Positions 1 to 64,000 of a stretch of DNA of 64,000 nt are shown in pieces. The stretch is taken from contig NZ_QPLT01000004.1 in NCBI RefSeq assembly GCF_003666015.1, positions 62,001 to 126,000 on the forward strand, in the 5' to 3' direction. Every line of letters begins with the position of its first letter. Positions within the stretch are counted from its first letter, which is position 1. The stretch is from Halorubrum sp. Atlit-26R (GTDB lineage Archaea; Halobacteriota; Halobacteria; Halobacteriales; Haloferacaceae). The notes under the pieces are model-generated. The model was not told the DNA's origin. It saw only the letters and a program-made list of their open reading frames with translations, and searched no databases. Both the position numbers and the translations under genes were made by a program.

Positions 1-2
1 CG

Positions 3-2708
3 ACGGCTGTCCCTACAGCAAGCGTCTATGAGTTCGATTTCAGATCCACACATGATACCCGGTTCCTAACGTTAGCTGGCACTACCGGTGGCGGGACGAT
101 CGAAGCGCTCCGATCAATTGCTCGCGGGATGCGAAGCTACCACGACGAGTGGACGGGCACCCGGAAAACAGAATTCGAGGAAACACATTCACCTGAAGAA
201 GTTGGGGCATTTGAGGAGGATGCCGAGGCATTCCGTGAGGTAGAAATTGATCGCTTTGAGGCCGGTATTGAGATGCTGGCTGATGATAACGAGGCGAAAA
301 GAGCATTCCAGCTCATGAATCGAGTTAACCATCGAGTCCACAGTGAACTTGCAACTGATGAAGGATTCGATGGATGGCGACTCTTCCAACTCGTTTATAT
401 TGTCTCTAATCTCCCAGATATTGTCGCTCGTGATCCTGCAGATCGCCGAGATAGGTACGAAACGGACTTCAGCGATGATGCTGACGTACTGTGGTTCCCG
501 ACTGGGGGCGGGAAAACAGAGGCATACCTCGGGATTGTCCTTACTACCCTTTTCTTTGACCGTATTCGAGGGAAGGACCGCGGTGTTTCTGCCTGGATTC
601 GGTTCCCCCTTCGATTACTTTCTTCACAGCAGAAATCACGGTTCCTAAAGGCTCTCCTGGTCGCAGAAGAATTCCGCCGAGCAGATGGGGGCCCAAATTC
701 TGAAGAGTTTGGATTGAACGGAAGCGGTGATGAATTCTCTCTTGGGTTCTTCGTCGGTGGTCAAGATACTCCTAATTCTATCGGTGATGACAAAAGAGAA
801 CTATACCTTTCTCGGCAGCAGGCTGTCGAAAATGATTGTCAAGTTGTGTCAACTTGTCCCCTCTGTGACTCTGAGGTCAGAGTAGAGTTTGATGAAGCAA
901 GAAATCTAGTAGAACACTTCTGTACAGGAGAAGATTGCGTTGGTCGCCTCCCACTCTATGTCGTCGACCATGACGTGTATCGTTATCTGCCGTCAGTTCT
1001 GCTTGGATCTCTGGATAAGGTCTCTGTGATGGGGTTCCAGCCCCGTTTTACGAATATTTTCGGCAATATGACTACTCAGTGTTCTGCTCACGGCCCAGGT
1101 TACAGCGATAGATGTCCAGAAAAAGATGTTTGTGAAGAATCGGACAATCTGTCAGAATTAGATCCTGGAACACGAGCAGACCGGGATGCCACATACTTTG
1201 ACCCAATTCCGTCTCTTCACCTCGTTGACGAGGTACACCTCCTGAATGAAGAACTCGGAACATTTGCTGGCCACTACGAAACGGCATACCTGGAATTCTG
1301 TAAGCTGGCCAGTGCCTGGCAAGACCAAGATGAGCCAGGCATTGAGGGCGGTATTGAGCCGAAAGTTCTCACCTCAACAGCGACGATCTCGAAATACAAA
1401 CGCCAGATACAAAATCTGTTCCAGAAGGACGCGATTCGATTCCCTCAGGACGGGCCTAAACTTCGAGAAACGTACTATGGTGAGCTTAGCGAAAGCGAGG
1501 TCGAGCGAGAATTCGGTGGTGTCACACCGAACAATCGGACCCACCTCTATGCTGTTCTTGACTTTATCAAGCAGTACCACGAGAATATCCGTGATTACCA
1601 GGATGCGACTTCAGAGGAGGTAGTTCGAGATACGATAAAAACGTCATACAGCCTTCGTTCAGGAACATCGAAGTCTGAGATTGCAGAATCGGACATCGAT
1701 CGACTCATCGACGAAGCTGGTTGGACGGACTCATTTGATGCTGAAATACAGACCGATATTCTGGATAAATACGAGACATCGCTTGTATACTTCACAAATA
1801 AACGAGAGAAGGACACATATCGGAATAGCATCGGAAAGCAAATCGCCGACGAGATGGCTTCAGAGGGTTACAACCGGCCTCTCAATACCCAACAATTGAC
1901 CGCTGATACGCAGGGGACAGGAGTACTTGATACCCTCCTTGATCCTCCTGAAGAGTTCGAAAACCGGACTGATACAATTCCGTGTACGTCATTCGTCGGT
2001 CACGGTATCGATAATCCACGGTTTAATTTCATGGTCTTCTTTGGATATCCGTCACAGACGTTCCAGTATATCCAAGCCTCTTCTCGTGTCGGACGCTCCA
2101 GTGGGACCCCTGGATTTGTCATTGATTTCTTTAGGCCGTTCGACCAGCGAGATCGCCATCGATACAAATACTTTGAGATACTTCATGAGCACCTTGACCG
2201 CTCTGTTGAGCCTGTTGCAATCGACCGATGGGCCAAATTTGGTGCGGAACAGACCTTCCCAGGCATTCTCAAGAGTGTCCTCCTACAATACTATCGTCCA
2301 AAATACTACTGGCATTCGACTGGTGGAGAGCAATCAATGTTTGTCAATGAAGATGGCGAAGAAGAACGATTGAATGTACAGACTGCGGATCATTTCTATG
2401 AGATAATGAATCGTGATGCCAAATATCCAGATGTTACCAAGGAAGAAATGATTGAGATGGTTGAACGACTCTATGGAACTGATACGGCATCACGATCTAT
2501 TGAGCATATTCGGACGTATCTAGAATCGGAAACACGGCGTCTGTGGGCAATCTGGAATAACGAACTCGGAAGTGAGATGAACACTCCTGGGTTCCCGCGC
2601 GATGAAGGTCCTATGCGTAACCTCCGGGACATTGGCGATCAAGGATCTGTTCGACCGTTCGATGACACAGATGATTTCCTTGACGCACTCGTTCGAGGTG
2701 GTCAATAA
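3..2708 (+). CDS. drmA: DISARM helicase DrmA (5' end outside window)
   Basis: Helicase subunit of the DISARM anti-phage system, which acts on incoming DNA together with DrmB. The frame is open to the left edge of the window with no stop, so the ATG at 129 is only an internal Met and the gene is truncated here. A Walker A motif (PTGGGKTEAYLG) lies near nt 498-533 and a DExH box (VDEVHLL) near nt 1222-1242. A C-terminal helicase motif reads SSRVGRSSGTPGFVIDFF near nt 2077-2130. The stop overlaps the drmB start (TAATG). Codon use is AT-richer than in the core genome. The family call rests on the helicase motifs plus the drmB and drmC neighbours; other SF2 helicases with DUF1998 partners are the alternative. 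Confidence 0.85.
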   Translation, partial: TAVPTASVYEFDFRSTHDTRFLTLAGTTGGGTIEALRSIARGMRSYHDEWTGTRKTEFEETHSPEEVGAFEEDAEAFREVEIDRFEAGIEMLADDNEAKRAFQLMNRVNHRVHSELATDEGFDGWRLFQLVYIVSNLPDIVARDPADRRDRYETDFSDDADVLWFPTGGGKTEAYLGIVLTTLFFDRIRGKDRGVSAWIRFPLRLLSSQQKSRFLKALLVAEEFRRADGGPNSEEFGLNGSGDEFSLGFFVGGQDTPNSIGDDKRELYLSRQQAVENDCQVVSTCPLCDSEVRVEFDEARNLVEHFCTGEDCVGRLPLYVVDHDVYRYLPSVLLGSLDKVSVMGFQPRFTNIFGNMTTQCSAHGPGYSDRCPEKDVCEESDNLSELDPGTRADRDATYFDPIPSLHLVDEVHLLNEELGTFAGHYETAYLEFCKLASAWQDQDEPGIEGGIEPKVLTSTATISKYKRQIQNLFQKDAIRFPQDGPKLRETYYGELSESEVEREFGGVTPNNRTHLYAVLDFIKQYHENIRDYQDATSEEVVRDTIKTSYSLRSGTSKSEIAESDIDRLIDEAGWTDSFDAEIQTDILDKYETSLVYFTNKREKDTYRNSIGKQIADEMASEGYNRPLNTQQLTADTQGTGVLDTLLDPPEEFENRTDTIPCTSFVGHGIDNPRFNFMVFFGYPSQTFQYIQASSRVGRSSGTPGFVIDFFRPFDQRDRHRYKYFEILHEHLDRSVEPVAIDRWAKFGAEQTFPGILKSVLLQYYRPKYYWHSTGGEQSMFVNEDGEEERLNVQTADHFYEIMNRDAKYPDVTKEEMIEMVERLYGTDTASRSIEHIRTYLESETRRLWAIWNNELGSEMNTPGFPRDEGPMRNLRDIGDQGSVRPFDDTDDFLDALVRGGQ

Positions 2709-4717
2709 TGGTCGAGGAAATGGATCGGTCTCTCTCTAAATTCCTTTATGAGTTTCTTCCAGGAAACACGCTGAACCACGCCCATATTCAGGCAAGTGGA
2801 CGAATCAGGAGTGTAAATCAACGAACAAAAGCGGGACAATATGTTGAACTCGAAGCTCCAGAAGATTTCCTCATTGGGCGAGTAAAGGAACATCTCTATA
2901 GATGGCCAAATTCAGAAGAGTTACTCGACATCGATCTCTACGATGATGTCGATATTGTTGTTCCTGGAGGGGCGGTCTACCATACCTATCCGAGAACGTT
3001 TGAGTGTCCACAGTGTGGTATGTTCATTCGGTTTGATTACGAAGATGAGCGCGAAATTGCGAGTCTAGACTCTGATAGCCTCTTTTCATGTGATAACTGT
3101 GACGCCAAATTGTCTGTCACAGATCAGCTTCCATTCGTCGCGATCTGTGAATGTGGGGCAATAGACCAACTCTGGGCCCCGACACACTCACATGATGGGA
3201 CAGAGCTCAATATGAAATTGGACCGTCCCACCACTCGGATGTCTAGCTGGGAATGGCACTGTGTCCACCCTGGCTGTTCAGAGTCAAGACCATTCATGGC
3301 CACTCCGGTGAGTTGTCCGGATCCAGCCTGTGATAATGACGATCTAATGATCACGAACCACACTGACTCGAGTGCTTTCTATCCCCAATCTGAAGACTTT
3401 GTGAATGCGCAGGAGGGACTAGAGAACATTGATCGAACTCGGTATCGTGCGAAGGTTATCAGTGACTATGTGCTTGCGACAGATATCCAATATCCGAGTG
3501 AAAGTGAAATCAAGAAAAAAGCAGCTGAACTCTTAGGAGGGACTGAAGAGTTCATGCTGGCTGATGAGGATGAAGAACGTCGTGCACGAGAGCAAGCAAA
3601 AACAGCACTCCTTCCAGATAGAGAAGAGCATCGCAGGCACATCAAGGATTGGTTAGAGAATAGATCTGGTTTCGATGATCGACAAAAAGCCAGTCTCACG
3701 CAGGAATGTTATGAATATCTGAGTCTGACTAAAAATGACGAATACCGGCCAACGGGTGATTACACCGCGAATTCGATTCAGGAATTGATTGAATCTCCGG
3801 AGAAGACTCACCTCACAGAATCGACATTATCGTCATATCGTGATATTCTCAACTCACTCAATATCGAGGAGCTTCACTTGATCGAAGATATTCCACTGAC
3901 AACAGTCACTTATGGATACACACGGGTCAAATCTGAGCCTCAAAATGTGAGAGATGCTATTGACACTGAGGCAAGTCCTGCTCAGAATGACGATCCTGAT
4001 ATGGCTAATCCGTCTGATCCTGAGCAAGTCGACCTACAGCTCAACACATTTACGACACAGAGTGATCCGTTCCCGACGTTCTATGCCCAAGAAATGAAAG
4101 CAGAGGGCGTCTTGGTCAAATTAGATCCTGAGTTCATATTAGACTGGTTAGTCGAAAACAACGTCATTACAGATAAAAATCGTCCGAGCCCAGACGATGC
4201 TCGAATGTGGTTCGTGGATCGTATAGCCGCTCCTAGTCGATATGAGAGCTTAGTGGATGAGCAAGATAAAACTCACTTACGGACTAATGAGAGACAATGT
4301 ATCTCGCGGCACGTCTATTCGTTGATCAACACCTATGCTCACGTATTCATGAACACAATGGGGAGCTTGTCGGGACACCAGCGTGAAAGCTTGGTTGAGC
4401 GGCTTATGCCACACACCCTTTCGTTCCTCGTCTACAAACGCCCAGACACAGATCAAGCCCTCGGCACTGTGTTAACGCTATTTGAAGAGCGATTTGAGCA
4501 GTTCTATACGCAGCTTCAGGAACAAGCGACCTGCCCTCTTGATCGGGTCTGCTATGCGGATGAAAATGGAGCTTGTGAGCATTGTCTCTACCTACCAACA
4601 ATGTCGACAGATAATACGAATCACAACCTTGGACGGGCAACCCTCTTCGGTGGTCGGTTTGACGAAGGGAAACCCGGGCTCAACGAGCAGGAGATAAACG
4701 GCTATCTCTCTCTTTGA
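2708..4717 (+). CDS. drmB: DISARM DUF1998 protein DrmB
   Basis: 669-residue protein that in DISARM works with DrmA as the core complex. Zinc-binding pairs are visible: CPQCG and CDNC near residues 100-125, CECG near 150, and a Cys-rich stretch near 180-215. The C-terminus carries the DUF1998-type cluster CPLDRVCY...CEHCLYLP near residues 615-640. The start codon overlaps the drmA stop by one base and the stop is one base before drmC, so drmA-drmB-drmC is a tight operon. No nuclease or helicase motif is visible. The role is known from the family, not from this sequence. Confidence 0.85.
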   Translation: MVEEMDRSLSKFLYEFLPGNTLNHAHIQASGRIRSVNQRTKAGQYVELEAPEDFLIGRVKEHLYRWPNSEELLDIDLYDDVDIVVPGGAVYHTYPRTFECPQCGMFIRFDYEDEREIASLDSDSLFSCDNCDAKLSVTDQLPFVAICECGAIDQLWAPTHSHDGTELNMKLDRPTTRMSSWEWHCVHPGCSESRPFMATPVSCPDPACDNDDLMITNHTDSSAFYPQSEDFVNAQEGLENIDRTRYRAKVISDYVLATDIQYPSESEIKKKAAELLGGTEEFMLADEDEERRAREQAKTALLPDREEHRRHIKDWLENRSGFDDRQKASLTQECYEYLSLTKNDEYRPTGDYTANSIQELIESPEKTHLTESTLSSYRDILNSLNIEELHLIEDIPLTTVTYGYTRVKSEPQNVRDAIDTEASPAQNDDPDMANPSDPEQVDLQLNTFTTQSDPFPTFYAQEMKAEGVLVKLDPEFILDWLVENNVITDKNRPSPDDARMWFVDRIAAPSRYESLVDEQDKTHLRTNERQCISRHVYSLINTYAHVFMNTMGSLSGHQRESLVERLMPHTLSFLVYKRPDTDQALGTVLTLFEERFEQFYTQLQEQATCPLDRVCYADENGACEHCLYLPTMSTDNTNHNLGRATLFGGRFDEGKPGLNEQEINGYLSL

Positions 4718-4718
4718 C

Positions 4719-5585
4719 ATGGTCGACTATAACGGATCAATAGAGAGAGAACTACTTGTTGAGACAGCGTCAATATTCCTGAATCTGTCTGGATCGTACG
4801 ACTACGAGGTTGTTGGAACTACTCTCCGATATCTTCAACAGCAGAATACGGGGGTGAATATCGGTAGTCTGCGCAACGAACTTGAAATCAAGGCGCCTAA
4901 TCACGAAATAGAACAGTTGCTCGAGCACCTCCGTTATCATAGATACATTGGTTCAGACGCAGTTCGTACCCGAACACGTACCCTCCCGACAGTAGGGTAT
5001 ACCGCGGAGCTGCTCCAGCAGCGTCAAGAAATCTCACCCCCAGTCGATCTGTTGGGGACCTTTCCTGACGATGATGCACTTGCCACAGACGGGTTCAATG
5101 ACCTACTTACAGGAGTGCTAGACATAATCAAGAATGCATCCTCGCACGTCTGGATTGTCAGCCCGTTTCTTTCTGATGAAGCTTTTGAGCGGTTACGGCC
5201 TGCATTGTTATCAGCAGCCGACCGTGGCAGTTCGATATCCCTAGTAACGCGATATCTCACCTATGGTGGGGAAGATGGAGAGTTCAACCGGGAGTTCACA
5301 CACCATTTGCTAGATTCTCCTTGTGGTAACAGTGTCAGACTATATGAATATATCAACGATGAGAGCTGGTCAACCTTCCATGCCAAGGTTGTGGCTACCG
5401 ATCAGGAGGAGGCTTATCTCGGAACTGCAAACGTAACCGGGCAAGGTTTTCTTTCAAATCTAGAGCTAGGAGTCAGATTCGAAAGAGCTGCTGCCAGGGA
5501 ACTAATTACATTGCTCGAATCGCTTCGAGGATCAGACCATTTCCACCAAGTTGAACGAGTAGCCGGCAGATTCGATCGTAAGTAG
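4719..5585 (+). CDS. drmC: DISARM phospholipase D-like protein DrmC
   Basis: 288-residue PLD-superfamily protein. One HKD motif is clear (FHAKVVATDQEEAYLGTAN, about residues 221-240), followed by a Gly- and Asn-rich stretch. The first half (to about residue 110) looks like a winged-helix region without a recognised motif. In studied DISARM systems DrmC is less essential than DrmA and DrmB. It is the last gene of the rightward drmABC operon and converges on drmMII, with only 7 bases between the two stops. A single HKD suggests a dimeric active site, by analogy with other PLD nucleases. Confidence 0.82.
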   Translation: MVDYNGSIERELLVETASIFLNLSGSYDYEVVGTTLRYLQQQNTGVNIGSLRNELEIKAPNHEIEQLLEHLRYHRYIGSDAVRTRTRTLPTVGYTAELLQQRQEISPPVDLLGTFPDDDALATDGFNDLLTGVLDIIKNASSHVWIVSPFLSDEAFERLRPALLSAADRGSSISLVTRYLTYGGEDGEFNREFTHHLLDSPCGNSVRLYEYINDESWSTFHAKVVATDQEEAYLGTANVTGQGFLSNLELGVRFERAAARELITLLESLRGSDHFHQVERVAGRFDRK

Positions 5586-5592
5586 AGATCTT

Positions 5593-7641
5593 CTAGTTGT
5601 GATTAGCCTGAGAGGTTAGCAAATCCTTCTGAATGTGGTTCCGAACCTCTGTCAACTCGGCATCTATATCGAATGGTGAGGCGGAAACCAAGTTCGGAAA
5701 TGGATATGTACAGAGGATCTCCGGGGCACCAGATTCAGAATTTTGAATGTTAGTGTGAGTAGAGGGAGTTCTGATGTCGTATCGAAGTTCCCGGAGTCTT
5801 TCCAACGTACTTACCAGCGCTGGCCGCGGTATACCCGTACTATTCGCGATTTCACTAATGGAGAAGTATCGATTACAATGGTCTTCATTTGAGAAGAATT
5901 CTACAGCCCTGCGTAGTGGGCTTTCAGATATCTCCGTGAACGAGATCTGGGTTGAGAAATTGCTAGGAGCACATGAATAGTGCCCGACAACACTCATTAG
6001 TTGCTCATAATCGGTGCGTGCCCTGATGTCTTCTATCAGAACCCCCCAAATCGAAAATAGATCTGGCACTCGGACACCCTCAGCTACCACTTCGATTTCG
6101 GCAGCCTCAATCGCAGGTAATAGATAACCCTCGTCGGATACTAGCTCGAGTTCAATCGTTCCTCCGGCGGTATCATTCCCACCAATTATATTCACTGAGA
6201 GGGTTCCATCGGTCACTCGAGACTCTACTAGATACTGACGTTCTCGTAACTCTTCGTAAAAGCATCCCCCCTCAAGTAGTTCGATTATGTTCCCCAAATC
6301 GAATTCATACTCTCGAGGGGTAATCCGTTCTGGATCAACCTCTTCATCAACTTCCGCTCGGTCACCGAGCCGCTTCTGAGCTCGCTGAGTGCGCACCCTC
6401 AACGGAGTCCGCTTCCTGCTCCGGAAGTTTAGTTCGGCATCATCGGAAAGTTCCTCAGGAACAGCCTGTTCAGACAGGGTCTGGTACGGAAGGAAGGGAC
6501 TTTCCCATTCCATTTCCGGAATCCAGTCAAACAGTTGCGCAGCCATACTGCGTGCGAGGACGCACGCCATCCTTGGCGGGACCGAATTGCCAATCTGCCT
6601 AACTACCTTCGAGTAGCTGCCAGCCAGCTGGTAATCATCGGGGAAGGACTGTAGTCGTTTCAATTCCGACTCGGTGAAGCGCCTGTTGTCCCAATGGAAC
6701 GGTCCATTTGCTCCCCCGGGTTGAGCTTTTAGTGTTCTAACCGGCTCACCCGGAATCGCCTTGTAGAGGAAGTCTGAAAACCGCGACCTCCAAGCGAACC
6801 TTGGATTAGGATGGCCCAGTTTCTCAGTGAAGAAGCTGTAATTGAGGCCTGGAGGAACTTCCGGCAATAAATCGGCATATTTCGAATTCATGGAGTACTT
6901 ATCACCACTTACATCAACTGAGAGGTCAGACAACGCGTCCCCGGCAGTGTTTAGCGTAGGGCCCCCGCCAGATTCTGGGCCATGTGTTGGCTTCGGAAAG
7001 TGGAATCCGTGGTTAGTTTCCTTTCTAACCCCGACTATGAACGTTCTTATCCGGTGTTGAGGAACGCCATAATCGGCAGTATCCAGAGTTTTGGGCTTTA
7101 CTTTGTAACCCGCATCTTTGAAGGCTTGCTTGATTGGTTCCCAATCCTCATCATTTGAGGTTATTCCGTAGACGTTCTCGAAGAGAAACGCAGAGGGTTC
7201 CCATTCCTCCAGTAAATCGCAGTAGGCCAGAAACAATTGTCCCTCCTCACTCTCTGTACCGTTTGTGCCCCCCGTTCTGCGAGCAGCTGCAGAAAACGGT
7301 TGGCAAGGTGGACCACCGACGAGAATGTCAGGGTCTACATCGAGGTTTTCGTCGGCAGTCCCTTCTTGAAGTTGTTTAACAAACTCTACGATGTCCCGGT
7401 CAACGATAGTCGCTTTTGTATCGAACCAATCCTCCTTGTTCTCGCGAAGTGTTCTGATCGCAGTCGAGTCATTATCGAGGTGAAATACAGTTTGAAATAT
7501 TGGGGGCAGGGCGAAACCTAAGTCGAGCCCTCCTGCTCCTGAAAACACGCTTGCTACTCGAAATTTCGAATTAGCGGGTAACGTCACCGTTGTTGTAGAC
7601 TCTGGACACGTGCCAATAGTTGTTACTCTCCTCAGATCCAT
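5593..7641 (-). CDS. drmMII: DISARM cytosine-C5 DNA methyltransferase DrmMII
   Basis: 682-residue DNA (cytosine-5) methyltransferase that would mark host DNA for DISARM. Motif I (FSGAGGLDLGF) is at residues 33-43 and motif IV (GGPPCQPFS) carries the catalytic Cys at residue 113. Motif VI follows (FENV), and motif VIII (PQHRIRTFIVG) is near residue 200. The motif IX/X region (RRFTESELKRLQSFP ... IGNSVPP) is near residues 325-360. After residue 380 there is a C-terminal extension of about 300 residues with a predicted winged-helix segment (ISEIANSTGIPRPALVSTL) near 600. It is convergent with drmC. The family's usual length is shorter, so the extension may aid target recognition. The presence of drmMII rather than drmMI/drmD points to class 2. 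Confidence 0.88.
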   Translation of the reverse strand: MDLRRVTTIGTCPESTTTVTLPANSKFRVASVFSGAGGLDLGFALPPIFQTVFHLDNDSTAIRTLRENKEDWFDTKATIVDRDIVEFVKQLQEGTADENLDVDPDILVGGPPCQPFSAAARRTGGTNGTESEEGQLFLAYCDLLEEWEPSAFLFENVYGITSNDEDWEPIKQAFKDAGYKVKPKTLDTADYGVPQHRIRTFIVGVRKETNHGFHFPKPTHGPESGGGPTLNTAGDALSDLSVDVSGDKYSMNSKYADLLPEVPPGLNYSFFTEKLGHPNPRFAWRSRFSDFLYKAIPGEPVRTLKAQPGGANGPFHWDNRRFTESELKRLQSFPDDYQLAGSYSKVVRQIGNSVPPRMACVLARSMAAQLFDWIPEMEWESPFLPYQTLSEQAVPEELSDDAELNFRSRKRTPLRVRTQRAQKRLGDRAEVDEEVDPERITPREYEFDLGNIIELLEGGCFYEELRERQYLVESRVTDGTLSVNIIGGNDTAGGTIELELVSDEGYLLPAIEAAEIEVVAEGVRVPDLFSIWGVLIEDIRARTDYEQLMSVVGHYSCAPSNFSTQISFTEISESPLRRAVEFFSNEDHCNRYFSISEIANSTGIPRPALVSTLERLRELRYDIRTPSTHTNIQNSESGAPEILCTYPFPNLVSASPFDIDAELTEVRNHIQKDLLTSQANHN

Positions 7642-7734
7642 TCATTCAGGGAAGGCAGACGCCTAGTTAGAGTCGATGATTGTGAGGGCAGACTCGAGTT
7701 CGTCCGTGTCTGGTATACTTGAGAGACAAATGCC

Positions 7735-8907
7735 TCAGGTTTGATCCCAGAAGCCCGCGTCGCCGTACTCGACTCGGACTACGTCCTGACGCCCTTCGAC
7801 TTCCGCCTCAATCTGTTCTCGATCGTCTCCGGTGATACCCTCGATTTCGGTGGTAGTGACTGGGCCGTATTCGCCGACGAGCTGGTTGAGAGTCGATGAG
7901 CCGCCGACAGGCAAGACGTCGTTGTCGAGCAAGACGCTATAAACATGACCGTATTCGAGGTGACCGCTCCACGAGATCTCGTGGTCTCCAACCGTTGCCT
8001 GTATGATCGGCATCGTCTCGAACTCACCTATATCGTCGATATCCCCGTACCAGTTTTCGTCGAACTCGTCGGTGTCGAATCCGACATCGCCTGCGAGTTC
8101 GATGAGCAGGTCACGATCTTCGATATTTCGACCTTCGACTAACGCGGCGATCCGGAGACGGCGAAGGTAATCCCGAAAGATATCCTGGTCCAGTTCTTGG
8201 GCGACGTGAAGCGCACTCGTTGATAGCTTTGTGTCGTCGGGAAGTTCGACGACCTGAGTGTAGGGCATGTCGTACCGGGAAGACCCCCAGTCGTTGCTGT
8301 CGAGTTCACGTGGTGTGAAGAGCTTGTAGGAGAGGTCGAAACTCAGGCCGAAGTCCTGTTCCAACTTCTTGAGGACGGGTTCGATACCCCAGCCTGTTGC
8401 GTCCCAGGCGTCGGTGTAGATGACCAGTTCGGCTTCCTGGGGCTCCTGGTCGTCATCTTCCTCCTCTTCCTCATCGACGTCCTGTTGATCCCCTTCCTCC
8501 GATCTCTCAGGTTGCTCTGGTTCCGGGGGTTCGTGTTCTGCTTCAGGCTCGGTGTCCTCAGGTGGTTCTGATTCGTTAGTCTCGTCGCCCCCCGATTCTT
8601 TCTCTTCCTCTTCGGTCTCTTCTGGGTCTTTCGTCTCCCCGCTGGAGGATCCTCCGCCTGCTGCGCCTCCGCCTGTTGCGGCAGCCCCACCGACTGCTGC
8701 TCCCCCGCCTCCAGAGGCGGCACCACCGCCACCTACAGCAGCGCCGGCAGCTTCTCCCGCTGCGCCAGCCCCACTGGAGTTATCATCGGAGGACCCCTCG
8801 TCCACCGACTGATCCCCGATCGTGGTCTGTTCCGGAGGGATCCCTTCGTCGTCATCGTCGCCGTCGTCCGTGTCGTTGCTACTGCCGCTACCGCCTATTC
8901 CCATCAT
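7735..8907 (-). CDS. DsbA-fold protein lacking CxxC, with long low-complexity N-terminus
   Basis: 390 residues in three parts. Residues 1-91 are Gly/Ala/Ser-rich. Residues about 92-155 are almost all Glu, Asp, Pro, Ser and Thr. From about 157 there is a thioredoxin-like region resembling the DsbA/FrnE family: VIYTDAWDATGWGIEPVLKK, and later a typical helical insertion (LRRLRIAALVEGRNIEDRDL). In the family the first segment carries CPWC; here the same place reads DATG, so no disulfide redox site exists. Its start overlaps the stop of the upstream gene (ATGA) and it lies 93 bases upstream of drmMII on the same strand. Function is unknown; a scaffold or sensing role is only a guess. Confidence 0.6.
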   Translation of the reverse strand: MMGIGGSGSSNDTDDGDDDDEGIPPEQTTIGDQSVDEGSSDDNSSGAGAAGEAAGAAVGGGGAASGGGGAAVGGAAATGGGAAGGGSSSGETKDPEETEEEEKESGGDETNESEPPEDTEPEAEHEPPEPEQPERSEEGDQQDVDEEEEEDDDQEPQEAELVIYTDAWDATGWGIEPVLKKLEQDFGLSFDLSYKLFTPRELDSNDWGSSRYDMPYTQVVELPDDTKLSTSALHVAQELDQDIFRDYLRRLRIAALVEGRNIEDRDLLIELAGDVGFDTDEFDENWYGDIDDIGEFETMPIIQATVGDHEISWSGHLEYGHVYSVLLDNDVLPVGGSSTLNQLVGEYGPVTTTEIEGITGDDREQIEAEVEGRQDVVRVEYGDAGFWDQT

Positions 8908-9743
8908 TGTTGAGTCACCGTGGGTTTGTCAAGTAGAGTCGTCTCGAGGTCATCCCTCCAGTCGACGAACTGATCTTCAACGAACTGCCCGTCTACCTTA
9001 CATTCCTTCGCGAACTGTACGATCCCGCACGTGCCCGTGACCTGCGGTGGGAACCGCTCCAAGTGGTTCTCGCTCAACCGGGCGATCATGAAGATATTCT
9101 CGGCACCGATTACGTCGATGAGGTTCTGTAAGTGGTTGAGGAGTTTCCGGATGTAGTTCCCGTTGTTCGTGTACTGCTTGGTGTAGAACGCGAAGTTCGT
9201 GAACCCGTGTCGCTCGTAGCAGTCACGAAGGTCTTCGTAGTGCCATCGGTACATCCCCTTTGCGAGTGGGAGGACCGAGACATCCCAGTCGTGCTCCGCG
9301 ATGGTGTCAATCACCCAGTCGAGGCGACGGATGAACGCCTGAATCCCGTGTCGTTGGGAATTTTCGGAGCGATCCCAGTAGACGGTCCCTGCGTCGGGAA
9401 TGTAAATCGCCGGCTGGATGTGTTCCAGCAAATGACGGATGTCGTCACGCTGCCGGGAGTAAATGTCTATGTCGGGGTCTGTTGCGGTAACGATCGGAAC
9501 TTGCCAATCCTCTAAAACAGCATGTATTGTCCCATGGTCTCGGATAATCTTCTCTGCGTCCGTGACGTTGAACACGACGTATTGGACGTAGACATTCCCG
9601 GCGAGGAACGCTCTGAACGCGTCAGTTGACTCGTAACGGAGAGTAACGCCTTCGGGGAACGTGTCTACCAGCTGCGTAACAGTGGCAGTGTACAGGGTTT
9701 GCTGGACTCTACCGTCGCTCTGGGGCGCTAAATGCGAGCTCAC
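8904..9743 (-). CDS. TIM-barrel-like protein resembling TGT/DpdA fold
   Basis: 279-residue protein. Regularly spaced strand-helix units resemble the tRNA-guanine transglycosylase superfamily: a central DVSVLPLAKGMYRWHYEDL, then FAFYTK, then IFMIARLSENHLERFPP. I do not see a clear catalytic Asp pair or the zinc site of true TGT, so the fold assignment is tentative. Haloarchaeal genomes carry similar proteins annotated as an unknown family (possibly DUF6610). It is the first gene of a leftward pair with the DsbA-fold gene (4-base overlap), and drmMII follows 93 bases after that gene. It may be a DNA-modification or defence accessory; this is inference from position. Confidence 0.5.
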   Translation of the reverse strand: MSSHLAPQSDGRVQQTLYTATVTQLVDTFPEGVTLRYESTDAFRAFLAGNVYVQYVVFNVTDAEKIIRDHGTIHAVLEDWQVPIVTATDPDIDIYSRQRDDIRHLLEHIQPAIYIPDAGTVYWDRSENSQRHGIQAFIRRLDWVIDTIAEHDWDVSVLPLAKGMYRWHYEDLRDCYERHGFTNFAFYTKQYTNNGNYIRKLLNHLQNLIDVIGAENIFMIARLSENHLERFPPQVTGTCGIVQFAKECKVDGQFVEDQFVDWRDDLETTLLDKPTVTQQ

Positions 9744-10121
9744 TTGACCACCTCATGTTCCCGGCTGGCTTTCTGTCGGGGAACAGAAACTAGTTGGTCA
9801 GCATCTTACATAAAAGTGCCGGAGGTGTAGAAACCGAATCAGCGGGTTCGTTGGTCAAAGCGTCCCGGAATCAGAGGGAGTATCGATTAAAATCGAAAAT
9901 CAACACCCATCAAACCAAATTATCAGCCGACTACTTGAGAGGTCGCTAGAATCAAGTAACAAGCAGTTACGCAGCTATTGGATAATAGATAGAATGCCGA
10001 GATAATCCACGTACTCCGGTGTAACGACTTGTTACTTCTCCATGAGAGGCAGACTCAAGGGCTACTCCATTTCGATGAAAGTTCTGATAGTATTACGAAG
10101 TGAGTAGAGGGACATGTGAGA

Positions 10122-10149
10122 AATATGAGATCGAGTACAATCTCATATT
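10122..10149. other. Perfect 10-bp inverted repeat (stem-loop)
   Basis: AATATGAGAT at 10122-10131 pairs with ATCTCATATT at 10140-10149 around an 8-base loop. It sits in the long intergenic region and has no T-tract, so an operator or RNA hairpin is as likely as a terminator. Confidence 0.4.
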
Positions 10150-10427
10150 GTCCACGATCTGGGAGAGATCAATCTTGAACGCAGATATTCATTCTCACAT
10201 ACTGTCGAGGAAACTAGCCAATACCCCGACGTTGTCCACTGATTCCAGCAAATTGTTAGTCCCGTAATCCCGTTACCAATTCCACCCGCAGAACATCCAG
10301 AGTGAATGGTAATGATATTCAGATAGTAAAGTAATTCCTGCCAGAAAATCAAATACATGCGATAATATGCGCATGACATTTACTGAATTGGTGATTGAAG
10401 GTCCACCAACCGCCAATTCGCACTAAT

Positions 10428-10436
10428 CTATTTTTA
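10428..10436 (+). promoter_or_regulatory. TATA-like box for the RHH pair
   Basis: CTATTTTTA is the best archaeal TATA-like element upstream of the small-protein pair. With the usual spacing of about 27 bases, transcription would begin near 10459. That coincides with an in-frame GTG three codons inside the first gene and would give a leaderless message. Confidence 0.4.
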
Positions 10437-10449
10437 CACCACTACCCAG

Positions 10450-10668
10450 GTGACAAGCGTGGAGACAAGACCGACAAAGGCGGTCGCCACCCGAATTGAC
10501 GTTTCAGAGGCAGCACAGCTCGAAGACGCACTTGAGGAAACAGACTGGACAAAGTCCGATTTCGTTCGACGAGCGATTCAGTACTACATCGAACAAAATC
10601 CGGATGATCTCCGAGCGTTCTACGCGGAGGGGTCGCTGGAGCAGTTCGTTACGGAGTTGGTCGAATAA
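10450..10668 (+). CDS. Ribbon-helix-helix (CopG/Arc-like) small protein
   Basis: 72 residues from the GTG at 10450, or 69 from the GTG at 10459 that better fits the TATA box. The N-terminal part (AVATRIDVSEAAQLEDALEE then WTKSDFVRRAIQYYIEQ) has the strand-helix-helix pattern of RHH DNA-binding proteins. Its stop overlaps the next start (TAATG), as in antitoxin-toxin or paired-regulator operons. The partner does not look like a known toxin, so a small transcriptional regulator pair is the safer call. It probably binds the palindromes 250 bases downstream or its own promoter. Confidence 0.6.
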   Translation: MTSVETRPTKAVATRIDVSEAAQLEDALEETDWTKSDFVRRAIQYYIEQNPDDLRAFYAEGSLEQFVTELVE

Positions 10669-10892
10669 TGGCGACAAACTTGATCCCGGCAATTGTCCGT
10701 GAGAATCCAGAAGGTCGAACAGCACGTATCTCACGCGACGCGAAGGGTGATCCTATTGGCGTCGCAGTATTCCTCACGTCAGAAGAAATCGAATCGTTGG
10801 GAGTCAACACAGCTGCAGCGGATGCAGTAGAGCTCCAAATCAGGGATGATGGAGCTCACTTCCTCCCGATTAGCTGGAAAGACGATGAGTAG
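10668..10892 (+). CDS. Small protein of unknown function, paired with RHH gene
   Basis: 74 residues, coupled to the upstream RHH gene by a one-base stop-start overlap. The sequence (ISRDAKGDPIGVAVFLTSEE) suggests a small beta-rich fold, possibly SpoVT/AbrB-like, but no signature is clear. No catalytic motif is visible. It may be a partner of the RHH protein, either as a toxin-like product or as an auxiliary regulator; the sequence does not decide. Confidence 0.5.
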   Translation: MATNLIPAIVRENPEGRTARISRDAKGDPIGVAVFLTSEEIESLGVNTAAADAVELQIRDDGAHFLPISWKDDE

Positions 10893-10923
10893 TGGGAAAG
10901 GCAGTTCCAGGCCAGTATGGGGA

Positions 10924-10982
10924 ACCATATGTGGTAACATAACCGCATGCGGTTATTTTATCATGGAAGAACCACATATGGT
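10924..10982. promoter_or_regulatory. Three related palindromic operator-like sites
   Basis: Site 1 (ACCATATGTGGT, 10924-10935) and site 3 (ACCACATATGGT, 10971-10982) are exact reverse complements. Site 2 (TAACCGCATGCGGTTA, 10940-10955) is a perfect 16-bp palindrome with the same ACC-CAT-GGT core. Centres are 18 and 29 bases apart. They sit just upstream of the small gene at 11014, as expected for cooperative binding by a dimeric RHH or HTH regulator encoded nearby. Confidence 0.6.
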
Positions 10983-11013
10983 AAGGTACATGGCGATAAC
11001 TGGCTTCCCACCA

Positions 11014-11238
11014 ATGGCAGACGAACGCAGGGGTCTGTTGACTACACGGGAGCGTGAGATTATCTCAGGCGATGCGGACGTAAACGACGAGTACTACTAC
11101 TCAGTCGTAAGTCGGGTCCGGCGAAAAATCGACAATCTCGCTCAGGACGCAGCACTTCTTCAGGAACACCATCCGGAGCTCGGTGAAGAACTTCGAGAGG
11201 CTGTCTCGGGCGACGACAGTGAGGAAGACGATGAGTAA
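11014..11238 (+). CDS. Conserved haloarchaeal small helical protein
   Basis: 74 residues. The start is taken at the ATG at 11014 because MADERRGLLTTRER matches a recurrent haloarchaeal small-protein N-terminus, and upstream in-frame codons run through the operator palindromes. It is highly charged, mostly helical (VSRVRRKIDNLAQDAALLQEH), and ends in an acidic Glu/Asp tail. Such proteins are common beside integrases in haloarchaea. No enzyme motif is seen; a DNA-binding or accessory role is likely but unproven. Confidence 0.6.
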   Translation: MADERRGLLTTREREIISGDADVNDEYYYSVVSRVRRKIDNLAQDAALLQEHHPELGEELREAVSGDDSEEDDE

Positions 11239-11290
11239 CTTCTACAGAACCACCATCGCGCACCTGCTTCAGTTACCCCACAGATAGACG

Positions 11291-11752
11291 ATGGGGGACG
11301 ACTACAAACAGGCCGCGACCTACCCATCTGAGGAGCAATACGACCGATGGGAAAGTCAGTGCGAAGAACTCGGGATGCGGTCAATGTCAGAGTTCATGGA
11401 GGCGATGGTCGAAGCCGGACTGAAGAAGTTCGACACCAGCAGTGTAGAACCAGACGAAACAAATCGGGAACTACGTCAGCAACGGAACGAACTGAAGGCC
11501 GAACTGGACCGAGCCCGTGAGAGAATTGGCGATTTGGAGGAGGCAGTCTACAACAGCGAGCGGAGAGAAGTCAAGGAATACGTTGCTGAGAATCCGGGAG
11601 CAACCTACGACGAAATTATCCAACACCTAGTCGAGACAGTCCCCGCCCGAGTTACGACCCACTTGGATGAGATGGAGGGTGATGACCTCCGCGTAGAAAA
11701 TGAACAGTACTATCTCCGAGATGAGATCGCCCGAGACTTCGAGGAAGCATAG
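11291..11752 (+). CDS. RHH-coiled coil-winged helix protein of the recombinase operon
   Basis: 153 residues. The N-terminus (about 1-45) resembles a ribbon-helix-helix region (SMSEFMEAMVEAGLKKF). Residues 55-90 form a charged coiled coil (LRQQRNELKAELDRARER). The C-terminus (about 95-150) resembles a winged helix (ATYDEIIQHLVETVPARVTTH). It is the first gene of a three-gene operon, two bases before the next start. This layout fits a regulator or recombination directionality factor for the downstream recombinase. Confidence 0.6.
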   Translation: MGDDYKQAATYPSEEQYDRWESQCEELGMRSMSEFMEAMVEAGLKKFDTSSVEPDETNRELRQQRNELKAELDRARERIGDLEEAVYNSERREVKEYVAENPGATYDEIIQHLVETVPARVTTHLDEMEGDDLRVENEQYYLRDEIARDFEEA

Positions 11753-11754
11753 TC

Positions 11755-12261
11755 ATGACTACACCAAAGAATCGTCCCAGACTTTCGAACGACGTACGCC
11801 AGCGTATGGGCGTTTACAAGGATATTGATAGCGTCCCGACGAAATATCGTCTCCAAAACCACGAACCTGCCTATACAGGTCGGGATGTGTGGGCGGACTA
11901 CTTCGAAGAGAAGACTGCGGTATTCAACGCCAAATCTACTCGGGACCGCTACGAGAAAGCTGGTCGGTACCTCCAGAACTTCATGCGGGAGGCTGGGCGA
12001 CATCACGCGTTGGCCGCTCCCGAACATATCGAGCGATATCTGACTGGCCTACGCGACGGAGATATTGGGAGGCGGAATCAATCTCGTAAGCTCCAGACAG
12101 TGTATTTCGAGTACTTCCAGCCGCTGGAAGGGTTCTACACCTGGCTCCAGTGGCATACCGAACACCCACACGTGTACCATCCCGTGTTGATGGCCGTCGT
12201 AGAAGGCGGGTTCACTCGTGAGGTGTGGGATCGAAAGTTAGAGCAAAACGATAAGCGTTGA
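11755..12261 (+). CDS. Integrase N-terminal (SAM-like) domain protein without catalytic domain
   Basis: 168 residues that resemble only the core-binding half of the following recombinase. FMREAGRHHALAAPEHIERY here aligns with FMRGEGRHPACPHEDHVKRF there, and the later aromatic segment before a His-Pro also matches. No catalytic Arg, HxxR or Tyr segment exists, and the reading frame ends cleanly, so it is not a frameshifted integrase. It sits between the coiled-coil gene (2 bases) and the recombinase (4 bases). It may bind recombination sites as an architectural partner. Confidence 0.65.
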   Translation: MTTPKNRPRLSNDVRQRMGVYKDIDSVPTKYRLQNHEPAYTGRDVWADYFEEKTAVFNAKSTRDRYEKAGRYLQNFMREAGRHHALAAPEHIERYLTGLRDGDIGRRNQSRKLQTVYFEYFQPLEGFYTWLQWHTEHPHVYHPVLMAVVEGGFTREVWDRKLEQNDKR

Positions 12262-12265
12262 ATCC

Positions 12266-13357
12266 ATGTCCGAAAACGACCGCCAAGCACTAGCAGACGC
12301 CTTCGACCGAGAGATAGACCCATTAGCAGACCACGCTTCGACGTTCGATCACGTCGATGTCGACGTGTTCGGCCTGTTCATTGAGGACGTACTAAGACCA
12401 AAGGATCCCGCAGAGGGTACGATAGTCTCCTATGAGCGAACGATCGAGGAATGGAGCGAGTTCATGCGAGGGGAAGGTCGCCACCCTGCCTGTCCCCATG
12501 AGGACCACGTGAAGCGATTCGTTCGTCGGGAACTGAATGAGAAAGGGAACACACGACGGACGGCGAAGAAGAAGCTCTGGGAACTGAACAAGATCTACAA
12601 GTACTGGCAGAACGGGGCCGAGTTTCCGCATCCAGTGGACTACAACCCGTTCATGATCGCGAAAAAGAAACTGTCTCTCTCAACTCGGCGGGTGAAGGAA
12701 CCGCCCCGAATTCCGGTTGAGGACTTACGGGATGTAGTCCGAGACGTGAAGCACATTCGAGACCGCGCGTTCATCGTAACGCAGCTCAAACTGGGTCTGC
12801 GCGCTAGCGAGATGGCGAATATCAAGATTAGCGAACTGAACATCACCAACAGAGAGGTGGCCGATCATTACCCGGAGATGGGAACCTCACCGCATGTCTC
12901 TCGCTTTGAAAACGCTGTCTACATCCCCCACGATCGCGAGGGGAACAAGTCAAAGCGTCCGCGTATTCTCCCCGTCGACGAAGAACTCCGGCGACTCTGG
13001 ATGAACTATCTGCTGATCCGACCAGATAATGAGGAATCCTGGCTGTTCTTATCTCGGACGAGCCATACACAGATCGACGATGAAGCGATTAACCTCGCTT
13101 GGAAGCGTCACTTCCATCCAGAGTATGAGGAAACACAGCAGCACAGAGCTGTGACATCCCATTACGGTCGCCACCGATTTACTACGTTCTGGCGTGTTGA
13201 GCAGGACCTGAATCGGGAGCTGATCAAATATATGCGTGGGGACACTTCAGCTGGTGGAACTACCGATCCCGCAGGAGGGATTGACCACTATATCCATAGC
13301 TACTATGAAGACATTGAACCGCTCTACCGAGAGCAGATCTACAAACTCGGAATATAG
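12266..13357 (+). CDS. Tyrosine recombinase/integrase
   Basis: 363-residue tyrosine site-specific recombinase that cuts and rejoins DNA through a covalent Tyr link. The SAM-like core-binding domain spans about 35-130 and the catalytic domain about 148-355. Visible catalytic residues are Arg179 in GLRASE, Lys near 230, His299 and Arg302 in HYGRHRF, and the likely nucleophile Tyr342 in HYIHSYY. It is the last gene of the trio. No attachment repeats could be assigned. It probably belongs to an integrative element whose other end is not clear in the window. Confidence 0.85.
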   Translation: MSENDRQALADAFDREIDPLADHASTFDHVDVDVFGLFIEDVLRPKDPAEGTIVSYERTIEEWSEFMRGEGRHPACPHEDHVKRFVRRELNEKGNTRRTAKKKLWELNKIYKYWQNGAEFPHPVDYNPFMIAKKKLSLSTRRVKEPPRIPVEDLRDVVRDVKHIRDRAFIVTQLKLGLRASEMANIKISELNITNREVADHYPEMGTSPHVSRFENAVYIPHDREGNKSKRPRILPVDEELRRLWMNYLLIRPDNEESWLFLSRTSHTQIDDEAINLAWKRHFHPEYEETQQHRAVTSHYGRHRFTTFWRVEQDLNRELIKYMRGDTSAGGTTDPAGGIDHYIHSYYEDIEPLYREQIYKLGI

Positions 13358-13558
13358 ACAAACTAACCTCTGTTGGAATCCTCTAAACCTAATACAAACG
13401 GCATGCTGGATATAGGGCGCTTATCGGTCGTCCGTTTTCCAGCCACTGATGTGGAGGCAGACCAGTAGAATCAGGTGTTCTCGCATTTTTTAGACGGTCT
13501 ATACAACAGCAGAGCCTCCATTACAACTCCAACAAACAGATTACGAGTCTCATTCAGA

Positions 13559-14026
13559 TCACGGTGAAACACCAATCAGCCAGATCGGTAAATCGATCAC
13601 AGATCGATATTTACTGATTTCCTGTTTTGCCCATCCTCTCGTCTTAAACCAAGATTTCCCACCCCAATCTGACTTGTTCTCCGGAACGATGAGAATTGCC
13701 TCGTTAATGTACCCCTGTTCATACTCCACTTGGAGCGTTAAGAGATTAGTCAGGACAGCTGTTCTCTTGGATCCAATATCAATTTCTATCGGAGTACCAT
13801 CAAAATAGACATCGACCCGTTTATTCGGGAGGGTCTTTGGACGAACCTCAGTCGGATGGCCTCTATCACGGAACGCGCGTTGAATCGGCTTTGAGAGCGA
13901 TCTATCACCTCGATCGGAGGTGTCCAAATTGATCGAAATGTCCTTCTGGAGTATACCTCTCACTCTTCCTTTCACTTCTTCATCACGAACACCGCCGCCA
14001 AGGCTCGTTTCTTCTTTAATCTCCAT
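13559..14026 (-). CDS. PD-(D/E)XK nuclease-like protein resembling BglII family
   Basis: 155 residues. The segment RVDVYFDGTPIEIDIGSKRT followed by a strand ending EAILIVPEN resembles the active-site core of BglII/BstYI-type restriction enzymes. In those, an Asp-strand is followed by a short E-x-(Q/D/K) and then a helix leading to a conserved IVP strand. It is convergent with the recombinase and has no adjacent methyltransferase. It is a stand-alone nuclease candidate, or a decayed restriction gene; the family assignment is by pattern only. Confidence 0.5.
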   Translation of the reverse strand: MEIKEETSLGGGVRDEEVKGRVRGILQKDISINLDTSDRGDRSLSKPIQRAFRDRGHPTEVRPKTLPNKRVDVYFDGTPIEIDIGSKRTAVLTNLLTLQVEYEQGYINEAILIVPENKSDWGGKSWFKTRGWAKQEISKYRSVIDLPIWLIGVSP

Positions 14027-14201
14027 TATCTGTAGTCAGTGTATCAGTTAGGATACGGGCCCAGGATAAAAATGAGTGCTGTGTTCAGTCCCTATATTAG
14101 CACGAGATCTGAGATATATTAGCTCCGGAGGATTTCAACAGAGCCGAGTGGGCTAGTTCTTGTTCGCAATCTTTCACTGAGGAGAACAGTAGATTTCTTT
14201 C

Positions 14202-15068
14202 TCAAAACTGATCTCGCGGCGCCGAGTCAGCCGCCAACCAGTGCGCGCCGATCAGGTCAGTCTCGATTTGCTCGCGTTTGTGTTTCACGTCGCCCTCGCC
14301 GATGAGCGCGTAGCTGAACACGAGATCCTCGTCACGGTTCCGCCGGTGCTGATACAGCCGGTTCTTCAGGTTCCCACTCTGTCCGATGTACTCTAGCGGC
14401 TCTGGCTCCTCCCGGTCCCAGATCCGATACACGCCCGGTTCAGTCGGGAGTCCGTACGCGTTCGCAAGTGGCTCCGGTTCAGTCCAGTTGAGTCCCATCC
14501 ACGAGGGACTTGTCGGCTCCTCGGCGTCCGTCCACAGGAGTGGCCCAGCGCCGGGTTCCGTGTTCGGTTCGGTCTCTCCCTCAACGAGCTTCCCACCCGT
14601 GAACCCGTTCTCGCGCCGGCTCGACCGCTTGTAGCCCTCGATGATGCGCCCGAAGTTTGCCGTCGTGTTCTCGCCCGACTCACGGCGGTACACCGCGATC
14701 AGCGCCTCCTCAATCGCGAGGCGTCGCCGTCGTTGGTCAACGTCAATAGGCTCGGTGACCGACACCTGAAAATCAGGCCCGTACTCCTGTCGCACCGCCC
14801 AGAGGCTCGGCGCCGCGACGTGCGGGTCCGTGTACGGCATTTCCTCGTCGTAGCAGCCCGCGAGGGCACGGAGGCGACCGCGGAGGCTGCGGCCCGTCTG
14901 TCCGATGTACGAGAGCCCGTCGCGGTCGGGATGTCGAACGCGGTAGAGTCCGGGATTCATGGAAATCTCCGAGAGTTCGCCGTCGGCTGGGTTCAGACTC
15001 CGCCACGGTGACCACTCGAAACCCATCCAGTCCGGTGCGGTATAATCGCTGACGTTGACCCGTTCCAT
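14202..15068 (-). CDS. Tandem GIY-YIG nuclease-like protein
   Basis: 288 residues with two GIY-YIG units. Unit 1 has GLY at 40-42 and YIG at 54-56 with RGRL after; unit 2 has GVY at 212-214 and YIG at 227-229 with KNRL after. Each unit begins with a similar Trp-Met-Gly segment (PDWMGFEW near 13, PSWMGLNW near 188), so the whole module was duplicated. Possible catalytic Glu residues follow (IEEALI near 120; IETDLI near the end). It is higher in GC than its island neighbours, suggesting a separate origin. It lies next to mcrC and may be a restriction nuclease. Confidence 0.7.
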   Translation of the reverse strand: MERVNVSDYTAPDWMGFEWSPWRSLNPADGELSEISMNPGLYRVRHPDRDGLSYIGQTGRSLRGRLRALAGCYDEEMPYTDPHVAAPSLWAVRQEYGPDFQVSVTEPIDVDQRRRRLAIEEALIAVYRRESGENTTANFGRIIEGYKRSSRRENGFTGGKLVEGETEPNTEPGAGPLLWTDAEEPTSPSWMGLNWTEPEPLANAYGLPTEPGVYRIWDREEPEPLEYIGQSGNLKNRLYQHRRNRDEDLVFSYALIGEGDVKHKREQIETDLIGAHWLAADSAPRDQF

Positions 15069-15133
15069 TTAATGCTCTTACTTCTCAGTCGTTCCTGAAA
15101 ACGACTACTGTTTGATTATTTTGGTTTCTACAC

Positions 15134-16516
15134 TCAGAGATCGGGAGAATCCGGGTACTCCACTAGCCGGATACTGTCAGAAGTCTCCCCGGTCTCGTGA
15201 TCGAGGTCGTCTGTGAACAAGAGCCCTCGAACAGCGACCGATTCGAGGATGTGTTCCGTCTCTTCAACGTATTCTCCGTTCTCATCGGCGTGCCTGACGA
15301 ACGCCATATATTCCAGTAGTTCTCGTAGTCCACTGGCTGCGTACTGGACGTCTTGTGTGTATTTGACCTCCCCAATGAGGACGTCGTCAAGCATCCACTC
15401 TCGGTCCCCGTCCTGCTCGAAACGCTCCAAGACGATATCCGGACGACCACCCCAAAGCGAGTCGCTTTGCTCTCGTCCGAACAACTCCTCCGAGAGCGAA
15501 CTCCACTCCTCGAGGACCTTGCTAAGCCGGTACAGATACCCGTCTGGTTTGATCGTTTCGCCCTCGATTCGTTCGCGGAACGTGAGCGCTTCACCAGTCG
15601 AATTGTGAGACAGTACGTATCTGGACCCGTCCTGCTCCCACTCCGCAACTGCCGACGGACGATCACGCCAGTCTGCTAACACCCGATACCGAGCGGAATC
15701 AAATTCGTTCAACACGCTGAAAACCCAATAGAGTTCGAACAGTTCCTCTGCCTTCTCCGGGGCGATCAGGGTGTGGTTCAGAATCTCTCGTGCTTCTTCC
15801 GTATCGAGTTCGTGACGCATTAACTGCCGGTACCGACTCAGTAGCTCCGCTGCTTCCCGGTAGAAGGCTGACCGCGACCGCTTTACTGACTCGATCATAC
15901 GCTCCGTCACTGCGTCCTCTTCAATATCGATCCGCTGGAGATACACATTTCGCTCGTAGACACGCTCTAAGACCTTCGTCGCAGGTTCCGCACTACGATC
16001 AGGATCCTCGATTGATGACGTCCATGCCGACAACCAGTCGTACCCTTCCGGATTCTCTAATGCGTATTCGAGGTTCCCGGTCACGATCTCATGAATCACG
16101 GTCAGAAGCCGTTTGAGAACCAGATTCTCGTCGATGTTGTAGTGTTCCTCCGGCTCAGAACACACGAACACCGGTTCATCCAATCGCCCCTTTCGTGCCC
16201 GGGATTTCACAGTTTTTTGCCAATCGATGCGTCCGCGAACCTCTCCACGATATTCCTGTGACTGCGGAGCCGTCGTGGTCTTCATCCTTCGGATCCGGTC
16301 CTCCAACTGTCGCACGAAATCCACAACACCGACTTCTCCGTCCTCTCTCGTCTCTGTTAACACAAAATGAATACGCAACAGTGTCTCAAGATCATCAATA
16401 TTCAGCTCAGCATGCGCTGAACCGATGACTTGATCGAAGCGTACACCGCGCCGTAGATAGGTATGAAAGTCGGCCGCAACCGCATCGAGCAATTCCTCCG
16501 TACTAGCTTTCGCCAC
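15134..16516 (-). CDS. mcrC: McrC-like nuclease subunit of modification-dependent restriction
   Basis: Partner nuclease for the McrB-like AAA+ motor upstream. A PD-(D/E)XK site is visible near the C-terminus: RPDIVLE, then DVLIGEVKYT. The N-terminal half is helical. I chose the GTG at 16516, two bases after the mcrB stop, giving about 460 residues. An ATG at 16573 would add 19 residues and overlap mcrB by 55 bases. The operon runs leftward from 18705. It would cut DNA after recognition by the McrB EVE domain. Confidence 0.75.
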   Translation of the reverse strand: MAKASTEELLDAVAADFHTYLRRGVRFDQVIGSAHAELNIDDLETLLRIHFVLTETREDGEVGVVDFVRQLEDRIRRMKTTTAPQSQEYRGEVRGRIDWQKTVKSRARKGRLDEPVFVCSEPEEHYNIDENLVLKRLLTVIHEIVTGNLEYALENPEGYDWLSAWTSSIEDPDRSAEPATKVLERVYERNVYLQRIDIEEDAVTERMIESVKRSRSAFYREAAELLSRYRQLMRHELDTEEAREILNHTLIAPEKAEELFELYWVFSVLNEFDSARYRVLADWRDRPSAVAEWEQDGSRYVLSHNSTGEALTFRERIEGETIKPDGYLYRLSKVLEEWSSLSEELFGREQSDSLWGGRPDIVLERFEQDGDREWMLDDVLIGEVKYTQDVQYAASGLRELLEYMAFVRHADENGEYVEETEHILESVAVRGLLFTDDLDHETGETSDSIRLVEYPDSPDL

Positions 16517-16518
16517 GG

Positions 16519-18705
16519 TCAGCCACTCTCGCGTTGTAACTCCACTTGGAAGAAGTCCCTCGCGACCGCCCACAGTTCGTCCGTGTTGTCCTCGAGGGCT
16601 GCGTCAAGATCCCGAAGCACCTGCTCCAGCCCATCGTGACGTAAACCCTCCAGTTGGGGAAACACGTACATGATGATCGGAGACACGAGATCAGGCTCGC
16701 TTTCCGTCGGTGTCCCGCTAACGTAGTCATACACGTCTTCAACGATCGCGGGGCCGACAGCCCTGGATCTGTTCACTGCCCGCCAGACCCGACCAATCGC
16801 CTCGTACAATTCGTCGTTTTCCGGCGCTTTTCCTTGATTCCATACAGTGACGTACTGCTCGACGAGGTCCGCTAACTCTTCACCGTCACCTTCCACGTCG
16901 GGTGGGAAGTCTGGAACCCCGACTGGGATAAATGCCCACCGGCGCATGAACGCGTAACTCATCTCGTATAGGGACGTCTTGTCTAGCGTGTTCATGGTCG
17001 CGAGCATCCGCCAATCTTCCGGGATGAAAAACTTGTCCGGTGCGACCTCTACATCTCCCCGTGATGAATCTAGGATCTCTATGGGGTCCCCGTCTGACCC
17101 ATCGAACGGCAACGTCACACTCTCGCCTGTCAGCGCCGAGAACAACGACCCGAACGCCTTGTCGATGTCCGCGCGATTCAGTTCATCAATGATCAGCCAC
17201 TCGTTCGACGGAGTTCCTTGTTCATCCTTCTGGAACCTGTCTAAGACGATCCCTGGCTGAAATTCCAGTCTGTTCTCAGTAGTGGTTTGATATCCACCGA
17301 CTGTATCAAATGTCGACCAGTCCGCCGAGGCAGTCACCAGCTCAAACTGATCAGAACCGACTGTCTCCTCACAGACCTTTCGAGCTAATTTGGTCTTCCC
17401 GGTTCCTGGCGGTCCGAATAGGAGTACGTGATTTCCCGAGATCAGTGCCTCTCTGATCCGGGTGCGGATCCGATTCCATTCCTCATTTGGAAAGTGTAGA
17501 CCGCTTTGTTTGACAGTTACATCAGAGTCAGGAACCGAGAGTTCTTCTCCGTAATCCGAATATCGCGATTGTTTATCGTTGCCGCCAGGTGAATCTGGAT
17601 ACGTATTCAGCAGATAGTTTGCGGCCTCAGGTGTGAGATTACTGAGATACGATGACTGAATTCCGGTTGCGTTGATCGGGTATTTTCCCTTGCCTTGTTT
17701 AATCTCATCTCGACGTAGAATCGGGGCGACTACGTCGATATCCCGGGGGAGATCGAACACCTCCATGTCAACGTCCACCCGCCAGTACGTCTCATCATCC
17801 TCCGCATTCTCTAACTCTGAACCAGATACCTCATACGCCTCTGTTTGAACCACAGAATGCGCACGGACGGCGCTATCCCAGTAATGAAAGAGAACATCTC
17901 CCGGTTCGAGTTTCGTTAGATCCCGTGTCCAGTAGGTGTCAGGGGAGCGAAGGTACCCTTTGTTCCTCTCAGCCGGGTCGTTTTGACTCACCCAATAGTA
18001 GTTCGTACTGGTTATATCGTTACTCTCGACCCAATTGAAGAAGCTATCAAGGTGTCTAAAATTCGGTTCGAACGAATACATGTCGCGCACTTCGTAGAAG
18101 CGGTCTACCTCGTCTAGATACCCTGAAAGTCGACCGGACATCTCGTAGTCGAAAATATTCTGCATTCCTGTACGCGAGCGGTCATTGCTGATTGGGTATT
18201 TTGTCGGATGTAGGAAGTAGAGAATCGGTGACAGAATTCCATTTTGAATTCCTTCAATTCCCTGAGCAGCAAAGTCTTCGATCGCAGCGTCGATTTTGTT
18301 ACGATCGTCAGACTCGATCGCTGTCGATAGTAAGTCGAAAGCAACCTCTTCATGTCCTTGGATAGGAACAGTATACTTCCCTTTGCCGACTATTCCAGTA
18401 CCGTCTTCAATTCGATCCTCGATCGCTTCTTTGGCGGCGTCATCGATATTGAGGTCCTCTATTCTCTCTCGCTTGTTTTCCGGTGAAAAGGCATCGTCAT
18501 TCTGGCACAGATTGTAGATAGTTCGCATGTCATCTTCATCAATAGAGCCGGTATCAACGAGACCGCGAACAAGACGACGGACAGCTCTCGAGGTGTTTTG
18601 AACGTGAGCCTTGTCCTCCTCCCAATCGTGTTCCTTCAGATAGCGTTCGACCAATCCGTCCAAATCAGTCGACGAAGGGAGTTCATCCATACTATCTGTT
18701 ACCAT
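16519..18705 (-). CDS. mcrB: McrB-like AAA+ motor with EVE domain
   Basis: 728 residues. Residues 1-210 form a helical region (PTKYPISNDRS near 167-177). An EVE/YTH-like domain spans about 236-368 (NYYWVSQNDPAERNKGYL ... GDVLFHYWDSAVRAHSVV). The AAA+ domain follows, with Walker A GPPGTGKTK at 431-439 and Walker B WLIIDELNRADID at 503-515. EVE domains bind modified bases, so this is a type IV-like restriction system that reads DNA modification and drives cleavage by McrC. The start at 18705 is the first ATG; Met6 is possible. It is divergent from the DUF2971 gene. Confidence 0.85.
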   Translation of the reverse strand: MVTDSMDELPSSTDLDGLVERYLKEHDWEEDKAHVQNTSRAVRRLVRGLVDTGSIDEDDMRTIYNLCQNDDAFSPENKRERIEDLNIDDAAKEAIEDRIEDGTGIVGKGKYTVPIQGHEEVAFDLLSTAIESDDRNKIDAAIEDFAAQGIEGIQNGILSPILYFLHPTKYPISNDRSRTGMQNIFDYEMSGRLSGYLDEVDRFYEVRDMYSFEPNFRHLDSFFNWVESNDITSTNYYWVSQNDPAERNKGYLRSPDTYWTRDLTKLEPGDVLFHYWDSAVRAHSVVQTEAYEVSGSELENAEDDETYWRVDVDMEVFDLPRDIDVVAPILRRDEIKQGKGKYPINATGIQSSYLSNLTPEAANYLLNTYPDSPGGNDKQSRYSDYGEELSVPDSDVTVKQSGLHFPNEEWNRIRTRIREALISGNHVLLFGPPGTGKTKLARKVCEETVGSDQFELVTASADWSTFDTVGGYQTTTENRLEFQPGIVLDRFQKDEQGTPSNEWLIIDELNRADIDKAFGSLFSALTGESVTLPFDGSDGDPIEILDSSRGDVEVAPDKFFIPEDWRMLATMNTLDKTSLYEMSYAFMRRWAFIPVGVPDFPPDVEGDGEELADLVEQYVTVWNQGKAPENDELYEAIGRVWRAVNRSRAVGPAIVEDVYDYVSGTPTESEPDLVSPIIMYVFPQLEGLRHDGLEQVLRDLDAALEDNTDELWAVARDFFQVELQRESG

Positions 18706-19042
18706 CAGAGTGGGATAATAAAATCATACCGGAGGGCTAGTTGCCAGCGACCACTGTCGTGGGGAGACACCTACTCATCAAAACGCGCTCTTCGAGGCGC
18801 TCGAGGTTTTTGAATTAGGATACTGGCAACGACAAACTATGTCTCGACTCGTCCGCTTCACAAATCCAAGTGTCTAATATGAGATATACACCAGAAAAAC
18901 GCATTAGTTTCGTAGCTTCAAGTGATACCAGCCTGAGACTGAGACGACGCGTGCCCACCGAAGCCCACTTTATAAGGACTATGGCTCACCCTGTTGGCCG
19001 TCTCATCATAAAGCGTTAGGCGTCGTGTGAAGATGGGTCCAT
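18706..19042. other. Intergenic region between mcrB and DUF2971 gene
   Basis: 337 bases with divergent promoters. GTTGCCAG (18740-18747) and CTGGCAAC (18823-18830) form an 8-bp inverted repeat with a smaller stem between them (GCGCTC/GAGGCGC near 18785-18800). No reading frame of note. Confidence 0.45.
18969..18976 (+). promoter_or_regulatory. TATA box for DUF2971 gene
   Basis: TTTATAAG is a strong archaeal TATA element. Transcription would begin near 19000, about 43 bases before the ATG at 19043, giving a leadered message. Confidence 0.5.
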
Positions 19043-20452
19043 ATGACGATTATCTATCGGTTTCGTTCAATGGAAAATTTGGTCCACGAACACAGTGAGC
19101 TTGAGAATCAGGAACTCGTTCTTTCCTCACCACGATACTTTAACGACCCACTTGAGGGATATCAAGATGTTTTTTGGGAAGGAGATGAGGTCCTGTGGGA
19201 GAACCTTCTCCGACATTATTTATTGAACCTACATCAGGCAGCCATTGTCTGTGCGTTATCTGAGGATGACGAAGCTCTTGAGGAATATGCTATAGACCCT
19301 AAACTCACCCGTAGTGATCTTAGCACGGATAAACTTCGCCAACAATTTGATTCCATCTGTCAGTCTTTTTTTGAGGAGAGAGGATTCGAGAAAATCCCAT
19401 CAAGTCTAGCTTCCCTGCCAAAGCCGCTGAAGAGGAACAATCTCCAACAAATTTTGTCGACTATCCACAACTCGGCACTTGAGTCTGTATTGGAGAAGAT
19501 GAGGACCACGGGAATGGTGTCCGGGTGGCCAGAGGCTACGACTTCAGGAGATCTTGAAACCGTTGATGATCTGCTGGTGGCTCTTTCTGGCGCTATGGAC
19601 AATGGGAATGAAGAACTGTTAGAACCTGCGGCATCGCTAGTCGGCCCCCTCGAATCGCACATGTACTTAGAGCAGATGGTTCAGACGGAAGCAGAGCAGT
19701 TTGAACTTCCCCATAAGAAACATCACCTACTATACAAGTCGTTCCCCAGCCGGTATATTAGAGAGATAACTACTTCGCTAATTCACACAAATTGGCACAC
19801 ATTGTGTTTCGCAAAGGAATGCGCAAGTCCTCCGATGTGGGCCACGTATGCAGACGAACATAGAGGGGCCGCATTAATGTTCCGCGCAGACTGCCAAACT
19901 GACGAATCATGGGGCGAAATAACGGTCAATGGGAGAACGGGTTGGAACGGTACGGAGCCTATATTTGGGGACATAACAGCATCATTACATTGTGTTGACT
20001 ATGAATCCCCGCCGCCAGAAGTGAACTTTTTCCGTTTTTTAAGTACGATCCCACTCCCAAAGCTTGAGTCCGCGTGGCATTCCACTCCAGATGGAAAAAC
20101 TAGTGAGATCATAGATGAAATTATAGAAGATCAGGATGCTTGGAGAGAAGATCTTTGGGACCATTTCCACAGCATGTCAACGAGGAAGCTAGGCCAATGG
20201 GAACATGAACAGGAAGTTCGCATGGTACTACCCGACCTCTCGGGCTTAGAGGACTCCCACCGGAAGGTCACATATGATATATCTCAGCTTGAAGGAGTTG
20301 TATTTGGCCTACGTACCAAGCTGGAGGATCGTTTTGAGGTAATGCGAATTATCTCCGAAAATAATCAAGGAATCGATTCTTCGCCTGTCGATTTTTACCA
20401 GATGATTTTCGATGGAACCGAATTTAAGAAGGTGAAACTGAACATCGCATAG
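19043..20452 (+). CDS. DUF2971 family protein
   Basis: 469 residues. The N-terminal signature LSSPRYFNDPLEGYQ (residues 28-42), a central MWATYADEHRGAALMF and a later acidic EQEVRMV match DUF2971, a family of unknown biochemistry often found in variable or defence regions. It is longer than the usual 250-350 residues because of a helical insertion of roughly residues 90-230. It is alone on its strand, with its own TATA box, and is divergent from mcrBC. Codon use is the AT-richest of the island. A phage-defence role is plausible from position only. Confidence 0.65.
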   Translation: MTIIYRFRSMENLVHEHSELENQELVLSSPRYFNDPLEGYQDVFWEGDEVLWENLLRHYLLNLHQAAIVCALSEDDEALEEYAIDPKLTRSDLSTDKLRQQFDSICQSFFEERGFEKIPSSLASLPKPLKRNNLQQILSTIHNSALESVLEKMRTTGMVSGWPEATTSGDLETVDDLLVALSGAMDNGNEELLEPAASLVGPLESHMYLEQMVQTEAEQFELPHKKHHLLYKSFPSRYIREITTSLIHTNWHTLCFAKECASPPMWATYADEHRGAALMFRADCQTDESWGEITVNGRTGWNGTEPIFGDITASLHCVDYESPPPEVNFFRFLSTIPLPKLESAWHSTPDGKTSEIIDEIIEDQDAWREDLWDHFHSMSTRKLGQWEHEQEVRMVLPDLSGLEDSHRKVTYDISQLEGVVFGLRTKLEDRFEVMRIISENNQGIDSSPVDFYQMIFDGTEFKKVKLNIA

Positions 20453-20759
20453 TTATGTTATATACTAGGCCAGCAAAGCGGTTAAAAATATCAATTATAT
20501 TTGTCCGCCTCGATTGATTCGATACCAGATCCAGCCAAAGCCAGATCGTATGTAAAGAGGCATTCTGCCAAACCCATCTGCTATATTTCACAGGCAGTTT
20601 TTGATAGATATGAGAGAAGCCAAACTCCACCGTGATAAGTAAGCCAGCTGTATTGAGCGATCCCTGACTACTGATAATTTGTTGAGATAAGGTTTCAGTT
20701 CGGTTTCAGAGGCAAGAACACCGGGATACATATACGAATTCGAATCCAGCGTTTTGTAT
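20453..20759. other. Island-side intergenic region upstream of nop5
   Basis: 307 AT-rich bases. A short hairpin (AAATAT/ATATTT near 20485-20502) just after the DUF2971 stop may be a terminator. A weak TATA-like stretch (ACATATAC near 20728) precedes nop5. The base composition is that of the island, not of the core genome. Confidence 0.4.
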
Positions 20760-21659
20760 ATGAGTAACACCGATGCCAATTCAGGTTGGTTTGAATCGGT
20801 CCCACCTGACAATCTTGAGGCTGCTCGGAAAGCCATCGAGAAAGGAAGCGCAGAATCGCCAAAGGATTGGCCCAAAAAGGCTGTTGAGGCTGGATTCGTG
20901 GAAGACAAAGAGAAATACTATGATAAACTCCACGAAGCAGCAAATTACGCTGCCCGAGAAGCCGTCAAAGAACGGGAAAGGGCAGATGATCAACAATTAA
21001 AGCATAGTATTCGTGCTATGGACGACGCCGAGCGCGTCGCCAACGAGCTCGCCGAGCGCGCCGTCGAGTGGGCTGGGAGCCTCTTCGACGACGTCGGCTC
21101 CGGCGTCGACGGCGCCCGGGCAATCGCGGCGCGCGAGCCGGAGAGCGAGGTCGAGCACCGGGCGGTCTCCCTCGCTGAGCGCGCCGCCGAACTCGACGAC
21201 GAGCGCGCCGAACTCGCCGACACGATCGGCCGGATCGCGCCCGCGGTCGCCCCGAACCTCGCCGAGATGGCCGGGCCCGAGCTCGCCGCGCGCCTGATCG
21301 CGCTCGCGGGCGGGTTAGAGTCGCTCGCGAAGAAGCCGTCCGGCACGGTTCAGGTGCTCGGCGCCGAGGACGCGCTGTTCGCGCACCTCTCCGGGCGCGC
21401 GCCCTCGCCGAAACACGGGATCATCTACACCCACGAGTTCGTCCGCGGCACGCGACCCGAGGACCGCGGCTCCGCGGCGCGGGCGCTCGCCGGGAAGCTG
21501 ACGCTCGCGGCGCGCGCCGACCACTACGCCGGCGAGCGGCGGGCGCGACTCCACGACGACCTCCGCGAGCGGATGGCGACGATCCGGGCGCGGGCGGACG
21601 ATGAGGGGGCGGGCGACGGCGAGGGAGCGGCGACCGACGGGGGGTCCGCCGATGAGTGA
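20760..21659 (+). CDS. nop5: Nop5/Nop56-type C/D box RNP core protein (mosaic gene)
   Basis: 299-residue scaffold of the box C/D ribonucleoprotein that guides 2'-O-methylation of rRNA and tRNA with fibrillarin and L7Ae. The NOP domain is clear (APNLAEMAGPELAARLIALAG, then LGAEDALFAHL and HGIIYTHEFV). I take the ATG at 20760, two codons after a TTG. Codons 1-87 have island composition (14 of the first 30 codons end in G or C). From 21021 on, 29 of 30 do. The protein stays family-like across the switch, so the gene is intact but spliced from two sources. Its end overlaps flpA by 8 bases. Confidence 0.85.
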   Translation: MSNTDANSGWFESVPPDNLEAARKAIEKGSAESPKDWPKKAVEAGFVEDKEKYYDKLHEAANYAAREAVKERERADDQQLKHSIRAMDDAERVANELAERAVEWAGSLFDDVGSGVDGARAIAAREPESEVEHRAVSLAERAAELDDERAELADTIGRIAPAVAPNLAEMAGPELAARLIALAGGLESLAKKPSGTVQVLGAEDALFAHLSGRAPSPKHGIIYTHEFVRGTRPEDRGSAARALAGKLTLAARADHYAGERRARLHDDLRERMATIRARADDEGAGDGEGAATDGGSADE

Positions 21660-22290
21660 CTCTGCCCTCCCCGACGGCGTCGAGCGCCGCGAGTTCGACG
21701 GCGAGGAGCGCTTGGCGACCCGCGGCGAGCCGGTGTACGGCGAGCCGACCGCCGACGGCTGGCGCGCGTGGGACCCCGAGCGGTCGAAGCTCGGCGGGAT
21801 GCTCGAACTCGGGTTCGAGACGGGCCTGTCGGGCGGCGAGACGGTGCTCTACCTCGGCGCCGCGAGCGGCACCACGGTCAGTCACGTCGCCGACTTCTCG
21901 GGTCCTACCTACGCGGTCGAGTTCGCTCCGCGGCCGGCGCGGGACCTGCTCGACGCGGCGGCGCCCCGCGAGCGGCTGTTCCCGCTGCTCAAGGACGCGC
22001 GGAAACCGGAGACGTACGCCCACGTGGTCGAGAGCGACGTGGACGCGGTCGTTCAGGACGTGGCCACTCGGGGACAGGCCGAGGTGGCCGTGCGCAACGC
22101 GGAGTTTTTGGCCGAGGGCGGGCGGCTCCTGTTGGCGATCAAGGCGCGCAGCGAGGACGTGACGGCGGCGCCGGAGGCGATGTTCGAGGGCGCGCTCGAC
22201 CGGCTCCGAGACGCGTACGAGGTGCTTGAGACCCGGCGACTGGACCGGTTCCACGAGGACCACCTCGGCGTCGTCGCGACGCCGAAGTGA
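21652..22290 (+). CDS. flpA: Fibrillarin-like rRNA/tRNA 2'-O-methyltransferase
   Basis: 212-residue methyltransferase of the box C/D RNP. It uses S-adenosylmethionine to methylate ribose 2'-OH at guide-RNA-directed sites. The SAM-binding motif VLYLGAASGTTVSHVADF and the following VYAVEF-like strand (TYAVEFAPRP) are clear. The C-terminal half contains VVQDVA and LLLAIKARSED. The start at 21652 overlaps the nop5 stop, as in most haloarchaea. Composition is fully core-type. Confidence 0.92.
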   Translation: MSDSALPDGVERREFDGEERLATRGEPVYGEPTADGWRAWDPERSKLGGMLELGFETGLSGGETVLYLGAASGTTVSHVADFSGPTYAVEFAPRPARDLLDAAAPRERLFPLLKDARKPETYAHVVESDVDAVVQDVATRGQAEVAVRNAEFLAEGGRLLLAIKARSEDVTAAPEAMFEGALDRLRDAYEVLETRRLDRFHEDHLGVVATPK

Positions 22291-22485
22291 TCACTCGTCC
22301 GGGTCGAAGATGTCCTCGATCCGGCAGTCGAAGTGATCCGCGAGCGCGAACGCCAGCTCCAGCGACGGGTCGTAGCGCTCGCGTTCGATCGCATTGATCG
22401 TCTGGCGGGTAACCTCGACCGCGGCGGCGAGGTCGGCCTGGCTCTCGTCGGTCTCGTCGCGCCTGTCGGGGATATCGTTCCTCAT
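22291..22485 (-). CDS. XRE-family HTH regulator
   Basis: 64 residues. A helix-turn-helix of the Xre/Cro type (SQADLAAAVEVTRQTINAIE) is followed by the conserved tail LALADHFDCRIEDIFDP. Second gene of a leftward pair with a DUF2178-like membrane protein, 7 bases between them. Such pairs are common in archaea and Gram-positives. It probably represses its own operon through the twin palindromes at 22940-22972. Confidence 0.85.
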   Translation of the reverse strand: MRNDIPDRRDETDESQADLAAAVEVTRQTINAIERERYDPSLELAFALADHFDCRIEDIFDPDE

Positions 22486-22492
22486 GTGCGGT

Positions 22493-22909
22493 TCACAGCC
22501 GGTACTTGTGGTAGATCACGAACGCGCCGTACGCGACGAAGACCGCGAACAGGGTCCACATCGCGCCGTAGAACTCGCCCGGAAGCGTGACAAGGCCGCT
22601 CTCCTCCAGCACCAGTCCGCCGGGGGTACCGAAGATGAACACGTACGCGAACAGCTTCATCGTGTAGTGGCCGGCCTCTCGTTCGATGGTCGTGTCGCGC
22701 TCGTCGTACAGCTCGACGGGGCTGAACCGCTGGACGAGTCCCATGCCGAGACCGCCGGTCCAGTACAGGGCGACGCCGAGGACGAAGCGGTCGACCGCGA
22801 TGCCGACCCACAGCGCGAGGATGCCGGCGCCGAGCAGTCCGTAGGCGATTCGCTTGTACCGTTTTCGGGTGGAGGGCCGAGTCGTCGCGGAGGTCGTGTG
22901 TTCGCTCAT
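22493..22909 (-). CDS. DUF2178-like membrane protein
   Basis: 138 residues with about four membrane segments: GLLGAGILALWVGIAV, GVALYWTGGLGMGL, LFAYVFIFGTPGGLVL, and AMWTLFAVFVAYGAFVIY. A conserved cytoplasmic stretch (ELYDERDTTIEREAGHYTMK) matches the DUF2178 family pattern. First gene of the pair with the XRE regulator. Function unknown; it may sense membrane state for the regulator. Confidence 0.75.
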   Translation of the reverse strand: MSEHTTSATTRPSTRKRYKRIAYGLLGAGILALWVGIAVDRFVLGVALYWTGGLGMGLVQRFSPVELYDERDTTIEREAGHYTMKLFAYVFIFGTPGGLVLEESGLVTLPGEFYGAMWTLFAVFVAYGAFVIYHKYRL

Positions 22910-22939
22910 GGTGGAGGGTAAAGCGAGCGCGCGTTGTGT

Positions 22940-22972
22940 GTAAAGCCCGCTTTACAGTAAAGGACACTTTAC
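22940..22972. promoter_or_regulatory. Twin palindromic operator upstream of XRE pair
   Basis: GTAAAG-N4-CTTTAC occurs twice, at 22940-22955 and 22957-22972, one base apart. The sites lie 31 bases upstream of the DUF2178-like start. This is the layout expected for autoregulation by two dimers of the adjacent XRE protein. Confidence 0.7.
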
Positions 22973-23052
22973 ATTTACTAATAAAACTATCGCCGGCGAG
23001 GATTCTGGCGGAAAATCGCGCGAGAGCCGTTCGTACGCCGTGTTTCCCGGGA

Positions 23053-23361
23053 TCACCACGACGGCGGTGAGAAGCCGGCGTCTTCGAGGATGGGCTTCCA
23101 CCGCTTCTGGACCGAGAGCCGGGAGACGTCCATCGCGTCGGCGACGGCGGACTGCGAGCGCTCCTCGCCGCGGATCAGGCCGGCGGCGTAGAGGCTGGCC
23201 GCGGCCGCGACGCGCTTCCCGCGGTCGTCCTCGGGGGCTCGCGAGAGGAAGAGGTCGACCGCGGTCGAGCGCGTCTCCTCGTCGAGGTCGAGCGAGACGC
23301 ACGCCTCCTCGACCAGCTCGATCCACGCCTCGTTGTCGACCCGGTCGCTCGCACGGTACAC
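23053..23361 (-). CDS. TFB-like protein with a single cyclin fold
   Basis: 102 residues resembling one cyclin-like repeat of archaeal TFB (TFIIB). The helix RGKRVAAAASLYAAGLI is followed by a helix-turn-helix (SQSAVADAMDVSRLSVQKRW). There is no zinc ribbon or B-reader and only one repeat, so it cannot act as a full initiation factor. It may be a DNA-binding modulator. It is divergent from nth. Confidence 0.7.
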   Translation of the reverse strand: MYRASDRVDNEAWIELVEEACVSLDLDEETRSTAVDLFLSRAPEDDRGKRVAAAASLYAAGLIRGEERSQSAVADAMDVSRLSVQKRWKPILEDAGFSPPSW

Positions 23362-23485
23362 GCGCCGGAGTAGTCGAGGGAGGGATATAAACGGTCCCGT
23401 CCGTCATCGCGGAATCACCCGCAGTCACAGCCCCGGATCCGCGCGCGGTCGCCGCCCTCAAGTCGCCCGCTCCCGTAGCGCGCGT

Positions 23486-24187
23486 ATGTCGACACAGCAG
23501 TGGGACGAGACGCGGGTCGGGGCGCTTCACGACGACCTCGTCGAGCTGTACGAGCCGGTCGATCGGGTGGCGGAACACGGTGCGGACCCGACGGCCGAGC
23601 CGGGCGAGGGCGTCCGCCAGCTGGTGACGACGATCCTCTCGCAGAACGTCGCCGACGAGAACACGCGGCGCGCCTCGGAGGCGTTGTTCGAGCGCTACGA
23701 CGACTTCGCGGCGATCGAGGCCGCCGACCACGAGGAGCTGAAGGAGACGATCCGCGTGGCGGGCCTCCCGGACCAGAAGGCCGCGCGGATCCAGCGCGCG
23801 CTGACCGCGATCCGCGAGGAGACGGGCGGCGCGTACTCGCTGGCGTTCCTCGACGCGATGCCGACCGACGAGGCGAAAGGCTGGCTCACCGAGATCAAGG
23901 GCGTGGGCCCGAAGACCGCCAGCGTCGTGTTGAACTTCCACTTCGGGAAGCCGACGATGGCGGTCGACACGCACGTCGAGCGCGTCTCGAAGCGGTTCGG
24001 CCTCGTCCCGGAGTCGGCGTCGAACGAGCGCGCTCACGAGGTGTTAGACGAGCTGGTCCCCGACGAGCTGATCTACCCGCTTCACGTCCTCCTGATCCGG
24101 CACGGTCGGGAGCGCTGCTCGGCCCGCGGCGCCGACTGCGACAACCCCGTTTGCGACGCGTACTGCGACTGCGAGTTCTGCCGGTGA
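23486..24187 (+). CDS. nth: Endonuclease III-type DNA glycosylase/AP lyase
   Basis: 233-residue base-excision repair enzyme for oxidised pyrimidines. The helix-hairpin-helix EIKGVGPKTASVVL contains the catalytic Lys, and the catalytic Asp lies in VDTHVERVSKRFG. The C-terminal Cys cluster (RCSARGAD-C ... CDAYCDCEFC) would hold the [4Fe-4S] cluster. The start at 23486 is chosen because MSTQQWDETR fits the family and upstream codons look noncoding. Followed by a PAP2 gene on the same strand, 42 bases later. Confidence 0.9.
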   Translation: MSTQQWDETRVGALHDDLVELYEPVDRVAEHGADPTAEPGEGVRQLVTTILSQNVADENTRRASEALFERYDDFAAIEAADHEELKETIRVAGLPDQKAARIQRALTAIREETGGAYSLAFLDAMPTDEAKGWLTEIKGVGPKTASVVLNFHFGKPTMAVDTHVERVSKRFGLVPESASNERAHEVLDELVPDELIYPLHVLLIRHGRERCSARGADCDNPVCDAYCDCEFCR

Positions 24188-24229
24188 GCGCGGCCTCTAT
24201 GGTCGTCGCGTCGATAGGATCGGTCACGC

Positions 24230-24802
24230 ATGTTCGCGCTTCTCGGAGCGGTTCTGAACGCCGTCCAGACGGTCGACCATCTCGCCGTTGAGTTCGTCAG
24301 CGCGATCCGCACGTCGCTTCTGACCGTGATGATGACCTCGATGACCGGGCTCGGCTCCGTCACGGCCGGAGTCGTGTTCGTCGGGCTGTTCTACCTCGCC
24401 GGCTGGCGCGAGGAGTTCGTCAAAAGCGTCGTCGCGCTGTCGCTGCTCGGCGTCGTCGTCTGGGGGCTGATGTCGCTCGTCGAACGCCCGTTCCCGCCGA
24501 ATCCGATCTGTATCACCGAGGGGGACACCGGCGTGACGAGCTCGTTCCCCTCGGGACACGCGGCCGCCGTGACGGCGTACGCGGCGATCGCGCGCAACTC
24601 CGACGAACTGCCGTTCGCGATCGCCGCGGGCTTCGCCGGGCTGATCTCCTTCTCGCGGATCTACCTCGGGACGCACTATCTCTCTGACACCCTCTTCGGG
24701 ATGGGGCTCGGGGTCGCCGCGGTGCTGTTCGCGGAGCGGCTCCTCGGTCGGGTCGGTGAGGACGCGGTGCTCGACCTGTTGCCGTTCGAGACCGACATCT
24801 GA
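24230..24802 (+). CDS. PAP2-family membrane phosphatase
   Basis: 190-residue membrane phosphatase of lipid or polyprenyl phosphates. The three PAP2 signatures are present: a VERPFPPNP segment, SSFPSGHAAAVTAY, and SRIYLGTHYLSDTLFG with the catalytic His and Asp. About five membrane helices. Possible role in dolichyl phosphate recycling, inferred. Confidence 0.85.
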   Translation: MFALLGAVLNAVQTVDHLAVEFVSAIRTSLLTVMMTSMTGLGSVTAGVVFVGLFYLAGWREEFVKSVVALSLLGVVVWGLMSLVERPFPPNPICITEGDTGVTSSFPSGHAAAVTAYAAIARNSDELPFAIAAGFAGLISFSRIYLGTHYLSDTLFGMGLGVAAVLFAERLLGRVGEDAVLDLLPFETDI

Positions 24803-24871
24803 GCGGAGAAGCGGGTGGCCGCGGGTCGGTAGCGACAACTATTTTTGAACCACTCGGGTACGGTAACTCGC

Positions 24872-24956
24872 GCGCGGGTTGCCGAGCCAGGCCAAAGGCG
24901 TAGCGCTTAGGACGCTATCCCGTAGGGGTCCGCCGGTTCAAATCCGGTCCCGCGCA
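24872..24956 (+). tRNA. tRNA-Leu (UAG)
   Basis: Acceptor GCGCGGG pairs with CCCGCGC (24949-24955), discriminator A at 24956. The anticodon stem TAGCG/CGCTA holds loop CTTAGGA, anticodon TAG. A long variable arm (class II) is present and the T loop is TTCAAAT. No CCA is encoded. Confidence 0.95.
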
Positions 24957-25089
24957 CTGAACGGAAGCCGACGAGCGAAGCGAGTCGGCTGGAGTGAGGG
25001 AGCAGGAGCGGATTTGAGCCCAGCGAGAAAGGCGCAGCGAACGGAGTGAGCGAGCATTTCTCGCCTCGGTTCGAATCCGGTCCCGCGCA
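24935..25089 (+). repeat. Echo of tRNA-Leu 3' end with inverted T-arm
   Basis: The last 22 bases of the tRNA (24935-24956) recur at 25068-25089 with one mismatch. Between them lie a hairpin (AGCCGAC 24966-24972 / GTCGGCT 24984-24990) and an inverted T-arm fragment (CGGATTTGAGCC, 25009-25020). The layout fits a remnant attachment site or a tRNA-derived repeat. Confidence 0.7.
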
Positions 25090-25192
25090 TTTTGCGGCGA
25101 ACAACTCTTGAGCCGCAAATGCGTGCTGAGGATTCGAACCAGGGAACGAGGCAACAACAATTATAACCTCAGTCACGGCGTAACGCAGGCAG

Positions 25193-26479
25193 ATGCCACG
25201 CCCTCCGAACGTCTTTCTCCTGTCCGCCGACGCGCTCAGAGCGGATCACGCGACCGAACTCGTCGAGGCGGTCGCGGAACGGACGGGCGGAACCCGGTTC
25301 TCGAACGCGGTCGCGCCGGCCTCGCACACGGCCAGTTCGATCCCGGCGCTCGCGACCGGGAAGTTCATCGACGAGGAGGGGGCGGTCGACGACCCGCTGC
25401 TCCCGTCGTCGCTCTCGGCCGACGGCTACCGCACCCAGCTGTTTACCGACAACCCCCTCGCCGCCGACGCGCTGACCGAGCGGTCCGTCGGGGAGGCCGG
25501 CGGGCTGAGCAACCTGTTGGACGACCTGCTTCCGCGCGGGGTGACCCGACCGGTCGAGCAGGCGTATTTCCGGCGACTCTGGCCGACTTTGCGCCGCCTC
25601 GGGCTCGCTGACCCCTACTACCGGCCGGCGGCGCGGCTCCACGAGCGCGCGCTGGAGGCGCTGTCAGGGGAGACCGACCCGGTGTTCTGCTGGCTCCACT
25701 ACATGGACACCCACAGTCCCTACTACGTCCCGAGCGACGGCGGGGCGGCCGGGTCGCTCGACCCGGACCGGGCGGCCGCGATGAGTCGGAGTCTCACGAT
25801 AGGAGACGCCGCGGACGTGGACCGGGCCGAGGCCGAGACGGTCGCGCGGCTGTACCGGCGGGCCTGCGAACACCTCGGCGGGTCGGTCGTCGAGTTCGTG
25901 AGCGAACTCCGGGAACGGGGGCTGTACGAGCCCGACCGAGACGTGCTCGCGGTGACGGCCGACCACGGGGAGTGCCTCGACCCCGAGCGGGGAGTGTTCG
26001 GCCACCTGCCGCCGGCCTCGTGGGAGTCGCTGGTCCACGTCCCGCTCGTCGTCGCGCGGCCCGACTGGCCGGAGACGACCGTGGACGAGCAGGTCTCGCT
26101 CGTCGACCTACCCGCCATGCTCCGGCCCGAGCCGGGAGCGGCGGCTCCGCCGACGGCGTTCGGCCGGGAGTACGTCGAGACGGTCGCGGGGACGCTCACG
26201 GCCGCGGGGGTCGTCCGCGGGGTCCGCCGGGCGGACGGGGAGAAGCTGTTCGGGCGGCGGACGGCGGACGGCACCGACGCGGTCCACGCCCGCTACGAGG
26301 TCGGCGACCCGGCCGCGGAGACCGTCGTCCGGGAGCCGTACGGCGACGGCGCGACGGCGACGAGCGTCCCCGAGGGGCTGCTCGAACGGGCGGCCGAGGC
26401 GGGCGGTCTCGTCGGCGACGAGCAGTACCTGTCGGGCGTCGACGAGTCGCACCTGCGGGCGCTCGGATACGTCGAGTAG
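25193..26479 (+). CDS. Sulfatase/alkaline phosphatase superfamily protein
   Basis: 428 residues. Metal-site Asp in FLLSADALRADH (about 7-18), the central HYMDTHSPYY and the TADHGECLDPE motif define the sulfatase fold. The nucleophile segment reads APASHTASSIPALATG. It has no CxPxR, so formylglycine formation is not expected and a Ser/Thr-type phosphotransferase or phosphatase is more likely than a true arylsulfatase. No signal peptide or membrane helix, so probably cytoplasmic, acting on nucleotide sugars or surface glycan precursors. Confidence 0.8.
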   Translation: MPRPPNVFLLSADALRADHATELVEAVAERTGGTRFSNAVAPASHTASSIPALATGKFIDEEGAVDDPLLPSSLSADGYRTQLFTDNPLAADALTERSVGEAGGLSNLLDDLLPRGVTRPVEQAYFRRLWPTLRRLGLADPYYRPAARLHERALEALSGETDPVFCWLHYMDTHSPYYVPSDGGAAGSLDPDRAAAMSRSLTIGDAADVDRAEAETVARLYRRACEHLGGSVVEFVSELRERGLYEPDRDVLAVTADHGECLDPERGVFGHLPPASWESLVHVPLVVARPDWPETTVDEQVSLVDLPAMLRPEPGAAAPPTAFGREYVETVAGTLTAAGVVRGVRRADGEKLFGRRTADGTDAVHARYEVGDPAAETVVREPYGDGATATSVPEGLLERAAEAGGLVGDEQYLSGVDESHLRALGYVE

Positions 26480-26488
26480 GGGGACGCG

Positions 26489-26971
26489 TCACGCGCCGAC
26501 CTCAGGCGGGCCGTCGCGCAACAGGAGCGCGCCGGCGAACAGCCAGATCGCGACCTCGACGTAGAACGACGGCGTCCAGAGGTACTGGAGCGCGAACGAC
26601 CCGGGACCGGCCCCGATGGAGTTCCAGCTCCGAACGACCGGCCAGAGGAGGAACACCGTGTTCTCCGGTCGGCCGTTGATGGTGATGTGGGCGGCGTCCG
26701 CGACGAGGTGCGTCGCCCAGCCGACGCCGACCGCCGGAAGGGCGGCGAGAACCGCCGCCGCCTCGTACCGACGGGCCGCCAGCCACCCGGCGCCGAGGAC
26801 GCCCGCGAACAGCGCGGAGTGGACGACGGAGTGATAGGTGGGCACGAGCCCGGCCATCGCCAGCGGCTTGTCGACGACGTCCGGGAGCGCCGCGCCCGCG
26901 ACGACCCACGCCACCGGGAAGCGGTTCCGCGCGACGAGCGCGCCGATGAGGAGGTGGGTCGCGAACAGCAT
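26489..26971 (-). CDS. Membrane-bound metal-dependent hydrolase-like protein (DUF457 type)
   Basis: 160 residues, four or five membrane helices. The N-terminus (THLLIGALVARNRF ... GAALPDVVDK) and the His-rich TYHSVVHSALFAG match YdjM/DUF457 membrane hydrolases, with further His/Asp in WATHLVADAAHI. It converges on the sulfatase gene with 9 bases between stops. Substrate unknown. Similar proteins recur at the right edge of the window. Confidence 0.75.
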   Translation of the reverse strand: MLFATHLLIGALVARNRFPVAWVVAGAALPDVVDKPLAMAGLVPTYHSVVHSALFAGVLGAGWLAARRYEAAAVLAALPAVGVGWATHLVADAAHITINGRPENTVFLLWPVVRSWNSIGAGPGSFALQYLWTPSFYVEVAIWLFAGALLLRDGPPEVGA

Positions 26972-27061
26972 GGGCGTGCTACGCGCTATCGGGATTTCTG
27001 CGTTGCGCTCCGATCGGCGCGCGTCTTACCGCCGCGGAGGGGGGACACCGAATCGGAGCCG

Positions 27062-28084
27062 CTACTCCGCGTCCGCCGCCGACACCCGCACCACCTGCTT
27101 GCCGATGTTGTCGCCGGAGAACAGTCCGAGGAAGGCGTCGGGGGCGTTCTCCAAGCCCTCCACGACCGTCTCGCGGTGTTTCAGGTCGCCGCTCGCGACC
27201 CACTGCCCTAAGCGCTCGCTCGCCTCGCCGAACCGGGTGGCGAAGTCGCCGACGAGCAGGCCCTGGACCTTCGCTCGCACCGGGATCAGCTGCGGGAGCT
27301 TGCGCGGGCCGGTCGGGACCTCCTCGTCGTTGTAGTGGGCGATCTGGCCGCAGACGGCGACGCGCGCGTCGAGGTTCAGCCGCGTGAACACGGCGTCCGT
27401 GATGGGGCCGCCGACGTTGTCGAAGTACACGTCGACGCCGTCGGGCGCCGCCTCGTCGAGCGCGGCGCGGTAGTCGTCCGTGGTCTTGTAGTTGATCGCG
27501 GCGTCGAAGCCGAGGTCGTCGGTGAGCCAGTCGGTCTTCTCGTCGCTGCCCGCGAAGCCGACCACGCGGCAGCCGTTCCGCTTCGCGATCTGACCGACGA
27601 CCGAGCCGACCGCGCCCGCCGCGCCGGAGACGACGACCGTGTCGCCGGGCTTCGGCTCGCCGACGTCGAGGAGCCCGAAGTAGGCGGTCCGCCCCGGCAT
27701 CCCGAGGACGCCGAGGTACGCCTCGGGATCCGCGACGCTCGGGTCGACCGGCGCGACGTCGTCGGCGTCGAGGGTCGCGTAGTCGGCCCACGTCCCCTCG
27801 CCGGTCACGAGGTCGCCCGCGTCGTACGCGTCGCTCTCGCTTTCGACCACCTCGCCGACGACGCCGCCCCTGAGCGCGTCACCCACGTCCCACGGTTCCG
27901 CGTACGACTCGGCGTCGCGCATCCGGCCGCGCATGTACGGGTCGACCGAGAGGAACCGGGTGCGGACGAGGAGTTCACCCGGTGCGGGGGCGGGGACGTC
28001 CGTCTCGCGCAGTTCGAAGCTGTCCAAGTCGGGCTCGCCGGTCGGCCGCTCGGCGAGAAGCCACTCGCGGTTGGTGTTCGTCAC
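27062..28084 (-). CDS. NADP-dependent medium-chain oxidoreductase (PTGR/CurA-like)
   Basis: 340 residues. An N-terminal GroES-like domain (SVDPYMRGRM) precedes a Rossmann domain (VVVSGAAGAVGSVVGQIAKR). The DVYFDNVGG segment and FATRFGEASERLGQWVASGDL are typical of zinc-independent alkenal/one oxidoreductases (leukotriene B4 dehydrogenase, curcumin reductase). The start is a GTG at 28084, chosen because homologues begin with Asn-Arg-x-Trp-x-Leu-Ala and upstream frame is noncoding. Probably reduces reactive enones. Confidence 0.85.
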   Translation of the reverse strand: MTNTNREWLLAERPTGEPDLDSFELRETDVPAPAPGELLVRTRFLSVDPYMRGRMRDAESYAEPWDVGDALRGGVVGEVVESESDAYDAGDLVTGEGTWADYATLDADDVAPVDPSVADPEAYLGVLGMPGRTAYFGLLDVGEPKPGDTVVVSGAAGAVGSVVGQIAKRNGCRVVGFAGSDEKTDWLTDDLGFDAAINYKTTDDYRAALDEAAPDGVDVYFDNVGGPITDAVFTRLNLDARVAVCGQIAHYNDEEVPTGPRKLPQLIPVRAKVQGLLVGDFATRFGEASERLGQWVASGDLKHRETVVEGLENAPDAFLGLFSGDNIGKQVVRVSAADAE

Positions 28085-28244
28085 GGTCGTCGTTGGCGGA
28101 TGGAACGCAATAGGGTTTTGACGCGGGCAGGCGCCGTGGGGATCCGGAAGTCGGGGCCCGCGCGACGACGGCGGCCCCGCGAGGGCTCTCCGTCGCGCGG
28201 CGGGACCGACACGCGACCGCCGGGCCGCCCGCCGACGGAGCGCC

Positions 28245-28445
28245 TCACGCGACGGCGACGCCGTTGCGGGTGAGGTAGTCGCTCGCGGCTTTGATCTCGA
28301 CCGGACTGCCGATGATCCGGTACTGTTCGGCCGTCTCGACGACGGTGACGGTGAACCGGGCTTCGAGGCACTCTCGGTGTCCGTCGAGCGCGCGGCGCGG
28401 GAGGACGATCTGCGTGCTGTCACGGAGGCTCGACGGGTCTGGCAT
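28245..28445 (-). CDS. Small conserved haloarchaeal protein
   Basis: 66 residues from the ATG at 28445 (an upstream ATG at 28505 would add 20 unlikely residues). It has a compact alpha/beta pattern (TQIVLPRRALDG ... VETAEQYRIIGSPVEIK). It resembles small haloarchaeal proteins of the VNG_1110C type, but I cannot confirm this. It is divergent from the GTPase gene. Confidence 0.6.
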   Translation of the reverse strand: MPDPSSLRDSTQIVLPRRALDGHRECLEARFTVTVVETAEQYRIIGSPVEIKAASDYLTRNGVAVA

Positions 28446-28650
28446 TCGGCGTGAGCGAGAATTATTCGGCGCCGATATAACCGTGTCGAAGTATCGGCGT
28501 TCCAACCACTCCTACGGCGACGATCCGTCGGTTCGCGGAGCGCGGTCGGGCGGTTCTGTCCGCGCCGCCGAGCGTGCGGTTCGGTCCGCGCCGCCGGGCG
28601 GGCGGTTCGAAGGAACACCTTTAACGAGCCGACCGGCCGAGAGACGGGTA

Positions 28651-29760
28651 ATGGGACTGGAGGAGGAGATCGAGGACCTCCGCGAGGAGATCGCCGAGAC
28701 GCCCTACAACAAGTCAACGGAGGCTCACATCGGGCGCCTGAAGGCGAAGCTCGCGGAGAAGAAGGAGAAGCTGGAGAACCAGTCCTCCGCCGGCGGCGGC
28801 CACGGCTACGCGGTCGAGAAGCACGGCGACGCCACGGTCGCGTTGGTCGGGTTCCCGAGCGTCGGCAAGTCCACCCTCATCAACGCCCTCACCAACGCCG
28901 ACAGCGAGGTGGGCTCCTACGAGTTCACCACCCTCGACGTCAACCCGGGCATGCTGCAGTACCGCGGCGCGAACATTCAGATCCTCGACGTGCCGGGGCT
29001 GATCGAGGGGGCCGCGGGCGGTCGCGGCGGCGGGAAGGAGGTCCTCTCGGTCGTCCGGACCGCGGACCTGGTCGTGTTCATGCTCTCCGTCTTCGAGATC
29101 GAGCAGTACGACCGCCTTCGCGAGGAGCTGTACGCGACGAACATCCGCCTCGACACCGAGCCCCCGAACATCAACATCCGGAAGACGCACAAGGACGGGC
29201 TCGGCGTGACGATGAGCGACGACGTGAGCCTCGACGAGGAGACGGTCAAGCAGGTCCTCCGCGAGTACGGCTACGTCAACGCGAAGGTAACCATCCCCCA
29301 CGACCTCACCATCGACGAGCTCGTCGACGCCGTGATGGACAACCGCGAGTACCTCCCCTCGATGGTCTCGGTCAACAAGGCGGACCTCATCGACAAGAGC
29401 TACCTCCCGACCGTGAAGGAGGAGCTTCGCGAGCGCGATCTGGACCCCGACGACGTGATCTTCATCTCCGCCGAGGAGGGGCTCGGCCTCGACGGGCTCA
29501 AAGAGCGGCTCTGGGAGGAGCTGGGCGTGATTCGCATTTATATGGACAAGCCCGGTCGGGGGGTGGACTACGAGGAGCCCCTCATCCTGTTCGAGGGCGA
29601 CACCGTCGGCGACGCCTGTTCGAAGCTCGGCGGCGAGTTCGACGAGCGATTTAAATTCGCGCGGGTGTCGGGCGACAGCGCGAAACACGACGACCAGCAG
29701 GTCGGGAAGAGCCACGAGCTGGCCGACGAGGACGTGTTGCGGATCGTCGCTCGGAAGTAG
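28651..29760 (+). CDS. DRG-type Obg-family GTPase with TGS domain
   Basis: 369-residue developmentally regulated GTPase homologue, thought to act in translation. An N-terminal charged helix (1-45) precedes G1 GFPSVGKST (67-75) and G3 DVPGLIEGAAGGRGGGKEV (113 on). G4 is NKADLID and G5 ISAEEGLGLD. The C-terminal TGS domain (about 290-369) starts IRIYMDKPGRGVDY. All are hallmarks of DRG1/Rbg1. Full length; start ATG at 28651. Confidence 0.92.
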   Translation: MGLEEEIEDLREEIAETPYNKSTEAHIGRLKAKLAEKKEKLENQSSAGGGHGYAVEKHGDATVALVGFPSVGKSTLINALTNADSEVGSYEFTTLDVNPGMLQYRGANIQILDVPGLIEGAAGGRGGGKEVLSVVRTADLVVFMLSVFEIEQYDRLREELYATNIRLDTEPPNINIRKTHKDGLGVTMSDDVSLDEETVKQVLREYGYVNAKVTIPHDLTIDELVDAVMDNREYLPSMVSVNKADLIDKSYLPTVKEELRERDLDPDDVIFISAEEGLGLDGLKERLWEELGVIRIYMDKPGRGVDYEEPLILFEGDTVGDACSKLGGEFDERFKFARVSGDSAKHDDQQVGKSHELADEDVLRIVARK

Positions 29761-29813
29761 ACTTTTAAATAGACGTTGGCAGCCCTATCGCCTCAGGCGC
29801 TCCCTCCGTTCGC

Positions 29814-30216
29814 TTATAAGTAGCTCCCAGTCGATCGGTGGTGGCCACCTACAAAGCCCCAGCAGCTCGGCTCTAAGCAAGTATTACTGGGCCGATTACC
29901 GCGTTCTGGCCAGCCGTTCTCTTATAAATACCTGACAGTGGATCGGCGGCGACCACCGCCAAAGCCCCAGCCGTGAGGACTCGATGCGCTCGTTGCGGTC
30001 CTCGGCGCTCACTTCGTTCGCGCCTGCGGTCCTTAACGTCGCGCGTCTTCGTCCTCACGGCTGCCCCTTTGAGTCCCGCCCCGCACCGCTCCGCCCCGCA
30101 CCTCAGGCCTCCCCAGCCTCGCGGCTCGCTCGGGGCTCCCTCCGGTCGCCCCTCGCTCACCGCTCCCTCGCACGCGCTCCTCGCGCCCTCCGGGCGCTCG
30201 GAGGCGCGCGCCACCG
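29814..30216 (+). repeat. Structured dispersed element, copy A (candidate ncRNA)
   Basis: Two leader units, each with a TATA box (29814-29820 and 29922-29928) and an AAAGCCCCAGC box (29853 and 29961). The body has stem P1 CAGCCGTGAGGAC (29968-29980) with GTCCTCACGGCTG (30051-30063). The conserved linker GGCTGCCCCTTTGAGTCCCG begins at 30059. Stem P2 is GGGGC/GCCCC (30132-30136/30148-30152), stem P3 is a GC-rich hairpin, and the end is GCCACCG. It is the most divergent of three copies. Coding frames across it share no protein signature. Confidence 0.7.
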
Positions 30217-30298
30217 AATCCTCGGACTCCATTTATACCAATACCACGTCCCCGCGCCCGACCGAAAGGCGCTTTTCGCGGGGCCGCGACCGTCGGGT

Positions 30299-31486
30299 AT
30301 GCTCACGGTCGCGCTCGCGGGCAAGCCGAACGCCGGCAAGTCCACCTTCTACACCGCCGCCACGATGGCCGACGTCGACGTCGCCAACTACCCGTTCACG
30401 ACGGTCGACCCGAACCGAGGCGTGACCTACGTCCGCACCGAATGCCCCTGCCTCGACCGCGAGGAGCGCTGCGGGGCGGAGAACTGCCGCGACGGGAAGC
30501 GCTACGTCCCGGTCGAACTGCTCGACGTGGCCGGACTGGTCCCCGGCGCCCACGAGGGGAAGGGGCTCGGCAACCAGTTCCTCGACGAGCTGACGAACGC
30601 GGACGTGGTGTTGAACGTCGTCGACGCTTCGGGGGCGACGAACGCCGAGGGCGAGCCCGTCGAGGTCGGGAGCCACGACCCCCTCGACGACGTGGACTTC
30701 GTCGAGGAGGAGATGGACCTGTGGCTCGCCGGCATCGTCGACCGCAACTGGGAGGGCGTCGAGCGCCAGTCGCGCTCGCCGGACTTCGACCTCGAAGCCG
30801 CGCTGTCGGACATGCTCACGGGGTTCGGCGCGACCGAGCGCGACGTGACCGCGGTCCTCCGCGGGCTGGAGTACCCCGACGATCCGAAGGCGTGGACCGA
30901 CGACGACCGCGAGGCGCTCGCGCGGGCGGTCCGCCGCCGCACCAAGCCCATCGTCGTCGTCGCGAACAAGGTCGACGCGGCGCCCGACGGCGCGGTCGAC
31001 CGCATCCGCGAGGGGACCGACAAGCCCGTGATCCCCGCGACCGCGGACGGCGAGCTCGCCCTGCGCCGCGCCGCGGAGGCAGGCGTCGTCGACTACGACC
31101 CGGGCGACGAGTCGTTCGAGGTCGTCGGCGACGTCTCCGAGAGCCAGCGCGCCGGTCTCGACGCGCTCCGCGAGTCGATGGCGGCCCACGAGGGGACGGG
31201 CGTTCAGACCGCGCTGAACGCGGCCGTCTACGACCTGCTCGACCGGATCACGGCCTACCCGGTCCAGGACGCCGGCAAGTGGACCGACGGGACCGGGAAC
31301 GTCCTCCCGGACGCGTTCCTCCTGCCCGCGGGCTCGACCCCGCGGGACCTCGCGTACGCGGTCCACTCCGACATCGGCGAGGGGTACCTCCACGCGGTCG
31401 ACGCGCGCGCCTCGCGACGGATCGGCGAGGACCACGAACTCACCGAGGGCGACGTAGTGAAGATCGTCTCGACCGCGGGCCCCTGA
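30299..31486 (+). CDS. Obg-family GTPase (YchF/Ygr210-like)
   Basis: 395 residues. G1 GKPNAGKS (8-15), switch region YPFTTVDPNRG, a Cys-bearing insertion (TECPCLDREERCGAENC) typical of the archaeal/fungal Ygr210 group, and G3 DVAGLVPGAHEGKGLG. G4 is NKVD, which favours GTP rather than the NxxE of ATP-specific YchF. The C-terminal TGS-like part (LPDAFLLPAGSTPRDLAYAV) is clear. The start is the ATG at 30299, with a TATA element at 30232-30238. Probably ribosome-associated. Confidence 0.9.
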   Translation: MLTVALAGKPNAGKSTFYTAATMADVDVANYPFTTVDPNRGVTYVRTECPCLDREERCGAENCRDGKRYVPVELLDVAGLVPGAHEGKGLGNQFLDELTNADVVLNVVDASGATNAEGEPVEVGSHDPLDDVDFVEEEMDLWLAGIVDRNWEGVERQSRSPDFDLEAALSDMLTGFGATERDVTAVLRGLEYPDDPKAWTDDDREALARAVRRRTKPIVVVANKVDAAPDGAVDRIREGTDKPVIPATADGELALRRAAEAGVVDYDPGDESFEVVGDVSESQRAGLDALRESMAAHEGTGVQTALNAAVYDLLDRITAYPVQDAGKWTDGTGNVLPDAFLLPAGSTPRDLAYAVHSDIGEGYLHAVDARASRRIGEDHELTEGDVVKIVSTAGP

Positions 31487-31565
31487 TCGGGGCGGATCGA
31501 CGCCCTCTCGGTCCTGCCGGGTCCTGCCGGGCTCCGCCGCGTCCCGCTCCGAGCCCCGCCGCCGC

Positions 31566-32033
31566 TCACTCCAGCGAGCGCGCGTACGTCACCTGTTTGG
31601 GCTCGAACCCCGCGTCCCGGTAGAACCGCCGCGCGCCGTCGTTGCCCCACTCGCAGGAGACGGTGACGTAGTCGCGGTCGGCCTCGCGAGCCATCTCCGT
31701 CACCCGGTCGACGACCGCCGTGCCGTACCCTTCGTTCCGGTGTTCCGGGTCGATTTCGAGGTTCACGACGTCGAGGTACCGGCCGCGCTCTCGGGAGGGT
31801 CGGTCACCCGTTTCCAGGGTGACGAACCCGACCGTCTCGCCGTCGACGACGACGAGGTAATCGGTCGTCGCGTCGTCGTCGAGGTGCGCGCGGAAGCCGT
31901 CGTCCGGGACCTCCGTCGCGTCCGAGTAGACGATTTCGTTCAGCGCCGAGTACGGCTCCATCGCCGTCGCGAGGTCGTACCACCGTTCGACGAGGGCGTC
32001 GAGGTCATCCTCGCCGGCTTCCACGAGTTCCAT
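31566..32033 (-). CDS. GNAT N-acetyltransferase
   Basis: 155 residues with the acetyl-CoA site LEIDPEHRNEGYGTAVVDRV (motif A, R/Q-x-x-G-x-G/A variant RNEGYG) and the terminal ARRFYRDAGFEPKQVTY. The acceptor substrate is not evident. It converges on the GTPase gene and is divergent from the amidohydrolase. Confidence 0.85.
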   Translation of the reverse strand: MELVEAGEDDLDALVERWYDLATAMEPYSALNEIVYSDATEVPDDGFRAHLDDDATTDYLVVVDGETVGFVTLETGDRPSRERGRYLDVVNLEIDPEHRNEGYGTAVVDRVTEMAREADRDYVTVSCEWGNDGARRFYRDAGFEPKQVTYARSLE

Positions 32034-32178
32034 GTCGGTCCACGAGGGCGGACGGCCCCTTCAGCGTTCGTCTGGCGTGGGTCGCCGTCGCGTCCGGGGC
32101 GCCGAGGCGGGCCGAGCGCGCGCCGTGCGACCGACAGGCACATGCGGGTCGCCCGAGACGGTCCGACAGAGAGCGGCC

Positions 32179-33009
32179 ATGCTCGGGCTCGAACACGACT
32201 TCCGGATCGTCGACACCCGCGCGACCCTCGACCCCGACGAGTCGTCGGTCGCCACCCACGGACGAGACATCTCGCCGGAGCGGCTGGAACGCGAGATGCT
32301 CCAGGCGGGGATCGTCCGCGCGGTCGCGAGCCCCGGCCAGCGCGCCGCCGGGCGGAGCTACCTCCGGGCGAACAACGCGGTCGCGCGCCTGTCGATCGAC
32401 CGCCCGTTCGTCGCGTTCGCCCGCCTCAACGGCCCCCGCGACCCGGGAACTGGCGCGGTGTCGGTCGTCCGGAACCTCCGCGCCGAGCGCGACGACCACC
32501 ACACCCGACCGGACGACGTCGAGCAGTACTCCTACGACGACCGCTTCCACGGGTTCACGCTGGCGCCCCACGTCGACGGCCTCCCGAACGAGGACGTGCT
32601 GGCTCGGCTGGAGGACGCCGACCTCCCCCTCTTCGTCCACGCGGGCCGGGAGTTCCCGCCCGAGGCCGTCGAGACGGAGCTGCTCGGCTACGACCTCCCG
32701 GTCGTGTTAGGGAGCTTCGGGGGCTACCCCTTAGACGCCGAGCTGATGAACGAGACGCTCGACCTGCTCGACGAGTACGACCGGCTGTACGTCGACACGA
32801 GCGCGGTGCGGTACCGCGAGGTGCTCGAACGCGGCGTGTTGGAACACCCCGACCGCGTCCTCTTCGGCTCCGGCGCGCCCGACGTCCACCCCAACGTCGG
32901 CGTGATGGAGGTGCTCACCCTCGACGTCTCCGAGGACCTGATGGCCCGCGTGCTGGCGAAGAACCCCGCCCGCCTCGTCCCCGCGCTCGCCGAGGGTGCG
33001 GACGTCTGA
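32179..33009 (+). CDS. Amidohydrolase-related TIM-barrel protein (Amidohydro_2)
   Basis: 276 residues. The start at ATG 32179 is preferred because MLGLEHDFRIVDTRATLDP begins the barrel and upstream frame is GC-noise. Features include FVAFARLNGP, GFTLAPHVDGLP, LFVHAGREFPPEAVE, LGSFGGYPLD and RVLFGSGAPDVHPNVG, matching the PF04909 layout. The metal His of strand 1 (usually HxH) reads DTRAT, so the metal site is unusual and activity may be altered. Confidence 0.7.
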   Translation: MLGLEHDFRIVDTRATLDPDESSVATHGRDISPERLEREMLQAGIVRAVASPGQRAAGRSYLRANNAVARLSIDRPFVAFARLNGPRDPGTGAVSVVRNLRAERDDHHTRPDDVEQYSYDDRFHGFTLAPHVDGLPNEDVLARLEDADLPLFVHAGREFPPEAVETELLGYDLPVVLGSFGGYPLDAELMNETLDLLDEYDRLYVDTSAVRYREVLERGVLEHPDRVLFGSGAPDVHPNVGVMEVLTLDVSEDLMARVLAKNPARLVPALAEGADV

Positions 33010-33088
33010 CGGCGGTGACCGCCGCCCGCGAACCGCCTCTCGGCGCCGAAGCGACGGCCACTTGTCGCGTCGCCGCCGACCGCCAGCA

Positions 33089-33574
33089 ATGAGCGACGAG
33101 GACGCAGACGCCCCGCGGACCGGCGCCGACGACCCCCACGCCGAGGTCGTCCGCGCGGTCGGCCACGAGAACGTCACCGCCGAACACGCGAGCACGTTCG
33201 AACTCACGACCGACGACTGGCTCACCCCCGCCGGCGACTGTATCGTCGGCGTCGAGGCCGACCGGACCCCGCGAGACTTCACCCCCGAGTTCCGCGAGGC
33301 GTGCCGGGACGCGGACGCGACGATCGAGGCGACGCTCGTCGTCGACGCCGGCGACGAGACGTTCGAGGAGACGGTCACCGGCCGCGGCGATCCCGACCTC
33401 GCGCTGCTCGACGACCGTTCGATGGTCGGCCGGACGAGCGACTACACGGACGACGAGCGCACGATACTCGTCGACGGCGACGGCGCGGCCGCCGACCTCG
33501 ACGGCGACCTCGTCGCCGCGCTGGCCGACGGTGCGGACCTCACGCTCCGGTTGGCGGTCGAGCCCGGCGAGTAA
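33089..33574 (+). CDS. DUF371 family protein
   Basis: 161 residues. The sequence VGHENVTAEHASTFELTTDDWLT followed by GDCIVGVEAD is the DUF371 signature, an archaeal family of unknown function with a small beta-rich fold. The acidic tail is haloarchaeal. Start ATG at 33089, 79 bases after the amidohydrolase stop. Confidence 0.85.
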   Translation: MSDEDADAPRTGADDPHAEVVRAVGHENVTAEHASTFELTTDDWLTPAGDCIVGVEADRTPRDFTPEFREACRDADATIEATLVVDAGDETFEETVTGRGDPDLALLDDRSMVGRTSDYTDDERTILVDGDGAAADLDGDLVAALADGADLTLRLAVEPGE

Positions 33575-33687
33575 CTGCCACGGCGGAACCGCCTCAGTCG
33601 CCAACCGCCGTCACGAAATCTTACAACCCTAAATGAGTTCATCGTTGTTCCGCAACCCTTTTGCGGGGCTCGCGGGATGAACTGTGT

Positions 33688-33945
33688 ATGAGCGACGTGA
33701 AAGCGGAACTCCGCGAACAGTTCTTAGAGGCGTTCGGCGGCGCAGACTTCCCCGTCGAGAACCAGATGGACCTCGTCCCCGCGCTGCCGGACGGCCCGGC
33801 GACGAAGTTCGAGGCCGGCGACGTGAGCTTCACCGCGATGGAGATGGCGGCGAAGCTCGGCAGCGAACAGGAGTTCCCCTACGACACCGCCGAGGAGCTC
33901 GTCGACGACATCCTCGACGGGCTCGAAGCGAAGGGAATGATCTGA
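33688..33945 (+). CDS. MTH865-family small protein
   Basis: 85 residues. KAELREQFLEAFGGADFPVE, then DLVPALPDGPATKFEAGD, matches the MTH865 family, an EF-hand-like helical fold of unknown function. It has its own upstream AT-rich promoter region (33610-33665). Start ATG at 33688. Confidence 0.85.
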   Translation: MSDVKAELREQFLEAFGGADFPVENQMDLVPALPDGPATKFEAGDVSFTAMEMAAKLGSEQEFPYDTAEELVDDILDGLEAKGMI

Positions 33946-34050
33946 GACGGTCGACCGATACGAGACTTTTCTGTCGACGCTCCGCGCTTTTCGGTTCCGC
34001 AGCCGACGCGCCGGCGGGAGGTTGATTACCGCGGAGCCGCTACGGCGGGT

Positions 34051-34821
34051 GTGTTCGCCGAGCTCACGACGCTGGTGCCGCGGTGGGTCCTCTGGGGGAT
34101 CGGCCTCGGGATCGCCGCCACCGGGGTGGTCGCGCTCGCCTTCTACCTCGGCGACCGGTTCGTGCCGGCTCCGGCCGCGTCGGCCGGTCGCCGCGGCGCC
34201 GCCGGCGACGAGCGCCGCCGCCGCGAGATCCGGACGTACCTGACCGCGGCCGGCGAGCGGTTCGCGGAGGACCACGCCTTCGACGACGTCTCCGTTCCCT
34301 TCTACCTCCCGGAGCGCGGCGTCGCCATCACCTTCGACGCGCACGACTACTTCCGCTTAGAGGGCGAGGGCGTCTACACCGTCCTCTGCGAACACGAGAT
34401 GCCGGGCCGCGGGCTCGGCCGCCGGCTCCCGTTCGACGTCGACGAGCCCGACTGGGCGACCGACGAGTCCGGTTCGGGGGGCGACCGCACCGGTCGGTTC
34501 GGCGGCGGCCACTTCGGCGGTGCCCGCTCCGCCACCGGCCGCTCGACCGGCCCCTCACGGCCGGGCGGCCGCGCCGGCCGCGCCGACCCCGTCGGCGACG
34601 CCTTCGACGAGCTCGGCGTCTCGCGCGACGCAGACCTCGACGCGGTGAAGGGCGCCTACCGCGAGCGCGTCAAGGAGACGCACCCCGATCAGGGCGGCGA
34701 CGAGGAGTCGTTCCGGCGCGTCCGCGAGGCGTACGCGACCGCCCGCAACCACGTCGACGGCGGTCCGGCCGACCGGGACGCGGACCGCCGCCGCGAGCGC
34801 TCGACCGGGTACGGGCGGTGA
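34051..34821 (+). CDS. Membrane-anchored J-domain protein
   Basis: 256 residues. GTG start. One membrane helix near 11-30 (VLWGIGLGIAATGVVALAF), a cytoplasmic beta region, a Gly/Arg/Ser linker (150-180) and a C-terminal J domain with HPDQGGDEESFRRVREAY, including the HPD motif that stimulates DnaK. It ends overlapping the next start (GTGA), so it is in an operon with the metallophosphoesterase. It probably recruits DnaK to the membrane. Confidence 0.85.
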   Translation: MFAELTTLVPRWVLWGIGLGIAATGVVALAFYLGDRFVPAPAASAGRRGAAGDERRRREIRTYLTAAGERFAEDHAFDDVSVPFYLPERGVAITFDAHDYFRLEGEGVYTVLCEHEMPGRGLGRRLPFDVDEPDWATDESGSGGDRTGRFGGGHFGGARSATGRSTGPSRPGGRAGRADPVGDAFDELGVSRDADLDAVKGAYRERVKETHPDQGGDEESFRRVREAYATARNHVDGGPADRDADRRRERSTGYGR

Positions 34822-35591
34822 CGAGAGTGGGCGCCGACGTCGAGGCCGACGACGGGACCGGGTTCTCCGACGTCTCGTTCGCGGAGCGCGCCGTGTACCT
34901 CTCGGACGCCGACGCGCTCGTCGTCGCCGACCTCCACGCGGGCCGGGGCGAGGCCTCCGCCGTCTCGCTCCCGCTCGGCGAGCGCGCCGACCTCGTCGAC
35001 CGGCTCGGGGCGCTCCTCGACCGGTTCGACCCCGGAACGGTCGTCGTCGCCGGCGACGCGGCCCACACCTTCGACCGGGTCACCGACCGGGCGCTCGGGA
35101 CCCTGAACGCGCTCCGCGACCGCTGCGAGGCGAGCGGCGCCGCCCTCGAACTCGCCGCTGGGAACCACGACGCCGCGCTCGCGAACGCGTGGGACGGTCC
35201 GGTCCGCGAGGAACTGGTCCTGAACGAGGGCGACGGCTCCGACGACGACGCCGCCGGCCGGCCGCGGACCGTCGTCTGCCACGGCCACGAGGCGCCGTCG
35301 ACGGCGGCGGACCGGTACGTGATCGGCCACGTCCACCCGACGATCGAGATCGAGGGCGACCGCCGCCCCTGCGTCCTCCGCGGCGAGGGGACCTACCGCG
35401 GCGCCGACCTCCTCGTGTTGCCCGCGTTCACCCGGCTCGCCGCCGGCGTCCCGGTCAACGACGCGGCGACCGCGGGCCTCGACACGCCGCTCGTCACCGA
35501 CGCGGCCGCGCTCGCCCCGACCGTGTACGACCCGGATCGCGGGGAACCGCTCCGGTTCCCGCCGCTGGGCGCGTTCGACCGGCTGCTGTGA
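34818..35591 (+). CDS. Calcineurin-like metallophosphoesterase
   Basis: 257 residues. GTG start overlapping the upstream stop. Metal motifs in order: VVADLHAGRGE, VVVAGDAAHTFD, LAAGNHDAA, VCHGHEAP and VIGHVHP. This resembles the archaeal PH0037-type phosphoesterases sometimes linked to ligase-associated DNA repair. Substrate unknown. Confidence 0.85.
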   Translation: MTRVGADVEADDGTGFSDVSFAERAVYLSDADALVVADLHAGRGEASAVSLPLGERADLVDRLGALLDRFDPGTVVVAGDAAHTFDRVTDRALGTLNALRDRCEASGAALELAAGNHDAALANAWDGPVREELVLNEGDGSDDDAAGRPRTVVCHGHEAPSTAADRYVIGHVHPTIEIEGDRRPCVLRGEGTYRGADLLVLPAFTRLAAGVPVNDAATAGLDTPLVTDAAALAPTVYDPDRGEPLRFPPLGAFDRLL

Positions 35592-35689
35592 CCCTCTCTC
35601 TCGGGACCGACTCGCGGCTCCGGTATTCGCGGCCCGACGACGGAGTTCGTAACGAACGTTTATGTGAATTCCGCGCGAGTCTCTCACAC

Positions 35690-36730
35690 ATGCGAGCAGC
35701 CAGACTCCACGAGTACACCGACGACATGAGCGAGGGGCTCACCATCGACGAGGTAGACCGGCCGGCGGCGACGGGGCCGGACGACGTGATAGTCGAGGTC
35801 GAGGGCGCGGGGTGGTGTCAGACTGACAACCACATCATCGAGGGGATGTGGGCCGAGTACGTCCCGCAGGAGCTCCCGATGACCTTGGGCCACGAGAACG
35901 CCGGCACCGTCGTCGAGACCGGCGATAACGTGGATCTGGTCTCGCCCGGCGACCCGGTGATCTGTCACCCGGTCCAGACCTGCGGCACGTGTCGCCCCTG
36001 CCGGCTCGGCGAGACGATGTACTGCGAGAACGACGCGTTCAACGGGCTCACCACCGACGGCGGCTTCGCCGAGTACCTCCACACCAGCGAGCGCTCGGTG
36101 ATCCCGCTCCCGTCCGGGGTCGAGCCGATCGACATCGCGCCCCACGCGGACGCCGGCATCACCGCCTACCACGCCGCGAAGAAGGCGGTCGCCGACCTGA
36201 ACCCCGGCGACCACGCGGTCGTCATCGGCGTCGGCGGCCTCGGGCACATCGGCCTCCAGTGTCTCGACGCGATGAGCGCGGCCCGGGTCACCGCGGTCGA
36301 CCTGAAGGAGTCGGCGCTGAATCTGGCCGACGGCTACGGCGCCGACCACCTGATCAATCCCGGCGAGGACGACGTCGCGGAAGAGATCGAGGCGATCACG
36401 GACGGCACGGGCGCGGCGCAGGTGCTCGACTTCGTCGGCGAGGACGTGACGACCTCGTACGCCCCCGATATCACCGCCGTCGGCGGCGACCACCACATCA
36501 TCGGCTACGGCGGCCACGTCCACGAGCCGTCGCAGGCGCTGGTGAACGGCGAGTTCTCCTTCGTCGGCAACATCGTCGGCCGGTACGCCGAGCTCCAGGA
36601 GCTCGTCGCGCTCGTCGAGCAGGGCGACGTCGACCTCCACACCAGCCGGTACGATCTCGGCGAGATCAACGCGGTCGCCGAGAAGCTCGAACACCGCGAG
36701 ATCGACGGACGCGCCGTCATCACGCCCTGA
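35690..36730 (+). CDS. adh: Zinc-dependent medium-chain alcohol dehydrogenase
   Basis: 346 residues. The catalytic zinc site comprises Cys in GWCQTDNH and His-Glu in LGHENAGTV. The structural zinc loop is CGTCRPCRLGETMYC. The NAD-binding segment is VVIGVGGLGHIGLQCLDAM with Asp after it (VTAVDLKES), which suggests NAD. A TATA-like stretch (CGTTTATG near 35658) precedes the ATG at 35690. Probably acts on aliphatic alcohols or aldehydes. Confidence 0.9.
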   Translation: MRAARLHEYTDDMSEGLTIDEVDRPAATGPDDVIVEVEGAGWCQTDNHIIEGMWAEYVPQELPMTLGHENAGTVVETGDNVDLVSPGDPVICHPVQTCGTCRPCRLGETMYCENDAFNGLTTDGGFAEYLHTSERSVIPLPSGVEPIDIAPHADAGITAYHAAKKAVADLNPGDHAVVIGVGGLGHIGLQCLDAMSAARVTAVDLKESALNLADGYGADHLINPGEDDVAEEIEAITDGTGAAQVLDFVGEDVTTSYAPDITAVGGDHHIIGYGGHVHEPSQALVNGEFSFVGNIVGRYAELQELVALVEQGDVDLHTSRYDLGEINAVAEKLEHREIDGRAVITP

Positions 36731-36793
36731 GAAGGGACAAGCCGGCGTTTCACCCACGGCAAGAGCTTTAGCCGGCGTGGGTGATGTCGGGGT

Positions 36794-37276
36794 ATGGACA
36801 GTTCTCCCCCGTCCGCGACCGGTGCGCGCTCTTCTCGACGCTGGTCGCTCTTCGCCGGCGCCTACGCGTTCTGTTGTGCCGCGTTCACCGCCTCCCTGCT
36901 CTCCACCGTGCTCGACCTCTTCGGCGAGGTGATCGGCCTTCCGACCGCGCTCGTCGTGCCGATCCTCGCGGCCCCGGCGCTGTTCGCCGGCGCCATCGTC
37001 TGGTGGGCGCTCGTCGAGCGCCGCGGGACGGTCACGTACCTCCGGGGGGCCGCGTTCGGCCTGCTCACGGCGCTCGTCACCGGAATCCTCTGGACCGCCC
37101 GGTTCGTCTCCGTCTGGAGCCCGGAGATGCTCGCGGCGGGTCCCGTGCGGCTGCTCGTCGGGTTCGTGTTCGCCGCGGTCGCCGTCGCGGGCGCCGTCGT
37201 CGGCCTCCCGATCACGTACGTCCGCCGGCGGAGCCGAGGGGCGTCCGACGGCCCCGCGACCGCTAACTCCTTGTGA
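36794..37276 (+). CDS. Four-helix membrane protein, unknown function
   Basis: 160 residues with four likely membrane helices: LFAGAYAFCCAAFTASLLS, ALVVPILAAPALFAGAIVW, GAAFGLLTALVTGILWT, and LLVGFVFAAVAVAGAVVGLP. The N-terminal tail is Ser/Arg-rich. No catalytic motif. Lies between adh and the E1-alpha gene. Confidence 0.7.
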   Translation: MDSSPPSATGARSSRRWSLFAGAYAFCCAAFTASLLSTVLDLFGEVIGLPTALVVPILAAPALFAGAIVWWALVERRGTVTYLRGAAFGLLTALVTGILWTARFVSVWSPEMLAAGPVRLLVGFVFAAVAVAGAVVGLPITYVRRRSRGASDGPATANSL

Positions 37277-37298
37277 CGCCGGCCCACATCCTTCGCCC

Positions 37299-38459
37299 AT
37301 GGACGAGAACGGCGCCGACGCCGACGCGTCCGGCCGCGACGACGCGACCGATCCCCTCGCCGACGAGGACGTCTACCGCGTTCTGGGACCGGACGGCACT
37401 CCCCTGCCGGACGCGACGGTCCCGGACCTGTCGGACGAACGGTTCCGCGCGATCTACCGCGACTTGGTCACCACGCGGCGGTTCGACGAGCGCGCGGTGA
37501 GCCTCCAGCGACAGGGGCGGATCGGGACGTACGCGCCCTGCGCGGGCCAAGAAGGGTCGGCGGTCGGTTCGACGCACGCGCTCGCGGCCGACGACCTGAT
37601 CAGCTACCAGTACCGCGAGCACGGGGCGGTCGTCGTCCGCGATCTGCTCTCGGAGTACCTCCCGTACTGGATGGGCCACGAGTCCGGGACGGAGGCGATC
37701 GCCGAGGGCAACGTCTTCCCGTTGAACATCGGGATCGCGGCGCACCTCCCGCACGCGGTCGGCGCCGCGTGGGCGTTCGACTACCGCGACGAGGACCGGG
37801 TCGTCGCCTGTCACTTCGGCGACGGCGCGACGAGCGAGGGCGACTTCCACGAGGCGATGAACTTCGCGGGCGTCTTCGACACGCCGACGATATTCTGCTG
37901 TCACAACAACGGCTGGGCCATCTCGATTCCGAGGGAGCGACAGACCGCGAGCGCGACGTTCGCCCAGAAGGCGAGCGCCTACGGCTTCGACGGCGTCCGC
38001 GTCGACGGGATGGACCCGCTCGCGAGCTACGCGGTCACGCGGGAATCGGCCGAGCGCGCGCGGGGTCCCAGTTCTGAGACCGACACCGATCACCCCCGCC
38101 CCGTCCTCATCGAGTTCGTCGAGTACCGCTTCGGCGCGCACACGACCGCCGACGACCCGACCGCCTACCGCGACCCCGACGACGTGGACCCGTGGCGCGC
38201 GCTCGACCCGCTCGACCGGATGGAGGCGTTCCTCCGCGAGACCGGGCGGATCGACGACGAGGGGGTCGCGGCGATTCGCGACGAGGCGGACGACGTCGTC
38301 GCCGACGCGATCGATTTCGCGGAGTCGATCGAGGCCGAGCCGAGCGACATGTTCGAGCACGCGTACGCCGAGCTCCCGTCCGAGGTCCGCCGCCAGCGCG
38401 ACGACCTGCTCGCGGCCGTCGAGGAGCACGGCGAGGACGCGTTCCTCCGCGAGGAGTAG
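37299..38459 (+). CDS. 2-oxo acid dehydrogenase E1 component, alpha subunit
   Basis: 386 residues. Thiamine diphosphate-binding motif GDG...NN is clear (HFGDGATSEGDFHEAMNF then CCHNNGWAISIP). An N-terminal acidic leader and FRAIYRDLVTTRRFDERAVSLQRQG match E1-alpha of pyruvate or branched-chain 2-oxo acid dehydrogenases. The beta subunit, E2 and E3 are not adjacent, so its partner must be elsewhere. Substrate is not decided by the sequence. Confidence 0.88.
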   Translation: MDENGADADASGRDDATDPLADEDVYRVLGPDGTPLPDATVPDLSDERFRAIYRDLVTTRRFDERAVSLQRQGRIGTYAPCAGQEGSAVGSTHALAADDLISYQYREHGAVVVRDLLSEYLPYWMGHESGTEAIAEGNVFPLNIGIAAHLPHAVGAAWAFDYRDEDRVVACHFGDGATSEGDFHEAMNFAGVFDTPTIFCCHNNGWAISIPRERQTASATFAQKASAYGFDGVRVDGMDPLASYAVTRESAERARGPSSETDTDHPRPVLIEFVEYRFGAHTTADDPTAYRDPDDVDPWRALDPLDRMEAFLRETGRIDDEGVAAIRDEADDVVADAIDFAESIEAEPSDMFEHAYAELPSEVRRQRDDLLAAVEEHGEDAFLREE

Positions 38460-38533
38460 CGTCGACCGCGAGGCGGTGCCGCCCGCGGTCCGAGGACCAG
38501 CACGCCTATTGGTCCGCCGGGAAGTGTGCCCGC

Positions 38534-38716
38534 ATGAACGACGCCGCCCTCCGGAGCCGCCTCGACGCGATCCTCCTCCTGCTGGCGACGAACGCGCTCC
38601 TCCTGTTCGGGATCGGGTTCCGGTACGCGAGGGAGATCACGGTGGGGGTCGCCGTCCTCGCCGCGCTCCTCGGGTACGGGTTCGTCCGGGGACGGCGGTC
38701 CGGCGCGCCGCCGTGA
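38534..38716 (+). CDS. Small two-helix membrane protein
   Basis: 60 residues from the ATG at 38534. Two hydrophobic segments (ILLLLATNALLLFGIGF and VGVAVLAALLGYGFV) and a basic C-terminus. Such short membrane proteins are common in haloarchaea. No further call possible. Confidence 0.6.
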   Translation: MNDAALRSRLDAILLLLATNALLLFGIGFRYAREITVGVAVLAALLGYGFVRGRRSGAPP

Positions 38717-38747
38717 GACGCGCACGGCACGGTGCGGCCCGTTCCGG

Positions 38748-40070
38748 TTACAGGTGGTCGGCCGCCGCGTCGGCCGCCTTCCGTCCGCTCTCTAGGGCGC
38801 CCTGAATCGACGACCACTCCGTGTAGTCGCCGGCGAGCGTCACCGGTCCGTCGGGGTCGTCGACGTCCGGGAGATCGGCGTGAATCCCGGGCGGCTGCGC
38901 GAACTGCGCGAACCGGATACGGTGGACGTCGAGCGTCTCCAGCCCGGAGAAGTCGCGCTCGGGGAACCACGCGTCGAGGGCGTCGCGGACGTCGTCGCGG
39001 AGGGCCTCGGCGTTGCGGTCGAGCGCGTCCTCGCCGAGGAACGTCGCCGCGAGCAGCGCGCGGTCGTCCGGAGCGTACTCTGGCGCGACCTCGGACATCG
39101 GGACCACGGCGTTGGGCGACTCGCTCGCGGCGTTGAGCAGGATGCGCTCGCCCGTCTCGAACGACTCGCCCGCGGGGAGCGCGTACCAGCCGGTGACGTT
39201 CGGGACGCCCTCCGTGGGAACCGACTCGACGCCCGTGAGTCGCCGGGCCTCGGGCGGGGAGGCCGCGACGACGACGGCGTCCGTCTCGCGGGTCGAGCCG
39301 TCCGCGAGTTCGACGGTGGCGCCGTCGGCGTCGGCGGAGCCGGACCGGAAGGGGATCCGGCCCTGTCCCGCGATCCGGACGGCCTCCACGTCCTCGCCGG
39401 TGTGGATTTCGACCCCGGCCTCGCGGGCGCGGTCGGCGAGCGCGGCGGGGAGCGCGGCCATCCCCTCGGCGGGGACGCCGATCGACCCGCGGCCCATCGC
39501 GCGGAACGTGTACTCGAAGACGTGCTTCGAGGTCGACAGGGTTCGATCAAGGGTGATCCCGCCGTAGAACGGCTCGACGAAGTTCTCGACGTAGTCGTCG
39601 GCGAACCCCCAGTCGCGGAGGTACTCGCGGATCGAGGCGTCGGGGCCGACGAAGAACTCGTCCTCGTCGCGGTTCGCGAGGTCGTACCGGAGCGCGAGCG
39701 TCCGGAGCTTGTCGGAGAAGGAGACCCCGTCGTTCAGGAGTGAGGGGAGCGCGGACAGCGGGTCGCGGAGCGGGTCCCCGAGCGTCGAGCGCGAGCCCGG
39801 TCGGCAGATCGTTGCACCGGGCGCGAACGTCCGGAGGTCGAGGGCGTCGAGCCCGTCGGCGCCCAGTTCGCGCGCGACGGCGGGGTAGCTGGAGAAGAGG
39901 ACCTGGAAGCCGCGGTCGAGGGTGAAGCCGTCGACCGTCTCCGTCCGCACGCGCCCGCCGACCTCGGGGCGTCGCTCGTACAGCGTCACGTCCGCGCCCG
40001 CCTCGGCGAGCCGCGTCGCCGCGACCAGCCCCGCCAGTCCGCCGCCGACGACCGTGGCGTCTCCGTTCAT
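38748..40070 (-). CDS. FAD-dependent amine oxidase/desaturase-like protein
   Basis: 440 residues. The N-terminal FAD dinucleotide motif (VVGGGLAGLVAATRLAEAG) and the following YERRPEVGGRVRTE are classic. The C-terminal LAGDYTEWSSIQGALESGR closes the FAD site. It belongs to the amine oxidase/protoporphyrinogen oxidase/phytoene desaturase superfamily. Substrate unknown; a carotenoid or isoprenoid role is possible. Divergent from the gene at 40169. Confidence 0.85.
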   Translation of the reverse strand: MNGDATVVGGGLAGLVAATRLAEAGADVTLYERRPEVGGRVRTETVDGFTLDRGFQVLFSSYPAVARELGADGLDALDLRTFAPGATICRPGSRSTLGDPLRDPLSALPSLLNDGVSFSDKLRTLALRYDLANRDEDEFFVGPDASIREYLRDWGFADDYVENFVEPFYGGITLDRTLSTSKHVFEYTFRAMGRGSIGVPAEGMAALPAALADRAREAGVEIHTGEDVEAVRIAGQGRIPFRSGSADADGATVELADGSTRETDAVVVAASPPEARRLTGVESVPTEGVPNVTGWYALPAGESFETGERILLNAASESPNAVVPMSEVAPEYAPDDRALLAATFLGEDALDRNAEALRDDVRDALDAWFPERDFSGLETLDVHRIRFAQFAQPPGIHADLPDVDDPDGPVTLAGDYTEWSSIQGALESGRKAADAAADHL

Positions 40071-40168
40071 ACGTCGAGTATCGGGTCGCGGGTTTATAAG
40101 CGGCCGCGGGATCGGCTCGCGGACGTCGCGGTGACCACGCTTTTGCCGGGGCCGCGCGAGTTTTACGC

Positions 40169-40735
40169 GTGGATCGAGTCGCGTTCGGTCGGTGGCTGTC
40201 CCTCGCCCTCGTCCCGCTCGGCGTCTGGCTGTCCGTCGACGGGTCGAACGCGGGCGCGAGCGCCGCGCTCGGCGTGCCGGTCGTCCTGTTCGGACTGGCC
40301 GGATTCGGGCTGTCGGACCGGCTGTTCGACCCGGACGCCACGCGGTCCGAGGGCGTTCTCGACGCGCGCGCTCCCGACCTCGCGCAACTCGGGGCGGCGC
40401 TGCTCGCGTTCGCGGTCTTGGCCGTCGTCTCGGGCCGAGTCGAGTCTCTCTCGACTGTCGGCGCGTCCCTCCGGTCCCCGGGTACGTCCGTTCTCGTCGC
40501 CGTCGTCGCCGGGGCGCTGCTCGGCGGCGGGATGACGGTTCTCACGTACCGATGGGGTCGGCTTCGAGCCGTGAGTCAGACGGGCTGGTTCCGAGCGATC
40601 GGCGGGACCGTCACGTTCGGGACGTACCTCGCGCTCCTCGTCGCGGCGCCCTCGTCTGCGTTCCTGTACGCCGCGGTGTACGCGGTCAGTCGGTTGATCG
40701 CGCTCTTCCGACTGCCACCCTCCTCGCAGTGGTGA
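40169..40735 (+). CDS. Multi-pass membrane protein, unknown function
   Basis: 188 residues from a GTG at 40169. About five membrane segments, including FGRWLSLALVPLGVWLSVD, VPVVLFGLAGFGLS, LGAALLAFAVLAVVSG, VLVAVVAGALLGGGMTVL, and TYLALLVAAPSSAFLYAAVY. No motif recognised. Confidence 0.65.
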   Translation: MDRVAFGRWLSLALVPLGVWLSVDGSNAGASAALGVPVVLFGLAGFGLSDRLFDPDATRSEGVLDARAPDLAQLGAALLAFAVLAVVSGRVESLSTVGASLRSPGTSVLVAVVAGALLGGGMTVLTYRWGRLRAVSQTGWFRAIGGTVTFGTYLALLVAAPSSAFLYAAVYAVSRLIALFRLPPSSQW

Positions 40736-40793
40736 AATTCCGGAGCCGGTGAGCGGTCCGGATTCAACTGTGTCGCGGTGTCGAACTCAGGCG

Positions 40794-41133
40794 TTTATAA
40801 ATCGCGAAGCGACGCGAACGCCACCGAAGCCCCAGCCGCTCGGCCGTACGTAGTCGCTTATAAACCGACGGCCGACACGAACGCCATCGAAGCCCCAGCC
40901 GGGAGGCGGGCGCACGCTCGCTGCGCTCCTCACTCGGTCGCTCACTGCGTTCGCTCCCGCGTTGCGGTGCTTGCGTCGCCTGCGCCCGCCTCCCGGCTGC
41001 CCCTTCGAGTCCCGCCCCGCACAGCACCGCGGCCTCACGCCTCCCCAGCCTCGTCGGCCTCCCTCCGGTCGGCCGACTCCCTCGCGCGTGCGACTCGCGC
41101 CCTGTCGGGCGCTCGTCGGCACGCGCCACCGCA
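40794..41133 (+). repeat. Structured dispersed element, copy B (candidate ncRNA)
   Basis: Leader TATA boxes at 40794-40802 and 40858-40864, each followed by a GAAGCCCCAGCCG box. Stem P1 has a 19-bp perfect helix: 40896-40914 with 40981-40999. The linker GGCTGCCCCTTCGAGTCCCG follows from 40995. Stem P2 is GTCGGCC/GGCCGAC (41053-41059/41071-41077). Stem P3 is GCGCGTGC/GCACGCGC (41084-41091/41119-41126) with inner GCGCCC/GGGCGC. The end is GCCACCGCA. It lies between a membrane protein gene and a PLP-fold gene. Confidence 0.75.
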
Positions 41134-41208
41134 TGATTCGGGGTGTCAGTCAACGGTGATCCGTCGCCGAGTGCGAAGCGATTAGTCGCCGCCGCCGCAA
41201 CGTTCGGT

Positions 41209-42456
41209 ATGGCTGATTTCGAGACCACGCCGGCGTTTCGGGGTTTAAAAAGTCGGGCGTCGGGACGCGTCCACGAGACCGCCGACGCGGCCGCGATCGA
41301 CGCCGACGAGCGGGCGCGCGGCCTCGATCCGGTGTACGACTACGACGCGGTCGACCCGGACGACCTGTTCGACCCCGCGGCCCGGGGCGGAAGCGGCGAC
41401 GCCCGGAGCGCGCCCGCGACCGCCCGCGGCCACTGGCGCTTCGACGCGCTCCTCCCCTTCCCGGCCGAAGACGCGCTCACCGCGGGCGAGGGCGGGACGC
41501 CGCTCGTGGCCACCGAGCGGCTCGCCGAGGAGCTCGACGTCGACGCGGTCTACGTCAAAGACGAGGGCCGGAACCCCACGGGGACCGTCCTCGACCGCGG
41601 CCTCTCGCTCGCCGTGACCGCGACCGCGAAGCGGGCCGCGGACGGCGCCGACGTGGAGCCGCTCGTCTGCGCGAGCCCGGGCAACGCCGGCCAGTCGATG
41701 GCGGCGTACGCGGGCCGGGCGGACCTGCGCTCGTACGCGTTCGTCCCCTCGCGGTGCGCCTTCTCGAACAAGTCGATGACGAACGTCCACGGCGGCGAGA
41801 TGCGCGTGGTCGGCGGGCGCTTCCCGGACGCGGCCGCGGCGGTCGACGAGCAGCTTGAGACCGACTACACCGACCTCGGCGAGTTCGCGACGCCGTACCG
41901 CCACGAGGGCGCGAAGACGGTCGCCTTCGAGCTCGTCGCCGACCTCGGCGACGCCCCCGACGTCGTCGTCGTCCCGACCGGCTCCGGCGAGGTCGTCGCC
42001 GGCGTTTATAAGGGATTCTCGGAGCTGGAGCGGGTCGGCGCGATCGACGGCACCCCGAAGGTGGTCGCCGCGCAGGCGTCGGGCTGCGCCCCGATCGCGG
42101 CCGCGGTCGAGCGCGGGCTCGACGAACCGGAGCCGTGGGAGACGCCCGACACCATCTGCGGCGAGCTGGAGATCCCCGACCCCGCGGGCGGCGCCGCTGC
42201 TGTCGAGGCGGTGACCGAGAGCGGCGGGACCGCGGTCGGCGTCGACGACGACGACATCTTGGCGAGCGCGGTCGCCGTGGCGCAGAACGAGGTCGTCGAG
42301 ATGGGCGCGGCGGGCGGCGCGGCCCCCGCCGGCGCGTGGGCGCTCTCCGAGGAGGACTTCTTCGACGGCGACGAGACCGTCGTCCTGCTCAACAGCGACG
42401 CCGGCCTGAAGACGCCGGACATCCTGCGCAGCCACCTGATGGGCCAGGGTATTTAA
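41209..42456 (+). CDS. Threonine synthase-like PLP-fold protein lacking the PLP lysine
   Basis: 415 residues of fold type II PLP enzyme. In threonine synthase the segment is NPTGSFKDRG with the Schiff-base Lys. Here it reads NPTGTVLDRG, with Leu128 (CTC at 41590-41592) in place of Lys. The rest is well kept: AFVPSRCAFSNKSM, VVVVPTGSGEVVAGVYKGF and the C-terminal Ser/Asp region. So it probably cannot form the internal aldimine. It may be a regulatory or structural paralogue, with a true threonine synthase elsewhere. Confidence 0.8.
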   Translation: MADFETTPAFRGLKSRASGRVHETADAAAIDADERARGLDPVYDYDAVDPDDLFDPAARGGSGDARSAPATARGHWRFDALLPFPAEDALTAGEGGTPLVATERLAEELDVDAVYVKDEGRNPTGTVLDRGLSLAVTATAKRAADGADVEPLVCASPGNAGQSMAAYAGRADLRSYAFVPSRCAFSNKSMTNVHGGEMRVVGGRFPDAAAAVDEQLETDYTDLGEFATPYRHEGAKTVAFELVADLGDAPDVVVVPTGSGEVVAGVYKGFSELERVGAIDGTPKVVAAQASGCAPIAAAVERGLDEPEPWETPDTICGELEIPDPAGGAAAVEAVTESGGTAVGVDDDDILASAVAVAQNEVVEMGAAGGAAPAGAWALSEEDFFDGDETVVLLNSDAGLKTPDILRSHLMGQGI

Positions 42457-42504
42457 AAGGAAACCGCCGATCCGGGCCGGGGTCGAATCCGAGACGGGGT
42501 CGAC

Positions 42505-43770
42505 TCAGTCGCGCCGCGCGAGCAGCCCGGTCGCGAGCAGCGCGAGCGCGGCCGCGACGACGCCGAACCCGGGCGCCGAGTCGCCCGTGTTCTCGTCGCT
42601 TCCGTCGCCGTCGCTCGCGTTCCCGTCCGCGCCGTCGGTCGACGAGCCGTCGTCGGAACCGTCGGACGTGTCGTCCTCCGACGACTCCCCGTCTCCCGAC
42701 GAGTCGCCGTCCTCCGAGGAGTCGCCGTCGGTCGAGCCGTCGCCCGCGCCCCCTGTCGACTCGCTGCCCTCCTCCTGTAGCTCGACCACCGCGTTCGACA
42801 GCGTCGTCGTCGACTCGATCACGCTGCGCGGCGCCGGCTGGTTGAGGTAGTCCGCGTTCATCACCACGTAGCTGTCCTCGGCGCCCGCCGTCGTGCTGGC
42901 GTACGGCTCCTGTTCGAGGATCGCGGCCTCGGGGTCGGTGACCAGGATCAGCTCGGGGTCCGTCTGGAGGGTCACCTCGTCGGAGAGCTGCGGGTACGCC
43001 CGGTACTCCGCGGCGGCGTTGTCGGTCCCGCTCGCGGTCATGATCGCGTCGATGAAGGTGTCGTTCGCCGCTACGTAGCCGCCGCCGAGCGGGTAGAGGG
43101 CGGTCGGCCGGTCGACGCCGCTCGTCCGCTCCTCGGCCGCCGCGACCGCGTCGTTCATCTCCTCGTTGGTCTCCGCGGCGGCGCCGCACGCGCCGACGAG
43201 CCGACCGATCGTCTCCGTCTTCTCGGCGATGTCGTCGATGCTCGTCGCCGCCGGGAAGTGGTAGACGGTCAGCCCCTGCTCGCGGAGCGGCTCGACGTCG
43301 GCCGCCGAGGAGTTCGGCGCCAGCACGAGGTCGGGCTCGGTGTCGACGACGCGCTCGACGCTCGCGCCGAACGAGGCGGAGACGTTCGCGCGCTCCTCGG
43401 CGCCGTCGAGATAGAAGGCGAACCGGCTCACGCCGACGACGCGGTCCTGCTCGCCGAGCTCCCACAGCGTCTGCGCGGCGGACGGACTGATCGTCGTGAT
43501 CCGGTCGGGCCGCTCCTCCAGCGTCACCGTCTCTCCGGTGGCGTCGGTCGCGTTGAACGGGAACCCGCAGGCGCCGTCGGTCTGTGCGGGTCCGGTCCCC
43601 GTCGCGCTCGCGGCGCCGACCGCCGGCCCCGCGCCCGCCGTCGATTGCGCGCCCGCGGTCGGTCCGTCGGTCGATATCGTCGGCTGTGCGCCCGCCGCGG
43701 TCCCGGCGACGCCGCCGATCAGGGCGGTCGTCACCAGCACGGCCGTCGCGATCGCGAAGCTGTTTCGCAT
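42505..43770 (-). CDS. btuF: Cobalamin-type ABC transporter substrate-binding protein with PGF-CTERM anchor
   Basis: 421 residues. A signal peptide (about 1-28) precedes the periplasmic-binding domain ([43 protein letters not shown]). A long Asp/Ser/Gly-rich linker (about 335-395) follows, then a C-terminal PGF-CTERM ([20 protein letters not shown] then RR) for archaeosortase processing and lipid attachment. Divergent from btuC with 62 bases between. Binds vitamin B12 or a related iron-siderophore-type ligand; B12 is the more likely from the BtuCD neighbours. Confidence 0.85.
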
Positions 43771-43832
43771 CGCATCGACGACCGTCTTCGTCCAATAAGT
43801 ATTTACCTACTACAAGTTGTGTTGGAGTACGC

Positions 43833-44999
43833 ATGCGGCCATGGGTTCGGTCGGCGGCGTGGTCGGCGGCGGGAGCCGCGCTGCTCGCTGTCGTCGTCGT
43901 CGGCAGCGCCGCGATCGGACCGGTTCGAATCCCGCCGGAGACAGTGATGAAGTCGGTGTTGAACGCGGTCGCGGTGCCGGCGGGGATCGAGACGAGCGCG
44001 GGCGGCGTCGGCCCGCTGCCGATACCCGGCGTCGGCCCCCTCACGATCCCGGGCGTCGACCTCGCGTTCGCGTCGCCGTTCTCGTTCCCCGTCGACTCCG
44101 TCCACCAGCAGATCGTGGTGGGCGTGCGGCTCCCGCGGATCCTGCTCGCCGCGCTCGTCGGGTTCGCGCTCGCGGCCGCCGGCACGGTGATGCAGGGCTT
44201 CTTCCGCAACCCGATGGCGGACCCGTCGATCATCGGCGTCTCCTCGGGGGCGGCGGTCGGCGCGGTCGCGTTCATCGTCTTCCCCGCCGCGCTCTCGACG
44301 ACGGTCGCCCTCCCCCTCCTCGGCCCCGTCGAGGTCGCGCTCTCGCGCGGCGCGGGGACGAGCCTCTTCGCGTTCGTCGGCGCGCTCGTCGCCGCCTTCG
44401 GCGTGTACGCGATCGCGACGCGCGGCGGGCGGACCCCGGTCGCCACCCTCCTCCTCGCCGGCGTCGCGGTCCAGACGTTCCTCGGCGCGGTCGTCTCGTA
44501 CCTCCAGCTCCAGGCCGGCGAGTCGCTCCGCCAGATCGTCGCGTGGCTGATGGGCCACCTCTCCGGCGCCGCGTGGAGCGAGGTCGCCGTCACCGCCGCC
44601 GTCGTGCCGCCGCTCTTCGCCGTGCTGCTCGCGTACGCCCGCGACCTCAACGTCCTCCTGCTCGGCGAGGAGGAGGCCCGCGGGCTCGGCATCGCGGTCG
44701 AGCGCACGAAGCGCGTGCTGCTCGCGGCCTCGGCGCTCGTCACGGCCGCCGGCGTCGCGTTCGCCGGCGTGATCGGGTTCGTCGGGCTCATCGTCCCGCA
44801 CATGCTCCGGCTCGTCGTCGGCCCGGACCACCGGGTGCTGCTCCCGACCGCGGCGCTCGCCGGCGGCACCTTCCTCGTCGCGGCCGACACGGTCGCGCGC
44901 TCGGCGCCCGCGGAGTACCCGGTCGGGATCATCACCGCCGCGGTCGGCGCGCCGTTCTTCGTCTACCTGCTCGTGACCCGGGAGGTGACAGAGCTGTGA
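43833..44999 (+). CDS. btuC: FecCD/BtuC-family ABC transporter permease
   Basis: 388 residues, about nine or ten membrane helices. Family motifs: [40 protein letters not shown], and [20 protein letters not shown]. An unusual insertion of Gly/Pro-rich residues (about 45-75) lies after the first helix. Its stop overlaps the btuD start (GTGA). Imports cobalamin with BtuF and BtuD. Confidence 0.9.
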
Positions 45000-46255
45000 G
45001 CGCCGACCGCTCTTCCCCCTCGTCGCTCCCCGACACGGCACTCTCGTTCGGCGACGCGCCGCTCCTGTCGGCCTCGAACGTGGCCGTCTCGTTCGGCGAC
45101 CTCGACGTCGTCTCCGGGGTCGACCTCCGCGTCGAGCCCGGCTCGCTCGTCGGCCTCGTCGGCCCGAACGGCGCCGGCAAGACCACCGTGTTGCGCGCGG
45201 TGACCGGTGCCGTCGAGCCGGACGCGGGGACCGTCGAGATCGGCGGCGACCCGGCCGCGTCGCTGTCGGCCAAGGAAGTCGGGCGCCGCGTCGCGAGCGT
45301 CCCGCAGGCGACGAACCTCGCGTTCGACTTCCGCGTGCGCCACGTCGTCGAGATGGGCCGGACGCCGCACCTCGGCCGCTTCGACGCGCACGGCGTCGAG
45401 GACGACGCCGCGGTCGACGCCGCGATGGCCGCGGCCGACGTCGAGCGCTTCGCGGACCGGTCGATCACCGAGGTCTCGGGCGGGGAGCGCCAGCGCGTCC
45501 TGCTCGCGCGGGCGCTGGCGCAGGCGGCCCCGCTCCTCCTCCTCGACGAGCCGACCGCGAGCCTCGACGTGAACCACGCGGTCGAGACGCTCGAACTGGT
45601 CCGCGCGTTCGTCGACGACGGCGACCGGGGCGCGATCGCCGCGATCCACGACCTCGACGCCGCGGCCCGGTACTGCGACGAGGTCGTCGTCCTCGCGAAC
45701 GGCGGGGTCCGGGCCGCCGGCCCTCCCGACTCGGTGCTGTCCGCGTCGACCGTCGGCGCCGCCTTCGACGCGGAGGCGTTCGTCGGCCGCGACCCGGCGA
45801 CCGGGACGCCCGCGGTGACGGCGTTCCCGCACAGCGACGTCGAGAGTCGGCGCGTCCACGTGATCGGAAGGGGGCGGCCGACCGCGCGCGTCGTCGCCCG
45901 GCTGGCCGCCGCGGGCCACGAGCCCTCGGTCGGCGTGGTCCCCGAGGGCGACGCGGTCGCCGGCGCCGCCGCGGACGCGGGCGCGACCGCCGTGACGGCC
46001 CCGCCGTTCGAGGCGCCCTCCGAGGCGACGCTCGCGGCGGCCCGCGAGCTCGCGGCCGACGCGGACGCGACGCTCGCGGTCGGCGCCGAGCGCTCGGGCG
46101 ACGGGGCAGATGGGCCGACCGCGGACGGGCCGACCGCGGACGGGCCGAACGCCGAGGTGGCGGCGGCCGCGGACCGGGTCGTTCCGGTCTCGTCCGACAT
46201 CGGCGGTCGGGAACTGCTCGACGCGGTCGCGGCCGCGACCGCGGACGGGGAGTGA
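44996..46255 (+). CDS. btuD: BtuD-type ABC transporter ATP-binding protein with C-terminal extension
   Basis: 419 residues. Walker [10 protein letters not shown], signature [16 protein letters not shown] and Walker [13 protein letters not shown] are followed by the H-loop ([14 protein letters not shown]). After about residue 280 a second domain follows ([20 protein letters not shown] ...), known in haloarchaeal cobalamin ATPases. Within it a short repeat of Asp-Gly-Pro-Thr-Ala occurs near 46110-46145. Starts with GTG in the btuC stop. Confidence 0.88.
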
Positions 46256-46319
46256 GCCCTCGCCGTTCCGCCGCCCGCGAAGCGTCACCGTTTATTCACT
46301 CGCCCGCGTCTCCCCGACG

Positions 46320-47315
46320 ATGAGCGTCCCCTGCGTCGCCGTCGACCGCGAGCGCGGCGAGACCGTCCGGAGCCGGCTCGCCGACGCCGACGCCCTCGAC
46401 GGCGACCATCAGATCGCGGTCGAGGACGAGACGATCTACATCCCCGTCTCCGGCCGCGACCGAGTGCCCGCCGACCTCGCGGACCGGATCGTCGAGCGCG
46501 ACGCGGAAGCGCGGGACCGACCCACGACGCCCGCGGATATCCTCGGCTACGAGCCTTCCCTGGAGCGGCTCGGCGACATCGTCATCGTCGACGAGGACGA
46601 CGACGAGCGCGCCCGCGAGATAGCCGACGCCGTGATGGCCTCCGACGTTCCCTGCGACACCGTCCTCAACCGCGCGTCGCCGATCGAGGGCGAACTCCGG
46701 GTGCGGCGGTGGGACGTGCTGGCCGGGAACGGCACCGAGACGGTCCACCGCGAGTACGGCCACGAGTTCGCGCTCGACGTCGCCGCGGTGTACTTCTCGC
46801 CGCGGCTCGCGACCGAGCGCCACCGCGTCGTCGAGCAGGCGGCGGCCGGCGAGTCGGCGATCGACATGTTCGCCGGCGTGGGGCCGTACGCGGTCCCATT
46901 GGCGTCCCGCGGCGCCGACGTGGTCGCCTGCGACCTCAACGAGCGCGCCGTCGAGTACCTCCGCGAGAACGCCGAGCGCAACGGCGTCGCGGATAGGGTG
47001 ACCGCGATCGCGGGCGACGTGCGGGAGCTCGCCGACGAGTACGCCGACACGGCCGACCGCCTCGTGATGAACCTCCCGCACTCCGCCGACGAGTTCCTCG
47101 ACGCCGCGGTCGCGCTCGCGGGCGACGACTGCGTCGTTCACTACTACGACATCCAGCACGAGGACGACCCGTTCGGCCCGGGGCGCCGCGCGGTCGAGGC
47201 CGCGGCCGGCGACGCCTACGCGGTCGACGTCGAGACGGAGCGCGTCGTCCGGTCGTACGCCCCGCACGAGTACAACGTCTGCCTCGACGTCCGGCTGACG
47301 CGCGTCGACGGCTGA
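46320..47315 (+). CDS. Trm5-like tRNA (guanine37-N1)-methyltransferase
   Basis: 331 residues. N-terminal Trm5-type beta region, then the segment GHEFALDVAAVYFSPRLATER (the Trm5 V-x-FSPRL signature). The SAM site is DMFAGVGPYAVPLA, and the catalytic-loop motif is RLVMNLPHSADEFL. It would form m1G37 or the wyosine precursor in archaeal tRNA. Start ATG at 46320. Confidence 0.88.
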   Translation: MSVPCVAVDRERGETVRSRLADADALDGDHQIAVEDETIYIPVSGRDRVPADLADRIVERDAEARDRPTTPADILGYEPSLERLGDIVIVDEDDDERAREIADAVMASDVPCDTVLNRASPIEGELRVRRWDVLAGNGTETVHREYGHEFALDVAAVYFSPRLATERHRVVEQAAAGESAIDMFAGVGPYAVPLASRGADVVACDLNERAVEYLRENAERNGVADRVTAIAGDVRELADEYADTADRLVMNLPHSADEFLDAAVALAGDDCVVHYYDIQHEDDPFGPGRRAVEAAAGDAYAVDVETERVVRSYAPHEYNVCLDVRLTRVDG

Positions 47316-47335
47316 GCCCGCGGGCGCGCCGCCAC

Positions 47336-47342
47336 TTATAAA
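47336..47342 (+). promoter_or_regulatory. TATA box
   Basis: TTATAAA lies 57 bases before the ATG at 47399, giving a predicted start near 47366. It serves the two small genes that follow. Confidence 0.55.
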
Positions 47343-47398
47343 CGCATAGATACGTCAGGCAGTTCACTTATGTGTGATACTACCTAACACGAAGAGGC

Positions 47399-47620
47399 AT
47401 GAGCGACGCCGCAGATCCCGACGAGCGCATCGACGAGACGACCACCTGGCCGGACCTGGCGATCGGACTGTACGACCGACTGACCGGGCGCAACGCCGAG
47501 ATACACTATCAGTTCGACGATATGACCGTCGAGGTGCCGAGCGGCACGGGCGACGACGCCGAGCACGCCGAGTGGCGCATCGACGGCGGCGTCCGGGTCA
47601 CGACGAGTGAATCGGAGTGA
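47399..47620 (+). CDS. Small conserved haloarchaeal protein
   Basis: 73 acidic residues. WPDLAIGLYDRLTGRNAEIHYQFDDM is the conserved-looking core. No motif. Overlaps the next gene by 14 bases, so the two form an operon under the TATA box at 47336. Function unknown. Confidence 0.7.
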   Translation: MSDAADPDERIDETTTWPDLAIGLYDRLTGRNAEIHYQFDDMTVEVPSGTGDDAEHAEWRIDGGVRVTTSESE

Positions 47621-47996
47621 GTCGGAACCGCGGCTCTCGGTCGAGACCGAGGACCTGACGCTGTCGGTAGACGGGGTCGACGCCGCGGTCCACGCGACGG
47701 ACCGCCGGGTGTTCGTCGAGGTCGACAGCGTCAGCGACGCCCTCCGGATCGCCCGTCGGCTGCCGGAGGAGTCCGTCTCGAACCGCGCGGTCGCGGAGCT
47801 GGTGCGAGGCGGCCTCACCGCCGAGGTCAGGGTCCGGGGTCGCACGGTCGCGGTCGCGGGCGCCGACGCGCGCCCCGGCCCGCTCTCGCACCGCCTCGGC
47901 GTCGCCCCCGCGGAGGTACGGCTCTCGGGAATCGCCGGCGCCGGCTACGCCGGGCTCTCCGCGGCGGTGCGTCGAGCGCGACGGCTGTTCGTGTAG
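47607..47996 (+). CDS. Small conserved haloarchaeal protein
   Basis: 129 residues. The N-terminal half (LSVETEDLTLSVDGVDAAV) is beta-rich and the C-terminus is Arg-rich (AVRRARRLFV). No family recognised. Second gene of the pair with the 73-residue gene. Confidence 0.65.
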   Translation: MNRSESEPRLSVETEDLTLSVDGVDAAVHATDRRVFVEVDSVSDALRIARRLPEESVSNRAVAELVRGGLTAEVRVRGRTVAVAGADARPGPLSHRLGVAPAEVRLSGIAGAGYAGLSAAVRRARRLFV

Positions 47997-48565
47997 CGTC
48001 GAGCGGCGGAGAGGCCGGCGGCACCGCTCGCGAGGAGCGGTCGAGACAGCGAGAACGCCGCGCCGCCCCGAGGGGGGTCGGGGGCGGCGCGGCCGGGGCC
48101 CGTCACATGACAAGCTGCCGCGGCGGCGGTCTCGGACCAGAGGCGATTCTGCGCTTGGCGCGTCGGAGACGCGTTTCACACGGTAGCCGCGACGGAACGC
48201 TGGTGGGGATGACGGCCGCGCCGAGTCGCCGTGGGGGTGACGACCGGCGAGGCTATCGCCGCCCGGTACGGGCTTCGACCGGGCACGCACCGCCGGGGGA
48301 TTCGATCCCCGCCGTCTCGGCGCGCGGGCGGTGTCATCACACTCAGATTGAAGCCCGAACACGTATTTAGTCTTTTTCCTTATACACTTGTATTGTGTCC
48401 CGATTTCTTGCGCATCTCAAAACAGAATGCGAGTAGATTCGAGACGCACGTCCGGTTATTATCGGAGCAGTTCGTCGGTTTCACCGCGCGGCTCGGCGCG
48501 GCGGATCGCCGCCCCGTCCCCGTTTCGGAACCCTTATTTTTCCGTCCGGGAATTGAAGCATGCGT
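47997..48565. other. Long intergenic region with strong hairpin, then AT-rich tRNA promoter
   Basis: A 13-bp perfect hairpin lies at 48057-48093. The stretch 48100-48350 is GC-rich without a convincing gene. 48360-48440 turns AT-rich (CTTATACAC). A TATA-like stretch near 48530 (CCTTATTTTT) fits the promoter of tRNA-Thr. Short reading frames at 48107-48575 have no family features. Confidence 0.5.
48057..48093. other. Perfect 13-bp GC hairpin
   Basis: GCCGCGCCGCCCC (48057-48069) pairs with GGGGCGGCGCGGC (48081-48093) around an 11-base loop. There is no T-tract after it, so a terminator call is uncertain. An RNA end, RNA-processing site or operator is possible. Confidence 0.5.
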
Positions 48566-48638
48566 GCCGGAGTAGCTCAGCTGGCAGAGCGATTCCTTCG
48601 TAAGGAATAGGTCGGGGGTTCAAATCCCCCCTCCGGCT
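48566..48638 (+). tRNA. tRNA-Thr (CGU)
   Basis: 73 bases. Acceptor GCCGGAG pairs with CTCCGGC (48631-48637), discriminator T at 48638. The anticodon stem ATTCC/GGAAT holds loop TTCGTAA, anticodon CGT. The T loop is TTCAAAT. No CCA encoded. Confidence 0.95.
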
Positions 48639-48742
48639 TCCTGCTGTGAACAACGTGAGCAGCGGAAGCCAAGGCGGGATTTGAACGAGACCGGACGAGC
48701 GCGAGCGAGTCCGGACGTGGTTCACAATCCCCCCCTCCGGCT
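48617..48742 (+). repeat. Echo of tRNA-Thr 3' end with inverted T-arm
   Basis: The tRNA 3' end (48617-48638) recurs at 48719-48742 with two added bases. Between lie an inverted T-arm (GGGATTTGAAC, 48676-48686) and a hairpin (CCGGAC 48691-48696 / GTCCGG 48709-48714). It contains the same elements as the region after tRNA-Leu, though hairpin and inverted T-arm are in the opposite order. Confidence 0.6.
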
Positions 48743-48912
48743 CTTCTGACGGAACGCCGCGAACCGGAGAGCCCCGCCCGCCGCTTCGTCGCTACTTCCG
48801 ATCCCCCGATCGACAGATTTCGATCGTTCGGTCACCGCTCTCACCAACGGACATATATTATCCAAACAATATTAGGCGTGTGATTATCTATCACGGGCAC
48901 GTATCGACCTGT

Positions 48913-49044
48913 ATGCGACCAAAATACGACTGTGACGGCGAAGAAGTGTACGAGTGTTTCGAATGCGGTCGCCGGACGGACTCGGCGGGCGAGTGCGAGT
49001 GCGGAGGCGAACTGCTACACATCGGCCGCTCGCGGGACCTGTGA
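48913..49044 (+). CDS. Small rubrerythrin-like zinc-ribbon protein
   Basis: 43 residues. Two Cys pairs (YECFECGRRTD, then GECECGGELLHIG) form a rubrerythrin-type zinc ribbon like many tiny haloarchaeal proteins. It has an AT-rich upstream region with a likely TATA element (ACATATATTA near 48850). It is shorter than a usual gene-calling cutoff. Probably a metal-binding DNA- or RNA-interacting protein. Confidence 0.7.
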   Translation: MRPKYDCDGEEVYECFECGRRTDSAGECECGGELLHIGRSRDL

Positions 49045-49086
49045 CCCGGGTCGAAGCGAACTCGCCGCAACGCGTCGTCGGTCCGG

Positions 49087-50331
49087 TCAGGCGCCGTCGG
49101 TAGCGTCGCGCTCGTCGCTCTCGCTTGTCCCGCCGCGCTCCTCGGCCCCGTCGGTCTCGTCCCCGCCGTTCCCGTCGTCTCCGCTCGAATCCGAATCCGC
49201 CTCGGGGTCGTAGTCGGGGAGCGAGAGGACGTTCTCGCGGCCCAGCCGGAAGCCGTCGAGGTCGCCCTCGTCGCGCAGTCCGGTCACCACCTGACTCGTC
49301 TTCGCGGCGGTCCAGTCTAACTCCTCGGCCACCCGCTTCTGTTTCATCCGCCCGCCCTCCGACTCGATCAGCCGGAGCACCTGCTCCTCGTTGCTCAACA
49401 GGTCGCTGTCGACGGGCGCCGCCTCCTCCGACCCGCTCTCCGATCCCGACGCATCGCCGTCGCCGTCTGCCGGTTCCGGCGCCGAGCCGCCGGCAGCCGC
49501 CGTCGCCGCCGCGCCCGACGCCGCCGCGGTCGCGTCGCTCTCGGTCGCGGTGTCTCCGCCACCGCTCGCGCCGACTCCCGCTTCCTCGCCGTCCCCGTCG
49601 TCCCGCCGACGGTAGGCGACGGCGCCGCCGGCGACGACGAGGACGGCGAAGAGCGCGGCGATGCCGGCCGTCGAGAGCCCGGAGAGCGGCCCCGCGGGCG
49701 CGACCGAGATCCGCGGCTGGCCGGCCGAGAAGTCGACCGGCCCGTTCCAGACGACGGACCGGTCGCGAACCTCGCTCGGGTCCGGCGTCGTCTCAGCGAG
49801 GCGGTACCCCTCCGGCCACGAGACGATGAGCGACGAGGAGTCGTCTAAGAACAGCCCGTCGACCGCGTCGCCGACGCGCAGTCGGTCCCCGTCGACGGCG
49901 GCGAAGTTCGTCCACTCGAACCGGTAGGTCAACACGCCGTACGCCTGCGGGAGCTCGCGCCGCTCGGCGGTGACGGTCGCGTTCGACACCGTCATGTTGC
50001 GGCCCGTCGTCGACTCGGCGGTCGCCGCGGTCGAGGCCATCCGGTCGCGGAACCGACTGGTGTACGCCTCGGTGTCGTTCTCCACGTCCGCGCGGAGCTG
50101 TTCGAACGCGCGCTCCTCCTCGTCGGTCGCGAGCCGGACCCGGTACTCGACGGTCCACTCGGCGTCGCCGTCCGGCTGGACCGCGACCTCCAGCGACACG
50201 TCGTCCGGTTCGACGTCCATCTGGGCGAAGCCGCCCTCGAACGGGACCGCGCCAGCGCCGCCGGCGCCGAGCGCGAGGCCGACGGCTCCGAAGAGGGCGA
50301 GGACCGCGAGGAGGATCGGCGCTCGCTGCAC
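49087..50331 (-). CDS. Membrane-anchored winged-helix regulator with extracellular domain
   Basis: 414 residues. Signal peptide (1-28), extracellular beta-rich region (30-205), membrane helix (GIAALFAVLVVAGGAVAY, about 213-232), Ala/Gly/Ser/Asp-rich linker and a cytoplasmic winged helix (NEEQVLRLIESEGGRMKQKR then DWTAAKTSQVVTGLRDEG). This is a common haloarchaeal membrane-bound transcription regulator layout. Ligand and targets unknown. Confidence 0.8.
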   Translation of the reverse strand: MQRAPILLAVLALFGAVGLALGAGGAGAVPFEGGFAQMDVEPDDVSLEVAVQPDGDAEWTVEYRVRLATDEEERAFEQLRADVENDTEAYTSRFRDRMASTAATAESTTGRNMTVSNATVTAERRELPQAYGVLTYRFEWTNFAAVDGDRLRVGDAVDGLFLDDSSSLIVSWPEGYRLAETTPDPSEVRDRSVVWNGPVDFSAGQPRISVAPAGPLSGLSTAGIAALFAVLVVAGGAVAYRRRDDGDGEEAGVGASGGGDTATESDATAAASGAAATAAAGGSAPEPADGDGDASGSESGSEEAAPVDSDLLSNEEQVLRLIESEGGRMKQKRVAEELDWTAAKTSQVVTGLRDEGDLDGFRLGRENVLSLPDYDPEADSDSSGDDGNGGDETDGAEERGGTSESDERDATDGA

Positions 50332-50437
50332 GGGCTATTTCATACCGACGGCCGGTAAATTCCTTCCCATCCGGAACTGGGTCGGCCCGCCGCCACGAGT
50401 CGGACGAGAGCGGTCCGCGGTCCCGTTGCGCCGCCGC

Positions 50438-51694
50438 TCACGCATCGAGGTGCGAAGGGCTTCCGACGACCGTCCGCGAAGCGTCCGCTGCGTCGCCGAC
50501 AGACGGGGCGTTCGCGCCATCGCTCGATCCGTTCCCGTCGGGGCCGCCGCTCGGGCCGGCTCCGCCCGGACCGCCGCCGCTGCCGGACCCGTTTCCGGAG
50601 CCGGCAGGCGGGCCGGTCGGCGCGTTGCCGGGTCCGCCGTCGGTCGCGTTCCCCGACCCCGGCGGGCCGTCCTGAGCCGACCCGTTCGCGGCGCCGGTCT
50701 CGGACCCGTTCGCGCCTCCCGCTTCCGGCGGGCCGGCGGACCCGTTACCGGGACCACCGACCGGTCCGTTCCCGGGACCCGCTCCGGGGGCTCCCATCGA
50801 GCCGTTCCCGGGACCCGCTCCGGGGGCTCCCATCGAGCCGTTCCCGGGACCCGTTCCCGGCGGGCCGACCGAGCCGTTTCCCGGGCCGCCGCCGAGCGGC
50901 CCATCTCCCGGCGGACCGGCGTCGCTCGGCGGTCCGCGCTCGGTCCCGTTCCCCGGCGGACCGGCGTCGCTCGGCGGTCCGCGCTCGGTCCCGTTCCCCG
51001 GCGGACCGGCGTCGCTCGGCGGCCCGCGCTCGGTCCCGTTCCCCGGCGGCCCGCGCCCGGGTGCGACCGGCCCGCCGACGCCCCCGCCGGCCACGCCCCG
51101 GGCGATGGCGGCGACCTCGGGGCCGCTGAGCTCGTTCGCGCGCTCGCGCAGCGCCGCCAGCCGCTCGCCGTCGACGCCCGTCTCGTTGCGGACGGCGGCC
51201 GGGAGCTCGGCGGCCGCGCTCGCGCTCCGGTTCAGCCCCCGGGAGAGCGTCTCGATCCGTGCGGTCGTCGCCGCCATCCGCGCGGCGTACGCGCCCCGGC
51301 CCAACTCGCCGGCCGCGCGCCGCTCGCGGAGCTCCCGCTGTTGCTCTTCCAGCTCCGCGAGCCGCTCCTCGGTCCGGTTCAGGCGCTCCGCGACGACGCC
51401 GGCGCGGCTCTCGTTCGTCTCTGCCTCCCGGAGCCCGACCTCGAAGGCGCGCGACTCGACCTCACCCTCGATCTCGGCGCCCTGAACGCCGACGACGCCG
51501 GCGAGCCGCTCGCCGGGACTGAGGTCGACCGTCTCGTTCGCGACGCTCGCGTTCTCGGCGCCCGAGCCCGCACCGCTCCCGTTGGTCGGGTCGGTCTGTG
51601 CGGTCGCCATTCCCGCCGGCGCGGCCGCGGCGGCCCCGGCGATCACCGCCGCAGTGACGGCCACGACGACGAGGCTGGCAATCCATCGGTTCAT
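50438..51694 (-). CDS. Secreted or surface protein with Gly-Pro-Asn repeats
   Basis: 418 residues. Signal peptide (about 1-32). A helical coiled-coil-like part (about 85-200, with LNRTEERLAELEEQQRELRE) is followed by repeats rich in Pro, Gly, Asn. These repeats are encoded by tandem 45-bp and 36-bp units. No anchor helix is visible at the C-terminus. Function unknown. Many N-x-S/T sequons (GNGTERG, GNGSVG) suggest N-glycosylation. Confidence 0.7.
   Translation of the reverse strand: MNRWIASLVVVAVTAAVIAGAAAAAPAGMATAQTDPTNGSGAGSGAENASVANETVDLSPGERLAGVVGVQGAEIEGEVESRAFEVGLREAETNESRAGVVAERLNRTEERLAELEEQQRELRERRAAGELGRGAYAARMAATTARIETLSRGLNRSASAAAELPAAVRNETGVDGERLAALRERANELSGPEVAAIARGVAGGGVGGPVAPGRGPPGNGTERGPPSDAGPPGNGTERGPPSDAGPPGNGTERGPPSDAGPPGDGPLGGGPGNGSVGPPGTGPGNGSMGAPGAGPGNGSMGAPGAGPGNGPVGGPGNGSAGPPEAGGANGSETGAANGSAQDGPPGSGNATDGGPGNAPTGPPAGSGNGSGSGGGPGGAGPSGGPDGNGSSDGANAPSVGDAADASRTVVGSPSHLDA
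50775..50846 (-). repeat. Two tandem 36-bp units in the secreted-protein gene
   Basis: Identical copies 50775-50810 and 50811-50846, encoding a 12-residue unit rich in Gly, Pro and Asn. A third, diverged copy follows. In-frame, so they change length without frameshift. Confidence 0.85.
50911..51045 (-). repeat. Three tandem 45-bp units in the secreted-protein gene
   Basis: Copies at 50911, 50956 and 51001, the third with one base change. Each encodes 15 residues including PPGNGTERGPPSDAG. They are in-frame coding repeats, not CRISPR. Confidence 0.9.
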
Positions 51695-51844
51695 TACCAG
51701 CCCGTACGCGCTCCGTCCCTATATACCCGAAACTCCGTTAAGCCGGATCAACGCGGATTAATCGCACGACGTAGCGGAGATCCCGCGGACGCCCGAAAAC
51801 TGGGCCGACCCGGTTCGTCGCCGCCGGGCAGTCGCCGGTCCGAG

Positions 51845-53317
51845 TCAGTACGTCTTCGCGAAGTAGGCGGTCCGCTCCGCGTCGGCGTCGCACATCGCGC
51901 AGGTCTCGTCGTGATCGTCGGCGAGGGGGTCCTCGTCCTCGAACGGGACCATCACGATCTCGGCGGCCAGCGGCTCCTTGATCGGCTCCTCGCAGGCCTC
52001 GTCGCCGCACCACGGCGCCTTCACGTAGCCGCCGTGCTGTCCGAGCGTGCCGAGGATCTCGGCGCGGTCGTCCGCCTCGCGCACGCCGTCGTCGAGCGTC
52101 TCCTCGGCGGTCGCGTACAGCTTGGCGTATATCTCGTCGAACCCGTCGCGGACGGTCTCGGCGACGCCGTCGCGGTCGACCTCGACGCTCTCGCCGTCGG
52201 GGCGGTGGACGAGGGTGAGCTCCTCGTCGTCGACCTCGTGGGGACCGATCTCGATCCGGAGCGGGATCCCGTTGAGCTCGTGTTCGTTGAACTTGAACCC
52301 GGGGTTGCGCTCGTCGCGGTCGTCGAGCTCGACGCGGATCCCGGCGTCGTCGAGCTCGTCGGCCACGCCCTCGGCGTACTCCAGCACGTCGTCTTTCGTG
52401 TCCTCCTGCCAGATCGGGACGACGACGACCTGCGTGGGCGCGACCGTGTGGGGTAAGACGAGCCCCTGCTCGTCGGAGTGGGTCATGATCAGCGCGCCCA
52501 GCGCGCGCCACGAGAGCCCCCACGAGGTGGTGTGGGCGGTACGCTCCTCCTCGTCCTCGTCCGAGTAGGTGATGTCGAACGCCTCCGCGAACGACTGGCC
52601 GAGGTGGTGGGAGGTGCCCGCCTGAACCGACTTCCCGTCGGGCATCAGCGCCTCGACGGTCGTCGTCGTGTCCGCGCCGGGGAACTTGTCGTGGTCGGGC
52701 TTTTGCCCCTTCAGGACCGGCAGCGCCAGCAGGTCCTCGTAGACGGACTCGTACTGGTCGAGCCGCGTCATCGTCTCCGCCCACGCGTCCTCGTGCGTCG
52801 CGTGCGCGGTGTGGCCCTCCTGCCAGAGGAACTCCTTCGTGCGGAAGAACGGCTTCGTCTCGGTCGCCTCCCACCGGACGACGGAGCACCACTGGTTCAC
52901 GCGCAGCGGGAGGTCGCGGTGGCTCCGCACCCACTGGCTGATGTACGGCGTGATGATCGACTCGGAGGTCGGGCGGACCGCGAGCCGCTCTTCGAGCTCC
53001 TTGTTCCCCGCCTCGTCGACCCACGCGACCTCGGGGTCGAACCCCTCGACGATGTCCTTCTCTCGTTCGAGGTACGACTCGGGGATGAAGAGGGGGAAGT
53101 AGGCGTTCTGGACGCCGGTGTCCTTGAACTTCGCGTCGAGGAACCCCTGGAGTCGCTCCCAGACCGCGTACGCTCGCGGGCGAGTGACGATGAAGCCGCT
53201 CATTCCCTCCGGCCCGTAGTCGGCCAGCCCGGCCTTCCGTACGACCTCGGCGTACCACTCGCCGGTGTTGTGCGTCTTGGACTCGGTGATCCCGAGTTCC
53301 TGGTCGTCGTCGCTCAT
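51845..53317 (-). CDS. proS: Prolyl-tRNA synthetase
   Basis: 490 residues, archaeal/eukaryotic-type class II synthetase that charges tRNA-Pro. Motif 2 region VRPTSESIITPYISQWVRSH and LRVNQWCSVVRWE are followed by FLWQEGHTAHAT and the anticodon-binding domain (TQVVVVPIWQ). A C-terminal Cys-rich zinc region (APWCGDEACEE ... ETCAMCDADA) ends in Tyr, typical of this form. Start ATG at 53317. Confidence 0.95.
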   Translation of the reverse strand: MSDDDQELGITESKTHNTGEWYAEVVRKAGLADYGPEGMSGFIVTRPRAYAVWERLQGFLDAKFKDTGVQNAYFPLFIPESYLEREKDIVEGFDPEVAWVDEAGNKELEERLAVRPTSESIITPYISQWVRSHRDLPLRVNQWCSVVRWEATETKPFFRTKEFLWQEGHTAHATHEDAWAETMTRLDQYESVYEDLLALPVLKGQKPDHDKFPGADTTTTVEALMPDGKSVQAGTSHHLGQSFAEAFDITYSDEDEEERTAHTTSWGLSWRALGALIMTHSDEQGLVLPHTVAPTQVVVVPIWQEDTKDDVLEYAEGVADELDDAGIRVELDDRDERNPGFKFNEHELNGIPLRIEIGPHEVDDEELTLVHRPDGESVEVDRDGVAETVRDGFDEIYAKLYATAEETLDDGVREADDRAEILGTLGQHGGYVKAPWCGDEACEEPIKEPLAAEIVMVPFEDEDPLADDHDETCAMCDADAERTAYFAKTY

Positions 53318-53461
53318 TACTCTCGAAAGCGGGTGTCGCGGGCTTAAAAGGTCCGAACCCGAGCGCCGCGGCGCGGTCCGCCCCAGGCTTGCGGACAGAT
53401 CACGTCCCGCGCGGACGGAATCCGGGGAAACGTTAACCGCCTCGCGTCGCCTAACTCGCCC

Positions 53462-54061
53462 ATGGACCTGTCGGGGCTGCGTCGACACGCGCCGCAGTCG
53501 CTCGCCGGGCGGCGGCAGGCCGCGGTGCTGGCGCCGGTGATCGCGCGCGACGGCGAGGCCCACCTGCTCTTCACCAAGCGCGCCGCGCACCTCGGCGAAC
53601 ACCCCGGACAGATGAGCTTCCCCGGCGGCGGCCGCGAGCCGATCGACCGGACGTTGACGGACACCGCGCTGCGCGAGGCCGACGAGGAGGTCGGGATGCG
53701 GCCGACGGAGGTCGACGTCCTCGGTCGGATCGACGACACGCGCACCTCGTCGCAGTACGCGGTCCGCCCGTTCGTCGGCGTCGCACCCGACCGCGAGTAC
53801 GTCCCCGACGAGTCGGAGGTCGCGGAGGTGGCGATCCTCTCCGTCGACGCGCTCACCGACCCCGCGAACTACGAGTCGGAGCGCCGCGTCGGCCACCCGG
53901 AGTACGGCGACCACCGCGTCCACTACTTCCACGTCGGCGGCTACACCGTCTGGGGCGTGACGGGCCGGATGGTCGTCCAGCTGTTGGAGCGGACGACCGA
54001 CTGGCGCGCGCCCGCGGAGCCGGACCGCGTGGTCGGCGCGGACGCCGAACTGCCGATTTGA
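53462..54061 (+). CDS. Nudix hydrolase (CoA pyrophosphatase-like)
   Basis: 199 residues. The Nudix box GGGREPIDRTLTDTALREAD then EEVGM (about 56-80) is preceded by LFTKRAAHLGEHPGQMSFPG, the pattern of the NudL/CoA-pyrophosphatase subgroup. Divergent from proS. Confidence 0.88.
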   Translation: MDLSGLRRHAPQSLAGRRQAAVLAPVIARDGEAHLLFTKRAAHLGEHPGQMSFPGGGREPIDRTLTDTALREADEEVGMRPTEVDVLGRIDDTRTSSQYAVRPFVGVAPDREYVPDESEVAEVAILSVDALTDPANYESERRVGHPEYGDHRVHYFHVGGYTVWGVTGRMVVQLLERTTDWRAPAEPDRVVGADAELPI

Positions 54062-54107
54062 ATTGTATACCGCAGAGGTCGGTCTTGAAGCGCCCGTTCA
54101 GTTGGGA

Positions 54108-54446
54108 GTTGACTGTGGATTGACCGCGACAGCCGCCAAAGCCCCACCTGCTCGTTTATAAATCGTTGACTTCGGATCGACCGCGACAGCCGCCAAAGCC
54201 CCAGCCGCGAGGACGGCGCACGCTCGCTGCGCGCTTCAGTCGCTCACTTCGTTCGCTCCTTCCAGTGCTTGCGTCGCCTGCGCCGTCCTCGCGGCTGCCC
54301 CTTTGAGTCCCGCCCCACACGGCACCGCACCGCAGCCTCACACCTCCCCAGCCTCGTCGGCGGTCCTCCGCCTCGCTCCGGACCGCCGACTCCCTCGCGC
54401 GTGCTGCTCGCGGCCTACCGGCCGCTCGCAGGCACGCGCCACCGCA
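54108..54446 (+). repeat. Structured dispersed element, copy C (candidate ncRNA)
   Basis: Two direct-repeat leader units (54108-54146 and 54165-54203), the second under a TATA box TTTATAAAT (54155-54163). The 19-bp perfect P1 helix pairs 54202-54220 with 54279-54297. The linker GGCTGCCCCTTTGAGTCCCG follows from 54293. P2 GTCGGCGGTCC/GGACCGCCGAC pairs 54356-54366 with 54380-54390. P3 GCGCGTGC/GCACGCGC pairs 54397-54404 with 54432-54439. It ends GCCACCGCA. A new TATA (TTTATAAG, 54451) lies just after, for the M42 gene. Confidence 0.75.
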
Positions 54447-54573
54447 GACGTTTATAAGTAATTCTCGTCCCCGTTCACGGCTATTTAAATACCGGACCAG
54501 TCGCGGTTCGGCGAAGCCCGACGGTCGTGCCGGATCCTGCGGACCTTTGTCGCTGGCGCGGACAGGTGGAGAC

Positions 54574-55632
54574 ATGCCACGCGAGTTCGACTTCGACTTC
54601 GACCTGCTCCGAGAGCTGACCGAGGCCCGCGGCGTCCCCGGCTACGAGGACGACGTCCGCGAGATCGTCCGCCGGGAGTTCGCGGACAGCGTCGACCGCG
54701 TCCGGACGGACGCGATGGGCAACGTCGTCGGGACGATCGAGGGCGACTCGGACTACTCGGTCGCCGTCGCCGCCCACATGGACGAGATCGGCTTCATGGT
54801 CCGCCACGTCACCGACGAGGGGTTCGTCCAGGTCGACCCGCTCGGCGGGTTCGACGCCCGCGTGCTGCGCGCGCAGCGCGTCACCGTCCACGGCGACGAG
54901 GACCTGACGGGCGTCATCGGCTCCGTCCCGCCGCACACGCTCACGGAGGAGCAGATGGAGAAGGACGACGAAGTGAAGGACGTGTTCATCGACCTCGGCC
55001 GCGACGCCGAAGCGGTCGAGGAGGCGGTGAGCGTCGGCGACCTCGTCACCCTCGACCAGACCACGACGCGGATGGGCGACCGGGTCACGGGGAAGGCGCT
55101 CGACGACCGGATCTGCCTGTTCGCCATGCTGGAGGCCGCCCGGCGTATCGACGAGCCCGACGTGACGGTCCACTTCGCGGCGACCGTTCAGGAGGAGGTC
55201 GGGCTCCGGGGCGCGCGGGCGCTCGGCGTGGACGTCGACCCCGACCTCGCCGTCGCCCTCGACGTCACCGTCGCCAACGACGTGCCCCAGGTCGGCGACC
55301 CGGCCGACGCAGTCACCGAACTCGGCGAGGGGACGGCGGTGAAGCTGAAGGACTCCTCGGTGATCACCAGCCCGAAGGTTCACAGCCGGCTCACCGAGGT
55401 GGCCGAGGCGGAGGCGATCGACCACCAGCACGAGGTGCTTCCCGCGGGCGGCACCGACACCGCGGGGTTCCAGAACACGGCGGGCGCGAAGCCCGTCGGC
55501 GCCATCTCGATCCCGACCCGCTACCTCCACACGGTCACCGAGACTGCCGACGCGGGCGATGTTGAGGCGACGATCGACCTGCTGACGGCCTTCTTGGAGT
55601 CCGAGACCGGCGAGCACGACTACACGCTGTAG
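54574..55632 (+). CDS. M42-family aminopeptidase/endoglucanase-like metallopeptidase
   Basis: 352 residues. Metal residues lie in VAVAAHMDEIGFMV, GKALDDRICLFAML, VQEEVGLRGARAL, LDVTVANDVP and a final PTRYLHTV, matching M42 (TET-like) peptidases. ALPHA of the PA-like lid (ARVLRAQRVTVHGDEDLTG) is present. Probably trims small peptides as a cytosolic multimer. Preceded by element C and its TATA. Confidence 0.9.
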   Translation: MPREFDFDFDLLRELTEARGVPGYEDDVREIVRREFADSVDRVRTDAMGNVVGTIEGDSDYSVAVAAHMDEIGFMVRHVTDEGFVQVDPLGGFDARVLRAQRVTVHGDEDLTGVIGSVPPHTLTEEQMEKDDEVKDVFIDLGRDAEAVEEAVSVGDLVTLDQTTTRMGDRVTGKALDDRICLFAMLEAARRIDEPDVTVHFAATVQEEVGLRGARALGVDVDPDLAVALDVTVANDVPQVGDPADAVTELGEGTAVKLKDSSVITSPKVHSRLTEVAEAEAIDHQHEVLPAGGTDTAGFQNTAGAKPVGAISIPTRYLHTVTETADAGDVEATIDLLTAFLESETGEHDYTL

Positions 55633-55660
55633 GCGGGTTTGCCGCCACGCCGCGGTCGGA

Positions 55661-56962
55661 TCAGTCGTCACCGGGGACGGCCCCGCCCGGGTCCCGGTCC
55701 GCGCGGTGGGCCGCCCGCGCCTGCCACGCGAAGCCGGTCGTCGCGAACGCGATGAACGCGGCCGCCAGCAGGAACCCCGTCTCGGTCGTCGTCGCGTCCA
55801 TGGTGACGCCGACCAGCACGGGTCCGATCACCTGCCCGACCTTCCACGAGACGGAGCGTAAGCTCATCGCGCTGGCGACGGAGTCGTACTGCTCGCCCTC
55901 GCTGACGAACAGGGACATGCTCGCCGGCAGCCGGATCGAGTCGGCGACCCCTAAGAGCGAGTAGGCGGCGAACAGCGCGAAGAACGCCCCGCCGAGGGTC
56001 TGGGAGTCGCCGAGGTAGGAGACGGTGACGGGCGCGAGCGTCCCCTCGAAGTACGCCGCGAGCGGGATGATCGCGGTGCCGACGCCGTACAGGAGCGCGC
56101 CGACCGCGACGAACAGGTAGGTGCGCTCGTAGCGGTCGGTGAGGTCGCCGACGAACCCCTGCGTGAGCGCCTTCGTCAGCTTCCCGCCCGCCATGATCCA
56201 GCCGATGGCGAACGCGGAGATGCCGAACGTCGTCCGCGCGTAGATGGGGAGGAAGATGATCACCGCCATCTTCCCGACGCTGAAGGTGAACCGGAAGAAG
56301 ACGAGCGCGCGCAGCATCGGGAGCTCCAGCAGCGACCGGAACGTCTCGATCCCGCCCGCGTCCTCGGGGTCCTTCCGGCCGCCGGGGTTGTCGCGGAGGA
56401 ACGCGAAGACGAGCGCGAACGCGGCGAGCGTGACGAGGGTCAAGACGAGGTACGTCTCCGTGAACCCGTAGGCGTACAGGAGGTAGCCGCCGACGAGGTC
56501 GCCGGCGAGCGACGAGACGGAGGCGAACTGGTTGTACGAGCCCAGCCAGCGCCCCTGCTCGTCGTCCGGGCTGATCTCGCCGATCACCGTCGCGCCCGTG
56601 ATCCAGAGGACGCTCGCGCCGAGCCCCTGGACCATCCGCACCAGGATGATGTGAACTGAGCTGTCGACCAAGGCGAAGCCGACGAAGACGGCGACGTTGA
56701 TCAGGAAGCCGCCGAGCAGCCACCGCTTCGCGTTGCCGGTGTCTACCTTCCGGCCCAGCGGGAGGACGATGACGAGTTGGACGATCGCGAACGCGGTGCC
56801 GAACAGCCCCTCGACGAACCCGGTGGTCCCGAACAGGTCGGCGTACAGCGCGAGGGCGATGAGGATCGTCGAGTACGCCTGGCTACGGGCGAACGCGGTC
56901 CCGGCGAGCGCCGCGAACTCCCGGTCCCCGAGCAGCCGTACCGAGTTGCCGAACTGGGCCAC
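55661..56962 (-). CDS. MFS transporter
   Basis: 433 residues, about 12 membrane helices. An MFS signature-like loop after helix 2 (GRKVDTGNAKRWLLGG) and a central loop (DNPGGRKDPEDAGG). Substrate not evident; drug- or sugar-type exporter families look similar. Converges on the M42 gene with 28 bases between stops. Confidence 0.85.
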   Translation of the reverse strand: MAQFGNSVRLLGDREFAALAGTAFARSQAYSTILIALALYADLFGTTGFVEGLFGTAFAIVQLVIVLPLGRKVDTGNAKRWLLGGFLINVAVFVGFALVDSSVHIILVRMVQGLGASVLWITGATVIGEISPDDEQGRWLGSYNQFASVSSLAGDLVGGYLLYAYGFTETYLVLTLVTLAAFALVFAFLRDNPGGRKDPEDAGGIETFRSLLELPMLRALVFFRFTFSVGKMAVIIFLPIYARTTFGISAFAIGWIMAGGKLTKALTQGFVGDLTDRYERTYLFVAVGALLYGVGTAIIPLAAYFEGTLAPVTVSYLGDSQTLGGAFFALFAAYSLLGVADSIRLPASMSLFVSEGEQYDSVASAMSLRSVSWKVGQVIGPVLVGVTMDATTTETGFLLAAAFIAFATTGFAWQARAAHRADRDPGGAVPGDD

Positions 56963-57155
56963 GGTCGTCTCCGATCCGAGACGAGGGGAGCCCGAGAAAA
57001 AAGCGCCGTCGATCCGGCGGTCCGCGTGGGGTTATCGTTTCAGGCGGACGAGACGCGAGTCGGGCGCGGCGCCGACCCGTGACGTGCGGCGTTCCCGCGT
57101 CGAAATAACGTCCGGTTAATTCATAGGAAAGTGTGTACGATTTCGACTACATCGC

Positions 57156-58040
57156 ATGCGACGTCGACAGTACGTGCGGGCGCTCGGCCTCGGCGGTGCC
57201 GCCTCGCTGGCCGGCTGTACGAATCGGACCGAGGAGCGCCCGTCCGACCTCGGCTCGCTGACGCTCGCCACTGCCACGACGGCGTACGACAGCGGGCTGC
57301 TCCCCGTCCTGAACCGAGGATACGCCGACCGGTTCGGCGCGGCCGTGGAGTCGGTCGTGCGCGGGACGGGCGCCTCGCTCCGCACCGCCCGGGACGGCGA
57401 CTGCGACGTCGTGCTCGTCCACGCTCGCCCGCTGGAGGACGAATTCATCCGCGCTGGACACGGGATCAACCGACGCCGGGTGATGGTCAACGATTTCCTG
57501 GTCGTCGGGCCGCCCGACGACCCCGCGGGCGTCGCCGGAGCGGGTCCCGTGTCGGCGTTCGAATCGATCGCCGACGCGGAGGCGACGTTCCTGTCGCGGG
57601 GTGATCGGTCGGGAACCCACATCCGCGAGCGCCGGATCTGGGACGAGGCCGGCGTCGATCCCGGCGGCGAGTGGTACCTCGAAACCGGTCAGGGAATGGG
57701 CGACACGCTGACGACCGCGCAGCAGTCGGGCGCCTACACCCTCGTCGACCGCGGTACCTTCCTCGCCGTGGGCGGCGACGGCGCCCTGGCGCGCCACGTC
57801 GACGCCGGCATCGACGACCCGCCGCCGCTCCTCCGGAACGAGTACGCCGTCATCCCCGTCAACCCCGCGCGACACGACGCGGCGTACCCGCTCGCGATGT
57901 CCTACGTCGGCTACCTCACCGGTCCCGGGCAGTCGCGGATCGAGGAGTTCCGGGTCGACGGGGAGCGGGCGTTCCGGCCGCTCGCCCGCTCGGCCGACCC
58001 CGAGTTCGAGCAGTACGTGCCGAGCGGCTGGCCGGAGTGA
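57156..58040 (+). CDS. TupA-like ABC substrate-binding lipoprotein
   Basis: 294 residues. Tat-type signal (RRRQYV) and lipobox LAGC with Cys21. The domain matches the tungstate/molybdate-like TupA group (TTAYDSGLLPVLNRGYADRFG; AGHGINRRRVMVNDFLVVGP; SRGDRSGTHIRERRIWD). No permease or ATPase is adjacent in the window, so the rest of the transporter lies elsewhere or it acts alone. Confidence 0.8.
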   Translation: MRRRQYVRALGLGGAASLAGCTNRTEERPSDLGSLTLATATTAYDSGLLPVLNRGYADRFGAAVESVVRGTGASLRTARDGDCDVVLVHARPLEDEFIRAGHGINRRRVMVNDFLVVGPPDDPAGVAGAGPVSAFESIADAEATFLSRGDRSGTHIRERRIWDEAGVDPGGEWYLETGQGMGDTLTTAQQSGAYTLVDRGTFLAVGGDGALARHVDAGIDDPPPLLRNEYAVIPVNPARHDAAYPLAMSYVGYLTGPGQSRIEEFRVDGERAFRPLARSADPEFEQYVPSGWPE

Positions 58041-58091
58041 GGGCGGGAACACGACGGCGGGCCGGGGACGATTGGACCGGGCTCGGCGGAC

Positions 58092-59696
58092 TCAATCGTG
58101 CCGGAAGCAGCGCGACCCGGTGAACGCCATCGCCATGTCGCGCTCGTCGGCCGCGGCGATCACGTCCTCGTCGTTGACGGAGCCGCCGGGCTGGATTATC
58201 GCCTCGATCCCCGCGTCGGCAGCCTCCTCGACCGCGTCCGGGAACGGGAAGAACGCGTCCGAGGCCACCACGGCGCCCTCGGCGGACTTGCCCTCGGCGT
58301 CCTTCTCCGCCTTCATCGCGGCGAGCGTCACGGCGTCGACGCGGGACACCTGCCCCATGCCGACGCCGACCGTCTCCGTGCCGGTCGCGAAGAGGATGCC
58401 GTTCGACTTGACGTGTTTGAGCGTCTTCCACGCGAACAGCATCGTCTCGACCTGCTCGTCGGTCGGCTCGCGCTCGGTGACGACCTCCAAGTCGTCGGCC
58501 GTCGGCGACTGCCGGTCGCGCTCCTGAACGAGCCGCCCGCCGACGATGGGCTTCTCGGTGAACCGCTCCGAGAAGCGATCCTCGCCCTCGCCGAGCGGGC
58601 CGACGTCGAGCACGCGGAGGTTCTTCTTCTCGCGTAGCACGTCGAGCGCGCTGTCGGTGTAGCCGGGCGCGACGACGACCTCCTTGAACGAGTCGGCGAC
58701 CGCGGTGGCGGTGTCGGCGTCGCACTCGCGGTTCAGCGCGACGATGCCGCCGAACGCCGACTTCGCGTCGGTGCGCAGCGCGCGGTCGTACGCGTCCGCG
58801 AGGTCCGAGCCGACCGCGCAGCCCGCGGGGTTCGTGTGCTTGATCACCGCGGCCGCGGGCTCGTCGAACTCCTTGACGAGGTCGAGCGCGGCGTCGGCGT
58901 CGTTGTAGTTGTTGTACCCCATCCCCTTCGCGCCGGGGTTCAGCTGGTCGGCGTCGACGACGCTCGCCTCCTCGCAGCCGTCGTCGACGTACAGGGCGGC
59001 GTCCTGGTGCGGGTTCTCGCCGTAGCGCAGCGAGGCGGACCGCTCCTCGGAGACGAAGCGCCGCTCCGGGAAGTCGCCGCCCACGTCGCCCGCGACCGCG
59101 ACGCGCTCCGGGCTCCCGTCGGCGTCGCGCTCGACGGTCACGCGGTCCTCGGCGAACCAGCGGACCGCCCGCGGGTACGCCGTGAACTCGGCCTCGCGGA
59201 GGACGCGCGCCTTCAGCGAGTCGGCGTCGTCGTCCTCGTACACCGGGATCGGCTCCTGGGTGACGACCGGGCCCGCGTCGACCTCCTCGGTGACGACGTG
59301 GACCGTACAGCCGGTCGTCCGGACGCCGGCGTCGAGGACCTGCTCGTGGGCGTCCGTGCCGGGGAACGACGGGAGCAGCGAGGGGTGGACGTTCAGCGTC
59401 GTCGGGACGGCGTCGAGGAACTCGTCGGTGAGCACGCGCATGTAGCCGTCGAGGCAGACGAGGTCAACGTCGTAGTCCGAGAGGCGCTCGACGATCCGGC
59501 GCTCGTGCGACGCGCGCGACTCGCCCTCGTCGCGCTCGACGACCTCGGTCGGGATCCGGCGCTCGGTCGCGGCCCCCAGCACGGGCGCCTGCTCGCGGTT
59601 CGTCAGGACGACCGACAGCTCGGCGCCGCCGGGCGCGGCGTCGGCGATGTGTCTGAGGTTCCGTCCCCGGTTGCTCGCGAGTCCCGCGATCTTCAT
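58092..59696 (-). CDS. purNH: PurN-PurH fusion: GAR and AICAR transformylase
   Basis: 534 residues. Residues 1 to about 195 match phosphoribosylglycinamide formyltransferase (NVHPSLLPSFPGTDAH, HVVTEEVDAGPVV). From about 210 the AICAR formyltransferase domain of PurH follows (SLRYGENPHQDAALY, VIKHTNPAGCAVG, QVSRVDAVTLAAM). The IMP cyclohydrolase domain is absent, as expected in haloarchaea, which use PurO. Divergent from purB, so both are purine biosynthetic neighbours. Confidence 0.92.
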   Translation of the reverse strand: MKIAGLASNRGRNLRHIADAAPGGAELSVVLTNREQAPVLGAATERRIPTEVVERDEGESRASHERRIVERLSDYDVDLVCLDGYMRVLTDEFLDAVPTTLNVHPSLLPSFPGTDAHEQVLDAGVRTTGCTVHVVTEEVDAGPVVTQEPIPVYEDDDADSLKARVLREAEFTAYPRAVRWFAEDRVTVERDADGSPERVAVAGDVGGDFPERRFVSEERSASLRYGENPHQDAALYVDDGCEEASVVDADQLNPGAKGMGYNNYNDADAALDLVKEFDEPAAAVIKHTNPAGCAVGSDLADAYDRALRTDAKSAFGGIVALNRECDADTATAVADSFKEVVVAPGYTDSALDVLREKKNLRVLDVGPLGEGEDRFSERFTEKPIVGGRLVQERDRQSPTADDLEVVTEREPTDEQVETMLFAWKTLKHVKSNGILFATGTETVGVGMGQVSRVDAVTLAAMKAEKDAEGKSAEGAVVASDAFFPFPDAVEEAADAGIEAIIQPGGSVNDEDVIAAADERDMAMAFTGSRCFRHD

Positions 59697-59863
59697 ACTC
59701 GACGGTCCGACCGATCGGGTATATCGATTGCGGTCCGCACCGCGGCAGTGTACATGATCGGGGATCGAAATGTGATTTTCGGGCGATTCGAAGCGGATTC
59801 GGATCCACGTCTGTGCGTCGCCCCATCGACACGCTTTTGCTGGCTCCGGAGGCAGTCGCGGAC

Positions 59864-61375
59864 ATGACCGACGACTCCGAACCGGCCGGCGACGGCTCCG
59901 AACCGGCCGATGACGACACCATCGCAGGGCTGTCGCGCTCGGACCCGCTCGCGGCCGTCTCGCCGCTCGACGGCCGCTACGCCGGCCGGACGGCGCCGCT
60001 GTCCCCGTACGCGAGCGAGGCCGCGCTGATGCGCGCCCGGACCCGCGTCGAGGTCGAGTACCTGCTCGCGCTGGGCGAACTCGACGCGACGCCGATCGCG
60101 TTCGACGAGGCGACCGAGGCGGCGCTCCGGCGGATATACGAGGGATTCGACGTTGAGGACGCGCGCCTGATCAAGGGGCTGGAGACCGAGGGCGCCGCGG
60201 GATACGACGCGACCAACCACGACGTGAAGGCGGTCGAGTACTTCCTCCGCGTCCGACTGGCGGAGATCGCCGGAGGGGGCGAAATCGGTGCGGACGAGGC
60301 GTCCGAGGCGCCGCTCGACGACGCCGAGTCGCTGTACCCGTGGATCCACTTCGGGCTCACCAGCGAGGACGTGAACAACCTCGCGCAGCGGCTCCTCGTC
60401 AAGCCCGCGGTGAGCGAGGTGATCGTCCCCGCGGTCCGCGAGGTGCGCGACGCCCTCGTCGAGCTGGCACAGGAGCACCGCGACACGCCGATGCTGGCGC
60501 GCACCCACGGCCAGCCCGCGACGCCGACCACCTTCGGCAAGGAGATGGCGGTGTACGCCGCGCGGCTCGGCCGCGCCCTCGGGCGGGTCGTGGTGGCGAA
60601 CGGGGACCTCTCCGGGAAGCTCGCGGGGGCCTCGGGAACCTACGCGGCGCACCGCGCCGCCTACCCCGACGTCGACTGGCGGGAGTTCTCGGAGTCGTTC
60701 GTGCGCGGACTCGACCTCGAACACACCGCGCTCGCGACGCAGGTGAACCCCTGCGACGACCTCGCGGCGCTGTTCGACGCGCTTCGGGGGGTCAACAACG
60801 TCCTCCTCGATTTAGACCTCGACGCGTGGCTGTACGTCTCCGACCGCTACCTCGGGCAGGAGGCCGTCGAGGGGGAGACGGGCTCGTCAACGATGCCCCA
60901 CAAGGTGAACCCGATCGACTTCGAGAACAGCGAGGGAAACCTCTCGAAGGCGAACTCGGACCTCACCTTCCTCGCCGACTACGTGACGACCTCCCGGCTC
61001 CAGCGCGACCTCTCCGACTCGACCGTCAAACGCAACGTCGGCGCCGCCCTCGCCCACTGCCTGATCGGCTACTCGAAGGCCGCGGACGGGCTCGCGAAGG
61101 TCGTTCCGAAGGAGACCGTCATGCGCGAGGAGCTGGACGCGACCCCCGAAGTGATCGGCGAGGCGGTCCAGACGATCCTCCGCCGCGAGGGCGATACCGA
61201 GGCCTACGAGCGCGTGAAGGCGCTCTCCCGCGGCCGGTCGGTGACGCTCGACGACTTCCGGGAGCTGTTCGACGACCTCGACGTCGACGAGGGGGTCCGC
61301 GCGGAGCTGAAGGCGCTGACGCCGGCCGGCTACACCGGCTTCGGCGACGGGCTCGTCGACGAGATCGACGAGTAG
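59864..61375 (+). CDS. purB: Adenylosuccinate lyase
   Basis: 503 residues. Signature SSTMPHKVNPIDFENSEGN near residue 345-363, plus HFGLTSEDVNNLA and ARTHGQPATPTTFGKEMA. Splits SAICAR and adenylosuccinate, releasing fumarate. The acidic N-terminal tail is haloarchaeal. Start ATG at 59864, divergent from purNH. Confidence 0.93.
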   Translation: MTDDSEPAGDGSEPADDDTIAGLSRSDPLAAVSPLDGRYAGRTAPLSPYASEAALMRARTRVEVEYLLALGELDATPIAFDEATEAALRRIYEGFDVEDARLIKGLETEGAAGYDATNHDVKAVEYFLRVRLAEIAGGGEIGADEASEAPLDDAESLYPWIHFGLTSEDVNNLAQRLLVKPAVSEVIVPAVREVRDALVELAQEHRDTPMLARTHGQPATPTTFGKEMAVYAARLGRALGRVVVANGDLSGKLAGASGTYAAHRAAYPDVDWREFSESFVRGLDLEHTALATQVNPCDDLAALFDALRGVNNVLLDLDLDAWLYVSDRYLGQEAVEGETGSSTMPHKVNPIDFENSEGNLSKANSDLTFLADYVTTSRLQRDLSDSTVKRNVGAALAHCLIGYSKAADGLAKVVPKETVMREELDATPEVIGEAVQTILRREGDTEAYERVKALSRGRSVTLDDFRELFDDLDVDEGVRAELKALTPAGYTGFGDGLVDEIDE

Positions 61376-61440
61376 CGTTACAGATGGACCGGCGGGTAAC
61401 GCCACAAGAGGTTTAGCGATCGCGGGAGCAGGGGGCACCG

Positions 61441-61779
61441 ATGCCCTCCGACAACGACGAGGAGACGGAGTACTCCGTCTTCGGCGACGAACCGAACGAC
61501 GAGTGGGACGACGCGGGGGACGGCGATCGCGCCGCTCCCGACTCGGCTCACACGGGAGAACGGCCCGAGTCGCTGGCGGCCGGAGACGACGACGGCTGCC
61601 CGAAGTGCGGCGGCACGGAGACGGAGACCGACGAGATCGCGACCAGCGGCACCGGTCTCACCAAGATGTTCGACGTCCAGAACCGGCGGTTCGTGGTGGT
61701 CTCCTGCGCCGAGTGCGGCTACTCCGAACTGTACAAGGGCCAGTCGTCCGGCAACGCCATCGACTTCTTCCTCGGTTAG
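61441..61779 (+). CDS. Zinc-ribbon nucleic-acid-binding-like protein
   Basis: 112 residues. Acidic N-terminus, then a zinc ribbon (CPKCGGTETETDEIAT ... VSCAECGYSELYKG) ending GNAIDFFLG. It resembles short archaeal zinc-ribbon proteins found near metabolic genes. Function unknown. Confidence 0.75.
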   Translation: MPSDNDEETEYSVFGDEPNDEWDDAGDGDRAAPDSAHTGERPESLAAGDDDGCPKCGGTETETDEIATSGTGLTKMFDVQNRRFVVVSCAECGYSELYKGQSSGNAIDFFLG

Positions 61780-61882
61780 GTCGCGCGCGGTGGGCGGCGG
61801 TCGTTCCCGGGCGCCGTCTCGCATCGACGCCCCCGCCGCCGTCGAGCGAGCGATTTTTGTCGGGCGAGGAACCAGTCGCGGT

Positions 61883-62764
61883 ATGGTCTCCCTCCGACCG
61901 CTCGCAGCCCTCCCCGTCGTCGGCGTGATCGCCGACGGCCGCACGTATCGCCACCTGGTGTACCTGCTGATCGCGGTGCCGCTGGGATTCGTCTACTCGG
62001 GAATCGGATCGTTCGCGCTCGTGTTCGGGGTCCTCCTCTCGGTCGTCCTCGTCGGAGTCGGCCTCCTGATCGCGGCCGTTATCGGCTCGCGGCTCGTCGC
62101 CGGGCTCGAACGGTGGCTGGCGAACCGCCTGCTCGGCACCGACCTCGTCGCGGCGGACGACCTCCCGGCCGCCGCCGCCGACGGCTCGACGGGCGCGACC
62201 GCGACCGTTCGCGCCTACCTGTCGGCGCCGTCGACGTGGCGGGGGCTCGGGTTCATCTCGCTGAAGTTCTGGGTCACGGTGGCGGCGGTCGCGCCGTTCG
62301 CCGTCCTCGCGCAGGCGCTCTCACTCGTCGGCGCCCCGGTCCGGTACCCGTACGAGACGACGTTCGGCGAGGTGAACGGCGAACCGGCGGTGTGGGCGAT
62401 CGACACCGCGCCCGAGGCCGCCCTCGCCGCGGGGCTCGGGGCCGTCGGCCTGCTCGTCGGCCTCCACCTGACGAACCTGATCGCGGGCGGCGCCCGACTG
62501 ATGGCCGTCGCGCTGCTCGGCGAGGACGCCGGGAGCGGCGACCGCCCGCCGGGCGACGCCGGGCGCGTCACCGTCGACGGCGACGCGGCCGATCGCGAGG
62601 GCGATGCCGGCCGGAACCGCGACGGCGACCGCGATTCGGAGGAAGGGACCGAGTCGGGCGAGGGGTCCGACTCGGACGCCGACGGCTTCGAGTCCGACGC
62701 GGACCCCGCCGACCCCGACGCGGACCCCGCCGACCCCGACGCGGACCGGAACGACCGCGACTGA
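61883..62764 (+). CDS. Sensor-domain-like membrane protein
   Basis: 293 residues, about four membrane helices (LVYLLIAVPLGFVYSGIG, FALVFGVLLSVVLVGVGLL, SLKFWVTVAAVAPFAVLAQA, ALAAGLGAVGLLVGLHL). The central part matches the haloarchaeal 'sensor domain' membrane proteins often next to histidine kinases, but no kinase is attached. The C-terminus is a long Asp/Glu/Pro repeat tail (DPADPDADPADPDAD). Confidence 0.7.
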   Translation: MVSLRPLAALPVVGVIADGRTYRHLVYLLIAVPLGFVYSGIGSFALVFGVLLSVVLVGVGLLIAAVIGSRLVAGLERWLANRLLGTDLVAADDLPAAAADGSTGATATVRAYLSAPSTWRGLGFISLKFWVTVAAVAPFAVLAQALSLVGAPVRYPYETTFGEVNGEPAVWAIDTAPEAALAAGLGAVGLLVGLHLTNLIAGGARLMAVALLGEDAGSGDRPPGDAGRVTVDGDAADREGDAGRNRDGDRDSEEGTESGEGSDSDADGFESDADPADPDADPADPDADRNDRD

Positions 62765-62806
62765 CCCGCCCGGAGCGCTTATTCGCCTCCGAGCGTCAGG
62801 ACGGGT

Positions 62807-63484
62807 ATGGCGCCGACGCTCGTGAGCGCGGCCGTTGGGGCGCTGCTCGCGGCCGCGCTGCTGGGCTTCGCCTTCGACCGGCGCGCGGTCGCGGTCGTCG
62901 TCGCGGCCGCGCTCGTCCCCTCGCTCGACGCGGTCGCGAGCCTCGCCGTCCCCGGCGCGACGAACGCCCTCCTCCACGCCGTCTGGCTCCCCCTCCTCGC
63001 TGGTGGACTGCTGTACTGGGACGCGACGCTGCGCCCCGAGTCGACCCTCCGCGAGCGGTGGGGTCACCGCGGCGTGCGGGTCGCGTGGGTCGCGCTCGCG
63101 TCGCTCGTCGTCGCCGGGATCGGGTCGGCGCTGTTCGCCGGCGAGGGGGCGGCGCTGCTGTACCCGCTGGAGGACGCGCGCTACGTCGTCCGCGGGCGGC
63201 TCAGCTACTCGACGCGGGAGGGGATCGTCCAGACGTTCCTCGCGCTCGGCGCGGAGGGGCCGGGGATCCTGCCGATAACGAGCGTGGACGGGGCGGTCGC
63301 CGACCCGGTCGCCTCGTGGCTCAACCCCGACGGGCGCCCCGGCCTCGACCCGGGCGCCGACCGGGAGGTCAGGTTCGTCGACGGCGGGTGGCAGCTGGTC
63401 GTCGTCGCCGCCGCGGCCGCGACGCTCGCGGTCCGGTTCCGGCGGGACGGGGACGCGACGGGCGGAAACGGGGTGACCCGCTGA
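62807..63484 (+). CDS. Membrane protein related to metal-dependent hydrolases
   Basis: 225 residues with several membrane helices. The start (VSAAVGALLAAALLGFAFDR) and LVPSLDAVASLAV resemble the DUF457-like hydrolases, but the conserved His-His metal site is weak. It is followed at once by a paralogue (one base later). They probably act together; function unknown. Confidence 0.6.
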   Translation: MAPTLVSAAVGALLAAALLGFAFDRRAVAVVVAAALVPSLDAVASLAVPGATNALLHAVWLPLLAGGLLYWDATLRPESTLRERWGHRGVRVAWVALASLVVAGIGSALFAGEGAALLYPLEDARYVVRGRLSYSTREGIVQTFLALGAEGPGILPITSVDGAVADPVASWLNPDGRPGLDPGADREVRFVDGGWQLVVVAAAAATLAVRFRRDGDATGGNGVTR

Positions 63485-64000
63485 ATGCCCTCGACGGTCG
63501 TCCACGCCGGGTTCGCGCTGCTGCTCGCGGCGGGGCTGCTCGGCGCGTACTACGACCGGCGGGCGCTCGCGGTCCTGCTGGTCGTCCTCGTGATACCGGA
63601 GGCGGACAGCTTCCTCGGGGTGGTCATGGCGGGCGCGCACCGCACGGTCGGCCACAACTTCGTCCTCCCCGCGGCCGCCGCGCTGGCGCTGTACTACGAC
63701 ACGCGCGTCCGGGAGCGGTCGCTGATCCGCGAGCGGCTCTCGCCGCGGTGGGTCGCGGTCGCGTGGGTCGCCGTCTTCGTCCACGTCTTCGCGCACGCCG
63801 CGCTCGACTGGACGCACCTCGACGGAGTGAACGCGTTCTGGCCGCTCCGCGACCGCTTCTTCCAGCTAAACGGGGAGGTCATCTACTCGACGGCCGACGG
63901 ATTCGTCCAGACGTTCGTCGACGTGCGCGTCGACCCGGAGACGGGATCTCGGACGGTCGACGCGGGCGCCGGCGGCACCAGCGAGTCGGTCCACGTCAGC
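63485..64000 (+). CDS. Membrane-bound metal-dependent hydrolase-like protein (cut by window edge)
   Basis: At least 172 residues, running off the right edge. VVHAGFALLLAAGLLGAYYD, then IPEADSFLGVVMAGAHRTVGH and WVAVFVHVFAHAALDWTHL give the His/Asp-rich pattern of the DUF457/YdjM membrane hydrolases. Paralogous to the preceding gene and to the gene at 26489-26971. Confidence 0.75.
   Translation, partial: MPSTVVHAGFALLLAAGLLGAYYDRRALAVLLVVLVIPEADSFLGVVMAGAHRTVGHNFVLPAAAALALYYDTRVRERSLIRERLSPRWVAVAWVAVFVHVFAHAALDWTHLDGVNAFWPLRDRFFQLNGEVIYSTADGFVQTFVDVRVDPETGSRTVDAGAGGTSESVHVS

Follow-up and report, generated by a model that had tools for sequence, protein, structure and literature searches.

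The question raised by positions 54108-54446 is whether this locus encodes a structured RNA or is one member of a dispersed DNA repeat. It is the third of three copies (A, B and C) within the window, i.e. the whole 64-kb stretch of DNA that was analysed. An earlier note on this DNA had put it forward as a candidate new ncRNA family, with a structured mobile repeat as the alternative. Our analysis yielded no proven RNA gene, and the evidence from hairpin cassettes favours the mobile repeat, which is supported by ∼180 copies in both orientations, polymorphic orthologous sites, and hairpin cassettes that move and flip. With moderate confidence, we therefore assign the copies in the window to a haloarchaea-wide family of modular palindromic dispersed repeats that resemble an old mobile element rather than RNA genes, and whose hairpin cassettes are exchanged. 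No earlier description of the element was found in Rfam or in the open literature (searched by motif letters and for haloarchaeal REP-like families).

Anatomy of copy C and of the family

The order of parts previously described for copy C (leader box, stem, linker, two further stems and a terminal GCCACCG) was found again in the sequence, and copies A and B, at 29.8 and 40.8 kb, show the identical arrangement. The features of the window are as follows.

29850..30216, +: copy A, with boxes at 29853 and 29961 and P1 at 29960-30071, then P3, P4 and the end
30299: Obg/YGR210-like GTPase gene, downstream of copy A (Pfam)
40795..41132, +: copy B, of the GAAG/CTTC subfamily, with P1 at 40888-41007, then P3, P4 and the end
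41209: PLP-dependent enzyme gene, downstream of copy B (Pfam)
53462..54061, +: NUDIX-domain gene, directly upstream of copy C (Pfam)
54108..54151, +: upstream tandem unit of copy C, with degenerate box AAAGCCCCAC at 54138; direct repeat of 54165-54208
54155..54163, +: TATA-like TTTATAAAT within the 57-bp unit of copy C (from sequence)
54165..54204, +: hairpin-proximal tandem unit of copy C, with box AAAGCCCCAG at its end
54194..54305, +: hairpin cassette P1 of copy C (CAAAG, CCC/CCC loop, long stem, apical domain, CTTTG)
54293..54312, +: fixed linker GGCTGCCCCTTTGAGTCCCG of copy C (180 genome matches at ≤3 mismatches)
54356..54390, +: hairpin P3 of copy C (GTCGGCGGTCC...GGACCGCCGAC; from fold and stem statistics)
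54397..54439, +: hairpin P4 of copy C, with a conserved TC/TC internal loop (from fold and covarying triplets)
54440..54458, +: right end of copy C, CACCGC and AT-rich TTTATAAG
54574..55632, +: M42 aminopeptidase gene, directly downstream of copy C (Pfam)

The leader of copy C contains a direct repeat of two 44-nt units, 57 nt apart (54108-54151 and 54165-54208), with 89% identity, and both of these 57-bp-spaced units terminate in AAAGCCCCA. Box and TATA belong to one repeated 57-bp tandem unit, which had been overlooked. The TATA box itself stands for copy C and is found in ∼67% of last units across the host genome, but it was not seen in the units inspected from other haloarchaeal families and is not a family-wide trait. 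The arms of P1 form a 30-nt inverted repeat (54194-54223 and 54276-54305; complementarity 87%); the main stem is present as claimed, but rather than a plain 19 bp it comprises 5 bp, a 3×3 CCC/CCC internal loop and then ∼19–21 bp. The linker was matched three times within the window, always on the + strand, vs. 0.01 matches expected from shuffles. Copy C folds far better than shuffled sequence, as RNA on either strand (z = −5.0 on +, −6.2 on −) and also as DNA (z = −4.8). No functional theme was seen among the genes downstream of the three copies (GTPase, PLP-dependent enzyme, aminopeptidase). The sole two Rfam matches in the window were tRNAs at 24872-24956 and 48566-48638, both on the + strand.

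The anatomy of the family was compiled over 100 copies of the host genome. The element spans ∼340 bases with several hairpins and consists of 1–7 tandem ∼57-bp units ending in AAAGCCCCAG, P1 (a ∼26-bp hairpin whose fixed 3×3 CCC/CCC loop is closed by AAAG/CTTT), fixed linkers, P3, P4 and an AT-rich right end. The box most often lies 103 nt upstream of CCCCTTTGAG and recurs farther upstream with a 57-bp period; in the GAAG subfamily, which carries CTTC on the opposite arm, the period is 63/66 bp. An AT box was located within 40 nt past the end of P4 in 46 of 70 copies; a control stretch gave 0 of 70. The non-pairing loops are fixed in both P1 (3×3 CCC/CCC) and P4 (TC/TC). The number of tandem units varies between orthologues, and boxes farther from the hairpin are more degenerate; this gradient was considered as proof of stepwise insertion but dropped, as ordinary end-decay of arrays fits equally well.

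Several variants of this layout were also observed. Extra perfect mini-palindromes are nested in P1 (L165, L170, L218, L251, L288, L318) and in P3 or P4 (C6:167290, L242, L245), for example AAAGGCGC-GAA-GCGCCTTT and GAGACGCC-TTC-GGCGTCTC, with fixed spacers CGTGATG, GATGAC and GAACCACG; they recur across genera and would represent a second layer of hairpin insertion. In another family (f17, L256-L286), P1 carries a different apical domain (CAGCGACATATCC...GGATAGGGGTCGCTGAGACGACC) instead of the Halorubrum type, and the P1 domain has tandem ∼34-bp units with small palindromes on its 3′ side. At L274, L276 and L285 the P3-P4 module is inverted relative to P1, which indicates that the two parts are separable elements.

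Abundance, distribution and genomic context

The host assembly comprises 574 contigs, of which 1.6 Mb was analysed in stretches, with genes called using a home-made codon model. The 180 linker matches in the host genome fell on both strands (97 + and 83 −), and a reversed-pattern control produced none; the claim that copies always lie on the + strand therefore describes the window (3 of 3) but not the genome. When a covariance model was built from the three window copies only, as the earlier note had proposed, its 165 rows of hits in 1.6 Mb (E≤1e-4) came from slightly more than 100 loci, with the surplus rows representing the same hairpins read on the complementary strand; members were also matched in other families, down to E = 1e-16. 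Named matches were nearly all from Halorubrum, with one from Halobellus, and all 18 congeners sampled carry the element at 10–191 copies each. A sister motif, GCCCCTTTCAGTCCCRCC (≤1 mismatch), occurs in 191 of 293 haloarchaeal genomes at 0 to ∼170 copies, with a patchy distribution within genera. The core common to the families is GAAAGCCCC-hairpin-GGCCCCTTTCAGTCCC.

In some genomes of one other haloarchaeal family, the element forms head-to-head pairs 36–46 bp apart. Symmetric pairs were seen at five loci of another family (L347, L353, L355, L363, L369), where the outer ends match within a locus and differ between loci (e.g. ACAGCAAGAAAG / CTTTCTTGCTGT) and one half may be without a hairpin.

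None of the 107 copies checked overlapped a called gene, all being intergenic. One alternative reading is a cis-acting DNA or RNA signal, such as a bidirectional terminator, a 3′-end element or a chromosome-organising site like gyrase-binding BIMEs. Neighbour orientations (->E-> 36, ->E<- 34, <-E<- 21, <-E-> 12) show an avoidance of divergent promoter regions, co-directional upstream genes are favoured in Halorubrum (70:33), and in the collections searched plasmid matches were few and weak while phage matches were absent, all of which would suit such a signal. The orientation bias was not repeated in other families (17:31), and a 3′-UTR or terminator role was rejected on that ground; likewise, regular spacing as a chromosome-organising signal was rejected because copies are spaced in a random-like manner (CV 0.97). 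Orthologous sites are, moreover, often empty beside the same downstream gene. We regard a cis-acting signal as improbable.

High copy number, both orientations, intergenic location and polymorphic presence are the behaviour of a dispersed mobile repeat. Among 30 Halorubrum-type genomes, site C was full in 6, partial in 2 and empty in 22, and site A was full in 15, partial in 6 and empty in 9, the empty sites including genomes in which the neighbouring gene is 92–94% identical. At the empty sites located, the flanks have diverged around the break and the element ends are inexactly defined, and no target-site duplication was readable. Identity between whole-element paralogues does not exceed 92%, so a recent burst of complete copies is ruled out. 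In a small orthologue set (24–36 sites), 36 copies of other species were compared with the host genome, which has an element at the corresponding site for ∼26 of them, 24 in the same orientation, so the positions are old. Such retention is unusual for a merely selfish repeat and counts against the mobile-repeat reading. The constancy of the internal loops (CCC/CCC, TC/TC) and of the linkers shows that selection does more than preserve a palindrome; taken with the old retention, it suggests that the folded DNA or its transcript is still being recognised.

Stem pairing and the exchange of hairpins

Stems that vary yet stay paired between fixed linkers had been read as the mark of an RNA under structural selection. 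As a pattern this was recovered: across 40 copies, and counting cells that are non-independent, 98.9% of stem cells were paired, both partners had changed in 15 of 26 pairs, and covariation scored 0.316 vs. 0.099 after shuffling. RNA families that evolve stepwise normally show many G-U intermediates. Here these were almost absent, with 116 two-sided changes vs. 1 one-sided change (40 copies). Because the stem changes arrive as complete cassettes, the argument for RNA fails as it was stated. The cause of the extreme pairing statistics is mostly something other than stepwise RNA covariation: for the most part, paired changes came in with a cassette or through DNA-level inversion.

P1 cassettes (109–112 nt) at unrelated loci are 97–100% identical, while the adjoining 3′ domains share 64–83% and the far flanks ∼54%. 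C1:280123 and C3:36847, for instance, share all 112 nt of P1, vs. an identity of 83% for the 3′ domain, 69% for the upstream unit and 54% for the flanks; the P1 of copy C is 98.2% identical to that of the unrelated C1:228056, with 3′ domains 75% alike. Modules were also compared at orthologous sites with flanks 80–94% identical, and P1, P3 and P4 were found to be replaced independently, each being either ∼1.0 identical or paralogue-like (∼0.7). Whole-element identity was 0.85 for orthologues and 0.84 for paralogues. Inversion was observed as well: the P1 of H. distributum L197 is an exact 90/90-nt inversion of that at the orthologous host site C6:94313, and the P1 interior is flipped in 9 of ∼200 copies.

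In the reading favoured here, every copy lines up DNA hairpin cassettes (P1, P3, P4) between fixed linkers and has a variable array of ∼57-bp units at its left end. We infer that hairpins are exchanged via ectopic gene conversion, template switching or a trans-acting enzyme, and the fixed linkers and stem feet may serve as homology or recognition in that exchange. Flips of P1 would occur because its arms are mirror images, and complementarity would be maintained because both arms travel together. A more specific proposal, which we hold only tentatively and think unlikely, is that P1 is an independently mobile, invertible DNA cassette docking between half-sites AAAGCCCC and GGGGCTTT via a dedicated recombination system that has yet to be described. 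At L347 and L369, sockets without a hairpin (AAAGCCCC-CG-GCCCC) do occur; such a system could have left these as footprints, along with the flips and the identical cassettes in unrelated sockets, and the tandem 57-bp units could be scars of its action. No copy was found to contain an ORF inside P1, nor was an ORF-bearing version of the element found.

The same observations can be viewed from the side of RNA. In a multi-copy structured ncRNA family, the loci would be transcribed from the TATA (+) or from the other strand, the RNA would act in trans or bind protein, and cassette exchange would be the concerted evolution of a multigene RNA family. The promoter geometry is plausible on the + strand in Halorubrum, where the TATA centre lies ∼27 nt before the conserved GAACACCTCC; the fold z is ∼−5 to −6, pairing is very strong, internal loops and linkers are fixed, and positions are conserved between species. 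Yet the fold z is equal on both strands (∼−5.1 on + and −5.3 on −), the TATA is restricted as described above, and the flipped P1 interiors of nine copies would place the reverse complement of the apical loop in the RNA. The element also matched no Rfam family (best weak hit 17.6 bits vs. a cut-off of 62). Consensus pairs read on the + strand hold 32 G-U vs. 72 A-C cells (three data sets), the opposite of what a + strand RNA would leave. Unpaired linkers share the same transition bias on the + strand (G>A 8.7% per G vs. C>T 1.2% per C, all Halorubrum copies), so that the skew is no proof of a − strand RNA either, and the choice of the − strand by G-U/A-C counts was dropped for this reason. Raw MFE likewise favoured the − strand in 97 of 97 copies, a difference that dinucleotide shuffles abolish. 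A + strand RNA is thus without support from the strand tests, and we find the RNA family doubtful as a whole. Either as an RNA or as a bound DNA site, the element may nonetheless have a role, given the constancy of its linkers and non-pairing loops and the retention of many of its positions.

Relation to known mobile elements

The dispersed palindromic repeat favoured here has partial counterparts elsewhere. REP, BIME and REPIN sequences, which accompany RAYT transposases in bacteria, amount to hundreds of intergenic hairpins per genome with compensatory-looking stems and old positions. These traits are shared by the element, which differs in having several hairpins and tandem units per copy and in needing no RAYT-like Y1 protein. 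MITEs are similarly non-coding and dispersed, and the terminal AAAG/CTTT complementarity of the element recalls them; a parent transposase and a target duplication were not found for it, nor were terminal inverted repeats of a known transposon (Y1 and TnpB families searched). In chloroplast hairpin-loop inversions, a spacer between short inverted arms flips while the arms stay, as a by-product at single sites; the flip between arms is the same here, but is found in members of a dispersed family. From a different domain of life, mitochondrial double-hairpin elements and GC clusters resemble the element in being GC-rich mobile hairpins in intergenic DNA.

The closest haloarchaeal parallels come from Haloquadratum. 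Palindrome-associated transposable elements (PATEs) of Haloquadratum walsbyi derive from and flank IS605-type transposons; like our element they are haloarchaeal, non-coding, intergenic, palindrome-rich and of high copy number, have no detectable target duplication, and are targets of further hairpin insertions (PMC3119063). The IS605 derivation sets them apart, no such link having been found for the element; conversely, tandem arrays at the left end, fixed linkers whose cassettes can be exchanged and flipped, and a family-wide spread do not figure in the description of PATEs (PMC3119063). Small mobile repeats (SMRs) of Haloquadratum are also short, transposase-free palindromic repeats of unknown mobilisation, but are homogeneous in sequence with terminal inverted repeats, whereas the element keeps its linkers and changes its stems (PMC3119063).

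These likenesses bear on whether the element derives from IS200/IS605 transposons (as a PATE) or is of REP/RAYT type, with its hairpins as the substrate of a Y1 HUH transposase that moves it. Hairpins lie near both ends of the element, and such sub-terminal palindromes, intergenic dispersal and undetected target duplication resemble PATEs (PMC3119063); genome G000, moreover, carries 3 Y1 transposases and 24 TnpB loci. Of those 24 TnpB loci, only one has an element no more than 1.5 kb away, where the stretch examined comes to its edge, the 3 TnpA loci are without any of the linkers, and no ends shared with IS605/IS1341 transposons were found at these 24 TnpB and 3 TnpA loci. Four congeners (G004, G033, G044, G068) hold 57–101 copies without Y1_Tnp, so that the transposase of a REP/RAYT system is missing from genomes rich in the element. 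Left-end tandem boxes and cassette exchange are not PATE features. Movement by a Y1 transposase is quite unlikely in our estimation. Although its behaviour is that of a mobile palindromic repeat and resembles theirs, we have not filed the element as a MITE, PATE or REP because the defining features tested for these classes were not found.

For covariation-based RNA discovery on repeats, these data carry a warning, as whole-hairpin exchange can also yield perfect covariation. If the exchange is enzymatic, it would represent a new DNA recombination activity in archaea. In Halorubrum-type genomes, few intergenic sequences are as abundant as this element, and related forms are present in approximately two-thirds of the haloarchaeal genomes sampled.
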